Part shown: positions 1 to 64,000 of the stretch, one piece after another
Layout: each line of letters opens with the position of its first letter
Position numbering within the stretch: position 1 is the first letter of the stretch
Source: Longimicrobiales bacterium
GTDB taxonomy: Bacteria; Gemmatimonadota; Gemmatimonadetes; Longimicrobiales; Gaopeijiaceae
DNA: 64,000 bases
Assembly: GCA_028823235.1 (NCBI GenBank)
Contig: JAPKBW010000002.1
Coordinates: 167,046-231,045 of the forward strand
Direction: 5' to 3'
The notes under the pieces: model-generated
Told to the model about the DNA's origin: nothing
Seen by the model: only the letters and a program-made list of their open reading frames with translations
Databases searched by the model: none
Program-made: the position numbers and the translations under genes

Positions 1-2
1 CG

Positions 3-1427
3 ACGATCTTCTCTGTCGGACCGGGCAAGCTCGATGCGGATGTCATCTGGACGGGCTCCGATGATGGGCTCGTACACGTCACGCGCGACAACGGCCAGAA
101 CTGGGCGAACGTGACGCCCACGGACATGCCGGACTTCGGGCGTGTCAGCCAGATCGATGCGTCTTCGTTCGACTCGGGTCGGGTGTACATGTCCGTGCGC
201 CGCCCGCTGCTTGATGACTTCGCACCGTACATCTGGCGGACGGCCGACTATGGCACGTCCTGGACCATGATCGTGAATGGCATTCCAGCCGACGCTTACG
301 TCCACGTGGTGCGTGAGGATCCTCGCCGTGACGGGCTTATCTACGCGGGTACGAACCGCGGTGTATACATCTCATACAACGACGGAGATCGCTGGCAGGC
401 GTTGAATCCGAATCTGCCGGATCTGCCGATTATCGACTTGATCGTTGAGGAGAACGAGCTCGTTGCTGGTTCGCACGGGCGTGGCTTTTGGGTACTCGAC
501 AACATGGCCCCGCTTCGTGAGATGATGCCGGGAATGACCGCGGACGGGTCGAAGCTGTTTACGCCACCGACCGCGACGCGGTCGGCTGGCGGTGTGACGA
601 TCAGCTGGTGGATCGGCGATGAGGACCCCGGCGCCCAGCTCGAGATTCTCGACGCGACTGGCGATGTGCTTCGCACCTACACGCCGGCCGTGGAAGACGC
701 ACCGAGCGGCGGGCCGGAGGCTAGGTACAGTGGTCCTTCTCTTTCGAACGAAGCTGGCCTCAACTACCTGCACTGGGACCTGCGGACGGAGCCGGCTGCG
801 GTCTTTCCCGGGATGATCCTGTGGGGCGTGCGCACCTTCAGCCCGGCTGTGCCGCCGGGGACCTACTCCGTTCGGTTGACTGCGAACGGTGCGACTCAGA
901 CGGTGCCTCTCACGGTTCAGGGAAATCCTTGGATTACTGATGTGACCGATGCGGACCTGCAGGCTCAGTACGACTTCGGTCGGGCGGTGCGTGACAAGGT
1001 CACTGAAGCGAACAGCGCGGTAATTTCGGTTCGCAACATGAAAGCCCAGCTCGAGAACCGACTCGAGCGGTCGGACGACCGACGCCTCCGGGACGCTGGC
1101 GCTAGGCTCGATGGCAGCGCGTCCGAAGTCGAGGGGAACATCTACCAGGTTCAGAATCAGGCGGGCCAGGATCCGCTCAACTTCCCGATCAAAGTGAACA
1201 ACCGACTCGCGAACCTTATGTCGATGTCGGAGCGCGGAGACGGACGGCCCGGGAACAACATGCCTGTCATCTTTGACATTCTGGTAGAAGAGCTGCAGGG
1301 CTACACGGACCGGCTCGACATCATCTGGTCAGAGGAACTCGCAGCGGTCAACGCGATCCTGGGTGGACTCGACCTGCCGGCGATCGATCCGAGCTGTGCG
1401 CAGCCGGAAGGTTGCATGGTTATGTAG
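3..1427 (+). CDS. BNR/sortilin-type beta-propeller protein, C-terminal part
   Basis: The reading frame is open to the left edge, so this is the C-terminal ~475 residues of a longer protein. Asp-box (BNR) repeats are visible as SDDGLVHVTRDNGQNW at the extreme left and as NRGVYISYNDGDRW about 95 residues later, the signature of sortilin/exo-sialidase-like propellers. After the propeller comes a beta-rich stretch containing PPGTYSVRL (FnIII/FlgD-like) and then a charged helical region with QLENRLERSDDRR. Such proteins are normally secreted or periplasmic; the signal peptide would lie outside the window. It ends at a TAG and is followed closely by a strong hairpin. The substrate is unknown, and the glycosidase label common for this family is not supported by any visible catalytic residue. 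Confidence 0.85.
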   Translation, partial: TIFSVGPGKLDADVIWTGSDDGLVHVTRDNGQNWANVTPTDMPDFGRVSQIDASSFDSGRVYMSVRRPLLDDFAPYIWRTADYGTSWTMIVNGIPADAYVHVVREDPRRDGLIYAGTNRGVYISYNDGDRWQALNPNLPDLPIIDLIVEENELVAGSHGRGFWVLDNMAPLREMMPGMTADGSKLFTPPTATRSAGGVTISWWIGDEDPGAQLEILDATGDVLRTYTPAVEDAPSGGPEARYSGPSLSNEAGLNYLHWDLRTEPAAVFPGMILWGVRTFSPAVPPGTYSVRLTANGATQTVPLTVQGNPWITDVTDADLQAQYDFGRAVRDKVTEANSAVISVRNMKAQLENRLERSDDRRLRDAGARLDGSASEVEGNIYQVQNQAGQDPLNFPIKVNNRLANLMSMSERGDGRPGNNMPVIFDILVEELQGYTDRLDIIWSEELAAVNAILGGLDLPAIDPSCAQPEGCMVM

Positions 1428-1460
1428 AGCCGAACGGTTCGGCAGGATATGATGGAGCGA

Positions 1461-1490
1461 GCGGCTCCGACCTCTGTGGTCGGGGCCGTT
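1461..1490 (+). terminator. Intrinsic terminator-like hairpin
   Basis: A 10-bp stem (GGCTCCGACC / GGTCGGGGCC, one G-T pair) with the loop TCTGT begins about 35 nt after the BNR protein stop codon. The downstream T content is weak (GTTCGTGTAT), so termination strength is uncertain. Confidence 0.6.
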
Positions 1491-1607
1491 CGTGTATGGG
1501 TCAGTCATCGATTCTAACCGTTCCCCTTGGTGTCACATCGAAGGGAGATAGGTCTGTTGTTGTCGGGTGCCGGAGCAAGATGATCTGCCGACCCCGTTCG
1601 GAGTGCC

Positions 1608-1949
1608 TTGATCGGCTGCTCCTCCACGCCTGTCCGAAGCGGTTCAGGGATCGCTTCAAGGGCTGGTGGAGGCGTTTCGCGAGCAGCACAGGGAGCCACA
1701 TTACATAGTGGTGCGACTGCGACTGTGGTCGTGGTCGGTGTGGCTGGCGACGTGACCCATAATGGACTGACCACGGAGGTCAATCTGAAGTTCTACATTC
1801 CCGGCGCCCAGTGGGAGCTGGTGGCGCAGGGAAAATCGACGCCGATGCGACTCGTCGTCTCGGCTGTTACGGGCCTGGGGTTCACCTTCCTATTGAGCAG
1901 CTACCTCGGCACGCTGCTATACGGTGTCAGCGCGGGCGGGTATTCATGA
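1608..1949 (+). CDS. Possible remnant ORF with C-terminal membrane segment
   Basis: An open frame of up to 113 codons starts at a TTG with no clear ribosome binding site. The second half has codon use like neighbouring genes (GC-rich third positions) and reads as a soluble stretch followed by a hydrophobic segment around MRLVVSAVTGLGFTFLL. The first half is low-complexity and unconvincing. It ends convergent to, and slightly overlapping, the FG-GAP gene. I do not recognise a family. The likeliest reading is the 3' remnant of a membrane protein gene whose 5' part has been lost, which would fit other eroded genes in this window. Confidence 0.3.
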   Translation: MIGCSSTPVRSGSGIASRAGGGVSRAAQGATLHSGATATVVVVGVAGDVTHNGLTTEVNLKFYIPGAQWELVAQGKSTPMRLVVSAVTGLGFTFLLSSYLGTLLYGVSAGGYS

Positions 1950-3039
1950 ACAACCGGTTAATGGCGCCTGAGTTGGCGAAACCGATTTCAGGGAGTCCGT
2001 CGCCGTTCAGATCGGCGACGGATACGCCATAGCTCGAGTTCTCCTCCTCACCCAGCCACACTTCTGTCCAGCCGGTCCCACTGCCGTCATTCAGATAGAC
2101 CGCGTTGAGTCCGCGGACGTTCGAGATCACAAGGTCCTGGTCGCCGTCTCCATCGAGGTCCGCAGCCACGCTCATATAAGTCTGCTCGTCATGCCCGAAC
2201 GCGACACCTGATTCGAAAGTTCCGTCGCCATGACCGAGATAGACGGCGTTCGGCTCGCCGATGTTTCCGGCCACGATGTCGACTCGTCCGTCGCCGTTCA
2301 GGTCTTCGAGCAGGACGGATCGGGTCTCGTCGTGCCCGGTGCCGAACTCGCGGACCTCCGCGAAACCGAGATTGCCATCATTGAACAGAATCTGGTTGGC
2401 CTGTCCGTCTCGGTTCGCGAGTACCAGGTCGATATCCCCGTCGGAATCGACGTCACCGAGTGCGACCGCGATGGTCGAACCGTCTGGGTCACCAAACGTC
2501 CGCTTTGGACCGAAGTGTCCCGTGCCGTCGTTTAGGTAGAAACCATTGGCTGTGCCGCGGTTGGTCACGAGGACGTCCAGTGAGCCATCGCCGTCCATGT
2601 CGAACAGCTGAGCACTTCGGGTCGGCTCGACGTCTCCGCTGACGTCCCAGGCGTAAGAAAATCGCCCGTTCCCGTCGTTGAGGTACACCCAGTTCTCCGC
2701 TCGGTCATTCCCCACGACAACATCGACGTCGCCATCGCCGTCGAGATCTCCGGCGGGGACGGCATACGTCGTGGCCTTCTCGGGTCCGAGCGCGTAGCCC
2801 ACCGTGAACTGTCCTGCGCCGTTGTTGAGGTAGACCTCGTTGAGTTGAGCCCAGTGACGCCCGTTCGCATAGATGGCGTCGCGGTCGCCGTCTCCGTCTA
2901 CATCAACGAAGGCGACGGACGCGGTGAGGTCCTCAGCAGTACCGAGGACGTTGCGGTCCGTCGAGACGAAGGAGCGCTCCTGGGCGGCTAGGCACGCCGG
3001 AAGCGAAATCAGAATCGCGAGCTGGTACGTGGATCTCAT
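1927..3039 (-). CDS. FG-GAP/VCBS repeat secreted protein
   Basis: A 370-residue protein with an N-terminal signal peptide (cleavage probably after CLAAQ, about residue 20) followed by at least six repeats carrying the calcium-binding core DxDGDGxxD (for example FVDVDGDGDRDAIYANG, DLDGDGDVDVVVGND, DLNGDGRVDIVAGN). Such repeats fold as an integrin-alpha-like propeller and are found in secreted or surface proteins. No enzymatic domain is attached. Its ATG lies one base after the TAG of the upstream polysaccharide deacetylase, so the two are almost certainly co-transcribed and translationally coupled. Its role is probably carbohydrate or surface binding, but that is inference. Confidence 0.9.
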   Translation of the reverse strand: MRSTYQLAILISLPACLAAQERSFVSTDRNVLGTAEDLTASVAFVDVDGDGDRDAIYANGRHWAQLNEVYLNNGAGQFTVGYALGPEKATTYAVPAGDLDGDGDVDVVVGNDRAENWVYLNDGNGRFSYAWDVSGDVEPTRSAQLFDMDGDGSLDVLVTNRGTANGFYLNDGTGHFGPKRTFGDPDGSTIAVALGDVDSDGDIDLVLANRDGQANQILFNDGNLGFAEVREFGTGHDETRSVLLEDLNGDGRVDIVAGNIGEPNAVYLGHGDGTFESGVAFGHDEQTYMSVAADLDGDGDQDLVISNVRGLNAVYLNDGSGTGWTEVWLGEEENSSYGVSVADLNGDGLPEIGFANSGAINRLFMNTRPR

Positions 3040-3040
3040 T

Positions 3041-4027
3041 CTAGTTCATGCCTGCCTGCTCGCGGACGTAGCGCGCGGCTTCTTCGTGCGTGCCGAACCA
3101 CACACTGCCCTTGGACTTCATGTGATCGATCAGCCCTTCGAGCGCCACGATCCGTGAGCGATGCCCACTGACGTGGGGATGCATGGTCAGCAGAAACATC
3201 GTTCCCTCCTCCCATGCCTTGTCGAACTCGTCGATCCAGACCTGCATGACATCCCGTGGGTTCATGTAGCTGTTGCCGCGGGGGTTGAAGAGCGGCGCGT
3301 CATCGAGGATCCATTCGACCGGAAGCTCGACGACCCCTGTCGCCTCACCGTCCTGAAGCAGCTCGTAGGGTCGGTCGTCGTGCATGAGTGAGCTCTCATA
3401 CAGGAAGCCCATATCACGCACGATACGGAGCGTATTCGGAGAGTGATTCCATGACGGCGCTCGGTACCCGACGGGTCTCGTCCCCGTGATCTCTTCGATC
3501 TCGTCGACGGCCTGTCTGAGAAGCCGCTCCTCCGTCGGGCCGTCCAGCGCGGTGTTGAGCTCATGAATCCAGCCGTGCACGGCGATTTCGTGCTGCCCGG
3601 ACGCCTGGATCAGGTCAGCCTGCTCAGGTGCGAGCTTGAGACTCCACGCAGGGAAGAAGAAAGTCGAAGGGACGTTCTCATCGTCCATGAGCTTCACGAT
3701 CCGGGGCAGGGCGACTCGTGAGCCGTACTGACCCTGGGAAAGCGGGCCGATGCTGATGTCCCCTGTGCGCAGGCCCTGAACGGTTTCGTTGTCGACATCG
3801 TACGACAGGAGCACTGCTACGCGAGCGCCGCCGGGCCACGAGTCGGGATTCAGATCTCGACCGGCACGCACGTGACCTACTACCTCACGAACGTACTCCT
3901 CTGACCAATTCCAGGGCTCGGCCGGGTTCTGCGCGGAGATATGTTCGGGCGAAGCGCTGGCTAGAGCGACAAGGGCGAAAGACAGGCCGGCAGACAGGTG
4001 CCGGAAGGACGACGACATCGACTTCAT
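3041..4027 (-). CDS. Secreted polysaccharide deacetylase (NodB fold)
   Basis: A 328-residue protein with a signal sequence (hydrophobic core at about residues 12-26). NodB-homology motifs are present: SYDVDNE at 75-81 in the position of the TFDD metal/base motif, HGWIHE (H151xxxH155) for the zinc histidines, and GYRAPSWN at 187-194 for the active-site arginine loop. The group is the subfamily acting on N-acetylated glycans or amide-like substrates, so the true substrate cannot be fixed from sequence. It sits 29 nt downstream of the plug-domain gene and directly upstream of the FG-GAP gene in a four-gene leftward operon that begins with PhzF. Confidence 0.88.
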   Translation of the reverse strand: MKSMSSSFRHLSAGLSFALVALASASPEHISAQNPAEPWNWSEEYVREVVGHVRAGRDLNPDSWPGGARVAVLLSYDVDNETVQGLRTGDISIGPLSQGQYGSRVALPRIVKLMDDENVPSTFFFPAWSLKLAPEQADLIQASGQHEIAVHGWIHELNTALDGPTEERLLRQAVDEIEEITGTRPVGYRAPSWNHSPNTLRIVRDMGFLYESSLMHDDRPYELLQDGEATGVVELPVEWILDDAPLFNPRGNSYMNPRDVMQVWIDEFDKAWEEGTMFLLTMHPHVSGHRSRIVALEGLIDHMKSKGSVWFGTHEEAARYVREQAGMN

Positions 4028-4056
4028 GGAGCAGCTCCTTTCGAGTTGCCCTGAGC

Positions 4057-4830
4057 CTATCTCCCGGCGCGCGTCCAGACCAGAACTGCGCCCGATGCTG
4101 CCAGCGTACCGTACTGCATCACCGCCTCCGTGGGTGTCAGTACGGCCATAGTCTCAATCGCTTCCGTGTCGATGTTGAGCGCCTGGACTCCTGAAATCGG
4201 CACGCCGTTCAGAACCACGAGTGCGCACGTATTGCTGCCGTTCGCTCTCCGAGCCCGCTGCATGGATACGCACATGCCCATGTTCTCGCTGCCCATGGTC
4301 AGGTTCTCGGGGCGGACGATACGGAGGCCGTTCTGCGAGGTGTTCTCCAGAACCGTGCCCAGGTCGCGCTTCACCGGGATAGCCTCAATCTGATCCTTTG
4401 AGATCCATCGTCGCCCGAGGATGTTTGCGCTGAGTCCCATGATACTGAGCTGTTCGGCTGCTGCCTCTTCCACCGACACCTCCAGCCCCTCAAGGCCGAT
4501 TGGGGCCGGCGATACCATGAGTTCGAGCGTGGCTTCACCCTCGAGTTCCAGGGCGAGAAGGGGAGAACGGGTCTCGAGGTAGCCGAATGCCTGCGTAACG
4601 AGGAGATACTCTCCGGCCTCCTGCGGTGCGATGACGAACGCTCCTGCAACGTCTGTAAGCGTGCGGACGGACTCTTCGCCGCTTCGAGTGATGAGCGAGA
4701 CGACGACCCCACCAACCCCCGCCTCGTTGATGTTGTCCAGGACTCTCCCGACAATCGTTTGCGCGTGCGCGGTGTCCGGCGACCCAAGAAGGAGCGCCGC
4801 TAGCAGAGCGAGGGCAGGAAGACGATTCAT
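4057..4830 (-). CDS. Carboxypeptidase-regulatory plus TonB-plug-like secreted protein
   Basis: I chose ATG 4830, which gives a clean signal peptide (MNRLPALALLAALLLGS, cleavage near AHAQ) and avoids overlap with phzF; a GTG at 4869 also exists. Mature residues about 25-105 form a carboxypeptidase-D regulatory-like beta-sandwich (IVGRVLDNINEAGVGGVVVS; SGEESVRTLTDVAGAF). The C-terminal half resembles the plug domain of TonB-dependent receptors (LVVLNGVPISGVQALNIDTE). There is no 22-strand barrel: the protein stops at 257 residues. It may be a detached plug or a periplasmic adaptor. A paralogue of the same design lies at 14001-14828. Confidence 0.75.
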   Translation of the reverse strand: MNRLPALALLAALLLGSPDTAHAQTIVGRVLDNINEAGVGGVVVSLITRSGEESVRTLTDVAGAFVIAPQEAGEYLLVTQAFGYLETRSPLLALELEGEATLELMVSPAPIGLEGLEVSVEEAAAEQLSIMGLSANILGRRWISKDQIEAIPVKRDLGTVLENTSQNGLRIVRPENLTMGSENMGMCVSMQRARRANGSNTCALVVLNGVPISGVQALNIDTEAIETMAVLTPTEAVMQYGTLAASGAVLVWTRAGR

Positions 4831-4861
4831 TGTGTGAGTGTACGCGTGGGCGCTCGCATGG

Positions 4862-5821
4862 TTACGCACCCGATACCGAGTAAGGCACGGCCATCGTGCC
4901 TCGGCTTACCGGAACGGCTGAGCCTCCTACCCGTACTCTCGAGGTCGCCCCGTTCGCCCGATCGGCACCTACCTCGATGATGCTCGGGCGGCCCATCTCG
5001 ATGCCTTGTTCGACGGTCCACCAGAGCGAGGCCTCCTCACTGCCATCGGCCTTGGACAGATAGCCGCCCAGTGCCGCTGCGGCCGACCCGGTCGCCGGGT
5101 CCTCGGGGACTCCGGACCCCGGCGCGTACATCCGGACGTGAACGTCGACCCCATTACCCTCGCCATCCATGCACACTACGTAGACGTGGTGGGCCCACGC
5201 GTCGGCGAGCATACGCTTCCACATGGCCATGTCGAGTACCGTTCGCCGGACGGCATCCATCGTTTTCACTGGGATGATGAAGTACTCGAGTCCGCACGAC
5301 ACCTGTTCGATCTCGAGCTGGCCACAGCCCGGGGTCTCTCCGCCGATGTCAGACGCGTCGAGCCCAATCAGCGCAGCGACCTCGGCCACAGGGTGAGAGG
5401 AGGGCCGGTGCTCCGGGAGCATCGCGGTCGTGAACATCGCTGAGACCGGACGGCCACCCTGGAAACACACCTTCACCGGGACGGGGCCGACGTTCTCCTC
5501 AAGGATGAGCTGAACGTCGCCGTTGCCGTCCGGGTCGAGGTTAGACGGTGCCTCAGACTGGGATGCGAGGAAAATCGCCGCGCCGACCGTCGGGTGCCCG
5601 GCGAACGGCACTTCGCGTCCCGGTGTGAAGATCCGTACCCGAGCGCTGCCTTCCGATGTCTCTGGAGGACCCAGGAACACGGTCTCCGAGAGATTCATCT
5701 CGAGCGCGATCTGCTGCATCAGCGCGGTCGGGAGGTGTGCCGCATCGGGGAAAACGCCGAGCGGATTTCCGCCAAAGGTTCGGTCCGTGAAGACGTCGAG
5801 GGTATGAAAAGGAAGATTCAT
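4862..5821 (-). CDS. PhzF-family isomerase/epimerase
   Basis: ATG 5821 is chosen (MNLPFHTLDVFTDRTFGGN), giving 319 residues, the usual length for the family; an earlier start would add 14 unconserved residues. PhzF hallmarks are visible: GGNPLGVFPDA at 17-27, the catalytic glutamate in MNLSETVF (E46), GHPTVGAA at 74-81, and the DPATGSAAAAL segment near residue 240. PhzF folds like diaminopimelate epimerase and most members outside phenazine clusters have unknown substrates; no phenazine genes are nearby. It heads the leftward operon, with a ~105-bp divergent intergenic region to the phosphodiesterase gene. Confidence 0.92.
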   Translation of the reverse strand: MNLPFHTLDVFTDRTFGGNPLGVFPDAAHLPTALMQQIALEMNLSETVFLGPPETSEGSARVRIFTPGREVPFAGHPTVGAAIFLASQSEAPSNLDPDGNGDVQLILEENVGPVPVKVCFQGGRPVSAMFTTAMLPEHRPSSHPVAEVAALIGLDASDIGGETPGCGQLEIEQVSCGLEYFIIPVKTMDAVRRTVLDMAMWKRMLADAWAHHVYVVCMDGEGNGVDVHVRMYAPGSGVPEDPATGSAAAALGGYLSKADGSEEASLWWTVEQGIEMGRPSIIEVGADRANGATSRVRVGGSAVPVSRGTMAVPYSVSGA

Positions 5822-5925
5822 TTCGTTCAGTCGCTGTTGCGGTGTCGGGCGGAAGCCTCCCAACCTGTCTTACCCTTCACCCCGCGTGCAACGGGTGTCA
5901 AACTGGCCTGGATGAGGAATCATAT

Positions 5926-6417
5926 ATGCGTCATATCGGCGTGATCTCGGATACGCATGGACTTCTCCGTTCAGAAGCACTTGATGCGCTCGCAGGGAGC
6001 GAGGTGATCATTCACGCCGGTGACGTCGGGGACTCGGAAATTCTCGAGCGACTCGCTGAGGTGGCACCGGTCCACGCTGTACGTGGCAACACGGACTACG
6101 GCCCGTTCGGCCAGTCTCTACCGGTTTCGGAGGTCGTCTCACTGGGGCCCGAGGGCAGTGATGCGGGCGGACCGCTCGCGTACGTCCTCCACGACCTAGC
6201 GGAGCTGGAACTCGACGCGGGTGAGGCGGGCATGCGGGTCGTGATCCACGGTCACTCGCATCGACCGGCGATCGAGGAGCGAGGGGGCGTGCTCTATTTC
6301 AATCCGGGCGCGGCCGGTCATCGAAGGTTTTCACTGCCGGTCACAGTGGGACGACTGACCATCGATGACGATGGCAACGTCACGGCGGAGATTTTGGATC
6401 TGGGCGAGGTCCCCTAA
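5926..6417 (+). CDS. YfcE/MJ0936-type metallophosphoesterase
   Basis: The start is ATG 5926, preceded by GAGGA at good spacing; longer frames upstream are not conserved. The 163-residue protein has the calcineurin-like metal ligands in order: D9 and H11 (SDTHG), D33 (GDVGD), N55 (GNTDYG), H89 and H108/H110 (IHGHSHRP). The size fits the small YfcE group of phosphodiesterases, cytoplasmic enzymes cleaving phosphodiesters with Mn or Ni. It is transcribed divergently from phzF and lies 46 nt upstream of the cyclase gene. Confidence 0.92.
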   Translation: MRHIGVISDTHGLLRSEALDALAGSEVIIHAGDVGDSEILERLAEVAPVHAVRGNTDYGPFGQSLPVSEVVSLGPEGSDAGGPLAYVLHDLAELELDAGEAGMRVVIHGHSHRPAIEERGGVLYFNPGAAGHRRFSLPVTVGRLTIDDDGNVTAEILDLGEVP

Positions 6418-6463
6418 TGGCGCGGTGCATTGAGGGAAGAATATTCGCGAAGGAGAGCAGCAG

Positions 6464-7477
6464 ATGACGAAGTCCAGTGACGTGAGGAGCTGGCGGAGCG
6501 TCTTCCTTCTCACCGTGCTCGTAGTCTCGGCGGCGCAACCGCTCCAGGCCCAGGAACTCGACCCCCACGAAACCGTGTCCGCCGATGTGCTCCGGGCCTG
6601 GATGGCGGAGGTGTCGAATCACGGGCGATGGGGTGCAGATGATCAGTTGGGCACACTCAACCTGATCACTCCAGCACACCGACTTGCAGCGGTTGATCTG
6701 GTCGTGGACGGGGTCACCGTGTCTCTGGCGCATGACCTGATTGCAGGCCCTGATGAGAACGCGATCCGTCCGCTCGAGGTCGAGCACATTCCCTTCATGG
6801 GCGATCCGGCATCAGGCGCGCTCGACCGTGTCGATATTCTTTACCACGGATACGCCTATTCGCATCTCGATGCCCTGTCACACTTCGCCTTCGATGGGTC
6901 GTTCTACAACGGATTCGGACTGGAGACGGTGTCGACCGAGGGAGCCAGCAGTCTCGGGGTCGAGAACATGAGTGACGGGATTGTCACTCGCGCGGTTCTG
7001 ATCGATATCCCGCGCCTGCGAGGCGTCGACTATCTCGACCTTGGCGATGTCGTCACGGTCACGGACTTGGAGGCATGGGAGGCGAGGACCGGGATACAGG
7101 TCTCGGAAGGCGACGTCCTCCTTATTCGCACGGGGCGGTGGGCTCGAGAGGCAGCCCTGGGACCTTGGTCGGTCCGCCAGTCGTCAGCGGGACCTCATCC
7201 ATCTATCGGTAGGTGGCTCCGCGAGCGTGGAGTAGCGGCTCTCGGCGGTGATGGCGCGAACGACCGCAAACCTTCCCTTGTCGAAGGTGTGGGTGATCCC
7301 CTGCATCAGGTCACGATCGTGGCGATGGGCATGCCGCTCTTCGACAATCTGGACCTCGCGGCGGTCGCCGAAGCGGCTGCCGAGCGCAACCGTTGGACGT
7401 TCCTTTTTATGGCCTCGCCACTCCGGCTGGTAGGCGCGTCGGGCTCACCTCTGAACCCGATCGTGATGTTCGAATAG
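6464..7477 (+). CDS. Secreted cyclase-family (kynurenine-formamidase-like) hydrolase
   Basis: A 337-residue protein with a signal peptide (hydrophobic stretch at 13-24, cleavage near LQAQE). The cyclase-family metal motif appears as HLDALSHF (H134, D136, H140), with the conserved Trp-Gly segment NHGRWGADDQLGTLN upstream and GGDGAND later. The family includes bacterial kynurenine formamidase and isatin hydrolase, which hydrolyse amide bonds using metal ions. The long N-terminal region and signal peptide point to the periplasmic branch with unknown substrate. A GGAG-like ribosome site (AAGGAGAGCAGCAG) precedes the ATG. Confidence 0.9.
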   Translation: MTKSSDVRSWRSVFLLTVLVVSAAQPLQAQELDPHETVSADVLRAWMAEVSNHGRWGADDQLGTLNLITPAHRLAAVDLVVDGVTVSLAHDLIAGPDENAIRPLEVEHIPFMGDPASGALDRVDILYHGYAYSHLDALSHFAFDGSFYNGFGLETVSTEGASSLGVENMSDGIVTRAVLIDIPRLRGVDYLDLGDVVTVTDLEAWEARTGIQVSEGDVLLIRTGRWAREAALGPWSVRQSSAGPHPSIGRWLRERGVAALGGDGANDRKPSLVEGVGDPLHQVTIVAMGMPLFDNLDLAAVAEAAAERNRWTFLFMASPLRLVGASGSPLNPIVMFE

Positions 7478-7490
7478 GAGGAACTCTGCT

Positions 7491-7510
7491 GCGAGCATGA
7501 GTATGCTTGC
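7491..7510 (+). terminator. Possible terminator hairpin after the cyclase gene
   Basis: An 8-bp stem (GCGAGCAT / ATGCTTGC with one G-T pair) and a GAGT loop sit 13 nt after the cyclase stop, followed by a modest pyrimidine tract (AGTCTTTCGATTCCCC). It would separate the cyclase from the following peroxiredoxin gene. Confidence 0.4.
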
Positions 7511-7555
7511 AGTCTTTCGATTCCCCCCCACCTCCTCTCCTCTCCTGAGAAGCTC

Positions 7556-8200
7556 ATGCCAACATTGAGACAGGCCCTTGCCGACCTCCGCGCGGAGAAA
7601 GACGCCGCCCGAGATCCGGTCGCGACCACGATCATGAACCGTGCGACCGAACAGCTCGCAGCATCGCCGATCATGGAGTCGGTGGTGAAACAGGGAGACA
7701 CGGCTCCGATGTTCGCGCGACCCGACCTCGACGGGGAGACTGTGCGCCTGCGCTCCGTGCTCAAGGACGGTCCGGCCATCGTGAGCTTCTTTCGGGGCCG
7801 TTGGTGACCCTACTGTCACCTTGAGCAGGTTGCTCTCCAGGAACTGCTGCCGGAATTCACCAAGAAGGGAGCCACCCTTCTGACTCTCTCCCCTCAGCTC
7901 GAACCGTATGCGCGGAAGTGGGTCGAGGAAGACGGTGTCGAATATCCGGTACTCCTCGATCTCGGCCTCGGTGTGGCGCGCGACTACGGCTTGACCTTTG
8001 AACTCGGCGCCGAGTTGCGAAGCCTCTATACAGAGAGACTCAAGATCGACCTCTCCCGCTTCAACGGCGACCAGTCATGGGAACTCCCCATTCCTGCGAC
8101 CTGTGTCATTGATACGGACGGGACTGTGGTCTACGCCTCTGTCCATCCGGACTATACGCAGCGCCCCGAACCGTCTGAGATCCTTCAGGCGATCCCATGA
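7556..8200 (+). CDS. Peroxiredoxin-like selenoprotein (Sec at residue 84)
   Basis: This CDS is read through an in-frame TGA at 7805-7807. With TGA as selenocysteine it is 214 residues: helical N-terminus, GDTAPMFARPDLDG, then FFRGRWUPYCHLEQ, LLTLSPQLEPYARKW, and a C-terminal part with DQSWELPIPATCVIDTDG and PDYTQRPEPSEIL. This is the AhpC/TSA Prx-like2 family from end to end; relatives read WCPYC, so the TGA falls precisely on the peroxidatic cysteine and U84xxC87 replaces CxxC. Codon quality is unbroken on both sides and no frame change is needed. A bSECIS-like hairpin lies just after the TGA. Predicted role: thiol- or selenol-dependent reduction of peroxides. Alternatives are a nonsense mutation or a sequencing error, made less likely by a second case at 16262. 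Confidence 0.88.
7819..7841 (+). promoter_or_regulatory. Putative bacterial SECIS hairpin (Prx-like gene)
   Basis: Downstream of the TGA the RNA can form CCT/AGG (7819-7821 with 7839-7841), an asymmetric internal loop, then GAGC/GCTC (7823-7826 with 7832-7835) closing an AGGUU loop at 7827-7831. The loop begins 19 nt after the UGA, inside the spacing usual for bSECIS elements, and has G at the second loop position. It is coding sequence, as expected in bacteria. Confidence 0.65.
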
Positions 8201-8366
8201 AGACGCCCTGACTCTGTGTGCGTCACCAGGATAAGCGGCTAGGTCGCGACGCAGGCAGCCGACATCGATATCCGCCTGCGCTCGCAGTCGGGGAAGAGGC
8301 GAAATTCACCTCGGTGGGTTACGTCAGGCATAGCAATACGGCACGCTCAGATTCGGCGGAAGTGTG

Positions 8367-9041
8367 ATGACGACACCCCAACCCATTCCCGAGTCCCTCG
8401 CAGGTGCGCACGCATGGGCGCGCTCGCAGCCATGGCTTTCCCGGTTCACTCTGATGAATCGGATTCTCTTGGCCATGGCATTCATCCCGACCGGCCTGGT
8501 CAAGGCGACCGGGAACCGATTTACCATTTTGCCGGTGACGGACCCGGTCGGATTCTTCTTCGAAGCCATGTATCAGACCGGTCCGTGGTGGCATTTCATC
8601 GGGTTCTCGCAGATCGCCGCAGCCGTCATGCTGCTGGTTCCTGCGACCGCGACGGTCGGAGCTATCCTCGCCCTTCCGATCGCGGTCAGCATCTTCCTCA
8701 TCACCTGGGGCGTAGGCTTCCACAACACCGTGTACATCGGCGCGGGAATGGTCGTGTCCTTCACCTACCTGCTTTGCTGGGACGCAGATCGCATCTGGAA
8801 TGCGGCGTCCATGGTGCTGGGGCGGCGCTCCTCGCCAGCGCTTCTGGCAGGGGCTCACATTGTCGAGAAACTCGGCTGGGGCCTGGGTGGCGCCACGGGC
8901 CTCGCGCTCTTCATGGTCACTCGAGGGTTCGTGCCAAACAGCTGGATCAGGGGTCTGCTTCTGGTAGGTGTTGGGTCTGTGGGTCTTGTCGTGGTGGGCT
9001 GGCTCGCGGGCGCGTGGCGCTCTCGGACGGATACGGCCTGA
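8367..9041 (+). CDS. DoxX-like integral membrane protein
   Basis: A 224-residue polytopic protein; ATG 8367 is preferred over the adjacent GTG 8364, with GGAAG just upstream. Hydrophobic segments occur around FTLMNRILLAMAFIPTGLVK, FIGFSQIAAAVMLLVP, ILALPIAVSIFLIT, YIGAGMVVSFTYLL, and two more toward the C-terminus (GLGGATGLALFMV; GLLLVGVGSVGLVVVGW). The arrangement of the first four helices and the N-terminal arginine match DoxX/DoxD-like quinone-associated membrane proteins. No cofactor residues can be assigned. The 160 bp upstream has no other gene. Confidence 0.7.
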   Translation: MTTPQPIPESLAGAHAWARSQPWLSRFTLMNRILLAMAFIPTGLVKATGNRFTILPVTDPVGFFFEAMYQTGPWWHFIGFSQIAAAVMLLVPATATVGAILALPIAVSIFLITWGVGFHNTVYIGAGMVVSFTYLLCWDADRIWNAASMVLGRRSSPALLAGAHIVEKLGWGLGGATGLALFMVTRGFVPNSWIRGLLLVGVGSVGLVVVGWLAGAWRSRTDTA

Positions 9042-9168
9042 CTCGTGATCACGCTGCCGGGCGAAGGACGTCGAGCCTAGGCCCCGACACGCGTGGTCGG
9101 CAAGCTGGAATTCGCCTCCGACCTTTCACCGTAACAGATTGTCGTCCAACTCAATTCTGGAGCCCATC

Positions 9169-9513
9169 GTGTTACCACGACTTTGGACCTTGCCCGTGGT
9201 CTTCCTCCTGGCTGCTTTGCTCGGCGCATGCGTCACTTGGCAGCCGGTCACGACGCCTGCTGCGGATTACGTGACCAGTGAAGCGCCGGAGCGCGCCCGC
9301 ATTACCACGAGCGACGGGACCGTGATGACCATCGAAGCTCCCGTAGTGCGAGCCGGGGCCATCGTTGGCACGCTGTCTCCCGGTGCAGCGCTCCTTGGGG
9401 ATATCTCCTTTTTCGAAGTCGAGCAAACCGCAATGGTTCGCTCCGTGTTGCTGGTCCTTCCGGCCGTCGTGTTGGTGGCCATCGTCGCTCTCGTCTCCTG
9501 CAGGTGCATCTGA
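9169..9513 (+). CDS. Small lipoprotein
   Basis: A GTG at 9169 preceded by GGAG gives 114 residues starting MLPRLWTLPVVFLLAALLGAC, a textbook lipoprotein signal with the lipobox LGAC. The mature part is short, beta-prone (ARITTSDGTVMTIEAP) and ends in a second hydrophobic helix (VLLVLPAVVLVAIVAL). I do not recognise a family. One base separates its stop from the D-aminoacylase ATG, so the two are an operon. Confidence 0.65.
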   Translation: MLPRLWTLPVVFLLAALLGACVTWQPVTTPAADYVTSEAPERARITTSDGTVMTIEAPVVRAGAIVGTLSPGAALLGDISFFEVEQTAMVRSVLLVLPAVVLVAIVALVSCRCI

Positions 9514-9514
9514 A

Positions 9515-11452
9515 ATGTCGAACGCAACGAAGCTTTGGGGCGCACTGCTCCTGCTTGCATTCATCACTGCCTGCGGTGGGGCGCCCGAGTATGACATCAT
9601 CATCAGAAATGGGACGGTCCTGGATGGGACCGGAACGCCGAGGTACATGGCAGATGTAGCGATTTCGGGTGAGGCGATCGCTCGGGTCGGCGATCTTTCC
9701 GGAGTGAGCGCTGTCGAGGAGGTGGACGCCACGGGGATGTTTGTGAGTCCGGGCTTCATCAATCTCCACAGTCACAATCGCCTCGATGCCGCACCAACCG
9801 CCGCGAACCTCCTTGCGCAGGGTGTCACGACCATCATCCTGAACGCGGACGGGGGAGGCCCGCTCGATATCTCAGCACAGGTCACTGAAGCAGAGGCGCT
9901 TGGCCTCGCCGTGAACATCGGGCCCACCATCGGATTCAACTCAGCGTGGGCCGAGGTGAATGGACGAGAGGAGACCCGCCCTGATGCGTCTCAGATCGAG
10001 GAGATGGCGTCGATGGTCGAGGCCGGACTCGAGGCCGGTGCTTGGGGCGTCTCAGCCGGGCTCGACTACACGCCGGCGTACTTCGCTCGTATGGAAGATG
10101 TGATCGCGGTCCTCTCCCGGACCGGGCGATGGCGGTCTCTCTTCACGAACCACGACCGAACGACGCCGGAGACTGGCTACAGCTCGCTCGTGGGCATGCG
10201 GGAGACTGTCGAGATCGGTGAGGCGACAGGGCTTATGCCGCTGATCACGCACATGAAGATCCAGGGTAGCGAGCAGGGCACCTCTGCCGCCGTCCTCGCC
10301 ATGATGACCGAGGCGACGAACCGCGGCGCGTATACAGCGGCGGACGTGTATCCGTACCTCGCTGGGCAGACTTCACTCATGGCGCTCATCATCCCCAGTT
10401 GGGCGCAGGCCGGCACCCGCGATCAGGTCCTGTCCCGATTCGGTGATCCCGCGTTGCGCGGCCGAATTATCCGGGAGGCCAACGAAGCTCTGGATCTTCG
10501 GTTCGGTGGTCCGTCCGGCGTATTCCTGCCGGAGACGCAAACCGAACTGACCGACGTCATGGAGGAAATGGGCGCGACGTCGGGGGGGGAGACCGTTGTC
10601 CGACTGCTCCAGGAGTCTGACGACAGTCCGAGCGCGATTCTCCGCTTTGGCAGCGAGGAAGACCTGGCTGCGATCATGGCGCATCCGACGTCTTCGATCG
10701 CATGCGACTGCGATGCGACCGCCGGGCCCGCAGGGCATCCTCGATACTATGGCACCTTTCCGCGCGCCCTGGGCCGCTACGTACGGGAGCTTGGTGTGTT
10801 GTCCTGGGAAGATGCGATCCGGAAGATGACGGGACTGCCTGCGACGACTGTGGGCATGATCGACCGTGGTTATCTCGCCCCAGGGATGGCGGCTGACGTC
10901 GTAGTTTTTGATCCCGAGACGGTGATTGATCACGCGACCTTCATGGACCCGACCGCGGCATCAGAGGGTGTTCATCAAGTGTTTGTGAACGGCACGTGGG
11001 CGCTTCGTGACGGAGCACCGATCAGTCAACGCGCGGGGAAGGGACTCCTCCGGTCGGCTAATATGCCTGCCCGGCCGATGAGCCTGGGTGAGGCTCAGCG
11101 CGTGGTGGCTCGAGGCACTGTCGACAGCGGGACGTCTCGGTTTGAGCTGGAAATGTCCGTCCGTCAGATGGCCGGGACGCGGGTCGCCGAGGGTGACTTC
11201 CACCTTACGGCGGAGGACGGAAGTGTCGATTTCGTCGCCACGAACTGGGGTGTCCTTCAGACCACCGATGGTTGGGCCAGCTTCACGGTCCGGGGACTGA
11301 CCGCAGGGGGCGATGAGCGAAGCGCGTTCGTGGTGCTGGATACGGCTGACCCGACCACGGAAGCGGGCAGTATCAACCTGATGGTAGTGATTGAGGGCAT
11401 GGAGCCGATCATGGCGACGGTCACCGGAGATGTGACCCTGCCGAATTTCTGA
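9515..11452 (+). CDS. N-acyl-D-amino-acid deacylase lipoprotein (amidohydrolase)
   Basis: ATG 9515 gives 645 residues beginning with a lipoprotein signal (LLLLAFITAC, Cys20). The N-terminal beta domain DIIIRNGTVLDGTG and metal motif HSHN (H85, H87) introduce the amidohydrolase TIM barrel; WGVSAGLDYTPAY and ITHMKIQGSEQG match D-aminoacylases; GVHQVFVNG is the returning beta domain. Enzymes of this group deacylate N-acyl-D-amino acids. After about residue 530 there is an extra ~110-residue beta-rich domain (FELEMSVRQMAGTRVAEGDF) not found in classical D-aminoacylase, possibly for envelope attachment. As a lipoprotein it would act outside the cytoplasm on peptidoglycan-derived or exogenous D-amino acid conjugates. 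Confidence 0.88.
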   Translation: MSNATKLWGALLLLAFITACGGAPEYDIIIRNGTVLDGTGTPRYMADVAISGEAIARVGDLSGVSAVEEVDATGMFVSPGFINLHSHNRLDAAPTAANLLAQGVTTIILNADGGGPLDISAQVTEAEALGLAVNIGPTIGFNSAWAEVNGREETRPDASQIEEMASMVEAGLEAGAWGVSAGLDYTPAYFARMEDVIAVLSRTGRWRSLFTNHDRTTPETGYSSLVGMRETVEIGEATGLMPLITHMKIQGSEQGTSAAVLAMMTEATNRGAYTAADVYPYLAGQTSLMALIIPSWAQAGTRDQVLSRFGDPALRGRIIREANEALDLRFGGPSGVFLPETQTELTDVMEEMGATSGGETVVRLLQESDDSPSAILRFGSEEDLAAIMAHPTSSIACDCDATAGPAGHPRYYGTFPRALGRYVRELGVLSWEDAIRKMTGLPATTVGMIDRGYLAPGMAADVVVFDPETVIDHATFMDPTAASEGVHQVFVNGTWALRDGAPISQRAGKGLLRSANMPARPMSLGEAQRVVARGTVDSGTSRFELEMSVRQMAGTRVAEGDFHLTAEDGSVDFVATNWGVLQTTDGWASFTVRGLTAGGDERSAFVVLDTADPTTEAGSINLMVVIEGMEPIMATVTGDVTLPNF

Positions 11453-11583
11453 TCATGCCGACCGTCCCAGAATTCCTCGGCCAACTGATGGCCGCGAGGC
11501 GCAGGCCGAGGAGTCCATAGCGCTCTGGATCGAAACGCGGGACCGCTATGCTGCTCTCGGCCTCGACGAAGTCGAAGGAAATC

Positions 11584-12258
11584 TCACTCGTCGAGGTTCG
11601 TTGTCAGGCGGTTGATGATGTCTTCCATTTGACGCGCACGGGTGTGAGCCCACGCCGGCAGACTGAGGCGACTTCCCATGTGCAGCACCAGTCCACCAGC
11701 GCCCAGGGCGACCAGGACGATAATCTCCTCGGGACTTCCGCCGAGCCCGCCCAGAAGCCCGCCTGCGCCGACGCAAGCCATGAGCCCGCCCGATGCCATT
11801 AATGAATAGGCGGAGCCCTTCCTGGTGCGCAGCCTTACACGCTCGCCACCGTCCGTCGGCTCGACCAGGGCCTGCAGGTTCCCGTTGGTCCACTGCCTGA
11901 AGGCACCGTCCTGCTCGATCGTGCCCTTCGCACCGAAGGTCTCTCTCAGGTCGACGACGAGCCGATTCCATTCGGCCCCGGTGAGCGCCCGTGGCAATGT
12001 CACGGACCGACCCACGCCCGTCCTGGCTCCAAGAAACGACTGCTCAGGGGCAGAACTGGCCGCTGGTCTGTCGAGGCTGGCTGCCGCACTGCGAATTGCG
12101 TCCTTCGGGATCCCGACCTCATCTCCGATCTGCTGGAGCTCGGAGAGCGAGAGGCCTTCTGCCGGACCGTCACCCGATGCGCGTTGGACATGGGTCTCCG
12201 TCGCACGATCCAGGATCTTGGAGACTTCGTCGTCGGAGTAACTGCGCTCGGGCGTCAT
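11584..12258 (-). CDS. Conserved membrane protein, unknown function
   Basis: A 224-residue protein. The N-terminus is a small helical domain (YSDDEVSKILDRATE followed by LSLSELQQIGDEVGIPKDAI) that looks like a compact helix-turn-helix or SHOCT-like module. The middle is a beta-rich region (RLVVDLRETFGAKGTIEQDG). Two adjacent hydrophobic helices follow (LMASGGLMACVGAGGLLGGL; IIVLVALGAGGLVL), then a basic tail. I have the impression of a lineage-conserved protein but cannot name a family. It lies 42 nt upstream of the asparaginase-type gene's 3' end, on the same strand. Confidence 0.7.
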   Translation of the reverse strand: MTPERSYSDDEVSKILDRATETHVQRASGDGPAEGLSLSELQQIGDEVGIPKDAIRSAAASLDRPAASSAPEQSFLGARTGVGRSVTLPRALTGAEWNRLVVDLRETFGAKGTIEQDGAFRQWTNGNLQALVEPTDGGERVRLRTRKGSAYSLMASGGLMACVGAGGLLGGLGGSPEEIIVLVALGAGGLVLHMGSRLSLPAWAHTRARQMEDIINRLTTNLDE

Positions 12259-12300
12259 GGCGATCGTAGAAGGGTTAGTGCGGATATGGAGGACTGAAGT

Positions 12301-13284
12301 CTAGAGCCTGCTTTCAGCGTCGATGAGCTGATTGCCTGACTCGGGCGTGTAGACGGCATAGTCGAACCCGGGAGCGATGCAGAAACTCCCGCACTCTCCG
12401 TTCTTGTTCAAGGCCAGAAAGCCGACCTGGATTTCCTGCCAGTCCGGGTTCTTCTCGATCACTCGCTCGACTGCGAGGCGACAGGCCTCGTCAGGACTGT
12501 GGCCCTGCCGCATGAGTTCGACTACAAGAAAGCATCCCACCGCCCGGATCACGGCCTCGCCCCAGCCCGTCGCGGTCGCTCCTCCGACGTCGTTGTCGAC
12601 GTACAGCCCCGCTCCGATGATCGGCGAGTCACCGACGCGACCGTGGTATTTGTACGCCGCCCCGCTGGTTGTGCAGGCGCCGGACAGATTCCCCGCCTGG
12701 TCGATCGTGAGCATTCCGATCGTATCGTGGTTCTCCACGTTGATCATCGGGAGCGTCTCACCGTTTTCGGCTTTCCACTGCTCCCAGCCAGCCCGGGACT
12801 GCTCGGTGAGCAGGTTTTCCTGCTCGAATCCGTTCGCCAGCGCAAAATCCAGCGCGCCCGCGCCAACGAGCATTACGTGAGGCGTCTTTTCCATGACCTG
12901 ACGCGCCACGGAAATGGGATGCATGATGTCCTTGAGGAAGGCGACCGACCCGCATCGACCCCGCTCGTCCATGATGCATGCGTCGAGGGTGACCTGACCG
13001 TATCGATCTGGCCAGCCACCATAGCCGACTGACGTGATCTCTGGATCGGCTTCGGGGATACGCACACCGGCCTCGACCGCATCGAGGGCACTCCCTCCGC
13101 TCGAAAGAATTGGCCACGCGGCATCGTTCGCTGCGAGGCCGTGATTCCAGGTAGAGAGGGCGACGGGTCGGACCGGGTCTGCGATCTCGGCCGCCTGGTC
13201 GATGGCCGCGCAGCCGTGCAGCAGTGTAGGAGCGGCAGCTGCGCCCAGCGCGGAGGTACGGAGAAACGTGCGACGGTCAGTCAT
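12301..13284 (-). CDS. Tat-exported asparaginase/glycosylasparaginase (Ntn hydrolase)
   Basis: ATG 13284 gives 327 residues starting MTDRRTFLRTSALGAAAAP, a twin-arginine signal. The asparaginase-2 fold is clear: SGGSALDAVEAGVR, VGYGGWPD, then NHDTIGML where Thr188 is the autocatalytic nucleophile generated by self-cleavage, followed by DNDVGGATATGWGEA. The sequence is closest to N4-(beta-N-acetylglucosaminyl)-L-asparaginase, which removes Asn from glycoasparagines; isoaspartyl peptidase activity is an alternative. Tat export implies folding and self-processing in the cytoplasm before export. Confidence 0.92.
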   Translation of the reverse strand: MTDRRTFLRTSALGAAAAPTLLHGCAAIDQAAEIADPVRPVALSTWNHGLAANDAAWPILSSGGSALDAVEAGVRIPEADPEITSVGYGGWPDRYGQVTLDACIMDERGRCGSVAFLKDIMHPISVARQVMEKTPHVMLVGAGALDFALANGFEQENLLTEQSRAGWEQWKAENGETLPMINVENHDTIGMLTIDQAGNLSGACTTSGAAYKYHGRVGDSPIIGAGLYVDNDVGGATATGWGEAVIRAVGCFLVVELMRQGHSPDEACRLAVERVIEKNPDWQEIQVGFLALNKNGECGSFCIAPGFDYAVYTPESGNQLIDAESRL

Positions 13285-13632
13285 ACGGGGCGCGTGAGTC
13301 AGCGAGGGAGGCGACCCCTTGAGGTTACCGATCTCGCTCTGCGCACGGCAAGCGTGCTCGGGTGACCAGATGCCTGGAGAGTGAGTGCGGACCAATACGA
13401 AACGTTGCGGCTTCCCGGGTTCGTGTGCTCACGAACCACTCTCGTCATCAGCTGAACTCAGAGGGGGACCCCCCTCTCCCCTATCAGCCACTGATAGAAA
13501 ACAGCGATCTGAGCGTAGAAGAAACAGCGGCTCGCATCATCGATCATTTCTCGCTTCCGAATGCGGCGAATGACACCTTGGACGCGACCGTATCCGGCGG
13601 ACAGGATGCTGGGAACCAATCAGGAGCGTCTC
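13285..13632. other. 348-bp spacer with a possible kinase-like gene remnant
   Basis: There is no complete gene here. On the plus strand a frame running from about 13443 to 13640 reads NSEGDPPLPYQPLIENSDLS and then VEETAARIIDHFSLP, which looks like natural protein and recalls the C-terminal tails of small P-loop kinases. It has no start, no P-loop and no upstream part, so if real it is a 5'-truncated remnant. The first half of the spacer would hold the upstream regulatory region of the leftward asparaginase-type gene. Confidence 0.35.
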
Positions 13633-14001
13633 ATGGATAGACTGGTCGATCTGTTCACGACGCAGGGTCGCGCGAATCGGGCATGGTACCTGTGGCATGT
13701 GGTGCTCGATGACGCTGCCATCTTCACAGCGGGCATCAGCATCTTTGCGCTCGCGGGCGTCCTGGGAATGCTGTTTCTGGCTCTGCCGGGCTTTGGCGTG
13801 ATCGCCGCTGGGGTTTGGGCGGCGATCTGCATCACGATCAAACGACTACATGACCTCGATCGACCCGGCTGGCACGGGCTCCTTTTCCTCATCCCGTTAT
13901 ACAACCTGTACCTCTCTTGCGTCCTCCTTTTCGTGAAGGGCACCGAGGGCGCGAATCAGTTCGGCGCGGATCCTCTCCAGGCGGCGAAGGTGCTCGACTG
14001 A
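13633..14001 (+). CDS. DUF805 family membrane protein
   Basis: ATG 13633 with AGGAG 7 nt upstream gives 122 residues. DUF805 traits are visible: RANRAWYLWHVVL near the N-terminus, the central helix pair, the conserved IKRLHDLDRPGWHGLLFLIP, and a C-terminal FVKGTEGANQFGADP. These are small inner-membrane proteins of unknown function. The stop overlaps the ATG of the next gene by one base (TGATG), so both are translated from one message. Confidence 0.9.
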   Translation: MDRLVDLFTTQGRANRAWYLWHVVLDDAAIFTAGISIFALAGVLGMLFLALPGFGVIAAGVWAAICITIKRLHDLDRPGWHGLLFLIPLYNLYLSCVLLFVKGTEGANQFGADPLQAAKVLD

Positions 14002-14828
14002 TGGGGCGCTGGAAGTGGTGTGCGGGTGGAGTGGGGATGCTTGTGTTCTCTGCATTTCTCTCCGCGGAGTGCCTCGAAGCTCAGGATATTCGCGGACGAG
14101 TAGTCGATTCGGAGAACGGTGCCGCGGTGGGTTTGGCGGCGATCTTCCTGCTCGATAGAGAACGCAAGCCCATACAGGTGTGGGCTGCCGACATAGAGGG
14201 GAACTACGTCCTCACCGTGCCTGAGGGCGGCGAGTACATCATGATCGTGGAGCGGCTCGGGTACTTTGAAAACGAGTCGCCGCTGCTCGCGGTCGAAGAA
14301 GGCGGCGTATACGGAGTCGACTTCGAGATGCGGCCCGAGCCGTTCAGGCTGGACCCGCTTCAGGTGACGGTCCAGAACGAGAAGCTAGAGGACTTCCTTA
14401 CCCTCGAGTTCGGACAACATCCAGCGTCGCTTCCCGGCTATCGTTCGATCCAGGGCTGGCGCCTCGAAGAGGCGAAGCTCAAGGCAGAAGACGTCACCGA
14501 GACACTGCGCTACCTGTACATTCCCGTGAGCCATGGGGCTAGGGTATGCGTTGGCTCGGTTGGCGCTCCTGGACATCTCGCACGGAGCGGATGGGAACGA
14601 CAGAACGAGGCGGTGGAGCGTGCGGCGGAGGGCCCTGGTGAAACGCCCACACGAAAGGGACAATGCGGAGCACTGTTCGTGGACGGCTATCAGTGTTCGA
14701 ACGAATACATCGAGTCGATCGACATGGACCGGATCGGGGTCGTCGTAACCTTGGAGAACGCAGTGCACATGTACACGAGAGAGTTTGATTGGACCTTCCG
14801 TCCTAGTGGGGGTGCGCCCTCGTGCTGA
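14001..14828 (+). CDS. Second carboxypeptidase-regulatory/plug-like secreted protein
   Basis: ATG 14001 gives 275 residues with a signal peptide (cleavage near LEAQD). Residues ~28-115 form a carboxypeptidase regulatory-like sandwich (DIRGRVVDSENGAAVGLAAI; GEYIMIVERLGYFENESP). The last third (CGALFVDGYQCSNEYIESID) aligns by eye with the plug-like part of the protein at 4057-4830, as do YLETRSPLLALE there and YFENESPLLAVE here. The two are paralogues with no barrel. Four cysteines in the C-terminal half could form disulfides. It overlaps DUF805 by 1 nt and the SurE-like gene by 7 nt. Confidence 0.72.
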   Translation: MGRWKWCAGGVGMLVFSAFLSAECLEAQDIRGRVVDSENGAAVGLAAIFLLDRERKPIQVWAADIEGNYVLTVPEGGEYIMIVERLGYFENESPLLAVEEGGVYGVDFEMRPEPFRLDPLQVTVQNEKLEDFLTLEFGQHPASLPGYRSIQGWRLEEAKLKAEDVTETLRYLYIPVSHGARVCVGSVGAPGHLARSGWERQNEAVERAAEGPGETPTRKGQCGALFVDGYQCSNEYIESIDMDRIGVVVTLENAVHMYTREFDWTFRPSGGAPSC

Positions 14829-15700
14829 CGAGATCTTTCGGCGCGCTGATCGCGGCGCTCGTTGTGGCTGCTGCGCCGGTGAGTGCTCCGAGCGGCCTCA
14901 ATATTCTGCTCGCTAACGACGACGGATACGACGCCGAGGGCTTGATCGCAGTCCGCACGGCTCTTCTCGCCGCCGGACATCAGGTCACGGTCGTCGCCCC
15001 GCTCGAAAATCGAAGCGGCAGCGGCGCCTCTCTGACTACGAGCGGGACCATCGACTACTACCCTCAGGAAGAGGGTGTGTGGGCTGTTGATGGGACGCCG
15101 GTCGACGCCGTGACGCTTGGACTGGTTCACGTACTTCGGGCCAATCCCCCGGACCTTGTGATCACGGGCGCCGACTTCGGGCAAAATGTCGGCGCGAACG
15201 TGATTGCATCAGGCATCATCGGGGCAGCGCTTTCGGCCAGCAGGGCAGGCGTGCCGGCTATCGCGCTGTCGGTCGAGGTGGATCTGAGCGAGGGCGAGAG
15301 AGCTCGCCGTTTCTCGAGTACGATCGACGCGTTCGAGCCGGCCGCAGAATTTCTCGTCGAGTTGGTCCGACAGATGGCCGAGTCTGGTGGCGCGGGCCTC
15401 CTGCCTCCCCGCACGATTCTAAACGTGAACTACCCGGCCGTGGGTGCCGACGACCCTGAGGGAGTTCGGTTCGCTACCGTATCGAGTGTGCGCGGATTTC
15501 GTCAGCTGTTCTCCGTAGGCGGCGACCAAGGCCCAGCGCGCGTGCAGCTGGCGCCCGGGAACGTCGAGCAGGCGGAGGAAGGATCTGATGTCGCCCTGGT
15601 GGCGGCTGGGTTCGTGACGATCAGTGTGCTGGACGGCAACCTGGATCTCGGATCCGCTAGCTGGGAGCCGTTGCTGCAAAGACTGATCATCGAGCGTTAG
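14822..15700 (+). CDS. surE: Exported SurE-like 5'/3'-nucleotidase
   Basis: A 292-residue protein starting at GTG 14822. Unlike cytoplasmic SurE it begins with a signal peptide (FGALIAALVVAAAPVSA). The SurE active-site loop is intact: NILLANDDGYDAEG with metal ligands D33/D34, then APLENRSGSGASLT, VDGTPVDAVTLGL, and ITGADFGQNVG for the remaining Asn ligand. SurE enzymes dephosphorylate nucleoside monophosphates, so a periplasmic form would support nucleotide scavenging. It overlaps the preceding gene by 7 nt and is followed after 10 nt by the GNAT gene. Confidence 0.9.
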   Translation: MLTRSFGALIAALVVAAAPVSAPSGLNILLANDDGYDAEGLIAVRTALLAAGHQVTVVAPLENRSGSGASLTTSGTIDYYPQEEGVWAVDGTPVDAVTLGLVHVLRANPPDLVITGADFGQNVGANVIASGIIGAALSASRAGVPAIALSVEVDLSEGERARRFSSTIDAFEPAAEFLVELVRQMAESGGAGLLPPRTILNVNYPAVGADDPEGVRFATVSSVRGFRQLFSVGGDQGPARVQLAPGNVEQAEEGSDVALVAAGFVTISVLDGNLDLGSASWEPLLQRLIIER

Positions 15701-15710
15701 GGTAGTTTCG

Positions 15711-16265
15711 ATGATCGAGACCGAGCGCCTCATCCTGCGTGAACTGGACGAAGAAGACTTCTCGGCGGTCCATGCATACGGCTCTGATCCTGAGGTCGTC
15801 GAATACCTCCCGTGGGGGCCGAACACGGCCCAGGTGACGCAAGATTTCATCGAGCGGAACCTGGAGCGCGCCGCCGCCGAGCCCCGACTCGAATTCGTGT
15901 TCGCAGTCGTGCCCAAGGAAACGGACGAACCCGTGGGGTCAGTGGGGATCTACCTACCATCTGCGGATGCCCATCTCGCGATGCTGGGATACGCCTACGG
16001 AAAGCCGGCATGGGGCAAGGGATACGCGACGGAGGCGGCACTCGCGATGGTCGCGATGGGCTTCGACATGCTGGGCCTGAAGCGAATCTGGGCGTCGTGT
16101 GACCCTGACAACACGGGGTCTGTCGGGGTGCTCCGGAAGTGCGGCATGACCCTCGAAGGCCAGCTCCGGAGGGAACAGAATATACGGGGGGCCTTGAGGG
16201 ATAGCATGATTTGGGGGATTCTCGAGCTGGAATGGAGAACTTTCCTCGAACGGAGCAACAGATGA
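15711..16265 (+). CDS. GNAT acetyltransferase, RimJ/RimL type
   Basis: A 184-residue protein opening with MIETERLILRELDEEDFSAV, the typical start of the RimJ/RimL-like GNAT group that acetylates protein N-termini or small amines. Motif A is YAYGKPAWGKGYATEAALAM (acetyl-CoA pyrophosphate loop), and RIWASCDPDNTGSVGVLRKCG is motif B. The stop codon overlaps the ATG of the following ArsC-like selenoprotein gene in an ATGA arrangement. Confidence 0.92.
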   Translation: MIETERLILRELDEEDFSAVHAYGSDPEVVEYLPWGPNTAQVTQDFIERNLERAAAEPRLEFVFAVVPKETDEPVGSVGIYLPSADAHLAMLGYAYGKPAWGKGYATEAALAMVAMGFDMLGLKRIWASCDPDNTGSVGVLRKCGMTLEGQLRREQNIRGALRDSMIWGILELEWRTFLERSNR

Positions 16266-16612
16266 CTCGCAGTCTCGAGTGGCGCTACCACCGCCCTGGC
16301 TGAACAAGCTGCAAACGCACTCAAGAGTTTCTTGAGCAGAATCAAATCCCCGATGGTGAGATCCAGAGCACCGGTCGAGACCCCATTGAGGGGGCCGCGG
16401 CCCTCGGAGTTCTCGACGGCGTCACGCACCTGCATGTGGCAAAAGGAAAGAAGTCGCTCTATGTCGACCTTTCCCAGGAGCGGCCGTCTGATGACGAACT
16501 CCTCGCTCTTCTCCTTGGACGATCCGGTAAGCTGCGGGCTCCGACCTTCAGGTCGGGCGATCGTCTGATTGTCGGTTACAACGCCGATCTCATGGCCGAA
16601 ACGATGCTCTGA
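16262..16612 (+). CDS. ArsC-like selenoprotein (Sec at residue 14)
   Basis: ATG 16262 overlaps the GNAT stop (ATGA). Reading the TGA at 16301-16303 as selenocysteine gives 116 residues: WRYHRPGUTSCKRTQEFL, then GVLDGVTHLHVAKGKK, LLALLLGRSGKLRAPTFRSG and LIVGYNADLMAETML. The last part is the highly characteristic C-terminus of small ArsC/Spx-fold proteins (LLGRSGxLRAPT...VG), and the start matches their HRPGCxSCKR redox motif with U replacing the first Cys (U14xxC17). Without read-through the gene has no start, so ordinary annotation misses it. A perfect 6-bp hairpin follows the TGA. Probable role: thiol-disulfide or arsenate-type reductase; the substrate is unknown. Confidence 0.9.
16320..16336 (+). 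promoter_or_regulatory. Putative bacterial SECIS hairpin (ArsC-like gene)
   Basis: CTCAAG (16320-16325) pairs perfectly with CTTGAG (16331-16336) around the loop AGUUU. The loop starts 22 nt after the UGA, within the usual bSECIS distance, and has G in its second position followed by U. The loop closely resembles AGGUU in the first selenoprotein gene, as expected if one SelB recognises both. Confidence 0.75.
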
Positions 16613-16650
16613 GTTATCGGGGCCGTCCGGTCCGAAGGGATAGAACGGCA

Positions 16651-16681
16651 AAGGCCCGGGACGCTGCGCGTCCCGGGCCTT
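16651..16681. terminator. Strong bidirectional intrinsic terminator
   Basis: A perfect 14-bp stem, AAGGCCCGGGACGC / GCGTCCCGGGCCTT, with a TGC loop. It is followed by TCTTCC on the plus strand and preceded by A-rich sequence that serves as the T-run on the minus strand. It lies between the ArsC-like gene and the oppositely oriented gene at 16730-17353. Confidence 0.9.
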
Positions 16682-16729
16682 CTTCCATCGATCTCACAAA
16701 GAGTCAGCCCTGGATGTGATCGGTTGCCA

Positions 16730-17353
16730 CTAGTGGGAGGTGCCGAGGCCCTCTACGAGCACGCCAGGGATCCTGTGGTTGACGCGAACTCCGTAGATGC
16801 CATCCGTCCGGCCAGCCATCCCCTCTTTCGGTGCGGTAAACACGACACTTCCATTGATGACGAACTGAGTTTCGCTGGAGCTGACACGAACTTCGAGCTC
16901 GTTCACCGACGTGCCGCTGTCTCCGGGCTGGACGACTGCATCGTGCGGGGTCCGACCCTGGAGGTCGTGGACGGTTTCGTTACCGGCTCGGTGCTTCACG
17001 ATGTAGCTCCCGTTCTGACCAATCAGGAAGTACATGTAGTTCTGACGCTCGCCTTCGAGCGCTCCACCACCGTAGAACAGGCCGTAGTAATTGTTGTGTC
17101 CGCTCGGCTCCTGAAGTGTGAACGTCGCCGAGAGCGTGTACGCGCCGGTCGCCGTGTTCGCATCGTCCCAGACCAGGGCGGCCGGACCGGTGTTGATCTG
17201 GAAACCATTGCCGACGTTTGCAATGGTCACCTCAGGTACGTCGTCCGGGTCTGCGGCATTCGTGCTCTTGTCCACGCGAAGTTGAAGATCCTGAGCGGCC
17301 AGTGGAACGGCGATCAGGAGCGCGAGGGCTGCCATCGAAAATCGACGGATCAT
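16730..17353 (-). CDS. Secreted beta-sandwich protein, unknown function
   Basis: ATG 17353 follows an excellent AGGAGG; the 207-residue product starts with a signal peptide (MAALALLIAVPLAAQ). The mature protein is a beta-rich concanavalin/LamG-like fold by appearance: DANTATGAYTLSATFTLQEP, YYGLFYGGGALEG, YMYFLIGQNGSYIVKHRAG, LEVRVSSSETQFVINGS. This resembles the DUF1080/3-keto-disaccharide hydrolase sandwich but is much shorter and no catalytic residues are evident, so a ligand-binding role is as likely. It is divergent from the serine hydrolase gene. Confidence 0.72.
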   Translation of the reverse strand: MIRRFSMAALALLIAVPLAAQDLQLRVDKSTNAADPDDVPEVTIANVGNGFQINTGPAALVWDDANTATGAYTLSATFTLQEPSGHNNYYGLFYGGGALEGERQNYMYFLIGQNGSYIVKHRAGNETVHDLQGRTPHDAVVQPGDSGTSVNELEVRVSSSETQFVINGSVVFTAPKEGMAGRTDGIYGVRVNHRIPGVLVEGLGTSH

Positions 17354-17484
17354 TGTGCCTCCTATTGAAAATGGGCGAAAAAGGTACGTGGCCTGATACA
17401 ACGGGGCACGGGCTGGTTGCCCGGCGATGAGCCGCCGCCCATCGTGAGCGTCCTCCACTGTCCCCTGATTCCGAGACGACGCCC

Positions 17485-18717
17485 ATGACTTTCTGGACCT
17501 CTGGCCGGCTCTGGCCGAAGCGGATGACCCGCTGCGTCGGTCTGTCCATATGCATCGCAGCCACCGCGGTTGGCTCAGCCTGTGGCCAGGCTCAGTCGGT
17601 CGATCTTCAGGCACAGGTCGAGGGTGTCCAGTCACAGGTCGGTGAGCAGGGCTACGGAGATCTCACGCTGGACCAACTGATGCAGGACCTCGGCGTCCCG
17701 GGCATGAGCATTGCCGTGATTCAGGATTTTGAGATTCTCTGGGCAAAGGGCTACGGGGTCGCCGATGTAGAAACGGGTCGCGCTGTCGATGTCGAAACGA
17801 TGTTCCAGGCCGCCTCGATCAGTAAGCCGGTGGCAGCCATGGCCACGATGCGGGCGGTACAGGATGGCATGTTCACGCTCGACGGCGACATCAACGATGT
17901 CCTCGAGTCCTGGACGCTCGACGGAGGCGGTTTCACGGATCATCGACCCGTGACAGCTCGGTCACTCACGAGCCACACGTCGGGGCTCGGTGATGGCTTC
18001 GGCTTCCCAGGCTACGATCCGGGCACACAGGTCCCGACCTCGGTGCAGATCCTTGAGGGGCACGATCTGTCCAACGTCGGTTCGCTCTTCATGGAGCGTG
18101 AGCCCCTGACCTTTTACGAGTATTCCGGCGGCGGGGTCACGGTCATGGAACTGGCACTCTCCGATGCGCGTGGTCGGCCGTTCGAAGAAATCATGACCTC
18201 AGACGTACTCACCCCGATCGGAATGACGAACAGCTCGTACGAGCAGCCGATCGATCCGGCTCGCGATGTGAACGCGGCGAGAGCGCATGACGAAACCGGA
18301 TCGTCCATGGGGCCGAAGTGGCATGTCTATCCGGAGCGAGCAGCAGCCGGACTCTGGACGACCCCGAGCGACCTGGCCCGCTTTGCGATCGAAGTACAGA
18401 ACACGTATCGGGGCACGTCGACCAGGGTGCTCGATCAGGCGCACGTTTCGGAGATGTTGTCTCCGGTCGGCGTGGGGCCATTCGCGGTCGGGTTCATCGT
18501 CTCGAAGCGTGGTGAGGGGTGGTACTTCGAGCACGGCGGGAGCAACTGGGGATTCCGGGCGAACCTTATTGCCCACAAGGTGAAAGGCTACGGTGTCGCT
18601 GTGATGACCAACGGTGACCAGGGGTCGGCTCTGGCAGCGGAGATTCTCCGCCGGGTTGAACTCGCTTACGAGTGGGACTCGGTCGCAGATGGAGTGAGGA
18701 GAGGGTACGGGGGGTGA
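17485..18717 (+). CDS. Serine hydrolase, beta-lactamase/class C PBP family
   Basis: A 410-residue exported protein (signal with C33 in a GSAC context, possibly a lipoprotein). The penicillin-binding fold motifs are SISK at 111-114 (nucleophile Ser111), Tyr213 in YEYSGGG in the position of YxN, and HGGSNWG near residue 352 for the KTG/HxG triad. Members hydrolyse esters, amides or D-amino peptides; beta-lactamase activity cannot be claimed. Its last codons overlap the GrpB-like gene through GTGA at 18714-18717. Confidence 0.9.
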   Translation: MTFWTSGRLWPKRMTRCVGLSICIAATAVGSACGQAQSVDLQAQVEGVQSQVGEQGYGDLTLDQLMQDLGVPGMSIAVIQDFEILWAKGYGVADVETGRAVDVETMFQAASISKPVAAMATMRAVQDGMFTLDGDINDVLESWTLDGGGFTDHRPVTARSLTSHTSGLGDGFGFPGYDPGTQVPTSVQILEGHDLSNVGSLFMEREPLTFYEYSGGGVTVMELALSDARGRPFEEIMTSDVLTPIGMTNSSYEQPIDPARDVNAARAHDETGSSMGPKWHVYPERAAAGLWTTPSDLARFAIEVQNTYRGTSTRVLDQAHVSEMLSPVGVGPFAVGFIVSKRGEGWYFEHGGSNWGFRANLIAHKVKGYGVAVMTNGDQGSALAAEILRRVELAYEWDSVADGVRRGYGG

Positions 18718-19238
18718 GCCGGCGGGTTGCTCGGCCCTTCGAGGTCGTTGGGCATGACCCGGCGTGCGCCGAAACCTTCTCCACCGAGAAGGCACGTCTA
18801 GCCCCGGTTTTCGCGGACACCACGGTGAAGATCGAGCACGTGGGGAGCACATCCGTGCCGGGCCTCGCTGCGAAGCCCATCATCGATATCTGCGTTGGAC
18901 TCCCGCGGCTGGCAGACGCGGAAGCCCGCGTCGACGCGATGGCCTTGCTCGGCTACCAGTATGTGCCCGAGTTCGAGGCAGACATACCCCATCGTCGCTA
19001 CTTCCGTCGCCCGCATGCTCGGCCACGCAGTCATCATGTCCACTGCTGCGTGTTTGGCGACTCGACATGGGCGCGACATCTACTTTTCCGTGATTATCTG
19101 CGAGGGCATCCCGACGTAGCGAACGAGTATGCGGCACTCAAGCAGGCTCTCGCTGACCGGCACCGAAACGAACGGCTCGCGTATACCGAAGCGAAGGACC
19201 CGTTCATCACACGAATTCTCGAGCAGGTATCACATTGA
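18714..19238 (+). CDS. GrpB/UPF0157 nucleotidyltransferase-like protein
   Basis: GTG 18714 overlaps the preceding stop by 4 nt and gives 174 residues. The family motif IEHVGSTSVPGLAAKPIIDI is exact, followed by RRYFRRPHARPRSHHVHCC and a C-terminal helix (NEYAALKQALADRH). GrpB proteins have a nucleotidyltransferase fold fused or related to dephospho-CoA kinase and their substrate is not settled. Cytoplasmic. Confidence 0.92.
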   Translation: MSRRVARPFEVVGHDPACAETFSTEKARLAPVFADTTVKIEHVGSTSVPGLAAKPIIDICVGLPRLADAEARVDAMALLGYQYVPEFEADIPHRRYFRRPHARPRSHHVHCCVFGDSTWARHLLFRDYLRGHPDVANEYAALKQALADRHRNERLAYTEAKDPFITRILEQVSH

Positions 19239-19876
19239 AGATTGTGTACCCTTCTCTCTCTCTGGTCGCGACCATGCTGCTGGTCTGCCTGGGTTATGCG
19301 CCGGACGCCCGAGCTCAGAACGCGCCGTCGACGATTGGAGCGATCGCCGGTTACAACATGAGCAGCGGGGTGTGGCAGCCCGAATCCGAGACTGAAGCAG
19401 TTGGAGGATTTATCGTGGGTGCGTTCGTTCATGCCAAGACGCCCGTGTCGTGGTTTTCCGTGATGGCGGAGGCACTCATCGTTCAGCGCGGCAACAATCT
19501 GGCCCCGGAGACGCCTGGGGATCCCATCAAGGGCGCGGTGCGCTCCGAATACGCCACGCTGACCGTGGCGCCACGCCTCACACTACATGTCGGTCCTGTG
19601 CAGCTTCATGTCGGGGGTGGCCCGTCGGTTGACCTTCTTCTGCGGAGCCGACTCGACACGGGTCTCGGTCCGGTTCTCTTTCGTGATCACGGAACCGTGT
19701 TTGGTGTGACCGGTGGGGTCGGACTCGGTATGACGGTCGGGCAGCGGTACCAGGTCGAAGTCGAAGCACGGCTCTACGAGGGCTTGAGTGACGCATACTC
19801 CGGCAATTTCGTATCCGTGCGAAACCGCTCTGCCGAGTTCGTAGCGAGAGTTGGCATTCCCCGACCGCGGGACTGA
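19235..19876 (+). CDS. Outer-membrane beta-barrel protein
   Basis: The TTG at 19235 overlaps the GrpB stop by 4 nt; the 213-residue product has a signal peptide (ATMLLVCLGYAPDARAQ). Alternating hydrophobic strands follow, separated by turns: SWFSVMAEALIVQRG, YATLTVAPRLTLHVG, VQLHVGGGPSVDLLL, VTGGVGLGMTVGQRYQVEVE. This is the pattern of an 8-stranded OmpX/PorT-like barrel. The last residues are RVGIPRPRD rather than a terminal aromatic residue, which is slightly atypical for BAM substrates. Confidence 0.72.
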   Translation: MKIVYPSLSLVATMLLVCLGYAPDARAQNAPSTIGAIAGYNMSSGVWQPESETEAVGGFIVGAFVHAKTPVSWFSVMAEALIVQRGNNLAPETPGDPIKGAVRSEYATLTVAPRLTLHVGPVQLHVGGGPSVDLLLRSRLDTGLGPVLFRDHGTVFGVTGGVGLGMTVGQRYQVEVEARLYEGLSDAYSGNFVSVRNRSAEFVARVGIPRPRD

Positions 19877-20004
19877 GGAAGGCGATGGGAGGCTTGCCGC
19901 ACCCGGGCCGCGCGGGCATGGTGGACGCCGCGGTATCATGACACGGAAGCCAGCGCGGCTTCCTTAACCCGGCGCCACAGGCTCCGAAGCGTGAGGATCA
20001 GACG

Positions 20005-21150
20005 ATGAGCCCGACAAGAAGAGACTTTATTCGTACTACCGGCGTGGTCGGAGCCGGCCTCGCGCTTGGTGGAAGTGCGGGCTGTGCGAGCGAGTCCGAT
20101 CCAGGCGCAGCGGCTTCGACGGCGCCCACGCCAAAGCGCATTCTTATGCTGGGCGGTACCGGTTTTATCGGTCCGAACATGGTTCGCTACGCGGCTGAGC
20201 GAGGCCACGAGGTCACGATCTTCACCCGCGGCCGCTCAGAGATGGTGCTGCCGGACGGCGTCGAGCATCTCATCGGGGACCGAAACGACGATCACGTCGC
20301 GCTCGAAGGACGGAGCTGGGACGTCGTGCTGGACAACAACGCTCAGGACTACCGGTGGGTGCAGAAGAGCACGGCCCTGCTGGCCGATGCCGCTGAGCAC
20401 TACATCTTCGTGTCTTCCATTTCGGCCTACGATCTGAATGGGCTCGGCGACCCCGAGACCCTCATGATGGAACCGGTGGTGGACGAGGACTTCAAGCGGA
20501 TCGATCCTCCGGAGGGCTGGTCGGACGGTGACGACGCTCCGTACGGCCTCATGAAGACTCTGAGCGAGAACACCGTCCACGCCGCGTTCCCCGGCCGGAC
20601 TACAGTGGTACGCCCCGGGCTTATCGTGGGCCCTGGCGACCCTACCGATCGGTTTACCTATTGGCCGGTCCGGATCGATGAGGGCGGCGAGGTGCTCGCC
20701 CCTGGAAATCCAGACCACGCGAACCAGATCATCGACCAGAGAGATCTGACCGAATGGATCGTCCGCCTCGCTGAGAACGGCACGATGGGCGACTTCAATG
20801 CGACGGGTCCAGGAGAGCGGCTGTCGATGGGATCGATGCTCGAGCAGATCAGTGCGGCGGTCGACACCCCCCATGAGTTCACCTGGGTGTCGGAGTCGTT
20901 CCTCGAGGCTCAGGGCGTAACTTCCTGGAATGATCTGCCATCATGGATCCCCGGTGACCCGCTCATGTTCGTCGACGTCCGCGACGCGGTCGCGACCGGT
21001 CTGACCTTTCGCTCGATCGCGCAGACTACGCGAGACACGCTCGTGTGGGACAAGGCGCGCCCGGCGGAGGAGCGAGCGAATCGCGATTTCGGGATGAGTC
21101 GTGAGAAGGAGCGAGCAGCGCTGGACGCCTGGCACGCCTCGCAGGCATGA
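20005..21150 (+). CDS. Tat-exported NAD-dependent epimerase/dehydratase-like protein
   Basis: A 381-residue protein beginning MSPTRRDFIRTTGVVGAG, a twin-arginine signal with a lipobox-like SAGC. After a short linker the Rossmann domain carries GGTGFIG near residue 50, IFVSSISAYDLNG for the serine region, and YGLMK for the YxxxK pair of extended SDRs. The C-terminal substrate domain contains VVRPGLIVGPGDPTDRF. Tat export suggests the cofactor is bound before export. Substrate unknown. Its stop overlaps the transporter ATG by 4 nt. Confidence 0.88.
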   Translation: MSPTRRDFIRTTGVVGAGLALGGSAGCASESDPGAAASTAPTPKRILMLGGTGFIGPNMVRYAAERGHEVTIFTRGRSEMVLPDGVEHLIGDRNDDHVALEGRSWDVVLDNNAQDYRWVQKSTALLADAAEHYIFVSSISAYDLNGLGDPETLMMEPVVDEDFKRIDPPEGWSDGDDAPYGLMKTLSENTVHAAFPGRTTVVRPGLIVGPGDPTDRFTYWPVRIDEGGEVLAPGNPDHANQIIDQRDLTEWIVRLAENGTMGDFNATGPGERLSMGSMLEQISAAVDTPHEFTWVSESFLEAQGVTSWNDLPSWIPGDPLMFVDVRDAVATGLTFRSIAQTTRDTLVWDKARPAEERANRDFGMSREKERAALDAWHASQA

Positions 21151-22472
21151 GGACCCCGACCGACCTGCTCTCCCGCGTCGTCGAGTACCGGGATGATCGT
21201 GAGCTGAAAGGTATGCTGATGGCTGCGGCCTACGGCTTTCTGATCATGCTGTCGTATTACATCCTGCGAGCTGTCCGCGACGAGATCGCGGCCGCCGACC
21301 GCGGCAATCTCCAGATCCTGTGGACGGTCGTCTTCTTCGTGATGATCGTCGCGGTCCAGGCCTATTCCTGGATCGCGTCTCGGTATTCACGAGGCGTTTT
21401 CGTACCGATGGCGAATCGGTTTTTCATCGCCTGTCTGATCGGCTTCTGGGCGAGCCTGGTATTCATGCCCGAAGCAGCGCGGCCCTGGATTGACCGAGTT
21501 TTCTATGTGTGGACGAGCATGTTCGCGTTGTTCGTGGTCACGGTCTTTTGGGGCTTGGTCGCCGACTGCTTCAACAGCGAACAGGCAAAACGCCTGTTTG
21601 GCTTTATCGCGATCGGAGCCTCGGTAGGCGGCATTGTCGGCTCGATGGTCACCGAGGCGCTCGCCACCCAAGTCCCGGTATTCACCCTCCTGCTGATCTC
21701 CTGTGTCCCGCTCGAGGGAGCTTCCTGGCTCGCTCGGGGACTCCACAAGAATTTCGGCACCGGTGCGGTGGAAGGCGGGACCGCATCAGAGAAGCCACTC
21801 GCAGGTGATGCCTGGAGTGGCATGAAGGCAGTCTTTCAATCGCCGTACCTCATGGGGATCTCGGCCTTCATACTGATGATGACGTTCGCATCGACGATCC
21901 TCTACTTCGCCCAGTCGGATCTGGTATACGAAGCGATCACGGACCGCGGCGAACGAAGGGCGCTGCTCGCGAATATGGACAAGTGGGTGAACATCCTCAC
22001 GATCCTGTTCGAGGTGTACCTCACTGCTCGCGTGATTCGCTGGCTGGGCATCGGGGTAACGCTCGCGATCGTCCCGGTCGTGGTCGCGGGAGGGTTCGTC
22101 TCGTTGTGGATGTGGCCGACGCTCACGACACTGATCATCGTGCAGGTCGCCTATCGCGCCGGCCGCTACGGCCTGTCCAAGCCAGCACGTGAGGTGCTCT
22201 TCACCGTGGTGTCACGGGAAGAAAAGTACAAATCGAAAGCGTTCATCGATGCGGCGGTCTACCGAGGTGGTGACCTCGTGAGTGGCTGGGCGTATACCGG
22301 TCTGGCGGCTCTTGGCCTGACGATCGGATCGATCGCGCTCGTGGCAGCACCCGCTGCGCTGATCTGGGCGGTGGTGGCACTGCGCATCGGCCGTGAAGGC
22401 GAGGTGAAGTCCGCGGCGGAAATTCAGGCCGCTGCTGGTGCGGGGGGCGAGGCCGTCACCGCTGAAGCGTAG
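21147..22472 (+). CDS. NTP/NDP-exchange (Tlc/MFS-like) transporter
   Basis: A 441-residue membrane protein with about 12 hydrophobic segments. Its N-terminus (LKGMLMAAAYGFLIMLSYYILR) with AVRDEIAA and the internal VFWGLVADCFNSEQAKRLFGF resemble the ADP/ATP translocase-like family found in Gemmatimonadota and Bacteroidota as well as in intracellular bacteria. Whether it exchanges nucleotides or another solute is not decidable here. ATGA overlap with the epimerase indicates co-expression. Confidence 0.8.
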   Translation: MRTPTDLLSRVVEYRDDRELKGMLMAAAYGFLIMLSYYILRAVRDEIAAADRGNLQILWTVVFFVMIVAVQAYSWIASRYSRGVFVPMANRFFIACLIGFWASLVFMPEAARPWIDRVFYVWTSMFALFVVTVFWGLVADCFNSEQAKRLFGFIAIGASVGGIVGSMVTEALATQVPVFTLLLISCVPLEGASWLARGLHKNFGTGAVEGGTASEKPLAGDAWSGMKAVFQSPYLMGISAFILMMTFASTILYFAQSDLVYEAITDRGERRALLANMDKWVNILTILFEVYLTARVIRWLGIGVTLAIVPVVVAGGFVSLWMWPTLTTLIIVQVAYRAGRYGLSKPAREVLFTVVSREEKYKSKAFIDAAVYRGGDLVSGWAYTGLAALGLTIGSIALVAAPAALIWAVVALRIGREGEVKSAAEIQAAAGAGGEAVTAEA

Positions 22473-22550
22473 GCGCCCTGTCCACGTGCTGATTTGGCAG
22501 GAGACCCGGAGAGGGATTGCCGAGAGACGGACCACGCTCCAGTTCCACCG

Positions 22551-22940
22551 ATGGAAGCGACCGATCGTGAAGACCGGAGGTGGCTGCTCGCGCCGGGCTA
22601 CTCGACGCACTTTCTCGTCCCCCGTCGTGAACGTCCGACACGATCTATCGTGTGGGACTACATCTCACAGGCCTGGATCCACGTCTCGCACTCAGGCAGG
22701 ATGTGCCGGATGCCGAGGCCCTGGACGAGAATGACCCTCGAAGCCACCGATGGGCGACCAGGTGTCCGAGCCGGCGGTCTCGCTGCCGATGTCGACCTCG
22801 AAAAGGCCCATTTCAAGATGAGTGTGCGAAAGCTGAAGGGGCTTGGACTGACAGAGAGCCTCGTCCGTCTCGATTCGCGCCTTGAGGTGCCATTCCGCAT
22901 CTTGCTTGACCCGTTTGCTCCTGCCAGAGGGAGAGTATGA
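22551..22940 (+). CDS. Hypothetical protein, possibly frameshifted
   Basis: An open frame of 129 codons from ATG 22551 (or TTG 22494) ending in a stop that overlaps the creatininase ATG (ATGA), which favours it being real. It contains RRWLLAPGYSTHFLVPRRER and SIVWDYISQAWIHVSHSG, and a convincing C-terminal part GRPGVRAGGLAADVDLEKAH followed by FKMSVRKLKGLGLTESL. In the middle, a different frame reads QDVPDAEALDENDP, which looks more natural than the in-frame RMCRMPRPWTRMT, so a pair of compensating frameshifts is possible. Family not recognised. Confidence 0.5.
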   Translation: MEATDREDRRWLLAPGYSTHFLVPRRERPTRSIVWDYISQAWIHVSHSGRMCRMPRPWTRMTLEATDGRPGVRAGGLAADVDLEKAHFKMSVRKLKGLGLTESLVRLDSRLEVPFRILLDPFAPARGRV

Positions 22941-23821
22941 AACGATACGCATCAGGTGCGTTCTCGATCGTTGCCTCGGTCTTCGTAGTATCGACCTTGG
23001 GCGCCTACAACGCCGCAGCGCAATCCGACCTCACGACACCCAGGCCGATCGCGGGCGCGAATACCCTGCTCATCGAAGAGATGACATGGATGGATGTCCG
23101 CGACGCGCTCGCCGGCGGCATGACTACGGTCATCGTGGGCACAGGCGGGGTCGAGCAGAACGGACCCTATGTCGCTGCGGGAAAACACAACTTTGTGCTC
23201 AGCGCGACGACCGTGGCCACCGCACAGGAACTGGGGAACGCGCTCGTCGCGCCTATCGTGAAGTTCGTCCCGGAGGGCAGCATCGATCCTCCGCGTGGGC
23301 ACATGCAATACCACGCGACGATCAGCGTGACCCAGGAGACCTTCGAGGCGCTCCTGACGGACATCGTGTCGTCGCTTGCCGCGCACGGCTTCACCGATGT
23401 GGTGTTGATCGGGGACAGTGGGGGCAACACACGCGGAATGCAGAACGTGGCGGACCAGCTGAACGCCGAGTGGGCCGATGGTCCGGCTCGGGTTCATCAC
23501 ATTCCTGAGTACTACCGAGAGGATATCTACAGTTGTGACTTTCTGAAGGGGGAGCTGGGCATCCATCAGGAGCCAGACGACTGTGTCGCAACCCGGAACG
23601 AATATCACGACGACTATCACTATTCGTCGATCATCGCGACGACCGATCCAGAGAGAATCAGGGCTCAACAGCGCATTGATGAAGGTCTCTTCAGCATAAA
23701 CGGCGTCGACCTCAATCCACTCGAGACGACGATCGCCAACGGCCGCCGTCTCGTTCAGTACCGTGCCGAGATCACGGCGCGCGCCATCCGAACTGCTGTC
23801 ACTTCGAGGAACGACCGATGA
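22937..23821 (+). CDS. Secreted creatininase-family protein
   Basis: A 294-residue protein with a signal peptide (cleavage near NAAAQ). Creatininase-fold landmarks are WMDVRDALAGGMTTVIVGTG, GVEQNGPYVAAGKHN and VVLIGDSGGNTRG. In classical creatinine amidohydrolase the first motif is EQHGPHLP with a later D, and the second is GHxxN with a metal-binding Glu/His; here N and S replace ligand positions and a KHN triplet appears, so metal geometry must differ. The exported group is widespread but its substrate is not known. It overlaps both neighbours by 4 nt. Confidence 0.82.
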   Translation: MKRYASGAFSIVASVFVVSTLGAYNAAAQSDLTTPRPIAGANTLLIEEMTWMDVRDALAGGMTTVIVGTGGVEQNGPYVAAGKHNFVLSATTVATAQELGNALVAPIVKFVPEGSIDPPRGHMQYHATISVTQETFEALLTDIVSSLAAHGFTDVVLIGDSGGNTRGMQNVADQLNAEWADGPARVHHIPEYYREDIYSCDFLKGELGIHQEPDDCVATRNEYHDDYHYSSIIATTDPERIRAQQRIDEGLFSINGVDLNPLETTIANGRRLVQYRAEITARAIRTAVTSRNDR

Positions 23822-24390
23822 CCCAGGACCTGAATCATTGCTTTCTAGGCGGAAATGGCGTGGCCGTCTCGGCCGCGTTTGTCTTGGCGCTGGTGGCGTC
23901 CATAGGTGCCCCGTCCGCCGTGGTCGCCCAAGTGCAGGCCTCACATGTCAGTGCCGCCGAGCTCATGGCGACGATCGAGCAGGCGCCTGAGGGCCGCGTC
24001 AGCGACCAGCAGATCCGCCACTTCGACGCAGGCGACATCAACTTCGGTGTCGGCGTCGTGAGTCGGCCCGTGACCGATCGTTTGAGCGCGATTCAGCATC
24101 ACAATCAAGCAGAGATCTATCGAGTGGTGGAAGGGCGGGGCATCCTCGTCACCTCGCCGGATCTCATGAATGCCCAGGAGGCAGACCCAGACGGCAGTAT
24201 GGTGAAGACGCTCACCGGGCCGAGCGCGTTCGGGACGATCGAAGGCGGTGTCAGCCAAGCGATTGCACCGGGAGACGTCCTGTTCATTCCCGCGGGCATC
24301 GCCCATGGCTTCAGTGAGATCACGGAAGCGATCACCTACATCGTGTATCGCATTGACCCCGATCAGCTTGTCGGGCTGAAAGGCAGCTGA
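23818..24390 (+). CDS. Secreted cupin-domain protein
   Basis: A 190-residue protein with an N-terminal hydrophobic segment (AAFVLALVASIGAPSAVVAQ). The cupin core has motif 1 around IQHHNQAEIYRVVEGRG (two His and a Glu) and motif 2 as PGDVLFIPAGIAHGFSE, sufficient for one metal site. The fold is shared by many isomerases, dioxygenases and sensors, so no reaction can be assigned. ATGA overlap with the creatininase-family gene suggests joint function outside the cytoplasm. Confidence 0.85.
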   Translation: MTQDLNHCFLGGNGVAVSAAFVLALVASIGAPSAVVAQVQASHVSAAELMATIEQAPEGRVSDQQIRHFDAGDINFGVGVVSRPVTDRLSAIQHHNQAEIYRVVEGRGILVTSPDLMNAQEADPDGSMVKTLTGPSAFGTIEGGVSQAIAPGDVLFIPAGIAHGFSEITEAITYIVYRIDPDQLVGLKGS

Positions 24391-24397
24391 AGGTGGC

Positions 24398-24793
24398 ATG
24401 CGCGAGCGAGGCGCGGACATGAAACGCATCGACTCGGTTGGACTTGCACACAATTCAGCGGATCCTGCCAACTTCGTTCTTCCCGCGCGCATGCAGCGTC
24501 TGCTCGGCGGTGAGGGCGGGGAAGCTGTCCGGCTGTATCGGGTGAGCTTCTACGACGGTGCACGAACGAACTGGCACACACATGACGCATCTCAACTGCT
24601 CTTCGGGCTGAGTGGCCAGTGTGTGGTGGTCGACCGCGCCGGTGAGACTCTGATGCTCGATCCGGGCGATGTGGTCGTGATCGAAGCCGGCCTGGAGCAT
24701 TGGCACGGGGCCGCGCCGGGCGGAGCAGGGGAGCACCTCGCCATCAACACCGGAGAGGTCACGACTTGGCTGGACTCTTCCGAAGGCGGCTAG
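24398..24793 (+). CDS. Small cupin-domain protein
   Basis: Starts at 24398 (or ATG 24419, MKRIDSVGLAHN), seven nt after the previous cupin. Up to 131 residues, no signal peptide. Motif 1 is NWHTHDASQLLFGLSG and motif 2 PGDVVVIEAGLEHWHGAA, giving three histidines for metal binding. This layout resembles cytoplasmic mononuclear-metal cupins of the carboxymuconolactone-decarboxylase-associated or quercetinase-like type. It closes the creatininase-cupin operon. Confidence 0.85.
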   Translation: MRERGADMKRIDSVGLAHNSADPANFVLPARMQRLLGGEGGEAVRLYRVSFYDGARTNWHTHDASQLLFGLSGQCVVVDRAGETLMLDPGDVVVIEAGLEHWHGAAPGGAGEHLAINTGEVTTWLDSSEGG

Positions 24794-25031
24794 GTCGGGG
24801 GACGACTAGTTCAGGCGGAAGGCCGGTTCACGAAGGGGACAGCACTCCGGTCAAAGCTCGTCATCCGCAAGGAGTTTGGTGTTGAGGTGCGGAGGAGGTG
24901 CTAGGGTCCCCCAATAGTTGCTGCAGATACTGGATCGTGACCCCTTCGATTATGCGGCTGACCGCGTATGCCTCTCATTTCACAGATTCGTCATGATGTT
25001 CCAAACAGATACTGAGTCGCCTGTACGGTCG

Positions 25032-25712
25032 ATGACTCCGAGGCGAGGACTCCGGCGAGCGGTGAAGTTTTTTGCCATATTGCTGTTTGCTGCCGCGTAT
25101 TCCGGATGCGGCGATGCGTCCGGCAGATCCGTGGGGGGGGACGGGGCATCTCCGTCACCTGACGTTCCCGAGACTTTCCGGGTGACCTTCGAGACGAGTG
25201 CCGGTCCCTTCGAGGTCGAGTTCGTGAGGGACTGGTCTCCGGCCGCGGTGGATCGGGTTCTGGAACTCGCCGAAGTCGACTTTTGGGCCGGATCTCGCAT
25301 TTACCGTGTGAACGAACGATATGCGCAGTTCGGGTACAGTGGCCGTCCAGAGATCGATGCCGAGTGGATCGCCGAAGGGCTTCCCGATGAACCCACCCGG
25401 TCTAGCAATGTGAGAGGGTCAGTCAGCTTCGCACGTGGCGGCCCAGGGACCCGGTCCGCCATCCTGTTCATCAATCGGTCCGATAACACGGATCTCGACG
25501 AGCTCGCCTGGAACGGCGTGACTGGATTCCCTCCGGTTGGGCGAGTGGTAAGCGGCATGGAGTCGGTTGACGAACTCTACGCCGGTTACGGAGACACGCC
25601 CATGCAATGGGAGGATTCCATCGCCGGCATCGGGAACCCGTTTCTCGACCGCGAATATCCCGAGCTCGATTCGATCACGAGTCTCAACTTGCTCCGGGGC
25701 GACCCGCGCTGA
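25032..25712 (+). CDS. Cyclophilin-type peptidyl-prolyl isomerase lipoprotein
   Basis: I chose ATG 25032, which opens directly into a lipoprotein signal (FFAILLFAAAYSGC). The remaining residues form a cyclophilin domain: FRVTFETSAGPFEVEF, SRIYRVNERYAQFGYSG in place of FHRVIPGFMIQGG (the catalytic Arg is kept), then NVRGSVSFARGGPGTRSAIL and FPPVGRVVSGMESVDELYAG. The Phe/Gln pocket residues are altered. A better-conserved paralogue is at 31880-32557. It would act as an envelope foldase. Confidence 0.85.
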   Translation: MTPRRGLRRAVKFFAILLFAAAYSGCGDASGRSVGGDGASPSPDVPETFRVTFETSAGPFEVEFVRDWSPAAVDRVLELAEVDFWAGSRIYRVNERYAQFGYSGRPEIDAEWIAEGLPDEPTRSSNVRGSVSFARGGPGTRSAILFINRSDNTDLDELAWNGVTGFPPVGRVVSGMESVDELYAGYGDTPMQWEDSIAGIGNPFLDREYPELDSITSLNLLRGDPR

Positions 25713-25752
25713 ACCTTGGCGACCCCGCATGATCCTCTGCTCGGAGCATCTC

Positions 25753-26340
25753 ATGGCCTGCCGTCATCCGGCTTCTCTCCTCGCGCTTCTGACCCTTCTC
25801 GGAGGCTGCACGGCCACAGACGCAGTCCCGACGGAAGAGACTGGCCCTGCCGCTGCTCAATCTGAGCTCGCCAGCCTCGAGCGTGTCATGGCCAGCGCCC
25901 ACGAAAAGTTCACCGCCCTTGCCGAAGCGATACCCGAGGACGACCTGACCTGGCGTCCCATGGACAGTGTTCGGTCGGTTGAGGAAGTCTTCATTCATGT
26001 GGCCGCGGACAACTGGTTCGTCCCGGCGCTCATGGGATGGGAAGCCCCTGCCGAGACCGGTGTCACGAGCGATCAGGGCACGTTCCGCACGTACCAGGAG
26101 CGCGAGATGAGTCGTGACGAGATGCTCGCGGCTCTCGACGCGTCTTTCGTGTTCCTCCGGGAATCCATGTCTGAAAGCGCGAGTGATTTGGGTCGAGAGG
26201 TCGTGCTCGGTACGCCCACCACAGTGGGAGATGTTTGGGTCCGTGCCATTGTGCACTTACACGAGCACCTCGGGCAAAGCATCGCGTACGCGCGGTCGAA
26301 CGAAGTGGTGCCGCCGTGGAGTTTGCCCAGCGATGGCTGA
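25753..26340 (+). CDS. DinB-family lipoprotein
   Basis: ATG 25753 has GGAG upstream and gives 195 residues with a lipobox (LLTLLGGC). The mature part is a four-helix DinB/YfiT bundle: LERVMASAHEKFTALAEAIP, FIHVAADNWFVPALMG (first metal His), and VRAIVHLHEHLGQSIAYARS (last His pair). DinB-fold proteins bind a metal through three His and include thiol-dependent S-transferases. Its last 8 bases overlap the homocysteine methyltransferase gene. Confidence 0.85.
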   Translation: MACRHPASLLALLTLLGGCTATDAVPTEETGPAAAQSELASLERVMASAHEKFTALAEAIPEDDLTWRPMDSVRSVEEVFIHVAADNWFVPALMGWEAPAETGVTSDQGTFRTYQEREMSRDEMLAALDASFVFLRESMSESASDLGREVVLGTPTTVGDVWVRAIVHLHEHLGQSIAYARSNEVVPPWSLPSDG

Positions 26341-27268
26341 TCGGAAGAAGCCGATGAATCCATTTGGCCCCCTGCTCGAGGCGAAGGGCCATGTCGTTCT
26401 GGATGGCGGGCTCGCCACGGCGCTCGAGGCACGTGGCCTCGACTTGGACTCCCGGTTGTGGGCGTCGCGGTTGCTCCTCGAGAGGCCGGAAGAGATCAGA
26501 GGCGTACACACGGCCTATCTCGAGGCGGGTGCCGACTGCATTACCACCGCCTGCTATCAGGCTACCGTGCAGGGTTTCAGGGCGGCGGGGCTTGGGGAGT
26601 CGGATGCCCATCGCGCGCTGCTCAGGTCGTCCGACCTTGCCCTTGAGGCGCGGGCGCGGGCAGGTGCGAGCGACGCGCTGGTCGCGGCGAGCATCGGACC
26701 ATATGGCGCGTTCCTCGCGGACGGGTCGGAGTATGACGGGCGGTACGGCGTTGAGGGGGGCGTCCTTGATACGTTCCACCGCGATCGATTTTCGCTGCTG
26801 GCCGGTTCGGGGGTCGACCTGATGGCGTGTGAAACGATCCCCAGCGCTCTCGAGGCTGAGGTTCTTCTCCAGATTCTCGATGACCACCCAGGTGTCTGGG
26901 CGTGGCTGAGTTTCACGTGCCCGGACGGAGATTCGATTTCCGACGGGAGTGCGTTCATTGATGTAGTGTCCGCCTGTGCGGCGCACGATCGAGTAGCCGC
27001 GGTCGGCGTGAACTGCTCGTCACTGAAGCACGTCGTGTCGCTCATCTCTCTCGCTCGCACCGTCACTGATCTGCCACTGATCGCCTATCCCAACTCAGGT
27101 GAGCAGTACCATGCCGAGGACGGTACGTGGTCTGGAGCCGCCGAAGCCGAGCGCGGGTGGGTCCAGGGCATGCGTGCAGTCAGGGCTGCCGGAGCGATGA
27201 TTACCGGAGGATGTTGCCGGATTGGACCGGATATCATTCGAGAGTTGCGAGACGATATTGAGCGCTGA
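26333..27268 (+). CDS. Homocysteine S-methyltransferase family protein
   Basis: ATG 26333 gives 311 residues. The zinc-dependent methyltransferase barrel shows HVVLDGGLATALEARG at the start, GADCITTACYQATVQGF, ASIGPYGAFLADGSEY, AVGVNCSS (first zinc Cys) and ITGGCCRIGP (the adjacent Cys pair). This is the MmuM/YagD-like group that methylates homocysteine from S-methylmethionine or S-adenosylmethionine. Cytoplasmic. It is followed at 35 nt by the damaged doxX gene. Confidence 0.92.
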   Translation: MADRKKPMNPFGPLLEAKGHVVLDGGLATALEARGLDLDSRLWASRLLLERPEEIRGVHTAYLEAGADCITTACYQATVQGFRAAGLGESDAHRALLRSSDLALEARARAGASDALVAASIGPYGAFLADGSEYDGRYGVEGGVLDTFHRDRFSLLAGSGVDLMACETIPSALEAEVLLQILDDHPGVWAWLSFTCPDGDSISDGSAFIDVVSACAAHDRVAAVGVNCSSLKHVVSLISLARTVTDLPLIAYPNSGEQYHAEDGTWSGAAEAERGWVQGMRAVRAAGAMITGGCCRIGPDIIRELRDDIER

Positions 27269-27303
27269 GATTCAGCCTGACTGCTGTTAACCAAGGAGGC
27301 ACT

Positions 27304-27640
27304 GTGGAGAAGCTGGGTCCAAGCCGAGCCTGGAGCGTGTTGTTCGCCCGACTGGTGATCGGCCTGATGTTCTGCCAGGGAGCCGTGTGGCGTGCCTTTC
27401 GTTGAACTCATAAGGGTCAGCCTGGTCCTGCTCGGGCTCTGGAGACTTCCTGGATTGATTCTCCTCGGCGCAGTCCTGGTGACCATCACCGTCGGTTACC
27501 TAGTAGCCGAGCCGATCTTCTCGATTTCTGGACACATCTTTCCGCCGCTGTCCCTGGTGGTCTTCCTTCTGATTATTCCACAAGAGTGGGGCCGGTTAAG
27601 CGTGGACGAACGGCAGAAGTGTGGAGCGGCAGGCGCGTGA
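27304..27640 (+). pseudogene. DoxX-like gene with internal deletion and frame change
   Basis: A GTG at 27304 has a perfect AAGGAGG 4 nt upstream. The frame reads SRAWSVLFARLVIGLMFCQG and AVWRAFR, the N-terminal helix of a DoxX-type protein, then stops at TGA 27403-27405. The frame beginning at 27392 continues PFVELIRVSLVLLGLWRLPG, TVGYLVAEPIFSISGHIFPP, LVVFLLIIPQEWGRLSVDE, the C-terminal half of the same family. The ~30-40 residues expected between WRAF and PFVEL are missing. The shared bases GTGCCTTTCG read as consensus in both frames, suggesting deletion between short direct repeats. Not Sec: the frame after the TGA makes no sense. Confidence 0.72.
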
Positions 27641-27642
27641 CG

Positions 27643-27990
27643 ATGCCCGGATCACTGACTGCTGACCAGGTCTCCGAGCTTCGCATTGAGCTCGAACGTC
27701 AACTCAGCAAGCTCGCGAAGAGCATGAAAATCACGGACGAGGCGATGAAGACCGTGGAGCTGGACCAGTCCGCGGTCGGTCGACTCTCCCGTATCGATTC
27801 GTTGCAGAATCAGAGCCTCGCGAAAGGGCTTCGGGGTCGGGAGATCGTGCAGTTGTCACAAATCCGCGAAGCGCTGAAACGCCTTGAGGGTGGGACGTAC
27901 GGCACCTGCACGGCGTGTGGCGGATTCATTCCGTTCGAACGCCTCTTTGTGTTTCCTGAAGCGCCGGAGTGCGGCGCCTGCCTGGGCTGA
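27643..27990 (+). CDS. DksA/TraR-type zinc-finger protein
   Basis: ATG 27643 gives 115 residues. The N-terminal half is a coiled helical hairpin (LTADQVSELRIELERQLSKL; RGREIVQLSQIREALKRLEG), followed by the four-cysteine finger YGTCTACGGFIPFERL and PECGAC (C89, C92, C110, C113). DksA/TraR proteins insert into the RNA polymerase secondary channel and modulate initiation, often with ppGpp; this short version could also be a more general regulator. It lies intact between two damaged genes. Confidence 0.9.
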   Translation: MPGSLTADQVSELRIELERQLSKLAKSMKITDEAMKTVELDQSAVGRLSRIDSLQNQSLAKGLRGREIVQLSQIREALKRLEGGTYGTCTACGGFIPFERLFVFPEAPECGACLG

Positions 27991-28003
27991 CAGGAGCGAT
28001 TCC

Positions 28004-28380
28004 TTGAGGTCCGAAGCGAAGGCGGCTCTGGAGTACCTCGACGAACTCCTGTCTGAGGGTCGAGCGACGATCGTTATCCATCTATCCGAAGGCTTCGAAG
28101 GAACGATGAACTGGGGAATCGTCAGCGGTCAGGTGCCCTTATGGCTGTGTATCTGTCAGCTATCTCCGCTGATGACGACGCTCGAGAACATTCGGCCTCG
28201 GAGTACCGCGTGACAGGGAAGTGCTACGACATGGGCCAGTCGCGTGTCCGCTTTCGGAACGTTGATTACGTGCCACTCGATGTGATCGGCGACGCCCTCG
28301 AGGCGATCCCTCTGGATCAGTTCGTTACGACGTACGAGGCGGTGAGAAGCGCTGTGCGCGATCAGAAGAAAAAAGCCTGA
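28004..28380 (+). pseudogene. DUF1801 gene with internal deletion
   Basis: A TTG at 28004 preceded by AGGAG starts the N-terminal half of a DUF1801 protein (ALEYLDELLSEGRATIVIHL; SEGFEGTMNWGIVSGQVPL). This frame then runs into non-homologous sequence. From about 28141 another frame carries the C-terminal half (MAVYLSAISADDDAREHSAS; YRVTGKCYDMGQSRVRF; YVPLDVIGDALEAIPLDQF). In intact relatives the two parts are joined by ~25-30 residues, so a segment is deleted and the frame shifted. The downstream ORF might still be translated alone, but it lacks half the domain. Confidence 0.75.
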
Positions 28381-28424
28381 GGGCCGATATCGATACGAGA
28401 GAGTCGTCGTCCACTCCAGATCGA

Positions 28425-29204
28425 TTGACGGTGGCTGCCGCTGCTGCTGCGGTCGTCTCGGTTAGCGTCGCGCTCCATGAAGCAACTCGCCTGCTTGCCA
28501 CCTTAGCGGTTGGGGGTGAACCGACTTTACTTCTGAGCACAGGGCTCCAGGGCGACTGGTCCGGCCTGTCCGATGCGGGATATGTCGCCCTCGGCGTGAG
28601 CGGTTCGGTGGCTAGCGGGATACTCGCGCTGGTCGGATGGAGGCTCGCGCAGCGTGGGGTGGGAAGCCCCACCATGGTCGCCGTCACTGGTTGGCTCCTG
28701 TTCGCAGTCAATGCGTGGCTGCCGACTGTGCATCTCGTACTTTCGCCGCTGCTGGAGTTCGGAGACTGGATGGCGATCATCGATCGATTCCCCAATCGGA
28801 ATCCCCTTCGTGCGAGCCTGATCGTCACTGGACTGTTTATCTCGGGCCTGGTCTGGAAAGAGACCGTGCCATCGCTCGCCCGCGTCATCGGAAATGGCAA
28901 TGCTATGGATCGTCGGGCTCGTGCTCTCCGGCTTGTTCGGGCCGCATGGCTCGCAACAGGTGTGGTTGCGGGCGTGGCCGCGCTTCTTGGTCCAGACCCT
29001 CGCGCAGCCCTGCTCGCCGTCGCGCTTGCCGGCACCTGGGGCTCTATGTGGCCGATTCTCGTGGCAGGTCGGCGTGTCGGCGGACACCCCGTTCCAGGCG
29101 ACCCACTCCGGCTTCGGCGGTCTCTCCCGGTGATCGCAGGTGGTATCGTCGTAGCGGTCGCGTTCGTGGTCCTGCTGGGCTCGGGAATTCCGCTCAGCCA
29201 CTGA
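28425..29204 (+). CDS. Polytopic membrane protein with degenerate HExxH-like start
   Basis: A 259-residue protein from a TTG at 28425 with no clear ribosome site; an upstream start is possible. About six hydrophobic segments. The first helix ends in SVALHEATRLLATLAVGG, positioned like the HExxH of M50 site-2 proteases, but the second His is Arg. Next come YVALGVSGSVASGILALVGW, WLLFAVNAWLPTV, and three C-terminal helices. I suspect an M50-like membrane scaffold that has lost the zinc site, but family membership is uncertain. Confidence 0.65.
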   Translation: MTVAAAAAAVVSVSVALHEATRLLATLAVGGEPTLLLSTGLQGDWSGLSDAGYVALGVSGSVASGILALVGWRLAQRGVGSPTMVAVTGWLLFAVNAWLPTVHLVLSPLLEFGDWMAIIDRFPNRNPLRASLIVTGLFISGLVWKETVPSLARVIGNGNAMDRRARALRLVRAAWLATGVVAGVAALLGPDPRAALLAVALAGTWGSMWPILVAGRRVGGHPVPGDPLRLRRSLPVIAGGIVVAVAFVVLLGSGIPLSH

Positions 29205-29271
29205 TCTCTTGTCGGCGTCCCGTGCCGCCTCTAGGCTGTTCGTCCGTCGCTCAGTGTACCGGAGATATCTC

Positions 29272-31872
29272 ATGAAGTCGCATCGCATCGCCCTTCGCCT
29301 CGCTCTGACGATCATCGTCACAGCGTTGGCCCTTACTGCCACGATTCCGTCCGCGGTTGTGGCGCAGGCGATTCCAACGCCTGAAGAGTTCTTTGGGCAT
29401 CAGATGGGTGCGGACAGGCAGCTGGCTCGCTGGGATCGACTCGTTGAGTACTACGAGCTGATCGGCTCGATGAGTGATCGGTTCGTCATCGACCACGTGG
29501 GAAACTCGACACTCGGGAATCCGTTCCTGATTATCTACGCGTCGGCCGCCGAGAACCTGGCCCAGCTCGATGAGATAAAGGAGATGAACGCCGTCCTCGC
29601 CGATCCGCGCGGGCATTCGCAGGCACAGGTCGACAACGCCATCGAAAATGGGAAGGTCGTGTTCGTGCAGTCGTATGCGCTGCACTCCACAGAGGTCGCC
29701 GCGAGTCAGTCGGCAGCGGAGATCATGTATCTCTACGCGACGCGCACCGACGACGAGATGCAGCAGATCCTCGACGAGACTGTGTCGATTCTGATCCCGG
29801 GCATGAATCCGGACGGCAATATCATCGTTACCGACTGGTACAATCAGTGGGTCGGAACCGAGTATGAGGGTGAGGACCCGCCCGAGCTCTATCACCACTT
29901 TATCGGGCACGACAACAACCGCGACGCGTTCATGCAGAACACCGTCGAGTCGCAGTACGTCGCCAACATCATGTTCCGTGAGTGGGTGCCGCAGGCCTAC
30001 ATCGATCACCACCAGATGGGCCCGTTCACGGCGCGCATCGTGCTCCCGCCGTATGCCGAGCCGATTCGTCCTGAAGCCGATCCCCTCGTGTGGCGTGAGA
30101 TGGCGTGGTACGGATCACAGATGGCGTATAAGATGGACGAGGAAGAGCTCGTGGGCGCGATCGGTGCGGCGATCTACTCCGGTTGGGGCCACTTCGGCTT
30201 CCACTGGATTACGCCCTTTCACAACATTGCGGGGATGCTGACCGAGTCGGCGAGCGCGCGTCTGGCGACTCCGTTGTATGTGCACCCGGACCAACTTGGC
30301 GGGTCGCGTCAGTTCCCGGAGTACGAGTCGCAGACCACGTTCCCAAGCGTGTGGGAAGGCGGCTGGTGGCACGTCCGTGACATCGTGGAGCGCCAGATCG
30401 TCGCGACGTTCTCGCCACTTGAGCTCGCTTCGAAGAATCGCGAGACGGTTCTCCGAAATGCCTACAACAAGGCGTCGCGGCAGACGCAGCGCGGCATCGA
30501 CGGTGAGGTGAAGGCCTACGTTATTCCCGCCGACCAGCACGACCCGCTCACCATGCAGAAAATGGTGAACAAGTTGATCCTCCAGGGAATCACGGTGGAT
30601 CGTGCCACGCGCGACTTCGAGCACGAAGGGCATGCCTATACAAGCGGCAGCTACGTGGTTTCGATGGCACAGCCGAAGAGAGGCCTCATCCGCTGGCTGC
30701 TCGGCCGGACGTTCTATCCGGACAACACCTATACCCGCGACCGTGAGGGCAATCCGATTCGCCCGTACGACATGACTACGGACAACATTTCCGAGTTCAT
30801 GGGAGTGAATGTCGAGCCGGTCGGTTCGGCAATCGTGGCTGCGATGACCCGGTTGACGTCGGAGATCGATCCGAGCGGAACGGTTGCTGTGGGTGCGCGT
30901 GGGTATGTACTGGATGGCCGCCTGAACGATTCGTTCGAAGCGGTGAACATGCTCTTCGCAGCGGGCGCCGACGTAAGCCGCGCCAGCGCGAACGGCGACG
31001 GCTTTCGGATGGGTGATTTCATCGTCGAGCCTGGTGCCGACGCTACGGCGGTCCGCGACATCGCGGAGGAGACCGGTGTAGACTTTACTGCGCTCAACGG
31101 TGACGGGTCGGGCAGCACCTACCCGATGTCCCAGCAGCGGATCGGCATGTTCCAGCGCCACTACGGCGGCAACATGGACGAAGGCTGGACGCGCCTCCTT
31201 CTCGAGGACTTCTCCTACCCGTACAGCACGATCATGGACGCCGAGATTCTGCGCGGTGACCTGCACGAGCGCTGGGACGTCATCGTCCTGCCTGCCGACT
31301 CGCGGAGCATGATGGTGGCGGGCGGTAACGCCGAGTCGACGCCACCTGACTACCGGAGTGGCTTCGGTGACGAAGGGGTGGAGGCGCTCGACGCTTTCGT
31401 GGAGAACGGAGGAACACTCGTGACCTTTGCTCAGGCGGGTGATCTGGCGCTCGAGGACTTCGACATTCCTGTCCAAAACGCAGTCGATGGAATCTGGGGC
31501 AACGAATTCTGGGCCCCCGGCGCGACGCTGCGCATGAAGATCGACAACACGAATCCCTACACGTACGGCATGCCGGAGTACGGGTTGGCTACATATCTGG
31601 CCGGCGGCCAGGTGTACGAAACGGTCCGTGGTGCACGCAGCGCCGATGTGACTCGACTGGGCACATACCTCAATCGCGACATCCTCGAGAGCGGCTGGCT
31701 GCTCGGTGAGGAGACCATCGCGAACAAGGCGGCCATGGTCGCGGTGGACAAGGGTGAGGGCTCGATCCTCATGCTGGGCTTTCGGACACAGCACCGGGCA
31801 CAGACCCACGGGACCTACAAGCTGTTGTTCAATGCCTTGATGGAGCGGAGAATCAGCCGGCCAATTTCCTAG
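29272..31872 (+). CDS. Secreted M14-type zinc carboxypeptidase with GATase-like C-domain
   Basis: ATG 29272 follows GGAG and gives 866 residues with a signal peptide (cleavage near VVAQA). The peptidase M14 fold is shown by H138xxE141 (HSTEVAAS), PGMNPDGN, DNNRDAF (Asn/Arg substrate carboxylate binding, 214-220) and DHHQMG (zinc His about 246). The last ~280 residues resemble a class I glutamine-amidotransferase-like or ThuA-type domain (LHERWDVIVLPADSRSMM; DEGVEALDAFVENGGTLVTF). M14 enzymes cleave C-terminal residues; the fused domain probably contributes to substrate binding. Paralogue at 53593-56343. Confidence 0.88.
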   Translation: MKSHRIALRLALTIIVTALALTATIPSAVVAQAIPTPEEFFGHQMGADRQLARWDRLVEYYELIGSMSDRFVIDHVGNSTLGNPFLIIYASAAENLAQLDEIKEMNAVLADPRGHSQAQVDNAIENGKVVFVQSYALHSTEVAASQSAAEIMYLYATRTDDEMQQILDETVSILIPGMNPDGNIIVTDWYNQWVGTEYEGEDPPELYHHFIGHDNNRDAFMQNTVESQYVANIMFREWVPQAYIDHHQMGPFTARIVLPPYAEPIRPEADPLVWREMAWYGSQMAYKMDEEELVGAIGAAIYSGWGHFGFHWITPFHNIAGMLTESASARLATPLYVHPDQLGGSRQFPEYESQTTFPSVWEGGWWHVRDIVERQIVATFSPLELASKNRETVLRNAYNKASRQTQRGIDGEVKAYVIPADQHDPLTMQKMVNKLILQGITVDRATRDFEHEGHAYTSGSYVVSMAQPKRGLIRWLLGRTFYPDNTYTRDREGNPIRPYDMTTDNISEFMGVNVEPVGSAIVAAMTRLTSEIDPSGTVAVGARGYVLDGRLNDSFEAVNMLFAAGADVSRASANGDGFRMGDFIVEPGADATAVRDIAEETGVDFTALNGDGSGSTYPMSQQRIGMFQRHYGGNMDEGWTRLLLEDFSYPYSTIMDAEILRGDLHERWDVIVLPADSRSMMVAGGNAESTPPDYRSGFGDEGVEALDAFVENGGTLVTFAQAGDLALEDFDIPVQNAVDGIWGNEFWAPGATLRMKIDNTNPYTYGMPEYGLATYLAGGQVYETVRGARSADVTRLGTYLNRDILESGWLLGEETIANKAAMVAVDKGEGSILMLGFRTQHRAQTHGTYKLLFNALMERRISRPIS

Positions 31873-31879
31873 GCGAGAG

Positions 31880-32557
31880 TCAACTCCCGGGGGTCACTGT
31901 AACGCTGATAATCCGTGTCAGCTCGGGGAACTCTTCGTCGAAATACGGATTGCCCCGGGCAGCCGCCATCGCCTGGTACGGGCCTTCGCCACGCGGAGGC
32001 CCGTCGCCGTAGGCTGCATAGAACGCGTCGACGACGTCCATGCCCTCGACGACCTCTCCGAACGGGACAAAGCCTTCTCCGTCGAGCTGAGTGTTGTCTT
32101 TGTAGTTTATGAACACCTCGCTCGTCCGTGTGTGGAGTCCGCCTTTTGCGAAGGTGACGCTTCCGCGTGTGTTCGATTCCTTGGCTGGGTCGTCGACGAG
32201 GTATTCGCTCTTCCACGCCTGATTTACATAGGGATCTCCGTTCAGCCCCCACTGCGCCATGAAATTCTCCAGGACCCGGTAGATACGGACGTCATCGTAG
32301 AACCCGCCGTCGGCCAGGTTGTAAAAGCGGTCCGCACCAATGGGAGCCCACGCGCGGTGGACCTGGATCACGACGTTCCCGGCGCTCGTCTCCAATGCGA
32401 CCCGATACGCGTCAGGAGCCTGCTCGGCGTAGTTACTCGTTCGGAGGAGAGGACTGCGCACCACGGCGGTCGCGTCGTCACCGTCTGACCCGCCACCGCA
32501 GCCACTGGCGAGCGCAAGGAGGAGGAGGGCGCATCCTGATGCGAATGATCGTGACAT
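31880..32557 (-). CDS. Cyclophilin-type peptidyl-prolyl isomerase lipoprotein
   Basis: ATG 32557 gives 225 residues with a lipoprotein signal (ALLLLALASGC). Cyclophilin landmarks are YRVALETSAGNVVIQVHRAW, APIGADRFYNLADGGFYDDV, RIYRVLENFMAQWGLNG (catalytic Arg and the F-M-x-Q positions kept), NTRGSVTFAKGGLHTRTSEV and FINY. An ordinary PPIase active site is more nearly intact here than in the paralogue at 25032. Its 3' end is 7 bp from that of the convergent M14 peptidase gene. Confidence 0.9.
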   Translation of the reverse strand: MSRSFASGCALLLLALASGCGGGSDGDDATAVVRSPLLRTSNYAEQAPDAYRVALETSAGNVVIQVHRAWAPIGADRFYNLADGGFYDDVRIYRVLENFMAQWGLNGDPYVNQAWKSEYLVDDPAKESNTRGSVTFAKGGLHTRTSEVFINYKDNTQLDGEGFVPFGEVVEGMDVVDAFYAAYGDGPPRGEGPYQAMAAARGNPYFDEEFPELTRIISVTVTPGS

Positions 32558-32703
32558 TCCAGCAGCTCCGTAGTGTGCGATGAATTCGAGCCCCATCGTG
32601 ACCGTCAATGGTGCGCACATCCGGCACCATCTTGCAATTCGGCCGAACGGTCGGGAGTGTACGGCACCTCGGTCGACAGCGAACCATTCATTCTAGCGAC
32701 TCC

Positions 32704-33759
32704 ATGATCGACCTCAGAAGCGATACCGTCACCAAGCCCTCGCCCTCCATGCGTCAGGCGATGGCCTCCGCTGAGGTCGGAGATGATGTGTACAGTGACG
32801 ACCCAACAGTGAATGCTCTGGAGGAGCGGGTCGCGGACATGCTTGGTAAGGAGTCAGCCGTGTTTGTGCCGACGGGGAGCATGTCGAACCAGATCGCGAT
32901 TCGGACCCATACGGAGCCGGGTGATCTCGTCCTGCTCGACAGGCATGCGCACATCGTTCTCAACGAAGGCGGTGGAGCGGCGGCTCTCAGCGGGGTTACG
33001 ATGAGGCCGCTCGCCGGAGCCGGCGGCGTCTTCACACCGGAAGATGTGGTTCAGGCGCTGGGGCAGGCACATCGGTTCAACCCGCCGACGCTTCCCTCGC
33101 CGCCGACGCTTCTGTGTCTCGAGAACACCCACAACTCGGGCGGCGGAACTGTATGGTCACTTGAGCACCTGCACGCGGTGTGCGCGGTGGGTCGTGAGCA
33201 TGGCCTGACGCTGCACCTCGATGGAGCCCGTCTCTGGCATGCAACCGCAGCTTCCGGAGTATCGGAGAGGGATTACTCGGAGCCCTTCGACACGGTGAAC
33301 GTCTGCTTCAGCAAGGGCCTCGGAGCGCCTATCGGCTCCGCGCTGGTCGGTCCGAAGCCGGTGATCGAACGAGCTAGGCGTTTTAAGCAGCAGTATGGCG
33401 GCGGTATGCGGCAGTCGGGGATCCTCGCGGCCGCCGCCCTGTACGCCCTCGATCACCATCGTGCTGAGCTGTCGCGAGATGTCGAGAACGCCCGCCGATT
33501 AGCCGAGAGCCTCGCGGCTTACGATGCGGTCGGCCTGGATACGAGCACGGTCCAGTCGAACATTGTGCGCTTCGAAGTGAAGATGGACTCAGGGGTCTTC
33601 GCCACACGGTGTCATGAACGTGGTGTTTACATGCTTCCCAACGGTCAGCATGGCGTGCGTGCGGTTCTTCACCGCGATATCGCGGATGCCGACGTTGCCG
33701 CCGCCGTGGACATCATGAGCACGGTTCTCGATGAAGAGCAGGCTAGCCGAGTCGGGTGA
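32704..33759 (+). CDS. Low-specificity L-threonine aldolase (PLP enzyme)
   Basis: ATG 32704 gives 351 residues starting [20 protein letters not shown], the invariant opening of threonine aldolases. [47 protein letters not shown] and [14 protein letters not shown] (PLP lysine in FSKGLG) are all intact. The enzyme splits threonine or allo-threonine into glycine and acetaldehyde. Cytoplasmic; probably monocistronic, with about 150 bp of divergent upstream region shared with the cyclophilin gene. Confidence 0.93.
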
Positions 33760-33762
33760 CCT

Positions 33763-34070
33763 GTGTTCGACGTCCGGCTGCATGAAATGCCTGGGGCATT
33801 CCTCGACCGTGGCGGCGCCTGGCTCGAAGAAGAGGAAGCGCGATATCGCCTAATCCTGAGTCTCGCCCGGGGGCGGGCTGCGGGTCACCCGTCAGCATCG
33901 CCGTCGCACAGGTCACCGGACCGGGAGTGTGTGTCGGCTACGTCTACACACCACCGGAGCTCCGTGGGCGTGGTTATGCGAGCCGTCTCGTGGCGTTTCT
34001 GAGTCAGAAGATGTTGGATGCTGGCTGTGCGTTATGCGTGTTGTACACGGCCCCCCGAATCCGGGCATAG
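33763..34070 (+). pseudogene. GNAT acetyltransferase remnant
   Basis: From GTG 33763 one frame reads FDVRLHEMPGAFLDRGGAWL and EEEEARYRLILSLARGRAAG, the start of a GNAT of the type ending YTPPxxRGxGYAS. From 33891 a different frame reads GPGVCVGYVYTPPELRGRGY and ASRLVAFLSQKMLDAG, motif A of the same family, then LCVLYT. Roughly 100 residues between the two parts are missing, as is everything after LYT (normally DLANPTSNxIY). The 3' break coincides with the break in the convergent methyltransferase-like remnant. Confidence 0.75.
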
Positions 34071-34433
34071 ATACCCTCGTTGAGCAATTTCCCGGTCGAC
34101 CCGTCCGAAGCCAGCTCGGGGAGTCCGACCAGGATGCGCATCGACAAATGCCTCCGCCGCCCGAGCGTGATCGAGAACGAGGCAGTGCCCAGCAGGATTG
34201 CAAGCAAGGGGAGCCCGGGCTGGGTGCCATAGTCTGCTATGAGCACGGTGTCGCAGAAGCTCACGAGGACGAGCACCACCTGCACGATTGCGAGTCCATC
34301 ATGATCGACAGCGTGGCTCCCGCACCGACCTTCCCCAGAAATTCACGAATGGGTGCAGAAAGAACCACCAGACCATCCCCGGAGCGACCGCAACCACTAC
34401 GAGAACCCCGACGACGTATCTCGCCTTATCCAT
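34056..34433 (-). pseudogene. Isoprenylcysteine/phospholipid methyltransferase-like remnant
   Basis: ATG 34433 with an AGAGGTG site begins MDKARYVVGVLVVVAVAPGM and VWWFLLHPFVNFW, then the frame shifts. Continuing in two other frames: GKVGAGATLSIM, then LIADYGTQPGLPLLAILLG, RRRHLSMRILVGLPELASDG, KLLNEGIYARIR. The intact family continues with HPRY and two more helices carrying the SAM site; here the sequence ends at YARIR and joins the 3' end of the GNAT remnant. Two frameshifts plus loss of the catalytic C-terminus make this a clear pseudogene. Confidence 0.7.
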
Positions 34434-34506
34434 GACGCACCTCTTGTGTGGCCTAGGGGCAGGGGTGACGATGTTGCTCCGAACAATAGGCCCCCTGGAG
34501 GCTCCT

Positions 34507-36519
34507 GTGCGCTACCTCTCCGTCACACTCGCCGCGCTCTTACTTTCGTCCCCAGCCCTCGCTCAAGAGCGACGGCCCATGACGACTGACGATGCACTCG
34601 ACCTCATTCAGGTCGGCGGTGCACTCATGTCTCCCGATGGAGGCTGGGTGCTTTTCTCGAAATCTGAGCTCGACTGGGACGAGAACGAGCGAAATACCAC
34701 ATGGTGGCGTGTCCCGTCGGACGGCAGTGAAGAGCCTTATCGGTATATCGGAGAAGAAGGGGGGAGCGGATTCCAATTCTCACCTGACGGGAAATGGTTG
34801 TCCTTTACCCGCTCCGTCGACGAGAAGAACCAGTTGTTCCTCATGCGCACGACGGGTGGAGAGGCGACGAAACTCTCAGACCATGAGACTGCGGTCGGGA
34901 GGTACCGTTGGACGGAGCACGGTGCGGCCATCGTGTTTGTCGCGGCACACAAGCGGAGTGACGAGGAAGAGAAGAACAGGAAGGACGGGGACGACGCGAT
35001 CTTTGTCGACGAGGGCCCCAACGGCCAGACGGTGGGTCAGTGGAATGACCTCTGGCGACTCGACGTCGAGTCGAAGGAAGAGAGTCGTCTGACCGAGGCA
35101 GAAAATCGAATCGCATCCTTCTCCGTCTCCCCGAACGGCCGCCGGGTGCTCTACACGGCGAGGGACGAGAATCGCCGAAACCAGAGCAACCTTTCGGAGA
35201 TCCATCTGCTCGATCTGGACTCTGGTGAGACGCGTCTGTTGACCGACAACCGTTCTCCCGAGGGTGGACTCTCGTGGGCCCCGGACGGGCGCCGCTTCGC
35301 ATACACGGCGAGGAGCGATGGAGAGTGGGAGTTACTCCTCGACAAGATCTGGATCATGGACGTGGAGTCCGACGCGAAGCGCATCGTTTCTTCGAGCTTC
35401 GACGGAAGCATACGTGGTTTTGTGTGGACTTCTGACGGCCGAGAACTCCTGTTCGGCGGCTTGCAGCGGACCAACACGAATCTTTATCGGCTTGATATCG
35501 AATCCGGCGAGGTCACGAAGGTGACCGAGGCTGTCGGTTCCCTCGCTCCATCGTCGTATTCGCGAGATCGCATGCGCATGGCGTACGTCGCACAGGATTG
35601 GGCTACGCCTGCAGAGGTGTGGGCGGGCCCAACGACAGGGGCGAGCGGCGTTCGGTTGACCGATGCGAACCCCTGGGTTGCTGCCGAGCTGACATTGGGT
35701 GAGTCGAAGACGATTCAGTGGGAGAGCTCGGACGGCATGGAGATTGAGGGTATTCTCACGCTTCCCGCAGGACACGAGCGCGGCGAACTCCCGCTTCTGC
35801 TGCACATCCACGGGGGCCCAGCGGGCGTGTTCACGAACACGTTTTCTGCTCGGAATCACGTCTGGGCTGGCCTCGGGTACGCACAGCTGTCGCCCAACGT
35901 TCGCGGGAGCTCCGGATACACAGATGAGTTGCTCCGCGGCAACATGAATGACATCGGTGGTGGCGACTATTGGGACCTGATGACCGGGGTCGATGAGGTG
36001 GTCGAGCAGGGGATCGCAGACCCCGACCAGCTGGGGCTGCGCGGCTGGAGCTACGGTGGCATCCTTGGCGGGTGGACCGTGACCCAGACCGACCGTTTCA
36101 AGGGTGCGTCCGTGGGCGCAATGGTGTCCGACTGGACCTCAGAGTATGGCCCTGGCTTCAATCACGACGTGTCGCTCTGGTACATCGGTGGGACCCCGTG
36201 GGAGAACCCCGAGGCGTGGCGCGAACGCTCTGCACTGACGCACGTCGCGAACATCACCACCCCCACGCTCATTCTTCACGGAATGAATGATCGGACCGAC
36301 ACCGAAGCCCAGAGCATGATGTTCTTTCAGGCCCTCAAGGATCAAGACAAAGAGACCCGCTACATCCGGTTCCCGCGGGAGCCGCATGGCTTCCGTGAGC
36401 CTCGTCACCAGCGGACCCGTGACGTCGAGGAGATCCGATGGATCCAGAAGTACGTCCGGGGGATCGAGTGGGAGCCGTGGGAGCGACCCTCAAAAGACGA
36501 ACCGAAGGTGATTTCCTGA
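34507..36519 (+). CDS. Secreted S9-family prolyl oligopeptidase-like peptidase
   Basis: GTG 34507 follows TGGAGG at good spacing and opens a signal peptide (VRYLSVTLAALLLSSPALAQ). The 670-residue protein has an N-terminal seven-bladed propeller with TolB/WD-like repeats (FQFSPDGKWLSFTRS; SVSPNGRRVLYTA; LSWAPDGRRFAYTA) and a C-terminal alpha/beta hydrolase with LLHIHGGPAG (oxyanion), the nucleophile in GWSYGG, Asp in LHGMNDRTD and His in EPHGF. S9 enzymes cleave short peptides; a periplasmic dipeptidyl- or acylaminoacyl-peptidase role is likely. MsrA overlaps its stop. Confidence 0.93.
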   Translation: MRYLSVTLAALLLSSPALAQERRPMTTDDALDLIQVGGALMSPDGGWVLFSKSELDWDENERNTTWWRVPSDGSEEPYRYIGEEGGSGFQFSPDGKWLSFTRSVDEKNQLFLMRTTGGEATKLSDHETAVGRYRWTEHGAAIVFVAAHKRSDEEEKNRKDGDDAIFVDEGPNGQTVGQWNDLWRLDVESKEESRLTEAENRIASFSVSPNGRRVLYTARDENRRNQSNLSEIHLLDLDSGETRLLTDNRSPEGGLSWAPDGRRFAYTARSDGEWELLLDKIWIMDVESDAKRIVSSSFDGSIRGFVWTSDGRELLFGGLQRTNTNLYRLDIESGEVTKVTEAVGSLAPSSYSRDRMRMAYVAQDWATPAEVWAGPTTGASGVRLTDANPWVAAELTLGESKTIQWESSDGMEIEGILTLPAGHERGELPLLLHIHGGPAGVFTNTFSARNHVWAGLGYAQLSPNVRGSSGYTDELLRGNMNDIGGGDYWDLMTGVDEVVEQGIADPDQLGLRGWSYGGILGGWTVTQTDRFKGASVGAMVSDWTSEYGPGFNHDVSLWYIGGTPWENPEAWRERSALTHVANITTPTLILHGMNDRTDTEAQSMMFFQALKDQDKETRYIRFPREPHGFREPRHQRTRDVEEIRWIQKYVRGIEWEPWERPSKDEPKVIS

Positions 36520-37067
36520 TGCCGGTTGAGAAGGCAACGTTGGCTGGTGGTTGTTTCTGGTGTCTTGAGGCAGTCTTCGAGCTCGTCGACGGCGTTTCCG
36601 AAGTGAAATCGGGCTATGCCGGCGGACATGTGCAGAACCCGACCTACAAGCACGTCTGCAGCGGCGAAACCGGGCATACCGAGGTCGTCCAGATCGACTT
36701 CGACCCCTCGATCATCGAATACAGTGAGCTACTCGAGATCTTCTTCTCGATCCATGACCCGACGACCCTCAATCGGCAGGGCGGGGACGTGGGCACTCAG
36801 TATCGTTCCGCGATCTGCGCGCATTCAGACGAACAGCTCAAGACAGCACAGGCTGTCTTGGCAGCGGTTGACCAGGACGGTCCGTGGGACGATCCGATCG
36901 TGACTGAGGTCGCGCCGCTCGATGTGTTTTGGCCGGCAGAGGATTGCCACGACGCGTATTTTCAGCGCAACGGAGGCCAACCGTATTGCTCCGCTGTGAT
37001 CGCACCTAAGGTCGCGAGATTCCGAGCTCGTTTTGCACACCGAATGGGGAGCGCTACGGCGCCCTAA
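36519..37067 (+). CDS. msrA: Peptide-methionine (S)-S-oxide reductase
   Basis: ATG 36519 shares one base with the stop of the peptidase gene (TGATG). 182 residues. The MsrA active site LAGGCFWCLEAVF (Cys12 nucleophile) is intact, with the family blocks GYAGGHVQNPTYKHVCSG, GHTEVVQIDFDP, FFSIHDPTTLNRQG, DVGTQYRSAI and NGGQPYC. It reduces methionine-S-sulfoxide in proteins using thioredoxin. There is no signal peptide, so it is cytoplasmic. The C-terminal YC could resolve the disulfide. Confidence 0.95.
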   Translation: MPVEKATLAGGCFWCLEAVFELVDGVSEVKSGYAGGHVQNPTYKHVCSGETGHTEVVQIDFDPSIIEYSELLEIFFSIHDPTTLNRQGGDVGTQYRSAICAHSDEQLKTAQAVLAAVDQDGPWDDPIVTEVAPLDVFWPAEDCHDAYFQRNGGQPYCSAVIAPKVARFRARFAHRMGSATAP

Positions 37068-37074
37068 TTTTTTT
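37046..37074 (+). terminator. Intrinsic terminator overlapping the msrA stop
   Basis: GCGC-TACG-GCGC (37051-37062), extended by G-C pairs across a mismatch, is followed by the msrA TAA and a run of seven T at 37068-37074. It isolates the msrA transcript from the next gene. Confidence 0.65.
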
Positions 37075-37170
37075 ATGTGCTGGGTGAATGCGTGTTAGCT
37101 TTTATGAGGATTTTCCGGGCCGAACAGGTGGCCCATCAAACCAACCTCCATCCCAATAAGAGCCGTAACA

Positions 37171-37596
37171 ATGCCCAAGCCTGACTCGAAGCTGGTGGTG
37201 AAGTGGCGACAACTCGCCGAAGACGGATATCTGTACGCCGAGATCTCGCGGATGAACCCTGAATTCTCGGTCGATCAGGTGCGTCACTACTGTCTCGGTC
37301 ATACTGGCCGCAAGCTGCCTGGACCCATTCAGCGGGTCGACCGCTGGTACGGTTCTAACGTGTGGCTGCGTGGTGAAAACTCCCCCCATGCCGAGCTGAA
37401 TATCAAGCAGGCACAGAAAATTTTGGACGACTGGGACGAAAAGAACGACAGCTGGAAGCTCTCCGGAGCCGAGTGGGCCCGGAAATTCGGCGTATCCCCC
37501 AGCACTATCTATATGCTGCGCCGCGGAGAAACGTGGAAGCACTTGGAGCATCCCAATCAGGGACGGAAACCAAGGAAGCGGAAGAAGCGTTCCTGA
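37171..37596 (+). CDS. Small basic helix-turn-helix-type protein
   Basis: A 141-residue protein with a strongly basic tail (GRKPRKRKKRS). The C-terminal half contains ENSPHAELNIKQAQKILDDW and AEWARKFGVSPSTIYMLRRG-ETWKHL, a helix-turn-helix of the kind found in homing-endonuclease NUMOD and phage repressor-like modules. The N-terminal half (LVVKWRQLAEDGYLYAEISR; FSVDQVRHYCLG) may be a second, related HTH. No nuclease motif is seen, so a DNA-binding regulator is more likely. Its upstream ~100 bp is unusually AT-rich for this window, and it is bracketed by terminators, so it is a separate transcription unit. Confidence 0.72.
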   Translation: MPKPDSKLVVKWRQLAEDGYLYAEISRMNPEFSVDQVRHYCLGHTGRKLPGPIQRVDRWYGSNVWLRGENSPHAELNIKQAQKILDDWDEKNDSWKLSGAEWARKFGVSPSTIYMLRRGETWKHLEHPNQGRKPRKRKKRS

Positions 37597-37613
37597 TCTG
37601 ATCTGAACCGGTC

Positions 37614-37649
37614 AAAGGGCCCCGTCGCGCATCGCGTGGCGGGGCCTTT
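37614..37649 (+). terminator. Intrinsic terminator
   Basis: AAAGGGCCCCG pairs with CGGGGCCTTT across a 15-nt loop region (one bulged G), 18 nt after the HTH-protein stop, ending in CCTTTGGTATT. The A-rich left arm suggests it can work in both directions. Confidence 0.75.
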
Positions 37650-37742
37650 GGTATTCATGCTGAAATGGAAAGTCTCAAGCTGTGGTATCGCTGGGAGGTG
37701 TCTTCGAGTGCGTGTTGGTTCTGGAGCAGGTAGTCTGAGTTC

Positions 37743-37871
37743 ATGGGTGAACACGCTCACCTCGAAGAGGTATTGTCTGCGCTCGACGCCGGTGATGTTT
37801 CTGTGCTGCGCTCCCTCCTCGACGCGCACCCTGATCTTCCGTCGAACATCGTTGAAGGCAAGAATCGCTGA
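37743..37871 (+). pseudogene. Truncated ankyrin-like N-terminal fragment
   Basis: An ATG at 37743 opens 42 codons reading HLEEVLSALDAGDVSVLRSL and LDAHPDLPSN before a TGA at 37869. ALDAGDVxxLRxLLDAHPDL is typical of the first helix pair of ankyrin-repeat proteins, but no repeat follows; the remaining residues are unrelated. The ABC ATPase gene starts 12 nt later. It is probably the stub left after deletion of the rest of the gene, though a tiny functional peptide cannot be excluded. Confidence 0.5.
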
Positions 37872-37882
37872 ATGGATACAGA

Positions 37883-38815
37883 ATGATCACAGTTGAAGGC
37901 GTGACAAAGCGATACGGCGAGGTCGTCGCAGTGAACGACCTGAGCTTCACAGTAGAGCGGGGCGAAGTGGTCGGGTTCCTCGGGCCGAATGGGGCCGGAA
38001 AGTCGACGACCATGAAGATGATCACGGGAACGCTTCAACCTGATGCTGGCTCCGTGCTCTTTGATGGTGTTCCGATATCCGACGACCTCACCGGAGCGAA
38101 GCGTCGCGTAGGCTATCTGCCCGAGGCGAATCCGCTTTATGACGAGATGCTCGTGTGTGAGTACCTCGACTATGTCTCCGAGCTTCGCGGTCTGTCACCG
38201 GATCAGACGAGGTCCGGCGTCGCGGACGCGGTTGCGGAAACCGACATCGGATCCGTGTTCTATCGCCCGATCGGCGACTGTTCGAAGGGCTATCGCCAAA
38301 GAATCGGACTGGCGGGGGCCATCCTGCACAGGCCGGAGGTACTGATTCTTGATGAGCCGACCGAGGGACTCGATCCGAATCAGCGGGTCGAGATCCGACG
38401 ACTGGTGGGGTCTCTCGGCAGAGAACGGACCGTTCTGCTTAGCACACATGTTATGCAGGAGGTCGAAGCGACGTGCTCGCGGCTCGTGATCCTCCGAGAG
38501 GGCGAGCTTGCAGCCGAGGGCACCGTACAGGAGCTAATCGCGAACCGAACGGGCGGGGTACGCTACGTAGTCGAGGCTGCGGGCGATGGTGTCGCACAGT
38601 CGCTCTCTAGCCTCCCCGGTGTTTCCAGTCATCGCGCCGAGGCGCTCGAGGGCCGGACACGCGTCGAGCTAACCTGTCGCGAAGCAGGTGAACTGCGCCC
38701 GGAGATCTTCACGATGGCGCGTGACCGGGGCTGGACTTTGTGGGAACTCCACAGAGAACAGGCGAGTCTCGAGCAACTCTTCCGAACCCTCACTTCGGTT
38801 GAGGAGGGCGCATGA
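37883..38815 (+). CDS. GldA-type ABC transporter ATP-binding protein
   Basis: 310 residues. Walker A GPNGAGKST at 34-42, signature CSKGYRQRIGLAGA, Walker B VLILDEPTEGLDP and the switch His in LSTHVMQEVE are intact. The C-terminal ~90 residues are the regulatory extension typical of ABC-2 exporters. Together with the fused permease (ATGA overlap at 38812) and DUF4340 protein it forms a Gld-type exporter operon, known from gliding bacteria but widespread in non-gliders. Confidence 0.95.
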   Translation: MITVEGVTKRYGEVVAVNDLSFTVERGEVVGFLGPNGAGKSTTMKMITGTLQPDAGSVLFDGVPISDDLTGAKRRVGYLPEANPLYDEMLVCEYLDYVSELRGLSPDQTRSGVADAVAETDIGSVFYRPIGDCSKGYRQRIGLAGAILHRPEVLILDEPTEGLDPNQRVEIRRLVGSLGRERTVLLSTHVMQEVEATCSRLVILREGELAAEGTVQELIANRTGGVRYVVEAAGDGVAQSLSSLPGVSSHRAEALEGRTRVELTCREAGELRPEIFTMARDRGWTLWELHREQASLEQLFRTLTSVEEGA

Positions 38816-41031
38816 TGCACCCTGTCCTCACGGTGGCCCGGCGAGAGCTGCGCGGCTACTTCGATCAGCCCACGGGCTATGTTCTCATAGTCGCGTTCCT
38901 GGCGATCTCGCTCTTCCTGGCATTCCGGACGATGTATGCCACGGGGATTGCGTCACTGCGCCCTATCTTCGATCTACTCCCGGTGCTCTTCGCGGTGTTC
39001 ATTCCGGCCGCTACGATGCGCTCGTTCGCGGAGGAGCGGCGTGGTAAGACGCTCGACTGGCTGATGTCTCAGCCAATCACGGAGGCGGAGGTCGTTCTCG
39101 GGAAATTCCTGGGCGACTGGGCGTTTGTACTCCTCGCGCTCGCGGGTACGGTTCCGACAGCCCTCGGTATTCTCTGGGTGTCCGAGGCGGATGCGGGCAT
39201 CGTGCTAGCGCAGTACATCGGCGCGACCTTGCTCGCTGGCCAGCTCACAGCCGTCGGGGTGTGGGCATCGAGCATCACCCGCAATCAGATCACCGCGTTC
39301 ATCGTATCCGCCGCAGTCTGCTTTACGCTCTTTCTGATCGGTCTCCCGATTGTTCAGATCGGACTCTCGCCGGCAGTGGGTGGCGGCCTCGCGCAGCTCT
39401 CGGTACTCAGCCACTTCGAGAACGTCGCTCGAGGCGTTGTTGACCTGAGAGACGTCCTCTATTTCGTGTCGACAGGCGGACTGTTCGTGATGCTGGCGTG
39501 GTCCGCGGTAGGGCGGGAGCGCCTCAGCGCAGAACGGTCAGAGTTCGGCCGCATCCGGGTCGGCGCAGGTGTCGCGATCGCACTGGTCGCCGTGGTAAAC
39601 CTCGTCGGCGGCAAGATCAGAGGCCGGATCGACCTTACCGAGGATAATCTGTATACGCTGTCCGAGGGGTCCCGGACGTTGCTGAGAGATTTGGACGACA
39701 TCGTGCAGATCAAGCTGTTCGCTTCTCTGGAACTGCCACCTGAGATCCAGATTCAGCTCCGGGACGTGCGGGATCTGCTAGCGGACATGCGTAGCGCCTC
39801 CAACGGTAATCTTCTGGTGACGGATCTCGATCCGAGTCAGGACCAAGACGTGGCCGCGGAGGCGTCGGAGCTGGGGATCTTCCCGGTCGAGTTCAACGTC
39901 CTGAGGGACGACAATTTCGAGGTGCGGCAGGGCTACTATGGCTTCGCGATTATCTATGCGGATGAGAATGAGGTGACACCGCTTATTCAGCGAACCGACG
40001 ACCTCGAATTCCAGATCGCGTCACAGATTTACCGAATGACGACGGTTGAGCGACCCGGCATCTCTTTCGTGAGTGGTTTTGGTGCGAAGTCCGACACCGA
40101 AGTGCCGGGGTTGAGCCAGAGCCTCGCCTCTCGCTACGACATCCGGTCCATCGATATCGCGGGGGATTCGCCGCCGCCTATTTCGCTCGATTCGACAGAG
40201 GTTCTCGTCATTGCAGGTGCCACGCAGCCGATGGATCCTGCGGCCGTGGGTCGGATCCAGACGTTCATGGATGCCGGGGGCGCGGCCCTCGTATTGGTGG
40301 AGCCGATCGTCCTCAATCAGCAGTCGCCCATCGCAATGCCGGCGACTTCCGGGCTCGAGCCAGTCTTGGCAGCCCGAGGAATATCGGTCTCGCCGGGCCT
40401 CGTGGCGGACATGGCTTCGAGCGAACGGGTATCCCTGGGCCGGCAGGGGCAGTTCAACGTCGTTTCGCCGTATCCGCTCTGGCCGATCGTGGCCACCGTC
40501 GGTGAGCACCCGGTCACGAACGGATTGAACGCGCTTTCGCTGGGTTGGGCCGCGGCGCTGAGCATCGACCCGGGGGTCGAGGGGATCACCTCGCTGTGGC
40601 AGACCTCCGAGAACGCGGCGATTCATCCGCCGAATGCCACCATCATTCCTGACCAGGAGTGGCCCTTCACCGAGGAGGCGTACGGCGTATTTTCGGTGGC
40701 CGCTGCGGTCGTGCCCGAGGATGGCGCCGGCCGGATGATCGTCGTCGGTGACGCCTCGTTCGCCGAGGCTCAGTACATGCAGGCGAACCCGGGCAACCTG
40801 CTCTTTCTTGCCAACGCGATCGACTGGTTGGCGCAGGACGAGGCACTCATCAGCATCCGCTCGAAGAACCGTGTGCCACCGGGGCTCATTTTCGAGTCCG
40901 ATGGCGTCCAGCGCGTACTGAAGTGGGGAAACCTGTTTGGGGTGCCATTCCTGATCGTGCTCCTCGGGTTCTTGAGGATAACAGGCCGCAGGCGGCGTGC
41001 CGAAGCACGCTGGAAGGAGGAGTTCGCATGA
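38812..41031 (+). CDS. GldF-GldG-type ABC permease fusion
   Basis: 739 residues in one chain. Residues ~1-245 are an ABC-2 permease with six membrane helices (ARRELRGYFDQPTGYVLIVA; MRSFAEERRGKTLDWLMSQP). A seventh helix near 262-276 leads into a GldG/ABC-transporter-auxiliary periplasmic domain (RIDLTEDNLYTLSEGSRTLL; GFAIIYADENEVTPLIQRTD) and a final helix (LFGVPFLIVLLGFLRIT) plus basic tail. In many genomes these are two genes (gldF and gldG); here they are fused. DUF4340 follows with ATGA overlap. Confidence 0.93.
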   Translation: MMHPVLTVARRELRGYFDQPTGYVLIVAFLAISLFLAFRTMYATGIASLRPIFDLLPVLFAVFIPAATMRSFAEERRGKTLDWLMSQPITEAEVVLGKFLGDWAFVLLALAGTVPTALGILWVSEADAGIVLAQYIGATLLAGQLTAVGVWASSITRNQITAFIVSAAVCFTLFLIGLPIVQIGLSPAVGGGLAQLSVLSHFENVARGVVDLRDVLYFVSTGGLFVMLAWSAVGRERLSAERSEFGRIRVGAGVAIALVAVVNLVGGKIRGRIDLTEDNLYTLSEGSRTLLRDLDDIVQIKLFASLELPPEIQIQLRDVRDLLADMRSASNGNLLVTDLDPSQDQDVAAEASELGIFPVEFNVLRDDNFEVRQGYYGFAIIYADENEVTPLIQRTDDLEFQIASQIYRMTTVERPGISFVSGFGAKSDTEVPGLSQSLASRYDIRSIDIAGDSPPPISLDSTEVLVIAGATQPMDPAAVGRIQTFMDAGGAALVLVEPIVLNQQSPIAMPATSGLEPVLAARGISVSPGLVADMASSERVSLGRQGQFNVVSPYPLWPIVATVGEHPVTNGLNALSLGWAAALSIDPGVEGITSLWQTSENAAIHPPNATIIPDQEWPFTEEAYGVFSVAAAVVPEDGAGRMIVVGDASFAEAQYMQANPGNLLFLANAIDWLAQDEALISIRSKNRVPPGLIFESDGVQRVLKWGNLFGVPFLIVLLGFLRITGRRRRAEARWKEEFA

Positions 41032-41936
41032 GTGAGCGCGCGCTGCAGCAACTCGTTGGAGCTCTCGCGATCGCATCGGGCGTGTGGTTCGTCGCGAGCG
41101 TGCTCTCTGGCGGATCGGGCTCGATCGGAGCGTCCGGTAAGATCAGTGGCTTCTTCGACGAAATCGACGATCAGTCCGTCTCCTCTCTGACCATGGAGAC
41201 CGGGACTGCGACGGTCGAGCTCAGTCATGAGGCCGGGCCTTGGACCGTGAACGGCTTCCGGGCTGATCCCGCTACCATCGCACGACTGACGGCGACATTC
41301 CCGAATCTGGAGATCGGCGATCTGACCGCATCCAACCCTGACAACCATGAACGAATGGGTGTCAGCGGAGAACACGCAGTCACGGTCACATTCGGGTTCG
41401 GAGGTGAGCAGCGGACGCTGATTGTTGGTGACAACGGCCGGAGCTTCGGGACGAGTTTCGTGAGACTTCCTGGTGCCGATGAGGTCTATCTGCTCCGGGG
41501 TGATCTCGGGGCGAATGCCCGGCGAGATGAGTCATCGTGGCGCGACCGGACGATGACAGCCAACGATTCTGCCTCCATCCATCGGATCGTGGTCGAACGA
41601 ACCGAGGGTGTGTACACGCTGGTGCGCGGCGACTCGGCATGGATGATCGACGGGTCAACGGTCGCTGCGGTGCCGACCGTCACGGGCGTCCTTGGAGAAC
41701 TGTCGAATCTGGTTGCGACAGGCTTTTTGGCCGAGACGGATTCGATCGCTCAGCTGGGGTCTGTGTCCGTCACCCGTGCGTTCGGCGAAAATGGGGAGAT
41801 GTTGGCCGAAATCACTGTTGGCTCAGGTGAGGCCGACCGATGGGCTCGGACGAGCAGTGACGCTTACCTGTACCGAATCTCATCGTTCAGGGCGGGGCGT
41901 ATAGCACCGGCCCACCTCGATCTCATCGGCGGGTAG
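41028..41936 (+). CDS. DUF4340 domain protein of the Gld-type operon
   Basis: 302 residues with an N-terminal membrane anchor (LVGALAIASGVWFVASVLSG). The rest is the repeated beta domain characteristic of DUF4340: LTMETGTATVELSHEAGPWT, IARLTATFPNLEIGDLTASN, IVGDNGRSFGTSFVRLPG, and a second copy from IHRIVVERTEGVYTLVRGDS. The protein almost always accompanies GldG-like genes and is presumed to be a periplasmic part of the exporter. Its stop is 3 bp from that of the convergent nitrilase gene. Confidence 0.9.
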   Translation: MSERALQQLVGALAIASGVWFVASVLSGGSGSIGASGKISGFFDEIDDQSVSSLTMETGTATVELSHEAGPWTVNGFRADPATIARLTATFPNLEIGDLTASNPDNHERMGVSGEHAVTVTFGFGGEQRTLIVGDNGRSFGTSFVRLPGADEVYLLRGDLGANARRDESSWRDRTMTANDSASIHRIVVERTEGVYTLVRGDSAWMIDGSTVAAVPTVTGVLGELSNLVATGFLAETDSIAQLGSVSVTRAFGENGEMLAEITVGSGEADRWARTSSDAYLYRISSFRAGRIAPAHLDLIGG

Positions 41937-41939
41937 CGC

Positions 41940-42791
41940 CTACTCGGCGAGGTGGCTCCAGGCGTCGGAGTACAGCCCGGGGAAGCGGGCCAGGTACCCC
42001 GGATAGGCGGACCCGGCCTGCTCGACCACATTGCGTGACAGATCGACGATCGTGACGGTGGCCTGCGTCTCCGCGATCACTGCACCCGAGGGCGAGATCG
42101 CAATCGATGGCCCACCGATCGATGCTCCGTGCTCGGGGCGCGGGCGATTCACGGAGATCACATACGTGCCGCTCATCACGGCGTTCGCTTTCAGAACGAT
42201 CCGCCAACGATCGTAGGAGCCAGGGGGTGTCGCGCGAGGTGCGAACACGACTTCGGCGCCCTGGGCCGCGAGAAGCTGGAAGCCCTGCGGCCGATTCACA
42301 TCGGAGCAGATCTGGAGCCCCGCACGGAGCGGCAACGAGTCGATCAACTGCGGAGCGGCATCACCCGGCTCGTAGTGGCTCGTCTCCCAATACCCTTCCT
42401 CTTCCGGGAGGTGGACCTTCCGGTAGCTGGCCCGTCGTACACCGACGCGGTCGTACACGAACGCGGTGTTGTAACGTGTGCAGGTCTCTTCGTCACGAAC
42501 GATTGCGCCACCAACCAGCGCGACACCGGATGCGGCCGCATCCTCAGACATGCGTTGCTGCCTCGGACCGTCGATCGACTCGGCGTCTTCCTCTCTCGAA
42601 ACCTTCGAGTAGGGTGCCCACTCATTGAGCGGTAGCTCTGGGAGCACTGCCAGGTCAGCACCACCGTCGCGCGCACGGTGAAGCACATTGGTCAGGTGAG
42701 CAGCGTCAGGGTCGCCGAAAAAGACCTCTGAGATGAGTGCGATACGCATGTCCACGTCGGAGAGGCTCGCCGCCGCGACCACGTCGGTCAT
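41940..42791 (-). CDS. Carbon-nitrogen hydrolase (nitrilase superfamily)
   Basis: ATG 42791 is chosen because it overlaps the upstream aldehyde dehydrogenase stop as ATGA; 283 residues. The nitrilase triad is visible: E52 in VLPELPLNEWAPY, K125 in SYRKVHLPEEEG and C162 in LQICSDVNRPQG. The family hydrolyses amides, nitriles or carbamoyl groups; the motif context resembles N-carbamoyl-putrescine or omega-amidase-like branches. Pairing with an aminoadipate-semialdehyde-type dehydrogenase suggests amino acid (lysine or polyamine) catabolism, by inference. Confidence 0.9.
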   Translation of the reverse strand: MTDVVAAASLSDVDMRIALISEVFFGDPDAAHLTNVLHRARDGGADLAVLPELPLNEWAPYSKVSREEDAESIDGPRQQRMSEDAAASGVALVGGAIVRDEETCTRYNTAFVYDRVGVRRASYRKVHLPEEEGYWETSHYEPGDAAPQLIDSLPLRAGLQICSDVNRPQGFQLLAAQGAEVVFAPRATPPGSYDRWRIVLKANAVMSGTYVISVNRPRPEHGASIGGPSIAISPSGAVIAETQATVTIVDLSRNVVEQAGSAYPGYLARFPGLYSDAWSHLAE

Positions 42792-44347
42792 CCGAAGGAA
42801 ACACCCTGTGCCAGCGGGAGTGATGTGCTCCAGTTCACTGTGTTTGTCTGCCGACGCATGTAGGCTTTCCACGCGTCAGATCCGGACTCTCGACCGCCAC
42901 CCGTCTCCTTCTCGCCACCGAACGCACCGCCGATTTCTGCGCCCGAGGTTCCGATGTTCACATTTGCGATACCACAGTCGCTCCCGCGGTGCGAGAGGAA
43001 GTACTCGGCCTCACGGAAGTTGTCCGTGAAGACGGAGGACGAGAGTCCCTGCGGCACATCGTTGTGGATCGCGAGCGCCTCATCCATCTCGGCAACCGCC
43101 TCGGCGGGAGACGCGTCGGCACTCCCGTATTCCAGAATGTAAAGAATGGGCGCGAACGTTTCGTTCTGCACGATCTCGAAGCTGTTGTGGGCTGCGGCGA
43201 TGCACGGGGTGACGTAGAGACCACCGGGGTAGTCTTCACCTTCGAGGACCTCTCCTCCGTAGAGGACTTCGCCACCCTCCGCGACGACCTTGTCGCGGGC
43301 CGCCATCATTGCGTCGACCGTTGGTTGGTTGAGGATCGGGCCCATGAGCGTGTCGTCGTCGAGTGGATTCCCGATCTTTACGTCTTTGTAGGCGCTCACG
43401 AGACGGCTCACCAGTTCATCCCGAATCGATCGGTGCACAATGATTCGACGCGTACTGGTACAACGCTGACCGGCCGTGCCGACCGACCCGAAGAGAATCC
43501 CGGGGAGTGCCAGGTCCAGATTGGCATGCGGCGTGACGACGATGGCGTTGTTGCCACCGAGCTCGAGGATCGAGCGTCCGAGGCGGCTACCCACGACCTC
43601 ACCGACCCGCTTGCCCATCCGGCATGAGCCGGTCGCAGACACCAGAGGCACCCGACGGTCGTGGAGCATGCGTTCACCGATCGTGGCGCCTTGTCCCGTG
43701 ATCAGAGAGAAGATCGCCGGGTCCACGCCGTTTTCGGCGCACACCTCGGCTGCAATCTTCGTCACCGCGATCGCCGTAAGGGGGGTGCGTTCTGACGGCT
43801 TCCAGAGCGTCGCATCTCCGCAGACCGCCGCGAGCGCCGCATTCCAGCTCCACACCGCGACGGGGAAGTTGAAGGCGCTGATCACGCCAACGACGCCCAG
43901 GGGGTGCCACTGCTCACGCATGTGGTGATCCTCGCGCTCGCTGGCGAGCGTGAGGCCGTACAGCTGGCGCGAAAGGCCGACCGCGAAGTCGCAGATGTCG
44001 ATCATCTCCTGGACCTCACCCTGACCCTCCGCCTTGATCTTGCCCATCTCAAGGGTCACGAGCGCACCCAGTGCTTCCTTCTTCTCTCGCAGTTTGTTGC
44101 CGAGCTGACGCACGACCTCTCCGCGCTTAGGAGCCGGAACCTTCCTCCACTCCAGGAATGCGGCCTGGGCACAGTCGACGATCTCGTCGTACTCGGAGTC
44201 CGTCACTTCGCGAACGCTGGCGATTCGACTTCCGTCGATGGGCGTGTGGACGTCGATCGATGGACCGGAACCGACCCATTCGCCGGCGAAGCCACCGAGG
44301 TTGTGGTCGTCGATGCCGAGGGCGCTGAGAATCTGTTCAGTCGTCAT
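42788..44347 (-). CDS. Aldehyde dehydrogenase, ALDH7/antiquitin type
   Basis: 519 residues. Catalytic Glu262 in ILELGGNNAIVV and nucleophile Cys296 in GTAGQRCTSTRR are present, along with SAFNFPVAVWSWNAALA and the cofactor-loop SATGSCRMGKRVGE. The LGGNNA and TAGQRCTxxRR forms are characteristic of ALDH7 (alpha-aminoadipic semialdehyde / piperideine-6-carboxylate dehydrogenase), an enzyme of lysine degradation. It is translationally coupled to the nitrilase gene. Cytoplasmic, NAD-dependent by family. Confidence 0.92.
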   Translation of the reverse strand: MTTEQILSALGIDDHNLGGFAGEWVGSGPSIDVHTPIDGSRIASVREVTDSEYDEIVDCAQAAFLEWRKVPAPKRGEVVRQLGNKLREKKEALGALVTLEMGKIKAEGQGEVQEMIDICDFAVGLSRQLYGLTLASEREDHHMREQWHPLGVVGVISAFNFPVAVWSWNAALAAVCGDATLWKPSERTPLTAIAVTKIAAEVCAENGVDPAIFSLITGQGATIGERMLHDRRVPLVSATGSCRMGKRVGEVVGSRLGRSILELGGNNAIVVTPHANLDLALPGILFGSVGTAGQRCTSTRRIIVHRSIRDELVSRLVSAYKDVKIGNPLDDDTLMGPILNQPTVDAMMAARDKVVAEGGEVLYGGEVLEGEDYPGGLYVTPCIAAAHNSFEIVQNETFAPILYILEYGSADASPAEAVAEMDEALAIHNDVPQGLSSSVFTDNFREAEYFLSHRGSDCGIANVNIGTSGAEIGGAFGGEKETGGGRESGSDAWKAYMRRQTNTVNWSTSLPLAQGVSFG

Positions 44348-44428
44348 GCTTGGCGGGGCTTGAGGCCTTGAACCGGGCTAGATGAGAAGTTTCTCAACGG
44401 CACCGAGTCAGGGGAAGGGCACCGCCGG

Positions 44429-47400
44429 CTACCCGTCGTCCGCGTTCTTCTTGAAGCGAGCCCGACGGTCTGACGCGCTCGTATCGATCTGCGGAATGAT
44501 GGCACGGATCAATCGCACCCGGCCGAGTCCAAAGACCTCTTTTAACGCGCCCACCGTCTCCGCATCAGGTGTGGCCTTCAGTGATTTCGAACGAAGACGC
44601 GGCGCTGCCTCATCGTTGTCTTGGCCAAGCTGGAGCCAGACCGGTGAAGCTCCGGGGTGGTCGACCAGTACCTGCCGAGCGACCTCGAAGTCGTCGTCCG
44701 TAACCTTGGACTCGACGTCGAGTTCGATCTGTATCGCCAGTTCGCCGGCATCTGCGACGTCGTCGAGCAGACGGACTGCCTCGAGGAATATGGGTCGATC
44801 CTCATCATCACCCTCCCGGTCGCTGACTCGGCCGGCAATCAGGAGAATCGCATCAGCCTGGAAAAGCTCCTTGCAGCTCTCCCACTTGTCGCCGAACGCC
44901 AGAATCATCGCGGTACCGGTGAAGTCCTCGACGACAATCTTGCCCCACTCTTTGTTGCTCTGCTTCGAGATCTGCCGGGACACGGACGTGACCACGCACG
45001 GAAGCTCAACGAGCTGGCCGGGCCGATCTATGAGTGAGGCCGAAGACACAGGCTCGAACGCGCGAACGATCTCACTGTAACGATCGAGTGGGTGTCCGGA
45101 GATGAAGAAGCCGAGCGCCGCCTTCTCGCGTTTGAGGCGATCCTGCTCGGGCCACTCCGGGAGATTGGGCAGCGAAGGGGCGGATCGGGGCATGCCAGAG
45201 GCCTCACCGAACAGGGAGGCCTGACCAGCCTCTTGCTCCGCCTGACGTGCCTGGACTTCGCCATAGGCGCTGTCGAGGCCGCCGAGCAGCTGTGCCCGAT
45301 GGCCGAAGTCGTCGAGGGCGCCCGCTGCAATGAGCGCTTCGCAGGCGCGCTTGTTCAGCGCCCGAATATCGATGCGCTCCAGAAAGTCGAAGAGCGACGT
45401 GAATCGCCCGTTCGCCCTCGCCTCGAGCACAGAGAGCGCTGCCCCGTGGCCGACGCCTTTTACCGCGCCGAGCCCGAAACGGATCTTGTCCGCCTGCGTC
45501 ACAGCGAACTTCCAGCCCGACTCGTTTACGTCGGGCGGAAGGACCTCAATGGGCTCTTCCAGTTTTGGCAGATACCGGGGAAGGTCGCGACACGCGCCGA
45601 TGTACTTCACCACGCTGTCGGTCGTTCCGAGTACGGAGGAAAGCAGCGCGGCCATGTATTGAGCCGGGTAATGTGCTTTCAGCCATGCCGTTTGATAGGA
45701 CACGAGGGAGTACGCCGCCGAGTGGCTCCGGTTGAAACCGTAGCGACCGAACGTCTCGATCTGGTCAGCCAGATCCGTGGCGATCTTCCTGTCGACACCC
45801 CTCTCGACGGATCTTGCGACGAATTTTCCGAGCTCTTTTTTGATCAACGCAGAGATCTTTTTGCCAACCGCTTTTCGCAATACGTCCGCTTCGCCAAGCG
45901 TGAACCCGGCGAGCTCTGACGCGATCCGCATCACCTGCTCCTGATACACGATGACGCCGTACGTCGGCTCGAGGACCTTCTGGAGGCTCGGGTGAGGGAA
46001 TGACACCTCCTCCTTTCCGAGCTTCCGACTGATGAAGACGTCGGTCATGCCCGAGTCGAGCGGCCCGGGTCGAATCAGTGCGTTCGTAGCGACGAGATCC
46101 TCGAAGCGATCGCAACGCATCGCTCTGAGTTTGTCGTTCGCGAGGTTCGACTCGAACTGAAAAATGCCCGATGTGCCGCCGCGGGCGATCATCTGGTAGA
46201 CCGCCGGGTCATCCAAGGGTAGGTCATCAATCGTGCCGTACTCTTCGCTGGTCTCCGGATTCGCCAGCTTCCCGTAGCGCTCCTTCACCAAGTTCACCGC
46301 GTCGTGAATCACGGTGAGTGTCTTGAGCCCAAGGAAGTCCATCTTGAGCATGCCCGCGTCTTCCAGCGCGTTCATGTCGTACTGCGTGACGACCATCGCG
46401 TCGTCATCGCCGGAGTTCTTTCCGCCCTGGACGCTGACCGGCACGTAGTCGTCGATCGGGCCCGGGGCAATTACGACGCCGGCGGCATGCACGGAGGAGT
46501 GACGAGCTAGCCCCTCGAGTGTGATCGAATAGTCGAAGAGCTGCTTGTGACGGTCGTCCTGATTATAGAGCGCCTTCACTTCTTTAAGCTTGTCGACCGC
46601 TTCCTGCACCGTGAATGCCTGACCCGGAGCGTTCGGAATCAGCTTTGCGATCTTGTCGGTCTCGAAGGGTGCAAACTTCAATGCGCGCCCCACGTCCTTG
46701 ATGACCGCACGGCTCTTCATGGTCCCGAACGTGATGATCTGGCCGACTGCGTCCGTTCCGTACTTCTGGCGGGTGTACTCGATGACCTCGCCGCGTCGCT
46801 CATAGCAGAAGTCGATGTCGATATCCGGCATCGAAATCCGCTCTGGGTTCAAGAACCGCTCGAAGAGCAGATCGAAGGCGAGCGGATCGAGGTTCGTGAT
46901 GCCGAGCGCATAAGCGACGAGAGAGCCCGCTGCCGAGCCACGGCCCGGCCCAACGGGGATATCGTTTTCTCTCGCCCAGCGGATGAAATCCTGAGTGATC
47001 AGAAAGTATCCGGCATATCCCGTGCCCTTGATGACCTCCATCTCATAGTCGAAGCGTTCCTGTGCTTCCTGAGGCAGGGGATCGCCGTAGCGCTCCTTGG
47101 CCCCTTCCATGGAGAGGTATTCGAGGAAGTCGTTCTCGTCCGAGTGCTCTGCGGGGAGCGGGAACTCCGGGAGGAAGTATTTTTTTTCGAACACGAGATC
47201 GACTTCGTCGGCGATCTTCAGCGTGTTCTCGACTATGTCCGGACGATCGGGGAAGCGCGCGACCATCTCTTCGGAACTCTTGAAGTAGAGTCCGTCGTCG
47301 TAGTGCATGCGGTTCGGGTCGTCGCGATCCTTCCCGAGTCCGATGCAGAGCAGGACGTCATGTGCGTCGTGATCACCCGGCATGAGGAAGTGTGAGTCGT

Positions 47401-48013
47401 TCGTGAGCACGACGGGCAGGTCGAGCTCCGAGCCGAGCTTGAAGATCTGCTCATTTAGAGCAGCTTGCCCAGGAGAGTCATGTGCCTGGACCTCGAGGTA
47501 GTACCGACCGTCGAAGAGGTTCGCGTACCACTCAGCAGCTTCTTTTGCGCCGGCCCAGTTGTCCACTTGGAGATGTCGAGCGACTTCTCCAGCCATGCAC
47601 GCCGACGAAACGATGATTCCTTCGCTGTACTGTGCGAGGGCCTCGCGATCGACGCGCGGTTTGTGATAGAAGCCCTCCGTGTATCCCAGCGAGGAGAGCT
47701 TGATCAGGTTCTTATAGCCCTGCATGTCGCGGGCGAGAAGAACCAGGTGGTAGTAGGCGCGATCCCCCTGGCCTGATCGTGACCGGTCTCGTCGGTCGCC
47801 GGGCGCGACGTAGGCCTCCATGCCGATAATCGGCTTGAGTCCCTCTTTTGTCGCCTGCTTGTGAAAATCCCAAGCACCAAACATGCAGCCGTGGTCTGTG
47901 AGAGCCAGGCCCGGCATCTCATGTTCCTTGGCTTTTCTGACCAGATCCCCGATGCGATTGGCGCCGTCGAGGAGGGAGTACTCAGAGTGTGTGTGGAGGT
48001 GAACGAAGCTCAC
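44429..48013 (-). CDS. dnaE: DNA polymerase III alpha subunit
   Basis: GTG 48013 places MSFVHLHTHSEYSLLDG at the N-terminus, the standard beginning of DnaE; a TTG at 48058 would add 15 residues. About 1194 residues. PHP domain (HTHSEYSLLDGAN; LALTDHGCMFGAWDF), polymerase palm with MPDIDIDFCYERRGEV, fingers region KKISALIKKELG, tandem HhH and the OB domain (LVELPCVVTSVSRQ; GKIVVEDFTGTAMILAFGDK). It is the replicative polymerase of the DnaE1 type by length and C-terminal extension. No accessory replication genes are adjacent. Confidence 0.96.
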   Translation of the reverse strand: MSFVHLHTHSEYSLLDGANRIGDLVRKAKEHEMPGLALTDHGCMFGAWDFHKQATKEGLKPIIGMEAYVAPGDRRDRSRSGQGDRAYYHLVLLARDMQGYKNLIKLSSLGYTEGFYHKPRVDREALAQYSEGIIVSSACMAGEVARHLQVDNWAGAKEAAEWYANLFDGRYYLEVQAHDSPGQAALNEQIFKLGSELDLPVVLTNDSHFLMPGDHDAHDVLLCIGLGKDRDDPNRMHYDDGLYFKSSEEMVARFPDRPDIVENTLKIADEVDLVFEKKYFLPEFPLPAEHSDENDFLEYLSMEGAKERYGDPLPQEAQERFDYEMEVIKGTGYAGYFLITQDFIRWARENDIPVGPGRGSAAGSLVAYALGITNLDPLAFDLLFERFLNPERISMPDIDIDFCYERRGEVIEYTRQKYGTDAVGQIITFGTMKSRAVIKDVGRALKFAPFETDKIAKLIPNAPGQAFTVQEAVDKLKEVKALYNQDDRHKQLFDYSITLEGLARHSSVHAAGVVIAPGPIDDYVPVSVQGGKNSGDDDAMVVTQYDMNALEDAGMLKMDFLGLKTLTVIHDAVNLVKERYGKLANPETSEEYGTIDDLPLDDPAVYQMIARGGTSGIFQFESNLANDKLRAMRCDRFEDLVATNALIRPGPLDSGMTDVFISRKLGKEEVSFPHPSLQKVLEPTYGVIVYQEQVMRIASELAGFTLGEADVLRKAVGKKISALIKKELGKFVARSVERGVDRKIATDLADQIETFGRYGFNRSHSAAYSLVSYQTAWLKAHYPAQYMAALLSSVLGTTDSVVKYIGACRDLPRYLPKLEEPIEVLPPDVNESGWKFAVTQADKIRFGLGAVKGVGHGAALSVLEARANGRFTSLFDFLERIDIRALNKRACEALIAAGALDDFGHRAQLLGGLDSAYGEVQARQAEQEAGQASLFGEASGMPRSAPSLPNLPEWPEQDRLKREKAALGFFISGHPLDRYSEIVRAFEPVSSASLIDRPGQLVELPCVVTSVSRQISKQSNKEWGKIVVEDFTGTAMILAFGDKWESCKELFQADAILLIAGRVSDREGDDEDRPIFLEAVRLLDDVADAGELAIQIELDVESKVTDDDFEVARQVLVDHPGASPVWLQLGQDNDEAAPRLRSKSLKATPDAETVGALKEVFGLGRVRLIRAIIPQIDTSASDRRARFKKNADDG

Positions 48014-48560
48014 TGCGAGTACGGTCGGTTGGGGGTAGGAGAGGCAACGGATGAGCAACGTAACAAGGGCCGCAAGGCGCGCCAGTCAGCGTGATCCTTG
48101 TGCTCCACGGGTGTGTAGACGCCTCTATGGCTTGGACCGTCACACGCCGGAGATTTGCTTGCACGCGTTCATCCATGCACTTCCCCTCATATTGTTCGCT
48201 GGTGTGACTTCGGCGACTGCGTTGGCAGGGCAATACACGTTACCGCTGGTGAGTACGGACCCGATCGACTTGTCCGCATTCGATCTGTCGGGTCGGATCA
48301 GATTAGACGAGGCCACATTTCCGTCGACACCTTGTCACGTGGCCTGCCTTCGTCGGACTCGCGTACCACGAGTACCGAACCATGCGCAAGATTCTTGACT
48401 GAAAGTGACCGCCAAGAGGGACTCTTACTACGGGACCGTGGTCCGCAGAGGCACCACGACCTCGCCCCAGTAAAAGCGAAGTGTCATTTCGTAGGGGCCA
48501 CAGCGCGAGCGCACCCGGCTCTCCCTGAATCCCGGCCCCGGGCCCGGATGGTTCCCAGCC
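48014..48560. other. 547-bp intergenic region without a convincing gene
   Basis: It lies upstream of dnaE and after the DUF4837 gene, both leftward. Short frames on both strands are open. The most protein-like pieces are LILFAGVTSATALAGQYTLP on the plus strand near 48190 and PYEMTLRFYWGEVVVPLR on the minus strand near 48440-48500, neither with a plausible start. It probably contains the dnaE promoter; I see no definite -35/-10 pair. It may include degraded coding sequence. Confidence 0.5.
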
Positions 48561-49568
48561 CTATGCAGAGCACCGGAACGAGTCGAGCAGCGTCTCAAGC
48601 TGAATCATGTATTCGTACTTTTCCTTGCCCGGCGCATAGAGCCACGCATCGAGGATGTACGTGCGGTCCTGACGGTCACACGTCACACTTCGTGTGATCA
48701 GAAGCCCGCCTGCCGGCCACGGACGCTCGGGTGTGTTCTTCCACTGAGCCTGCAGCTCGAACCCCGGTGCGCCATCTACGGAGATCTCATGCTCTGCAGC
48801 CCCTTCGAGGACGAGCATCTGTGGCTCGCTGTAGAGACCTACGACCTCCTCACGCCAGGCCAGTAAAGACTCTCGGTCGAGCAGTCCCGGGGCCGGGGTG
48901 CGCCAGGTAACTGCGATCTGGCGAATCAGTTCCGATGGATGGGGCTGATCATTTCGGAAGATGTACGTGGAGTCGATCACTTCCCACCGATAGACGTCGG
49001 GAAGGAGCATCGTAAATCCTGCCTGAATCGACAGGGTATCAGAGAGAGCGCTGTCGCGCCCCGACATGTACATGCGATTCCGCGCGTAGTACCTGTACTG
49101 CTCATCGAGCAGGCGATTGACCTCGTTCAGATAAGGCGCAAGATCCTCTGCCCCCCATCCGTCGCCGAGGAGGATCAGCGTTACCGTCTGCCCATTGGAC
49201 CACACGTTGTAAACCTGATGCAGGCCATTCTCGGTAATGAGCTTGGAGGCCGAATCGAGAACGTCCTGCACCCAGAAATCTTCTCGGGTCCCGACCACGA
49301 GCGGCTGCCGGAAGCGGCGCAGTCGATCCCAGAACTCAGCTCCTGGCTCTTGGTACGTGACCGTGAAGGCCTTCTCGGTCAGGACGGTCGAGATCGTCGA
49401 CTCGAGGGCGTCGTATACGTCCTCGCCGACAATGTCCCACTGCTCAGCCGACATGACGGCGATGATGCTGTTCACGTCTCCGTATGCGAGCGGCCGCTCG
49501 TTGCACGCCGTGATGAGCCCCATGGAACTCAGGAGTGCTGCTACCAGGAGTCGCTTCGTCGAGATCAT
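48561..49568 (-). CDS. DUF4837 family lipoprotein
   Basis: ATG 49568 gives 335 residues with a lipoprotein signal (LLVAALLSSMGLITAC). The family layout is clear: LAYGDVNSIIAVMSAEQWD, AFTVTYQEPGAEFWDRLRRF, LITENGLHQVYNVWSNGQTV, and FTMLLPDVYRWEVIDSTYIF, which are features of DUF4837, first described in Bacteroidota. The function is unknown; it is a membrane-anchored envelope protein. It lies just downstream of the M3 peptidase gene on the same strand. Confidence 0.82.
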   Translation of the reverse strand: MISTKRLLVAALLSSMGLITACNERPLAYGDVNSIIAVMSAEQWDIVGEDVYDALESTISTVLTEKAFTVTYQEPGAEFWDRLRRFRQPLVVGTREDFWVQDVLDSASKLITENGLHQVYNVWSNGQTVTLILLGDGWGAEDLAPYLNEVNRLLDEQYRYYARNRMYMSGRDSALSDTLSIQAGFTMLLPDVYRWEVIDSTYIFRNDQPHPSELIRQIAVTWRTPAPGLLDRESLLAWREEVVGLYSEPQMLVLEGAAEHEISVDGAPGFELQAQWKNTPERPWPAGGLLITRSVTCDRQDRTYILDAWLYAPGKEKYEYMIQLETLLDSFRCSA

Positions 49569-49604
49569 ACGGCCGTCTTTCCGGTGTTCGTGGTTCACTG
49601 CTGA

Positions 49605-51689
49605 CTATACGCTCGCGAGTGGTCCTAGATTGCGTTCGAGTAACGCACCGGCGTCGGGCTCACGGCCCATGAATTCCAGGAAAAGGTCGTCCGGATCAGC
49701 TGAGTCGCCGCGTGAGAGGATGGTCTGCACGTAGGAACGTCCAGTCTCCCGGTTGAATATGCCCTCCGCGCGAAAGCGCGTGAATGCGTCTGCGTCGAGC
49801 ACTTCTGACCACAGATAGCTGTAGTAGCCAGCCGCGTATCCACCGGCGAAGAGATGGGAGAAGGAGGTCAGAATGTGGAGATTCGCGAAGTGTGGATCGG
49901 GTGCGAACTGCGCGAAGTTCTCCTGTCCAAACACCATCGTCTCTTCGCCCTGACGCGCGTCGACTGATGCGTCCGGATCCTCTCCGGCCTCGGTGCGAAG
50001 GGCCGGTGCCAGTTCTTGATGCAGGGCGAGATCCACGGTCCCCAGAGATAGCTGACGCATTTGCGCCCACCCGCCCAGGAAACGTCGTGCGGCCACCATC
50101 CGCTCGAACAAGTCGTCGGGAAAGGCCTCGTCGGTCTCGTAGTGGCGGGCAAAGAGGTCGAGGGCCTCACGCTCCCATGTCCAGTTCTCCATCAACTGAC
50201 TCGGAAGTTCGACCCAGTCCCATGCGACATGAATTCCGGCTCGTGAAGGAATTTCAACCCGTGAAGTACAGTGGTGGAGGAGGTGGCCAAACTCGTGAAA
50301 CATGGTTTGGACCTCCCGGTGTGTGAGAAGCGCTTCGGCGTCGCCCTCAGGGGGTGTGAAATTGCCACACATGACCCCGAGGTGAGGCGCGAACCCTTCG
50401 GGTCGAGGGCCACCTGTCACAAAATTGTTCATCCACGCACCGGGCCGCTTCTCTTTGCGGGGGAACCAGTCCGTATAGAAGGCGCCAACCATGACATCGG
50501 CGTCGTCGAAGATCTCGTAAAATCGGACCTCCTCGTGCCATAACTCCTTGATCACAGCTTCGACGATTCGGAAGCCGAAGGTGCGATGGGCGATTTCGAA
50601 CATGCCGTCGAGGACGCGGCCAAGCGGAAAGTACGGGCGCATCGACTCATCGTCGATGTCGTATCTGCTCCTTCGGAGGTCCTCCGACACGAATGAGACG
50701 TCCCACGGCTGGAGCTCGTCGATGCCGAGTGTCGCGGCATGGGCCCTCAGATCATCGACGTCGCGAGCCCAGTAGGGGCGGGTCCGTTCGACGAGGTCTC
50801 GTTCAAACTCGATCGCTCGTGTCCCTGATCCGGCCATGCGGTCCGCGAGATTGAAATCTGGGAAGCCATCGTACCCGAGGATACTGGCAATTTCGTCGCG
50901 GAGTCGAAGAATTTTTGCCATGAGTGGGCGATTGTCGAACTCGCCGTCACGACAGCGCGTGGTATAGGCGATCAGGATCTCCTGACGGAGCTCTCGGTCA
51001 ACGCAGTGCTTGAAAATGGGCTCGACGGAAGGGTATTCGAGCGTCAGCAGCCAGCCGTCCTCTTCCTTCTCTTTCGCCTTTACGCGGAAGCGTCGCTTCG
51101 CCGCATCGGGTACGCCGCCAAGTCGCGACTCGTCGGTAATGAGTAGATCGAATGCGCCGGTGGCATCCAGTACGTTCTCGCTGAACTTTTGCTGCAGCTG
51201 GGCTAGGTCTACCTGGAGCGACTGCAGGTGAGTCTTGGTGTCTGCGGGCAGGTCCGCTCCGGCTCGCTCGAAGTCGCGCACCGTCTTATCGAGATGCCGC
51301 CGACGGATGCCCTTGAGTGCCTGGGCCTCGTCGGTCGCGGCGTAGGCCTTGATGCGACGCCAAATACCCCGGTCGAGTGGAATGCTGGACCAGAACGTCG
51401 ACATCTTCGGAAGGACTGCGTTGTACGCGTCGCGGAGTTCTGGTGACTCGTTGACCCCCACCAGATGCCCGACAGGTCCAACCACTTCGGATAGCTGCTC
51501 AAGGGCTCGATCTAGTCGCTCAATGGTCGATGACCAGGTCGGCTCTGTGTCGTCGGCTGTCATTGCCTCGACCTCCGACTGGGCCGTCGCCAGCGCGTTG
51601 TTGATTCCCGGTTCGACGTGTTCAGCCAGAATCCGATGAAAGGGGATTCGGAAGTCGCCGGAAAGGAGCGGATTTTGTACCGGTGTCAT
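49605..51689 (-). CDS. M3 family metallopeptidase (oligopeptidase A-like)
   Basis: ATG 51689 gives 694 residues, the length of oligopeptidase A/PrlC; longer starts add an unconserved N-terminus. The zinc motif is QTMFHEFGHLLHH, with WDWVELPSQLMENW supplying the third ligand region and PHFANLHILTSFSHLFAGGY, AAGYYSYLWSEV for the substrate-binding Tyr/His loop. No signal peptide, so it is cytoplasmic. It degrades peptides, including cleaved signal peptides in the E. coli homologue. Confidence 0.95.
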   Translation of the reverse strand: MTPVQNPLLSGDFRIPFHRILAEHVEPGINNALATAQSEVEAMTADDTEPTWSSTIERLDRALEQLSEVVGPVGHLVGVNESPELRDAYNAVLPKMSTFWSSIPLDRGIWRRIKAYAATDEAQALKGIRRRHLDKTVRDFERAGADLPADTKTHLQSLQVDLAQLQQKFSENVLDATGAFDLLITDESRLGGVPDAAKRRFRVKAKEKEEDGWLLTLEYPSVEPIFKHCVDRELRQEILIAYTTRCRDGEFDNRPLMAKILRLRDEIASILGYDGFPDFNLADRMAGSGTRAIEFERDLVERTRPYWARDVDDLRAHAATLGIDELQPWDVSFVSEDLRRSRYDIDDESMRPYFPLGRVLDGMFEIAHRTFGFRIVEAVIKELWHEEVRFYEIFDDADVMVGAFYTDWFPRKEKRPGAWMNNFVTGGPRPEGFAPHLGVMCGNFTPPEGDAEALLTHREVQTMFHEFGHLLHHCTSRVEIPSRAGIHVAWDWVELPSQLMENWTWEREALDLFARHYETDEAFPDDLFERMVAARRFLGGWAQMRQLSLGTVDLALHQELAPALRTEAGEDPDASVDARQGEETMVFGQENFAQFAPDPHFANLHILTSFSHLFAGGYAAGYYSYLWSEVLDADAFTRFRAEGIFNRETGRSYVQTILSRGDSADPDDLFLEFMGREPDAGALLERNLGPLASV

Positions 51690-51888
51690 GTGGCGTGGAG
51701 CTGTAGTTGGTCCAGGGACGGGAAAGGTATGCGGCCCCCGGACGCCATCAATCCCAGTGGGGTATGAAAATGCTCGACAGGGTCCGGGAGCAGATGGTAG
51801 CGTTCCGCATCTGGTGCGGCACGCTCCAGAGCGAACTTCGTACGCCTTATTGAAATCGCTGGGGTCAACCCGACACGAGGGCATGCAG

Positions 51889-52098
51889 ATGAAGGACACT
51901 GAACGATTTGACGATGGCGATGCCCCGTTATCGGTCTTGGCCTTAGACGATGATGAGATCGACGAGGAAAAGGCGGATGACGACGAGGAGTGGGATGACG
52001 ATGACGACTGGGACGACGAGGAAGAAGAAGCGGCTGAGCTTTGGGACGACGACGATGACGCCGGTGTTCGACGTTTCGTTCGTCCAACACGGACCTGA
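51889..52098 (+). CDS. Very acidic small protein
   Basis: ATG 51889 (GAGG 8 nt upstream) or ATG 51883 gives 69-71 residues, of which 34 of 69 are Asp or Glu, with runs such as ADDDEEWDDDDDWDDEEEE, three Trp embedded in the acidic run and a basic C-terminal tail (RRFVRPTRT). No other gene covers this strand. Low-complexity acidic proteins act as chaperone tails, RNA-polymerase delta-like factors or DNA mimics, but nothing here decides between them. It is divergent from the M3 peptidase and convergent with the permease gene, so it has its own promoter region at about 51690-51880. Confidence 0.6.
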   Translation: MKDTERFDDGDAPLSVLALDDDEIDEEKADDDEEWDDDDDWDDEEEEAAELWDDDDDAGVRRFVRPTRT

Positions 52099-52107
52099 CC
52101 GTTCGGG

Positions 52108-53436
52108 CTACTCCTCCGGGTCGGGGGAGGATGTCCCGCCGGTCGCCAGATAAAACACGGTCCCGGCGGCGATCAGCGCGAATGCGACTCCGGCCTCGAG
52201 CGGACGGTCTAGCGCCAGGTAGGTCAGAATCCAGATCGTAAGCCCCATGTATACCAGTGGGGTCAATGGGTACGCCCACGTCCTGTAGGGGCGGGGAAGA
52301 TCTGGTTCTCGTGCGCGGAGAATGAACACGCCACCGACGGTCAGGAGGCTGTTGAGCCCGAGGATGAAGCCTGAGAACACGAGGATCGACTCAAACGAAG
52401 CCGTCACTATGAAGAAGACCGCGAGTGCGCCCTGGGTGTAAATCGCATAGGTCGGAATGCCATCTACATTGGTCTTCGACAGCCACCGAAACGTCGTGTA
52501 GTCCTGCCCGATCACATGGAGGACTCGGGGGCCCGCGACCACCATCGCGCTCACCGTCGATACCAGCAGCAGGGCAAGCGTGACGCCCATCATGTCCGCG
52601 CCGGTCGGACCGAAGATGTAGGTCGCCGCGATGTACCCCACTTCGACCTCTCCCTGCATCGCGGCCATGGGCGCCGCTCGCAGGAACGCGTAGTTCAACC
52701 CTACGTAAAGGCAGAGGACGACGACCGTTCCGCCTCCAAGAATCCAGGGTAGCTGGCGGGCGGGGTCGTCGAGCTCACTCGTCAGGTAGGTGGCGGCATT
52801 CCACCCGGTGTATGCGTAAGAGACATAGATCAGAGAAATCGCGAACGCTCCGCTCAGCAGGGCACCGCTGTCTCCCGCCACAGGCAGGAGAGCTACGGGC
52901 TGCGGGTCTGGAGTCAGTAGAAGTGCGGCACCGCAGAACGCGACGATCAGCAGGACCTTGAGGCTCGTGAACCCCGACTGCAACGCGCTTGAGTTCCGAT
53001 GCGTAGTGGAGTGTACGAGCGAGAGCACCACCACTAGCGAGACTGCAAGGCCGGTCTCCGGCAGTGCCGGGAAGACCGCCGACAGATAGGCACCAAAGGT
53101 GATCGCGGCGAGAGCGGTGGGCGCCGCGAAGCCGATCGTCGCGGAGATCCACCCTGACACGAAGCCCGCGCCCGGATGGTAGATCCGGGACAGGAAGGTG
53201 TACTCACCACCCGAACGTGGGATCGCCGCCCCGAGCTCCGCGTAGGTGATGGCGCCACAGAACGCCGCCACGCCACCGACGATCCAGAGCATGAGCAGCG
53301 GGAACGTCGACTGAATGTCGACGAGCTGAAATCCGAGGCTCGTGAATACGCCCGTCCCGATCATGTTCGCGACCACGATCGACGCGGCCGCGTAGAAGCC
53401 GTAGCCAGAGCGATGGGGTGCGGTCGTGGAGGGCAT
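52108..53436 (-). CDS. APC-superfamily amino acid permease
   Basis: ATG 53436 gives 442 residues with about 12 hydrophobic helices. The first helix has the APC signature SIVVANMIGTGVFTSLGFQL (unwound GxG substrate site), then FCGAITYAELGAAIPRSGGE and YTFLSRIYHPGAGFVSGW, typical of LAT/y+L-type antiporters and related transporters. Substrate unknown, probably neutral amino acids. A divergent 156-bp region separates it from the M14 peptidase, compatible with co-regulation of peptide degradation and uptake, which is inference. Confidence 0.92.
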   Translation of the reverse strand: MPSTTAPHRSGYGFYAAASIVVANMIGTGVFTSLGFQLVDIQSTFPLLMLWIVGGVAAFCGAITYAELGAAIPRSGGEYTFLSRIYHPGAGFVSGWISATIGFAAPTALAAITFGAYLSAVFPALPETGLAVSLVVVLSLVHSTTHRNSSALQSGFTSLKVLLIVAFCGAALLLTPDPQPVALLPVAGDSGALLSGAFAISLIYVSYAYTGWNAATYLTSELDDPARQLPWILGGGTVVVLCLYVGLNYAFLRAAPMAAMQGEVEVGYIAATYIFGPTGADMMGVTLALLLVSTVSAMVVAGPRVLHVIGQDYTTFRWLSKTNVDGIPTYAIYTQGALAVFFIVTASFESILVFSGFILGLNSLLTVGGVFILRAREPDLPRPYRTWAYPLTPLVYMGLTIWILTYLALDRPLEAGVAFALIAAGTVFYLATGGTSSPDPEE

Positions 53437-53592
53437 CAGGTCGGAGCAGTGGGTGGATTGCGCATCCGAATGTACAGGCGCGGAGCCGCTTTGGATGCAG
53501 TGCCCGTGCCTGCGCCCGGGGTGGCCCGATCGCCTGCGCAGGTGCAGTTTTCCCGACCTTTTAAGCTCCACATCATAGCCTTGGAATCTCTG

Positions 53593-56343
53593 ATGCGCGG
53601 AACTCGCGTCCCGATCTCGATCATCGCACCTGGCCTGTTCGCTCTCGTGCTGTTTCTGGCACCTGCGCTCGGCCTCTCAGCCCAGGTGCCCAGGCCTGAA
53701 TCCGTGCTCGGTTATCAGGTGGGCGCAGATTTCGAGCTCGCCAATTACGAGCAGTCGATGGAGTACTTCCAGGCTCTCGACGCTGCCTCGGACCGCATCG
53801 AGATGCGGGAGGTCGGGGTCACGAGCTTTGGGCGACCTTGGTACATCGCACTGATTTCGTCCGCCGAAAACCTTCGCGACGCCGAGCGGTATCGGCAGAT
53901 CGCGCAGCAACTCGCTTATCCGTCGGACGACATGACCGACGAAGATGCGCAGGCTCTCGCCCGGGAAGGGAAGGCGATCGTGCACATCGATGGCGGCATG
54001 CACGCGAGTGAGGTCGCGCACGCTCAGCACACGATCCAACTGGCGTATGACTTGGTCACCGGGGACGATGACCCGGAGATCGCGACCATTCTCGACGATG
54101 TCATTCTGGTTCTCTGGCCCAGCATAAACCCCGACGGCCAGACCATGGTCTCGGACTGGTACTACTCGAACGTTGGCACGCAGTACGAAGTGGCAGGCAC
54201 GCCGTTTCTTTATCAGAAGTACGTCGGTCACGACAACAACCGTGACGGATACATGATCAACCAGATCGAGACACGCACGATCACTCGCATGGATCGGTAC
54301 TGGGAACCTCAAATCGTCTACAACCACCACCAGTCGTCACCCTTCCCGACGCGCATCTGGATTCCGCCGTTCGCGGAACCGATCAGCCCAAACGTTCATC
54401 CACTCATGTGGAGGACCGTGAACCTGATCGGCATGTCGATGGCGGCGGCCCTTGAGGAGCGCGGCCAGAAGGGTGCCGTCCACATGGGGACGGGCTTTGA
54501 CAACTGGTATCCGGGATTTGCGGACCACGCGAATAGCTTCCACAACGTGGCTTCGCTCCTCACGGAGACTGCACTCTACCGGTACGCGACCCCTCACTTC
54601 TACACGCTGAACGATTTCCCGCAGAATCGACGTGATCTCCGCCCCGAATCCCTCTATGCCTCGCCCTGGGAAGGCGGCTGGTGGAGAATCGGAGACGCAG
54701 TTTCCTACATGCTTACATCGTCCGTGTCCGTGCTCGATGTCGCGGCGAAGTACAAGTACGACCTACTCTACAACCGCTATCAGGCCGCGCGTGACGTGAT
54801 CGCCGAGCATCGCGCTGCGCCGCCGTATGCCTACTTCATCTCTGAAGATCAGCGTGACCCGGTCGCTGCGGTCGAGATGCTTCGACGCCTCGCCTTCAAC
54901 GGCATCGACGTGAAGCAACTCGCATCTCCGGTGACTGTGGACCGCGTCACGCATGCCGCGGGCACCTGGGTCATCCCCATGGGCCAACCCAACGCCAACT
55001 TCGTAAAGCAGCTTTTTGCCGTGCAGGAGTACCCAGATCTGCGCGAGTATCCGGAAGGGCCGCCGGAGCAGCCGTACGACGTGTCAGGTTGGACACTCCC
55101 CTATCTGTTCGACGTGCGTGTCGTCGAGGCTCGCACGCCTCTGGGCGACGACGTCCGGAGTGCGATGAGCGATCTGGCAACGGAACCGCTCCCCTGGGAC
55201 GCACCAGGCGATGCGCAGCCGTGGGATACACCTCCGGACGTGGGGTTCGACAGTAATCCTGTCGCGCGTGGCATCGTGCCTCCGGTGGGGACGGCGAGCG
55301 GTAGCGGCTCTTCCCTCATCCTCGATGCGGCTGAGAACAACGGCTACAAGGCACTTAACCGCGCCTGGGCGATGGGCGGCCGAGTCGGTTTCGTCGCGGG
55401 CGCGGCGGGCGCGGATGGCGCTGCTGGAAACACCGGCTCGTGGGTCATCGATGGACTGAGCGGATCACAGCGACAGAGCCTCGTGAACGACCTCCGGTTG
55501 CAGGCGACCGCAGGGTCTTCATCTCCGACCCCGGTGGCCAAGCCGAGGGTTGCGCTCTATCGGCCCTGGAATCCCTCGATGGACGAGGGAATTACGCGCT
55601 GGCTCTACGAGATGTATGAGCTGGACTTCACCAGTCTGAGGAACGCAGATGTGCGGGCGGGGGATCTCGCGTCTCGCTACGACGTCATCGTTCTCGCGGA
55701 CATCAGGGCGAATAGCATCCTGAACGGGAGCACTCCAGGCTCTGTTCCGGCTCGGTACGCGGGCGGTGTGGGAGCTGAAGGCGTTCGTGAGTTGGACGCT
55801 TTCGTGCGAAGCGGAGGAACACTCGTCACGCTCAACGGGTCCAGCGATTTCGCCATCGACCAGCTTCATCTTCCAGTGAAGAATGTGGTTCGCGGGATTC
55901 CGCGGTCCGAGTACTTCGCAGGCGGGGCGATTGTGGAGATGATGGTTGATGCCAGCCACCCGGTCATGAGTGGTATGCCGGAGCATGCCAAGATTTTTGT
56001 CGGCGGCAGCCCCGTCTTCAGTACGGAGGAAGACTTTGCGGGACGAGTTCTGGCGAAATATCCGCATCAGGGCTCCCCCCTGCTGTCAGGTTACTTCCTC
56101 GGCGAGGAGCACGTGTCGGGCTTCGCATCCGCCCTCGAGGTCACACATGGCGCTGGCCGTGTCGTCCTCATCGGCATGAAGCCTCAGTGGAGAGGGCAGC
56201 CCTTCGGGACCTTTAAGATCCTCTTCAACGCGTCACTCTACACAGGCGCGGTGGCCGCTCAGACGCCGGACAACACAGAATTCTGGACGGCGCCCGAGGA
56301 AGAAGAGGAATCAGAGGAGAGAGAAGTCCGGGATGGACGCTAG
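53593..56343 (+). CDS. Secreted M14-type zinc carboxypeptidase, paralogue
   Basis: ATG 53593 gives 916 residues with a signal peptide (FALVLFLAPALGLSAQ). Zinc and substrate motifs are H137xxE140 (HASEVAHA), WPSINPDGQ, HDNNRDGYM and YNHHQSSPF. Blocks shared with the protein at 29272-31872 include EGGWWRIGDAVSYML versus EGGWWHVRDIVERQI, VRELDAFVRSGGTLVTLNG versus VEALDAFVENGGTLVTFAQ, and the ending GQPFGTFKILFNASLY versus AQTHGTYKLLFNALME. It carries the same C-terminal amidotransferase-like domain and an acidic tail (EEEEESEEREV). Confidence 0.9.
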   Translation: MRGTRVPISIIAPGLFALVLFLAPALGLSAQVPRPESVLGYQVGADFELANYEQSMEYFQALDAASDRIEMREVGVTSFGRPWYIALISSAENLRDAERYRQIAQQLAYPSDDMTDEDAQALAREGKAIVHIDGGMHASEVAHAQHTIQLAYDLVTGDDDPEIATILDDVILVLWPSINPDGQTMVSDWYYSNVGTQYEVAGTPFLYQKYVGHDNNRDGYMINQIETRTITRMDRYWEPQIVYNHHQSSPFPTRIWIPPFAEPISPNVHPLMWRTVNLIGMSMAAALEERGQKGAVHMGTGFDNWYPGFADHANSFHNVASLLTETALYRYATPHFYTLNDFPQNRRDLRPESLYASPWEGGWWRIGDAVSYMLTSSVSVLDVAAKYKYDLLYNRYQAARDVIAEHRAAPPYAYFISEDQRDPVAAVEMLRRLAFNGIDVKQLASPVTVDRVTHAAGTWVIPMGQPNANFVKQLFAVQEYPDLREYPEGPPEQPYDVSGWTLPYLFDVRVVEARTPLGDDVRSAMSDLATEPLPWDAPGDAQPWDTPPDVGFDSNPVARGIVPPVGTASGSGSSLILDAAENNGYKALNRAWAMGGRVGFVAGAAGADGAAGNTGSWVIDGLSGSQRQSLVNDLRLQATAGSSSPTPVAKPRVALYRPWNPSMDEGITRWLYEMYELDFTSLRNADVRAGDLASRYDVIVLADIRANSILNGSTPGSVPARYAGGVGAEGVRELDAFVRSGGTLVTLNGSSDFAIDQLHLPVKNVVRGIPRSEYFAGGAIVEMMVDASHPVMSGMPEHAKIFVGGSPVFSTEEDFAGRVLAKYPHQGSPLLSGYFLGEEHVSGFASALEVTHGAGRVVLIGMKPQWRGQPFGTFKILFNASLYTGAVAAQTPDNTEFWTAPEEEEESEEREVRDGR

Positions 56344-56388
56344 GGCTCTGTTGAAACACATACGGGGCTCAAGGGGGTAGGGCTCGGC

Positions 56389-57174
56389 ATGTTCATGATG
56401 TCGCCATGGGTTCAGCGTCTGCTGATCGCAAACGTGATCGTGTTTGTCGTGACTGGGACCAGTCCTGGTCTGGCGAACGATCTCGCGTATTACCCGCCGA
56501 TCGCTCTCTTCCGACCGTGGACGATCGTCTCTTACATGTTCCTGCACGCGGACTTCGGCCATCTCTTTTTCAACATGCTGGGAATCCTTATTTTTGGACC
56601 CAGGCTAGAGACGAAGATGGGAGCGAAACCCTTCCTGTATCTGTACTTAGCGGCCGGAATCGGTGGCGCCGTTGCCCAGACCGTACTCGCCCCGGCCGCT
56701 CTGATGATCGGAGCCTCTGCCGCGGTCTATGCCGTCGTCGTCGGCTTCGCGTATTACTGGCCTCACGAAGTCCTTGTTCTCTTTCCGATTCCGATTCCCG
56801 TCAAAGCGTGGGTGCTTGCGACAGGCTATGTCGGAATGTCGGTCTATCAAGGAGTGGCCGGAGCTTCCGACGGCGTCGCGCACTTCGCCCATCTGGGAGG
56901 TGCGGCGGCGGGCTTCGCGTTCATCAAGTGGTGGGAGTGGCGCAGAGGGGCGTCCAACCGCGACTTCCAGTCGAAGATGCGGCCGGATTCGAGTCCTAGC
57001 GGCTTCGTCGGAGACCGCGTGGCGCTCGCGCGATGGAAGGGGATCTCCACAGCGGGGATGCACTCGTTGAATCGAGAGGAAGTCGAACGGCTGGTCGCAA
57101 AAGCGTTGGCCGAGGGACCGGGAGAGCTCTCCGCCGGTGAGCGGGAGTACCTCGACCGGATGGCGGCTTCGTGA
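56389..57174 (+). CDS. Rhomboid intramembrane serine protease
   Basis: 261 residues with six membrane segments. HADFGHLFFNMLGILIFGPR precedes the catalytic GASAAVYAV (Ser110; canonical GxSG has A here instead of G), and HFAHLGGAAAGF carries the catalytic His168. The C-terminal cytosolic tail (~75 residues, LNREEVERLVAKALAEGPGE) is unusually long and ends in a predicted helix pair. Rhomboids cleave transmembrane helices. GTGA overlap with the PLP decarboxylase gene. Confidence 0.92.
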   Translation: MFMMSPWVQRLLIANVIVFVVTGTSPGLANDLAYYPPIALFRPWTIVSYMFLHADFGHLFFNMLGILIFGPRLETKMGAKPFLYLYLAAGIGGAVAQTVLAPAALMIGASAAVYAVVVGFAYYWPHEVLVLFPIPIPVKAWVLATGYVGMSVYQGVAGASDGVAHFAHLGGAAAGFAFIKWWEWRRGASNRDFQSKMRPDSSPSGFVGDRVALARWKGISTAGMHSLNREEVERLVAKALAEGPGELSAGEREYLDRMAAS

Positions 57175-58697
57175 GCCTGAAGAACTCGGGCGGGCATCTG
57201 GAAGGCCGCGTTACACCCCTCAACATGAGTGGTGAGGAATTCGCTAAGATCGGACATCAGCTCGTCGACGACTTGGCGGCACTCATTGACGGTGTGCGAG
57301 ACCGGCCGCTCGGGAAGGGAGAGTCTCCTGAGGTCGTTCGCGCTGCGCTGCGCGCCGAGGCGTCGCTACCTGAAGGTGGCACGGACGCCGCTGCGCTGAT
57401 CAAGCAAACGACAGACCTTCTGATCGATCACTCTCTCTACAATTCGCACCCTCGGTTCTTCGGATACATCCAGGGTCCTGCCGCGCCAGTAGGCATCTTG
57501 GCAGACCTGTTGGCCTCCGCAGTTAATCCGAATCTCGGGGGGTGGATTCTCTCTCCGATGGCGAGCGAGATCGAAGATCAGGCCACCCGATGGATCGCAG
57601 AGTTTGTCGGCTTCCCCTCAGGCGGCGATGGCGTACTGACCAGCGGTGGAAATGTCGCTAACATGCTTGGCTTCTGGGCGGCCCGGGCGGCGAAGGCCCC
57701 GTGGGATGTGCGCCGAGGTGGCATGGATGACCCACAGGCTCGCCCGCTTCGGATCTACTGTGCCAGGGGTACGCATACCTGGGTGCAGAAGGCTGCGGAT
57801 CTGAGTGGGCTGGGGTCTGACTCGATCCGATGGATCGACACGGACGATCAGGATCGGATTTTGATCGACGAGCTCGAGACATGTCTCGAAGAGGACGTTC
57901 TTGCAGGTGATCGTCCGTTGATGATCGTGGGTACAGGAGGGTCGGTCTCCACAGGGGCAGTCGATCAGCTACCCCGGATCCGAGTGATCTGCGACCGATT
58001 CGATGCGTGGTTCCACGTGGATGGAGCATACGGTGCGTTCGCAGCCGCCGCCGCGTCAGACGTTCCGGAAGACCTGCGTGGCCTCGCGCTTGCCGATTCC
58101 GTTGCGCTCGATCCCCACAAGTGGTTGTACGCACCTCTCGAAGTCGGGTGCATCCTGGTGCGAGACCCCGACGCGCTGATGAACACGTTCTCATATCGGC
58201 CGGACTACTACTACTTCCAGGCCGACGCCAAAAACTTTTTCGAGCGCGGCATCCAGAACTCGCGCGGCTTCCGGGCGCTCAAGGTCTGGATGCAACTGAA
58301 GCACGTGGGTCGAGCAGGCTATGTGCGGATGATTTCCGAGGATATCCAGCTTGCCCGACGATTTGTCGAGATTGCTGCTGCCTGCGACGAACTCGAAGTG
58401 TTCGGCACGGCGCTTAGCATCGCGACGTATCGGTTCGTGCCGAGCGATCTGGCCACACGTGTGAGCGAGCCGCCGGTGCTGGCATACCTCAATGAATTGA
58501 ACGAAGCGATTCAGGGGCGAATGGAACTTGGTGGTGAGGCGTTCGTGTCGAACGCCGTGCTCGGAGAGGTTTACGCGCTGCGTATGTGCGTCGTGAACTT
58601 CCGCACGACACTGGAGGACGTGGTCGCGCTCACTGAGATCAGCGAGCGGCTCGGTCGCGACGCCGACGCCGAGATACGCCCGGACGGGCTGCGATAA
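57171..58697 (+). CDS. PLP-dependent decarboxylase (group II, AADC-like)
   Basis: GTG 57171 overlaps the rhomboid stop; 508 residues. Group II decarboxylase features: NSHPRFFGYIQGPAAPVGIL, NPNLGGWILSPMASEIEDQA, LTSGGNVANMLG, HVDGAYGAFAAAA (Asp284 pairs with the PLP nitrogen), and DPHKWLYAPLEVG with the PLP Lys317. These enzymes decarboxylate aromatic or acidic L-amino acids; the substrate is not predictable. Cytoplasmic. The stop TAA shares bases with an in-frame ATA of the following YigZ gene. Confidence 0.93.
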   Translation: MSLKNSGGHLEGRVTPLNMSGEEFAKIGHQLVDDLAALIDGVRDRPLGKGESPEVVRAALRAEASLPEGGTDAAALIKQTTDLLIDHSLYNSHPRFFGYIQGPAAPVGILADLLASAVNPNLGGWILSPMASEIEDQATRWIAEFVGFPSGGDGVLTSGGNVANMLGFWAARAAKAPWDVRRGGMDDPQARPLRIYCARGTHTWVQKAADLSGLGSDSIRWIDTDDQDRILIDELETCLEEDVLAGDRPLMIVGTGGSVSTGAVDQLPRIRVICDRFDAWFHVDGAYGAFAAAAASDVPEDLRGLALADSVALDPHKWLYAPLEVGCILVRDPDALMNTFSYRPDYYYFQADAKNFFERGIQNSRGFRALKVWMQLKHVGRAGYVRMISEDIQLARRFVEIAAACDELEVFGTALSIATYRFVPSDLATRVSEPPVLAYLNELNEAIQGRMELGGEAFVSNAVLGEVYALRMCVVNFRTTLEDVVALTEISERLGRDADAEIRPDGLR

Positions 58698-58729
58698 GCG
58701 ATCCGTCGCAGTTTCCGGTTCCCGGGCGT

Positions 58730-59317
58730 GTGCATCGGGTTGAGGAGACCATTCAGCGTAGTCGCTTCATTACGACACTCGCACACGCGCCCGATGCCGA
58801 CGCTGCACACGCGTTTATCGCGATGGTAAGGAACGAGTATCCCGACGCGACGCATCATTGCTGGGCTTTCGTCGCCGGCCCTCCGGGGAGTACTGCCCAC
58901 ATTGGCATGAGTGATGACGGCGAACCTCACGGCACCGCGGGTCGCCCGATGCTCACGACGCTTCTGCACGCGGACCTAGGGGAGGTCGTGGCAGTGAGCA
59001 GCCGGTACTACGGGGGCGTGAAACTGGGCACGGGCGGACTTAGTCGAGCGTACTCAGGTGGGGTGGTGCTCGCGCTCAAGGATCTTCCCACCGACGTGAA
59101 AGTCGAGCGTGTGAGTCTTCGTGTTACGGTGAGCTACGCTGAGGTCGATGGGATGCACCGTCTGATCGACGAGATGGAGTTGATCGTCCTGGTCGAAGAG
59201 TTCGGTGCTGAGGTTCGGTATGAACTTGGGGTCCCGACCACGGAGGCTGACGAACTGCGCCGGCGGGTCGGCGACCTCACGCGGGGCTCAGGCCAGTTGG
59301 AAGAGATGGATGGCTAG
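58730..59317 (+). CDS. YigZ/IMPACT (UPF0029) family protein
   Basis: GTG 58730 is the first usable start (195 residues) but the conserved beginning reads upstream of it through DPSQFPVPGRVHRVEETIQR, back to an ATA at 58694 that overlaps the previous TAA as ATAA. UPF0029 signatures: ETIQRSRFITTL, DATHHCWAFVAG, DDGEPHGTAGRPML and VSSRYYGGVKLGTGGLSRAY. Homologous to yeast/mammalian IMPACT; the bacterial role is unclear (possibly translation-related). Confidence 0.9.
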   Translation: MHRVEETIQRSRFITTLAHAPDADAAHAFIAMVRNEYPDATHHCWAFVAGPPGSTAHIGMSDDGEPHGTAGRPMLTTLLHADLGEVVAVSSRYYGGVKLGTGGLSRAYSGGVVLALKDLPTDVKVERVSLRVTVSYAEVDGMHRLIDEMELIVLVEEFGAEVRYELGVPTTEADELRRRVGDLTRGSGQLEEMDG

Positions 59318-59584
59318 CCGGATCCGCTCTGCACCAGCTCGTATTCCTTTGCAGATCCGCTCTGTCGCGGCGGAGCGGTCGACTTCAACCACGAGAGCGA
59401 TGCCACGGAATACGGGGCGACCTTTGTGGGGGACCTCTCGCACCATGTCATAGATCTCCAGCTGCTGTCCGGGAGGCCTGTGAGGTCCTCCCGGGTCAGC
59501 ACGCCGTCGGCCGCACCGCCATGACAGTCACAACTCCCGAGGGCAGGGCGCGAACAAATTCAAGACGGGTCTGCAAAAAGCTTC
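59318..59584. other. 267-bp spacer with repeats and possible gene remnant
   Basis: An 11-bp direct repeat GATCCGCTCTG occurs at 59321-59331 and 59354-59364. A plus-strand frame reads FADPLCRGGAVDFNHESDAT then EYGATFVGDLSHHVIDLQLL without a start; it looks protein-like but I cannot name it. GGGAGGCCTGTGAGGTCCTCCC can form a hairpin near 59478-59500. Confidence 0.35.
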
Positions 59585-60205
59585 TTAGTTCTCGCTACCT
59601 GGCGGCGGTGGCGTGATCATGATGTGTGCGCCGGCTGTGCCCGGGAACATGAGCCAGGGCGCGCCAGGACCAGAAGGAGCCGGGGAAAGACCCGTGCTCT
59701 CGGGGGTGGCCCAGGGCGTGTACACGACCCAGCGGAGGAACGAATTCTCCACCGCCTCAGAAGCGGCGTCGAATTCGTCTCCCATCAGCACGTAGAGGGT
59801 CGCGGGTGTTTTCGGCATCGAAAGGGTGCCGGCGTCCGCTTCGGCCCAGCGTCGGGTCGCGAGCTCGCCGGAGTCGGTCACGCCCTCGGCTCGGAGCGCT
59901 CGGCCTCGTGCCATGAACGGATCGAGCGACTCGTGATAGCAGGCGACGTTCCATCCCTCGCGATTCGGATCATCCGCCAGGCAGATCAGCGAGTTCGTCC
60001 CGTTACGAAGGGTGGTCATCGAGCCGTCGTCAGCAAACCCGAACACGGTCGCATCGGCCCGATCGCCTGCGGGCGCCGCCTGCAACGCACCCACCATCTG
60101 CTCGGAGGCTGGCGGTGTTTGGGCCGCGAGGGGAGCCGTGACGGAGATGAAGAGGGCTGCGGCCGCTGCGGCCGAGCCGCGAAAAATTGTACATCTAAAA
60201 TGCAT
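59585..60205 (-). CDS. Secreted protein of unknown function
   Basis: 206 residues with a signal peptide (AAAAAALFISVTAPLAAQ). The mature part has SEQMVGALQAAPAGDRADAT, FGFADDGSMTTLRNGTNSLI with CLADDPNREGWNVACYHESL (two cysteines that may pair), LSMPKTPATLYVLMGDEFDA, and a Gly/Pro-rich C-terminal end (MITPPPPGSEN). No known catalytic motif. It is downstream of, and on the same strand as, the M24 peptidase gene (45 bp). Confidence 0.75.
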   Translation of the reverse strand: MHFRCTIFRGSAAAAAALFISVTAPLAAQTPPASEQMVGALQAAPAGDRADATVFGFADDGSMTTLRNGTNSLICLADDPNREGWNVACYHESLDPFMARGRALRAEGVTDSGELATRRWAEADAGTLSMPKTPATLYVLMGDEFDAASEAVENSFLRWVVYTPWATPESTGLSPAPSGPGAPWLMFPGTAGAHIMITPPPPGSEN

Positions 60206-60250
60206 GGGAACTCCGTTTGGGACGCCGAACGTTGGATTCGATACGCGGTT

Positions 60251-61552
60251 CTAGTGGGGCCAATTCCCGAAGGGATCTTCGAGAGACGGACTCTGAGGGG
60301 TCAGTAGATCGGCCCCGTCTTCTGTGATGACCATGATGTCCTCGAGCCGGACGCCAAACTCACCCGGGATATAGATCCCCGGCTCATCGCTGAACGAGTT
60401 CCCAACTGCCAGCGGCTCGTGGTTGCCCTTCACCAGATAGGGCCATTCGTGCCCGTCCATGCCGATCCCATGGCCGACACGGTGGGTGAAGTACGTGTAG
60501 CCGGGTCCGTATCCGCCGTCCTCGATGACTTTCCGGGCCGCCGCGTCAACGTCCTCGCCAGTCTTGCCAGGGCCAGCAGCCTTCCAGGCCGCGGTCTGAG
60601 CTTCGAACTCGATGTCGAAGACCTGCTTCATTTTGTCCGTCGGCGTACCCAGGACGAACGTGCGACTAATGTCGGAGCGGTATCCTTCTACCCCGCAGCC
60701 GCCGTCGAGAAGGAGAATCGTACCCTGCTCGATGACCTGAGGGGTGATCGACCCGTGAGGCAGTGCCGCCCACTGGCCGGTCTGCACGCTCGCGCTGCCC
60801 TGGAAGCCGAGGCGGCTGTGCGCAGTGCTGATGAGCCCGCCGACATCGCGTTGGGTCATCCCCTCTTCCATGGCCTCGTAGGCGGCCTTGTATGCGGTCA
60901 GGGTGACCTCATTCGCGAGCTTCATCAATTCGATCTCGTGCGCGTCTTTTACGCCACGGCAGCCGGCGCTGATCGGAGTCGCGCTCACGACCTGAAGGGC
61001 TGGCCCGGCTTCGGCGACACCGTTGCTGAACCGGAACTGCATGGTTTCCTCGGCACCGATACGGCCCGCTGCGAGACCACGATCCCGAAGACCTTCCACG
61101 ACACGCATGTATGGGCTCTCGTGTTCCTCCCAAGTCCGGATCTCCGAATCTCCGAGCGGCCCGAGGGCGAGTTGTTCGCGCGCTCGGTCCTCCTCGAAAG
61201 CGGGCGACACTACGAAGGTGTCTCCGTTGACCGGGATCACCACGGCAAAGAGCCGCTCGCCCCCGCCCCAGCGGACGTTGGTGAAATACGACATCGACGT
61301 GCCGCCCGTCAGGAAGATGGCATCGAGGTCGTTCGCCCTCATCAGCCTCTTCGCTTTCTCAATGCGCCCCGCACGTTCCGCCATCGTAATCGGACTTGCT
61401 CGATCGGCCCATGAGGTCAGTCGTGCGATCGACGGGGGAAGGTCGTCGCCCTGGGTATGCGGCGCTGCCTGAGCGCCGGGCTCCGCGCAGCCGAGAGTAG
61501 CGCCGGCTGCTGCGGCCGAGGTAGTTCCGAGGAAGTGGCGTCGCGAGATCAT
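60251..61552 (-). CDS. Tat-exported M24 (Xaa-Pro-type) metallopeptidase
   Basis: ATG 61552 gives 433 residues starting MISRRHFLGTTSAAAAGATL-GC, a twin-arginine signal, perhaps with a lipobox. N-terminal creatinase-like domain (DAIFLTGGTSMSYFTNVRWG), then the pita-bread domain with metal ligands in LLLDGGCGVEGYRSDISRTF (two Asp), HRVGHGIGMDGHEW (His), SDEPGIYIPGEFG (Glu) and RLEDIMVI (Glu). Such enzymes remove N-terminal residues before Pro. Export via Tat fits metal loading in the cytoplasm. Confidence 0.93.
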   Translation of the reverse strand: MISRRHFLGTTSAAAAGATLGCAEPGAQAAPHTQGDDLPPSIARLTSWADRASPITMAERAGRIEKAKRLMRANDLDAIFLTGGTSMSYFTNVRWGGGERLFAVVIPVNGDTFVVSPAFEEDRAREQLALGPLGDSEIRTWEEHESPYMRVVEGLRDRGLAAGRIGAEETMQFRFSNGVAEAGPALQVVSATPISAGCRGVKDAHEIELMKLANEVTLTAYKAAYEAMEEGMTQRDVGGLISTAHSRLGFQGSASVQTGQWAALPHGSITPQVIEQGTILLLDGGCGVEGYRSDISRTFVLGTPTDKMKQVFDIEFEAQTAAWKAAGPGKTGEDVDAAARKVIEDGGYGPGYTYFTHRVGHGIGMDGHEWPYLVKGNHEPLAVGNSFSDEPGIYIPGEFGVRLEDIMVITEDGADLLTPQSPSLEDPFGNWPH

Positions 61553-61753
61553 GTGATTACTCCGTAATTCAGGCGCACCCGGGCGCCAGCGTGGGTCGAG
61601 CCGGGCATCATACGCTGGACTTCCGGACTCCACCACGCCTCAGAGTACACAAAATTTGAAAGATCGGAGGATCAGGACCCTGTCGCGGGGCCCTACGAAT
61701 TCCCACGTTGTTGCTGGGTTGGGGGATGATGGACCGTGTTCTCAGGAGGATCT

Positions 61754-63265
61754 ATGTCGCAGTTCTCACGCTACTTGCTTTCCATTTGCACCGTCGTGGT
61801 GCTTTCTGCGTGTGGTGGAGGTGAATCAGAAGTGCTTTCAACCGATGAAGATCGACCGCTCGAAGCTCTGCTCGCGCGAGCAGCGTCGTTTGAATTAGAC
61901 ACGGAGTACACGCCCCCACCCGGTGAAGCGCTGCATCACCAGACGGCAGGCTTCGCGAAAATTCTCTGCTCAGCGGTATTCATCACCGGACTGGAAGCGC
62001 GCGATGCGGCGGCGAATGTCGGAGGCTTTATCAGCCCTTTCGAGGAACGCCACCATGTCGTGGACACGGTCATCGATTACGACCGGCAAATGGTGTCGCT
62101 GACCTTGCCAGATGGTGTGGTCCGTTCTGCAAGGAAGTACGGCAACCAAGGGTGTGTGGCGCACCCGATCGGCGAAGACGAGATCTACTTCACTCCGAGT
62201 GACGTTGAACGGCAGCTGCCGCCCGCAGCGACGACGCCGTGGCCCATGGGCGACGTGCTCACGGATGATGCATGGCCGGCGGAGTTGGACATGGAGAAGG
62301 TCCAGGCGGCCCTGGATGTCGGGTTCGGGGCTTCGGACTCGCGTACCCTCGGCCTCATCGTGACCTACAAGGGTCGGATCCTCGGCGAGCGCTACGGAGA
62401 TGGAATCGACATCCACACTCCGCTCGAGAGCTGGTCGATGACGAAGAGCCTGACCGGCACGCTGGTGGGCACGCTCATCGAGAAAGGTGCCTACGACCTG
62501 TGGGATCCCGCACCGATTCCCGAATGGCAGGGAGAGGGTGACGCGCGCGCTGAAATCAGGATTGGCGACATCATGCGGATGTCGAGCGGGCTGCGGATCA
62601 ACGCGCCTGCCGATCCTGATTACGACGAGAGCATGTACGCGGATCACTACTACCTCTACACCGGGACGACAAACTCATACGAGTACGCGGCAACACGCCC
62701 GCAGCAGTGGCCTCCCAATACGATTGGGCGTTATCGGAACACCGACCCTGTCCTGGGCAGCTACCTTGTCCGTCTCGGCGCCGAGACGCTTGGCCAGGAC
62801 TACCATTCGTTCCCGCAGCGGGCGCTCTTCGACAAGATCGGCATTCGTGACGGACTCATCGAGACCGACCCCCACGGGAACTTCCTTGGTCAGGGGCTCG
62901 CCTTCATGCCAGTCCGTGACTGGGCTCGGCTCGGAAATCTCTACCTCCAGGATGGCGTCTGGAACGGTGAGAGATTGTTGCCCGAGGGCTTCGTCGAGTA
63001 CGCGTCGTCCGTAGCGCCGGCATGGGACGCAGACGGCCGCCGAGTATACGGAGGAGCGTTCTTCTGGGTGAATGGCGAGGGAGGCAGTGGACTCCCCGAG
63101 ACGGCGTACAGCATGCGCGGCGCAGGTGGTCAGAGTACGACGATTATCCCGACGCACGACCTCGTGGTCGTGCGGATCGGGAAGTACACCGGCGCAGGCG
63201 CAGGCGGCGATGCTCTGAATGCGGCCTTCGCTATCTTGATGGATGCGGTGCCGCCGACGCGTTGA
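61754..63265 (+). CDS. Serine hydrolase lipoprotein, beta-lactamase family
   Basis: ATG 61754 has AGGAGG upstream; 503 residues. Lipoprotein signal SICTVVVLSAC (Cys20). An N-terminal ~160-residue domain (FAKILCSAVFITGLEARDAA) precedes the serine hydrolase fold with SMTK (Ser228), the Tyr of YRNTD (Tyr327) and MRGAGGQSTTIIPT for the third motif. Distinct from the gene at 17485 in having the extra N-terminal domain. Ester or amide hydrolysis is likely; beta-lactam resistance is not implied. Confidence 0.9.
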   Translation: MSQFSRYLLSICTVVVLSACGGGESEVLSTDEDRPLEALLARAASFELDTEYTPPPGEALHHQTAGFAKILCSAVFITGLEARDAAANVGGFISPFEERHHVVDTVIDYDRQMVSLTLPDGVVRSARKYGNQGCVAHPIGEDEIYFTPSDVERQLPPAATTPWPMGDVLTDDAWPAELDMEKVQAALDVGFGASDSRTLGLIVTYKGRILGERYGDGIDIHTPLESWSMTKSLTGTLVGTLIEKGAYDLWDPAPIPEWQGEGDARAEIRIGDIMRMSSGLRINAPADPDYDESMYADHYYLYTGTTNSYEYAATRPQQWPPNTIGRYRNTDPVLGSYLVRLGAETLGQDYHSFPQRALFDKIGIRDGLIETDPHGNFLGQGLAFMPVRDWARLGNLYLQDGVWNGERLLPEGFVEYASSVAPAWDADGRRVYGGAFFWVNGEGGSGLPETAYSMRGAGGQSTTIIPTHDLVVVRIGKYTGAGAGGDALNAAFAILMDAVPPTR

Positions 63266-63616
63266 GCCTAAGTGGTACTCAATGATATAAGGGGGGCGGG
63301 GGACCCTCATGGGCCTTGCATGCTAAGGCACGAGTTCTAGGGACCGTGTCGGGGGAGGAGTAGTGAGGATCGGGGTCATGACAGGTGGCATTGTTGGCGG
63401 TCGGACTCGGTAGATACAATGCTGCAGCACGTCGCCCGAGACGTTCTGATGCCCCAGCGATCTTGCGTTTCGATGGTTTCATGAGGGTGTGTGCGTGTGG
63501 GATGAGCAGGCCCTGTATCCCGACAATATTGAGACAGAGCAGCGGTTGAACCGCCGCTGAGCCCTGAGTAGCTTTGGCGGCTCGGTGTCGTGGGATGGTT
63601 GCGGTACTGACTTGCA
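63266..63616. other. 351-bp region upstream of the tRNA without recognisable gene
   Basis: No credible coding frame. It contains G-rich stretches (GGGGGGCGGGGGACC) and an inverted repeat GCGGTTGAACCGC near 63540 that could form a small hairpin. The tRNA promoter should lie here; no strong consensus was visible to me. Confidence 0.5.
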
Positions 63617-63690
<74 letters not shown>

Positions 63691-63703
63691 CTGTTGGAAA
63701 CGG

Positions 63704-63739
63704 AAGCCCCGCTTGGTCTTAGGTGACTGGGCGGGGTTT
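63704..63739 (+). terminator. Terminator after tRNA-Ile
   Basis: AAGCCCCGC pairs with GCGGGGTTT (one G-T pair), the right arm ending in TTTT, 13 nt after the tRNA. Confidence 0.85.
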
Positions 63740-64000
63740 TGCTGTATCAGGTTTGGCAGAGGTCTGCAGCAGAAACTGAAGCATAGAGTGGGTTCTTGGA
63801 TCGGACAGGGGCCAGTCCCGGAAGTGCTTCTCCGCCCCTGGGCCTCGCGCTGGTGCGGCTTCTCCTGCGTCCCGACGCTGATTCCTTCGCGAGAAGCAAT
63901 GGGGGTGTCCGTTCCGGCGCCTATTGGACCCATGTGACCCTGCAGCTTCCGACGGCCTCTCCCAGTTGCAGCCGCAGGGACCCGTGGCTCCGCATCATCA
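63740..64000. other. 261-bp right-end region, no gene assigned
   Basis: No frame with a convincing start, signal or domain was found. Open frames on either strand have poor codon character. A gene could begin beyond the window edge. Confidence 0.4.

Follow-up and report, generated by a model that had tools for sequence, protein, structure and literature searches.

The window, by which we mean the whole 64,000-nucleotide stretch of DNA analysed here, carries on its forward strand a gene of the NF041106 family (16262-16612) whose codon 14, a TGA, is very likely read as selenocysteine (Sec), directed by a predicted bSECIS hairpin at 16320-16336. Our confidence in this reading comes from the relatives of the gene, which keep both the codon and a matching predicted hairpin. 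According to the accessible parts of three sources, a 2006 survey reported two ArsC-like selenoproteins (PMC1794560), the 2008 GOS ocean survey reported 42 sequences of an arsenate reductase with a UxxC motif beside another with UxxS (PMC2398784), and Table 1 of a 2026 review lists NF041106 as arsenate reductase-like, UxxC, credited to PMC2398784 (PMC13188914). This kind of family is therefore already known, and the gene family itself, present in the accessible part of PMC13188914, is not new. The same parts of the three sources were not found to contain the covarying hairpin, the dominance of Sec or the nested cysteine (Cys) forms. What we add to the known family is the covariation of the SECIS, the distribution and the likely direction of change between Sec and Cys. 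No functional study of the NF041106 family was found in the literature, which was covered in part.

Reading frame, family and fold of the gene

Read directly from the sequence, the gene begins with ATG at 16262-16264, runs through 13 codons to an in-frame TGA at 16301-16303 (+) and remains open past it until its own stop, a TGA at 16610-16612. With the first TGA taken as Sec (U), the product has 116 residues, MTRSLEWRYHRPG-U-TSCKRTQEFL...LLLGRSGKLRAPTFRSGDRLIVGYNADLMAETML, where TSCKRTQEFL directly follows the predicted Sec and is in turn followed by LLGRSGKLRAPTFRSG. The initial annotation had described the same frame. It gave the motif after the TGA as SCKRTQEFL, which is present, but it omitted the T that comes first. 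A GGAG six bases 5' of the ATG resembles a ribosome site. The ATG overlaps, as ATGA, the stop codon of a GNAT acetyltransferase gene (15711-16265, +; Pfam Acetyltransf_3, 2.5e-37), an arrangement that had been offered as independent support for the start. The overlap is real, but ATGA overlaps with a long upstream open frame occur in just 6 of 35 loci, with the GNAT identity checked at the window locus only, so this support is weak. In 27 of the 35 loci there is a start codon 39 bases 5' of the TGA. A perfect 14-bp inverted repeat (I1; 16651-16681, +), 38 nt past the gene, is a possible end of the GNAT-selenoprotein transcript; the terminator scan did not flag it.

The earliest in-frame start 3' of the TGA is the GTG at 16436, which leaves 58 amino acids, so an ordinary gene caller would find the last half at best. 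Among the 120 database proteins listed of 213 found, 116 begin after window residue 14, and public gene calls are therefore mostly without the Sec residue of the family. The other four listed begin before residue 14: three have Cys at this place (P0002, P0004, P0005) and one has tryptophan (P0003). The three full-length Cys proteins were excluded from the DNA counts given below.

With TGA as Sec, the protein matches the NCBIfam model NF041106, 'ArsC family (seleno)protein' (ArsC_rel_Se_1), with 113.3 bits (7.4e-33; cut-off 85 bits), residues 5-109 lying on positions 1-105 of the 107 in the model. It is like the family in its UxxC motif (U14-T-S-C17), in the TGA at the Sec position and in the near-full cover of the model, and no difference from it was found. 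All 41 sequences of our family alignment (A2) match NF041106 at E ≤ 0.001. The product would be a small Spx/ArsC-like, thioredoxin-like protein with predicted selenol-thiol (UxxC) redox activity. Sec14 would be the residue that attacks the substrate and Cys17 the one that resolves the intermediate, giving a selenyl-sulfide for the thiol system of the cell to reduce.

With Sec at codon 14, the protein might act as a selenium counterpart of Spx: its U-x-x-C would serve as a switch, and by binding to RNA polymerase the protein would alter transcription during oxidative stress. The nearest solved structures by sequence and by fold are those of Spx: the predicted structure (pLDDT 94.4) has eight Foldseek matches at E ≤ 0.001, all of them Spx, with a moderate fold match. 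In addition, 35 of the 41 family members match the Spx/MgsR model, and the C-x-x-C of Spx aligns with the U-x-x-C. Spx of Bacillus subtilis (1z3e, 3gfk, 6ghb) resembles the window protein in fold, in an LR.P motif and in a CxxC at the corresponding position, but the window protein has a predicted Sec in place of the first Cys, is about 15 residues shorter and replaces the second Arg of LRRP with Ala. This Arg is Ala in all 41 sequences of A2 (Ser in L071 of alignment A1). The window protein also lies below the Spx cut-offs, with 38.9 bits against 75.05 for the Spx/MgsR model TIGR01617, and YffB and small glutaredoxin-like proteins are tied with Spx in structural Z. We consider an Spx function unlikely.

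That the gene encodes a genuine arsenate reductase belonging to a system for arsenic resistance, again with Sec, appears quite improbable. The Pfam ArsC domain is shared with ArsC arsenate reductases and scores above its cut-off (28 bits against 24), but the protein is far below the cut-off of the arsC model TIGR00014 (14 bits against 106.05) and has its second redox residue three positions on (UxxC). No arsenic gene was found among 20 proteins of the window (6 without a family match) and 20 neighbour proteins from 14 other loci (3 without a match). The label 'ArsC-like' used in the initial annotation is apt for the fold and the Pfam domain, but the scores reach neither the arsC nor the Spx cut-off. 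Shared neighbours, collected with a crude greedy frame picker, are mostly confined to the window's genus, and clusters 6 and 7 of these are frames overlapping the ArsC-related gene itself. The 20 neighbour proteins, picked by hand from 14 loci outside the genus, have varied, unrelated domains. No common partner gene was found among the neighbours within the genus and these 20.

The TGA codon and its hairpin in relatives

The Sec reading of codon 14 draws its main support from related genomes. In a set of 98 genomes that includes the window's own, 39 contain a match, in 41 places. Exactly one TGA is found in 35 orthologous places from 34 of the 98 genomes, and reading the codon in each of them places the TGA at the aligned position in 35/35. 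The remaining 6 places (5 genomes) are remote open-frame matches with 21-25% identity. A search of 395 genomes from the phylum gave a match in 104, with 66 above the NF041106 cut-off, in 67 places; all 67 places have exactly one TGA, with the position of the codon read for 10 of them and for those in the 35-place set. Among the weaker matches in these 395 genomes, some contain one TGA and others are open frames. Weak NF041106 matches that enclose a single TGA (G036, G244, G322, G364 (genus g24) and G084:C132:14773-15087; E from 1e-7 to 9e-4) may represent additional ArsC-like proteins with Sec that fall outside the family.

A search of named genomes recovered 90 stretches that encode a relative. 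The best 80 of the 90, which were retained, span Gemmatimonadota, Latescibacterota, Acidobacteriota, Planctomycetota, Myxococcota, Desulfobulbaceae, others and one Chloroflexota. Together with the 10 phylum loci, TGA is present in 85/90 and a Cys codon in 5/90. One of the two patterns used in this search demanded a Cys codon at the Sec position, and that pattern therefore cannot account for the excess of Sec. Counted as distinct 54-base stretches across phyla, 94 of 99 have TGA and 5 have Cys. Over all loci read at the DNA level, overlapping sets included, the counts are 120 TGA and 5 Cys of 125; homologues with neither codon, which the initial annotation had named as evidence against its reading, did not appear among them. 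The 28 pattern matches in viral contigs include none that encodes a relative. In an Anaerolineales homologue (L161, 1501-1827) the motif is U-K-T-S, with Ser for the second Cys, yet the TGA is kept, and a perfect CTCGAG/AGTTT/CTCGAG hairpin is retained.

The part of the gene 3' of the TGA is under purifying selection. In eight comparisons pN is 0.13-0.24 against a pS of 0.58-0.78, and dN/dS is 0.06-0.18 in the six of these comparisons where dS is unsaturated. The aligned TGA in 35/35 orthologous places, the purifying selection and the excess of six-pair stems over synonymous redraws, described below, argue that the frame through the TGA is not due to chance.

The hairpin at 16320-16336 (+; inverted repeat I4) consists of the arms CTCAAG (16320-16325) and CTTGAG (16331-16336) around an AGTTT loop. 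An extra A-U closing pair turns its 6 bp and AGUUU loop into 7 bp with a GUU loop, and the spacing from UGA to loop is 22 nt. The bSECIS model, in the accessible part of PMC13188914, has an apical loop of 3-9 nt, an upper stem of 4-16 bp, a distance of 16-37 nt from the UGA, a G within the first two loop positions and a minimum free energy of at most -7.5 kcal/mol. The window hairpin fits the model in loop, stem, loop G and spacing, and is borderline in energy (-7.2 kcal/mol over 25 nt and -8.8 over 48 nt). Compared with shuffled sequences, the single-sequence fold is not unusual in the three stretches folded (z of 0.29, -0.73 and -1.37). Energy alone would thus not have confirmed the hairpin; it was confirmed by covariation.

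In a first set of 31 distinct sequences, which excludes three more distant class-level loci, five of the six pairs form in 31/31 and the sixth in 30/31. A wider set comprises 75 distinct TGA sequences that align without gaps. As a control, each codon was replaced among its synonyms by window usage, taken from 24 long window frames that were picked by eye and are not curated genes. The full six-pair stem is present in 64/75, against a mean of 1.5 and a maximum of 7 in 1000 such redraws, and standard pairs fill 95.1% of the pair cells, against a mean of 65.6% in redraws. The second pair takes all four Watson-Crick forms (U-A 15, G-C 44, C-G 4, A-U 7, other 5), and the fourth is A-U in 54 sequences, G-C in 13 and other in 8. 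The covarying pairs couple a silent position with one that changes the amino acid: the third base of a Thr codon tracks Glu/Ala, and that of a Leu codon tracks Gln/Arg. The loop G is present in 75/75, and the loop Phe is encoded by TTT in 61/75, against 16.5 expected.

Of the other 19 TGA sequences, most have no such stem at this position, and all six pairs are found in 1/19. Under the bSECIS rules with at least 4 Watson-Crick pairs, a hairpin is found in 18/19 of them, against a synonymous mean of 3.2 and a maximum of 9, and these hairpins sit 18-23 nt from the TGA. In this test, which took loops of 3-7 nt, a narrower range than the 3-9 nt of the model, and 100 redraws with uniform synonyms, a hairpin follows the codon in 93/94 Sec sequences (redraw means 17.9/75 and 3.2/19) and in 0/5 of those with a Cys codon (redraw mean 0.7). 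By covariation, the hairpin behaves as a bSECIS. Set beside the bSECIS of other selenoproteins, it differs in that its position shifts, over 18-23 nt, between branches of the NF041106 family. The hairpin and its expected distance from the TGA, both part of the initial annotation, are in line with these results.

Selenocysteine machinery and other readings of the codon

A genome lacking the Sec machinery had also been named as evidence against the Sec reading. The genome from which the window comes is 3.1 Mb in size and 97% complete; it contains a tRNA-Sec (70.9 bits, cut-off 47; called by ARAGORN with anticodon tca), SelA (515.8 bits), SelB (324.6 bits) and SelD (387.1 bits). Once loaded with Sec-tRNA, SelB would bind to the hairpin and deliver Sec at the UGA, and translation would end at the TGA of 16610-16612. 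SelB scores above its cut-off in 31/34 carriers of the gene and in 31/64 other genomes (Fisher P 2e-5), a comparison of related and so not independent genomes. SelD (L168) has an in-frame TGA of its own in a GUACK context (ggt-tga-gcg-tgt-aaa) and is for this reason itself likely a selenoprotein.

The window contains a likely second selenoprotein gene of the AhpC/TSA type at 7556-8200 (+), with TGA at 7805-7807 (214 aa, RGRW-U-PYC; Pfam AhpC-TSA, 5.4e-27). It is probably the first selenoprotein that the initial annotation implied in calling the ArsC-like gene the second. Across 39 genomes, that of the window among them, the 12 best places for this gene have one TGA each. The AhpC/TSA-type and ArsC-like genes share a contig, at a distance of 5-9 kb, in the window and in four members of the genus (G011, G013, G012, G001). 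Another AhpC/TSA-like place with one TGA (G000:C10:118267-118737) lies about 2 kb before SelD (120945-121871).

We regard a selenium-free explanation as highly improbable, whether the TGA is decoded as some other amino acid (Trp, for example) or crossed by leaky readthrough. P0003, one of the 120 listed database proteins, has Trp at this place and looks like a gene call made with TGA as Trp. Against such a decoding stand the gene's own terminator, which is TGA, the complete Sec machinery of the genome, the Cys codons in the 5/90 loci without TGA, and the hairpin, which follows TGA and does not follow Cys codons. A decayed gene or a chance pair of open frames, with the TGA a nonsense mutation or sequencing error, can be given almost no credence: the stop codon does break the frame, but TGA occupies the same codon in the 35 orthologous places and in 85/90 further loci from several phyla, selection acts past it and the hairpin covaries. 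With the NF041106 match, the TGA in 35/35 orthologous places and the covarying hairpin, the claim of the initial annotation that Sec stands at the redox position is upheld as very likely.

Selenocysteine and cysteine forms of the family

Sec dominates the subfamily, with the Cys forms nested among Sec forms. In the wider cd03032 group, given with a UxxC selenoprotein, the accessible part of the 2008 survey counts 42 Sec against 238 Cys sequences (PMC2398784), so the dominance of Sec belongs to the subfamily and not to all its kin. A tree was built from 91 proteins, of which 8 have Cys (three of these 8 are database entries represented by protein sequence alone). It requires 5 changes of the Cys label, at least 3 of them forced by well-supported forks. 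Four Cys loci make up one supported clade embedded in a clade of Sec forms, and another Cys locus branches as the sister of Sec forms from Planctomycetota. Such a pattern favours loss of Sec within the NF041106 family, on an unrooted tree of few columns with a bootstrap that is unsettled according to the tool's warning; transfer between lineages could also have taken place.

All six pairs are kept at the standard position in the Cys form L162 (P 0.02 when synonymous codons are weighted equally), and the other four Cys forms keep five of six pairs each (P 0.14-0.22). The early loop G is missing in 4/5 Cys forms. A SECIS fossil in the Cys forms is suggested by L162, with the P values of the others to be set against it. 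A bolder reading, which we think has a rather small chance of being right, is that the family is a selenium-only relative of Spx in which a selenyl-sulfide switch would sense oxidants faster than a thiol and act on RNA polymerase. Sec would then be ancestral, and Cys would have arisen by repeated loss of Sec and hairpin, against the usual bacterial trend.

By reading the raw sequence one can recover a gene that is truncated in ordinary gene calling, and this loss is systematic. The NF041106 family is a useful case for asking why bacteria keep Sec, and its hairpin amounts to a natural experiment on SECIS grammar within coding sequence.
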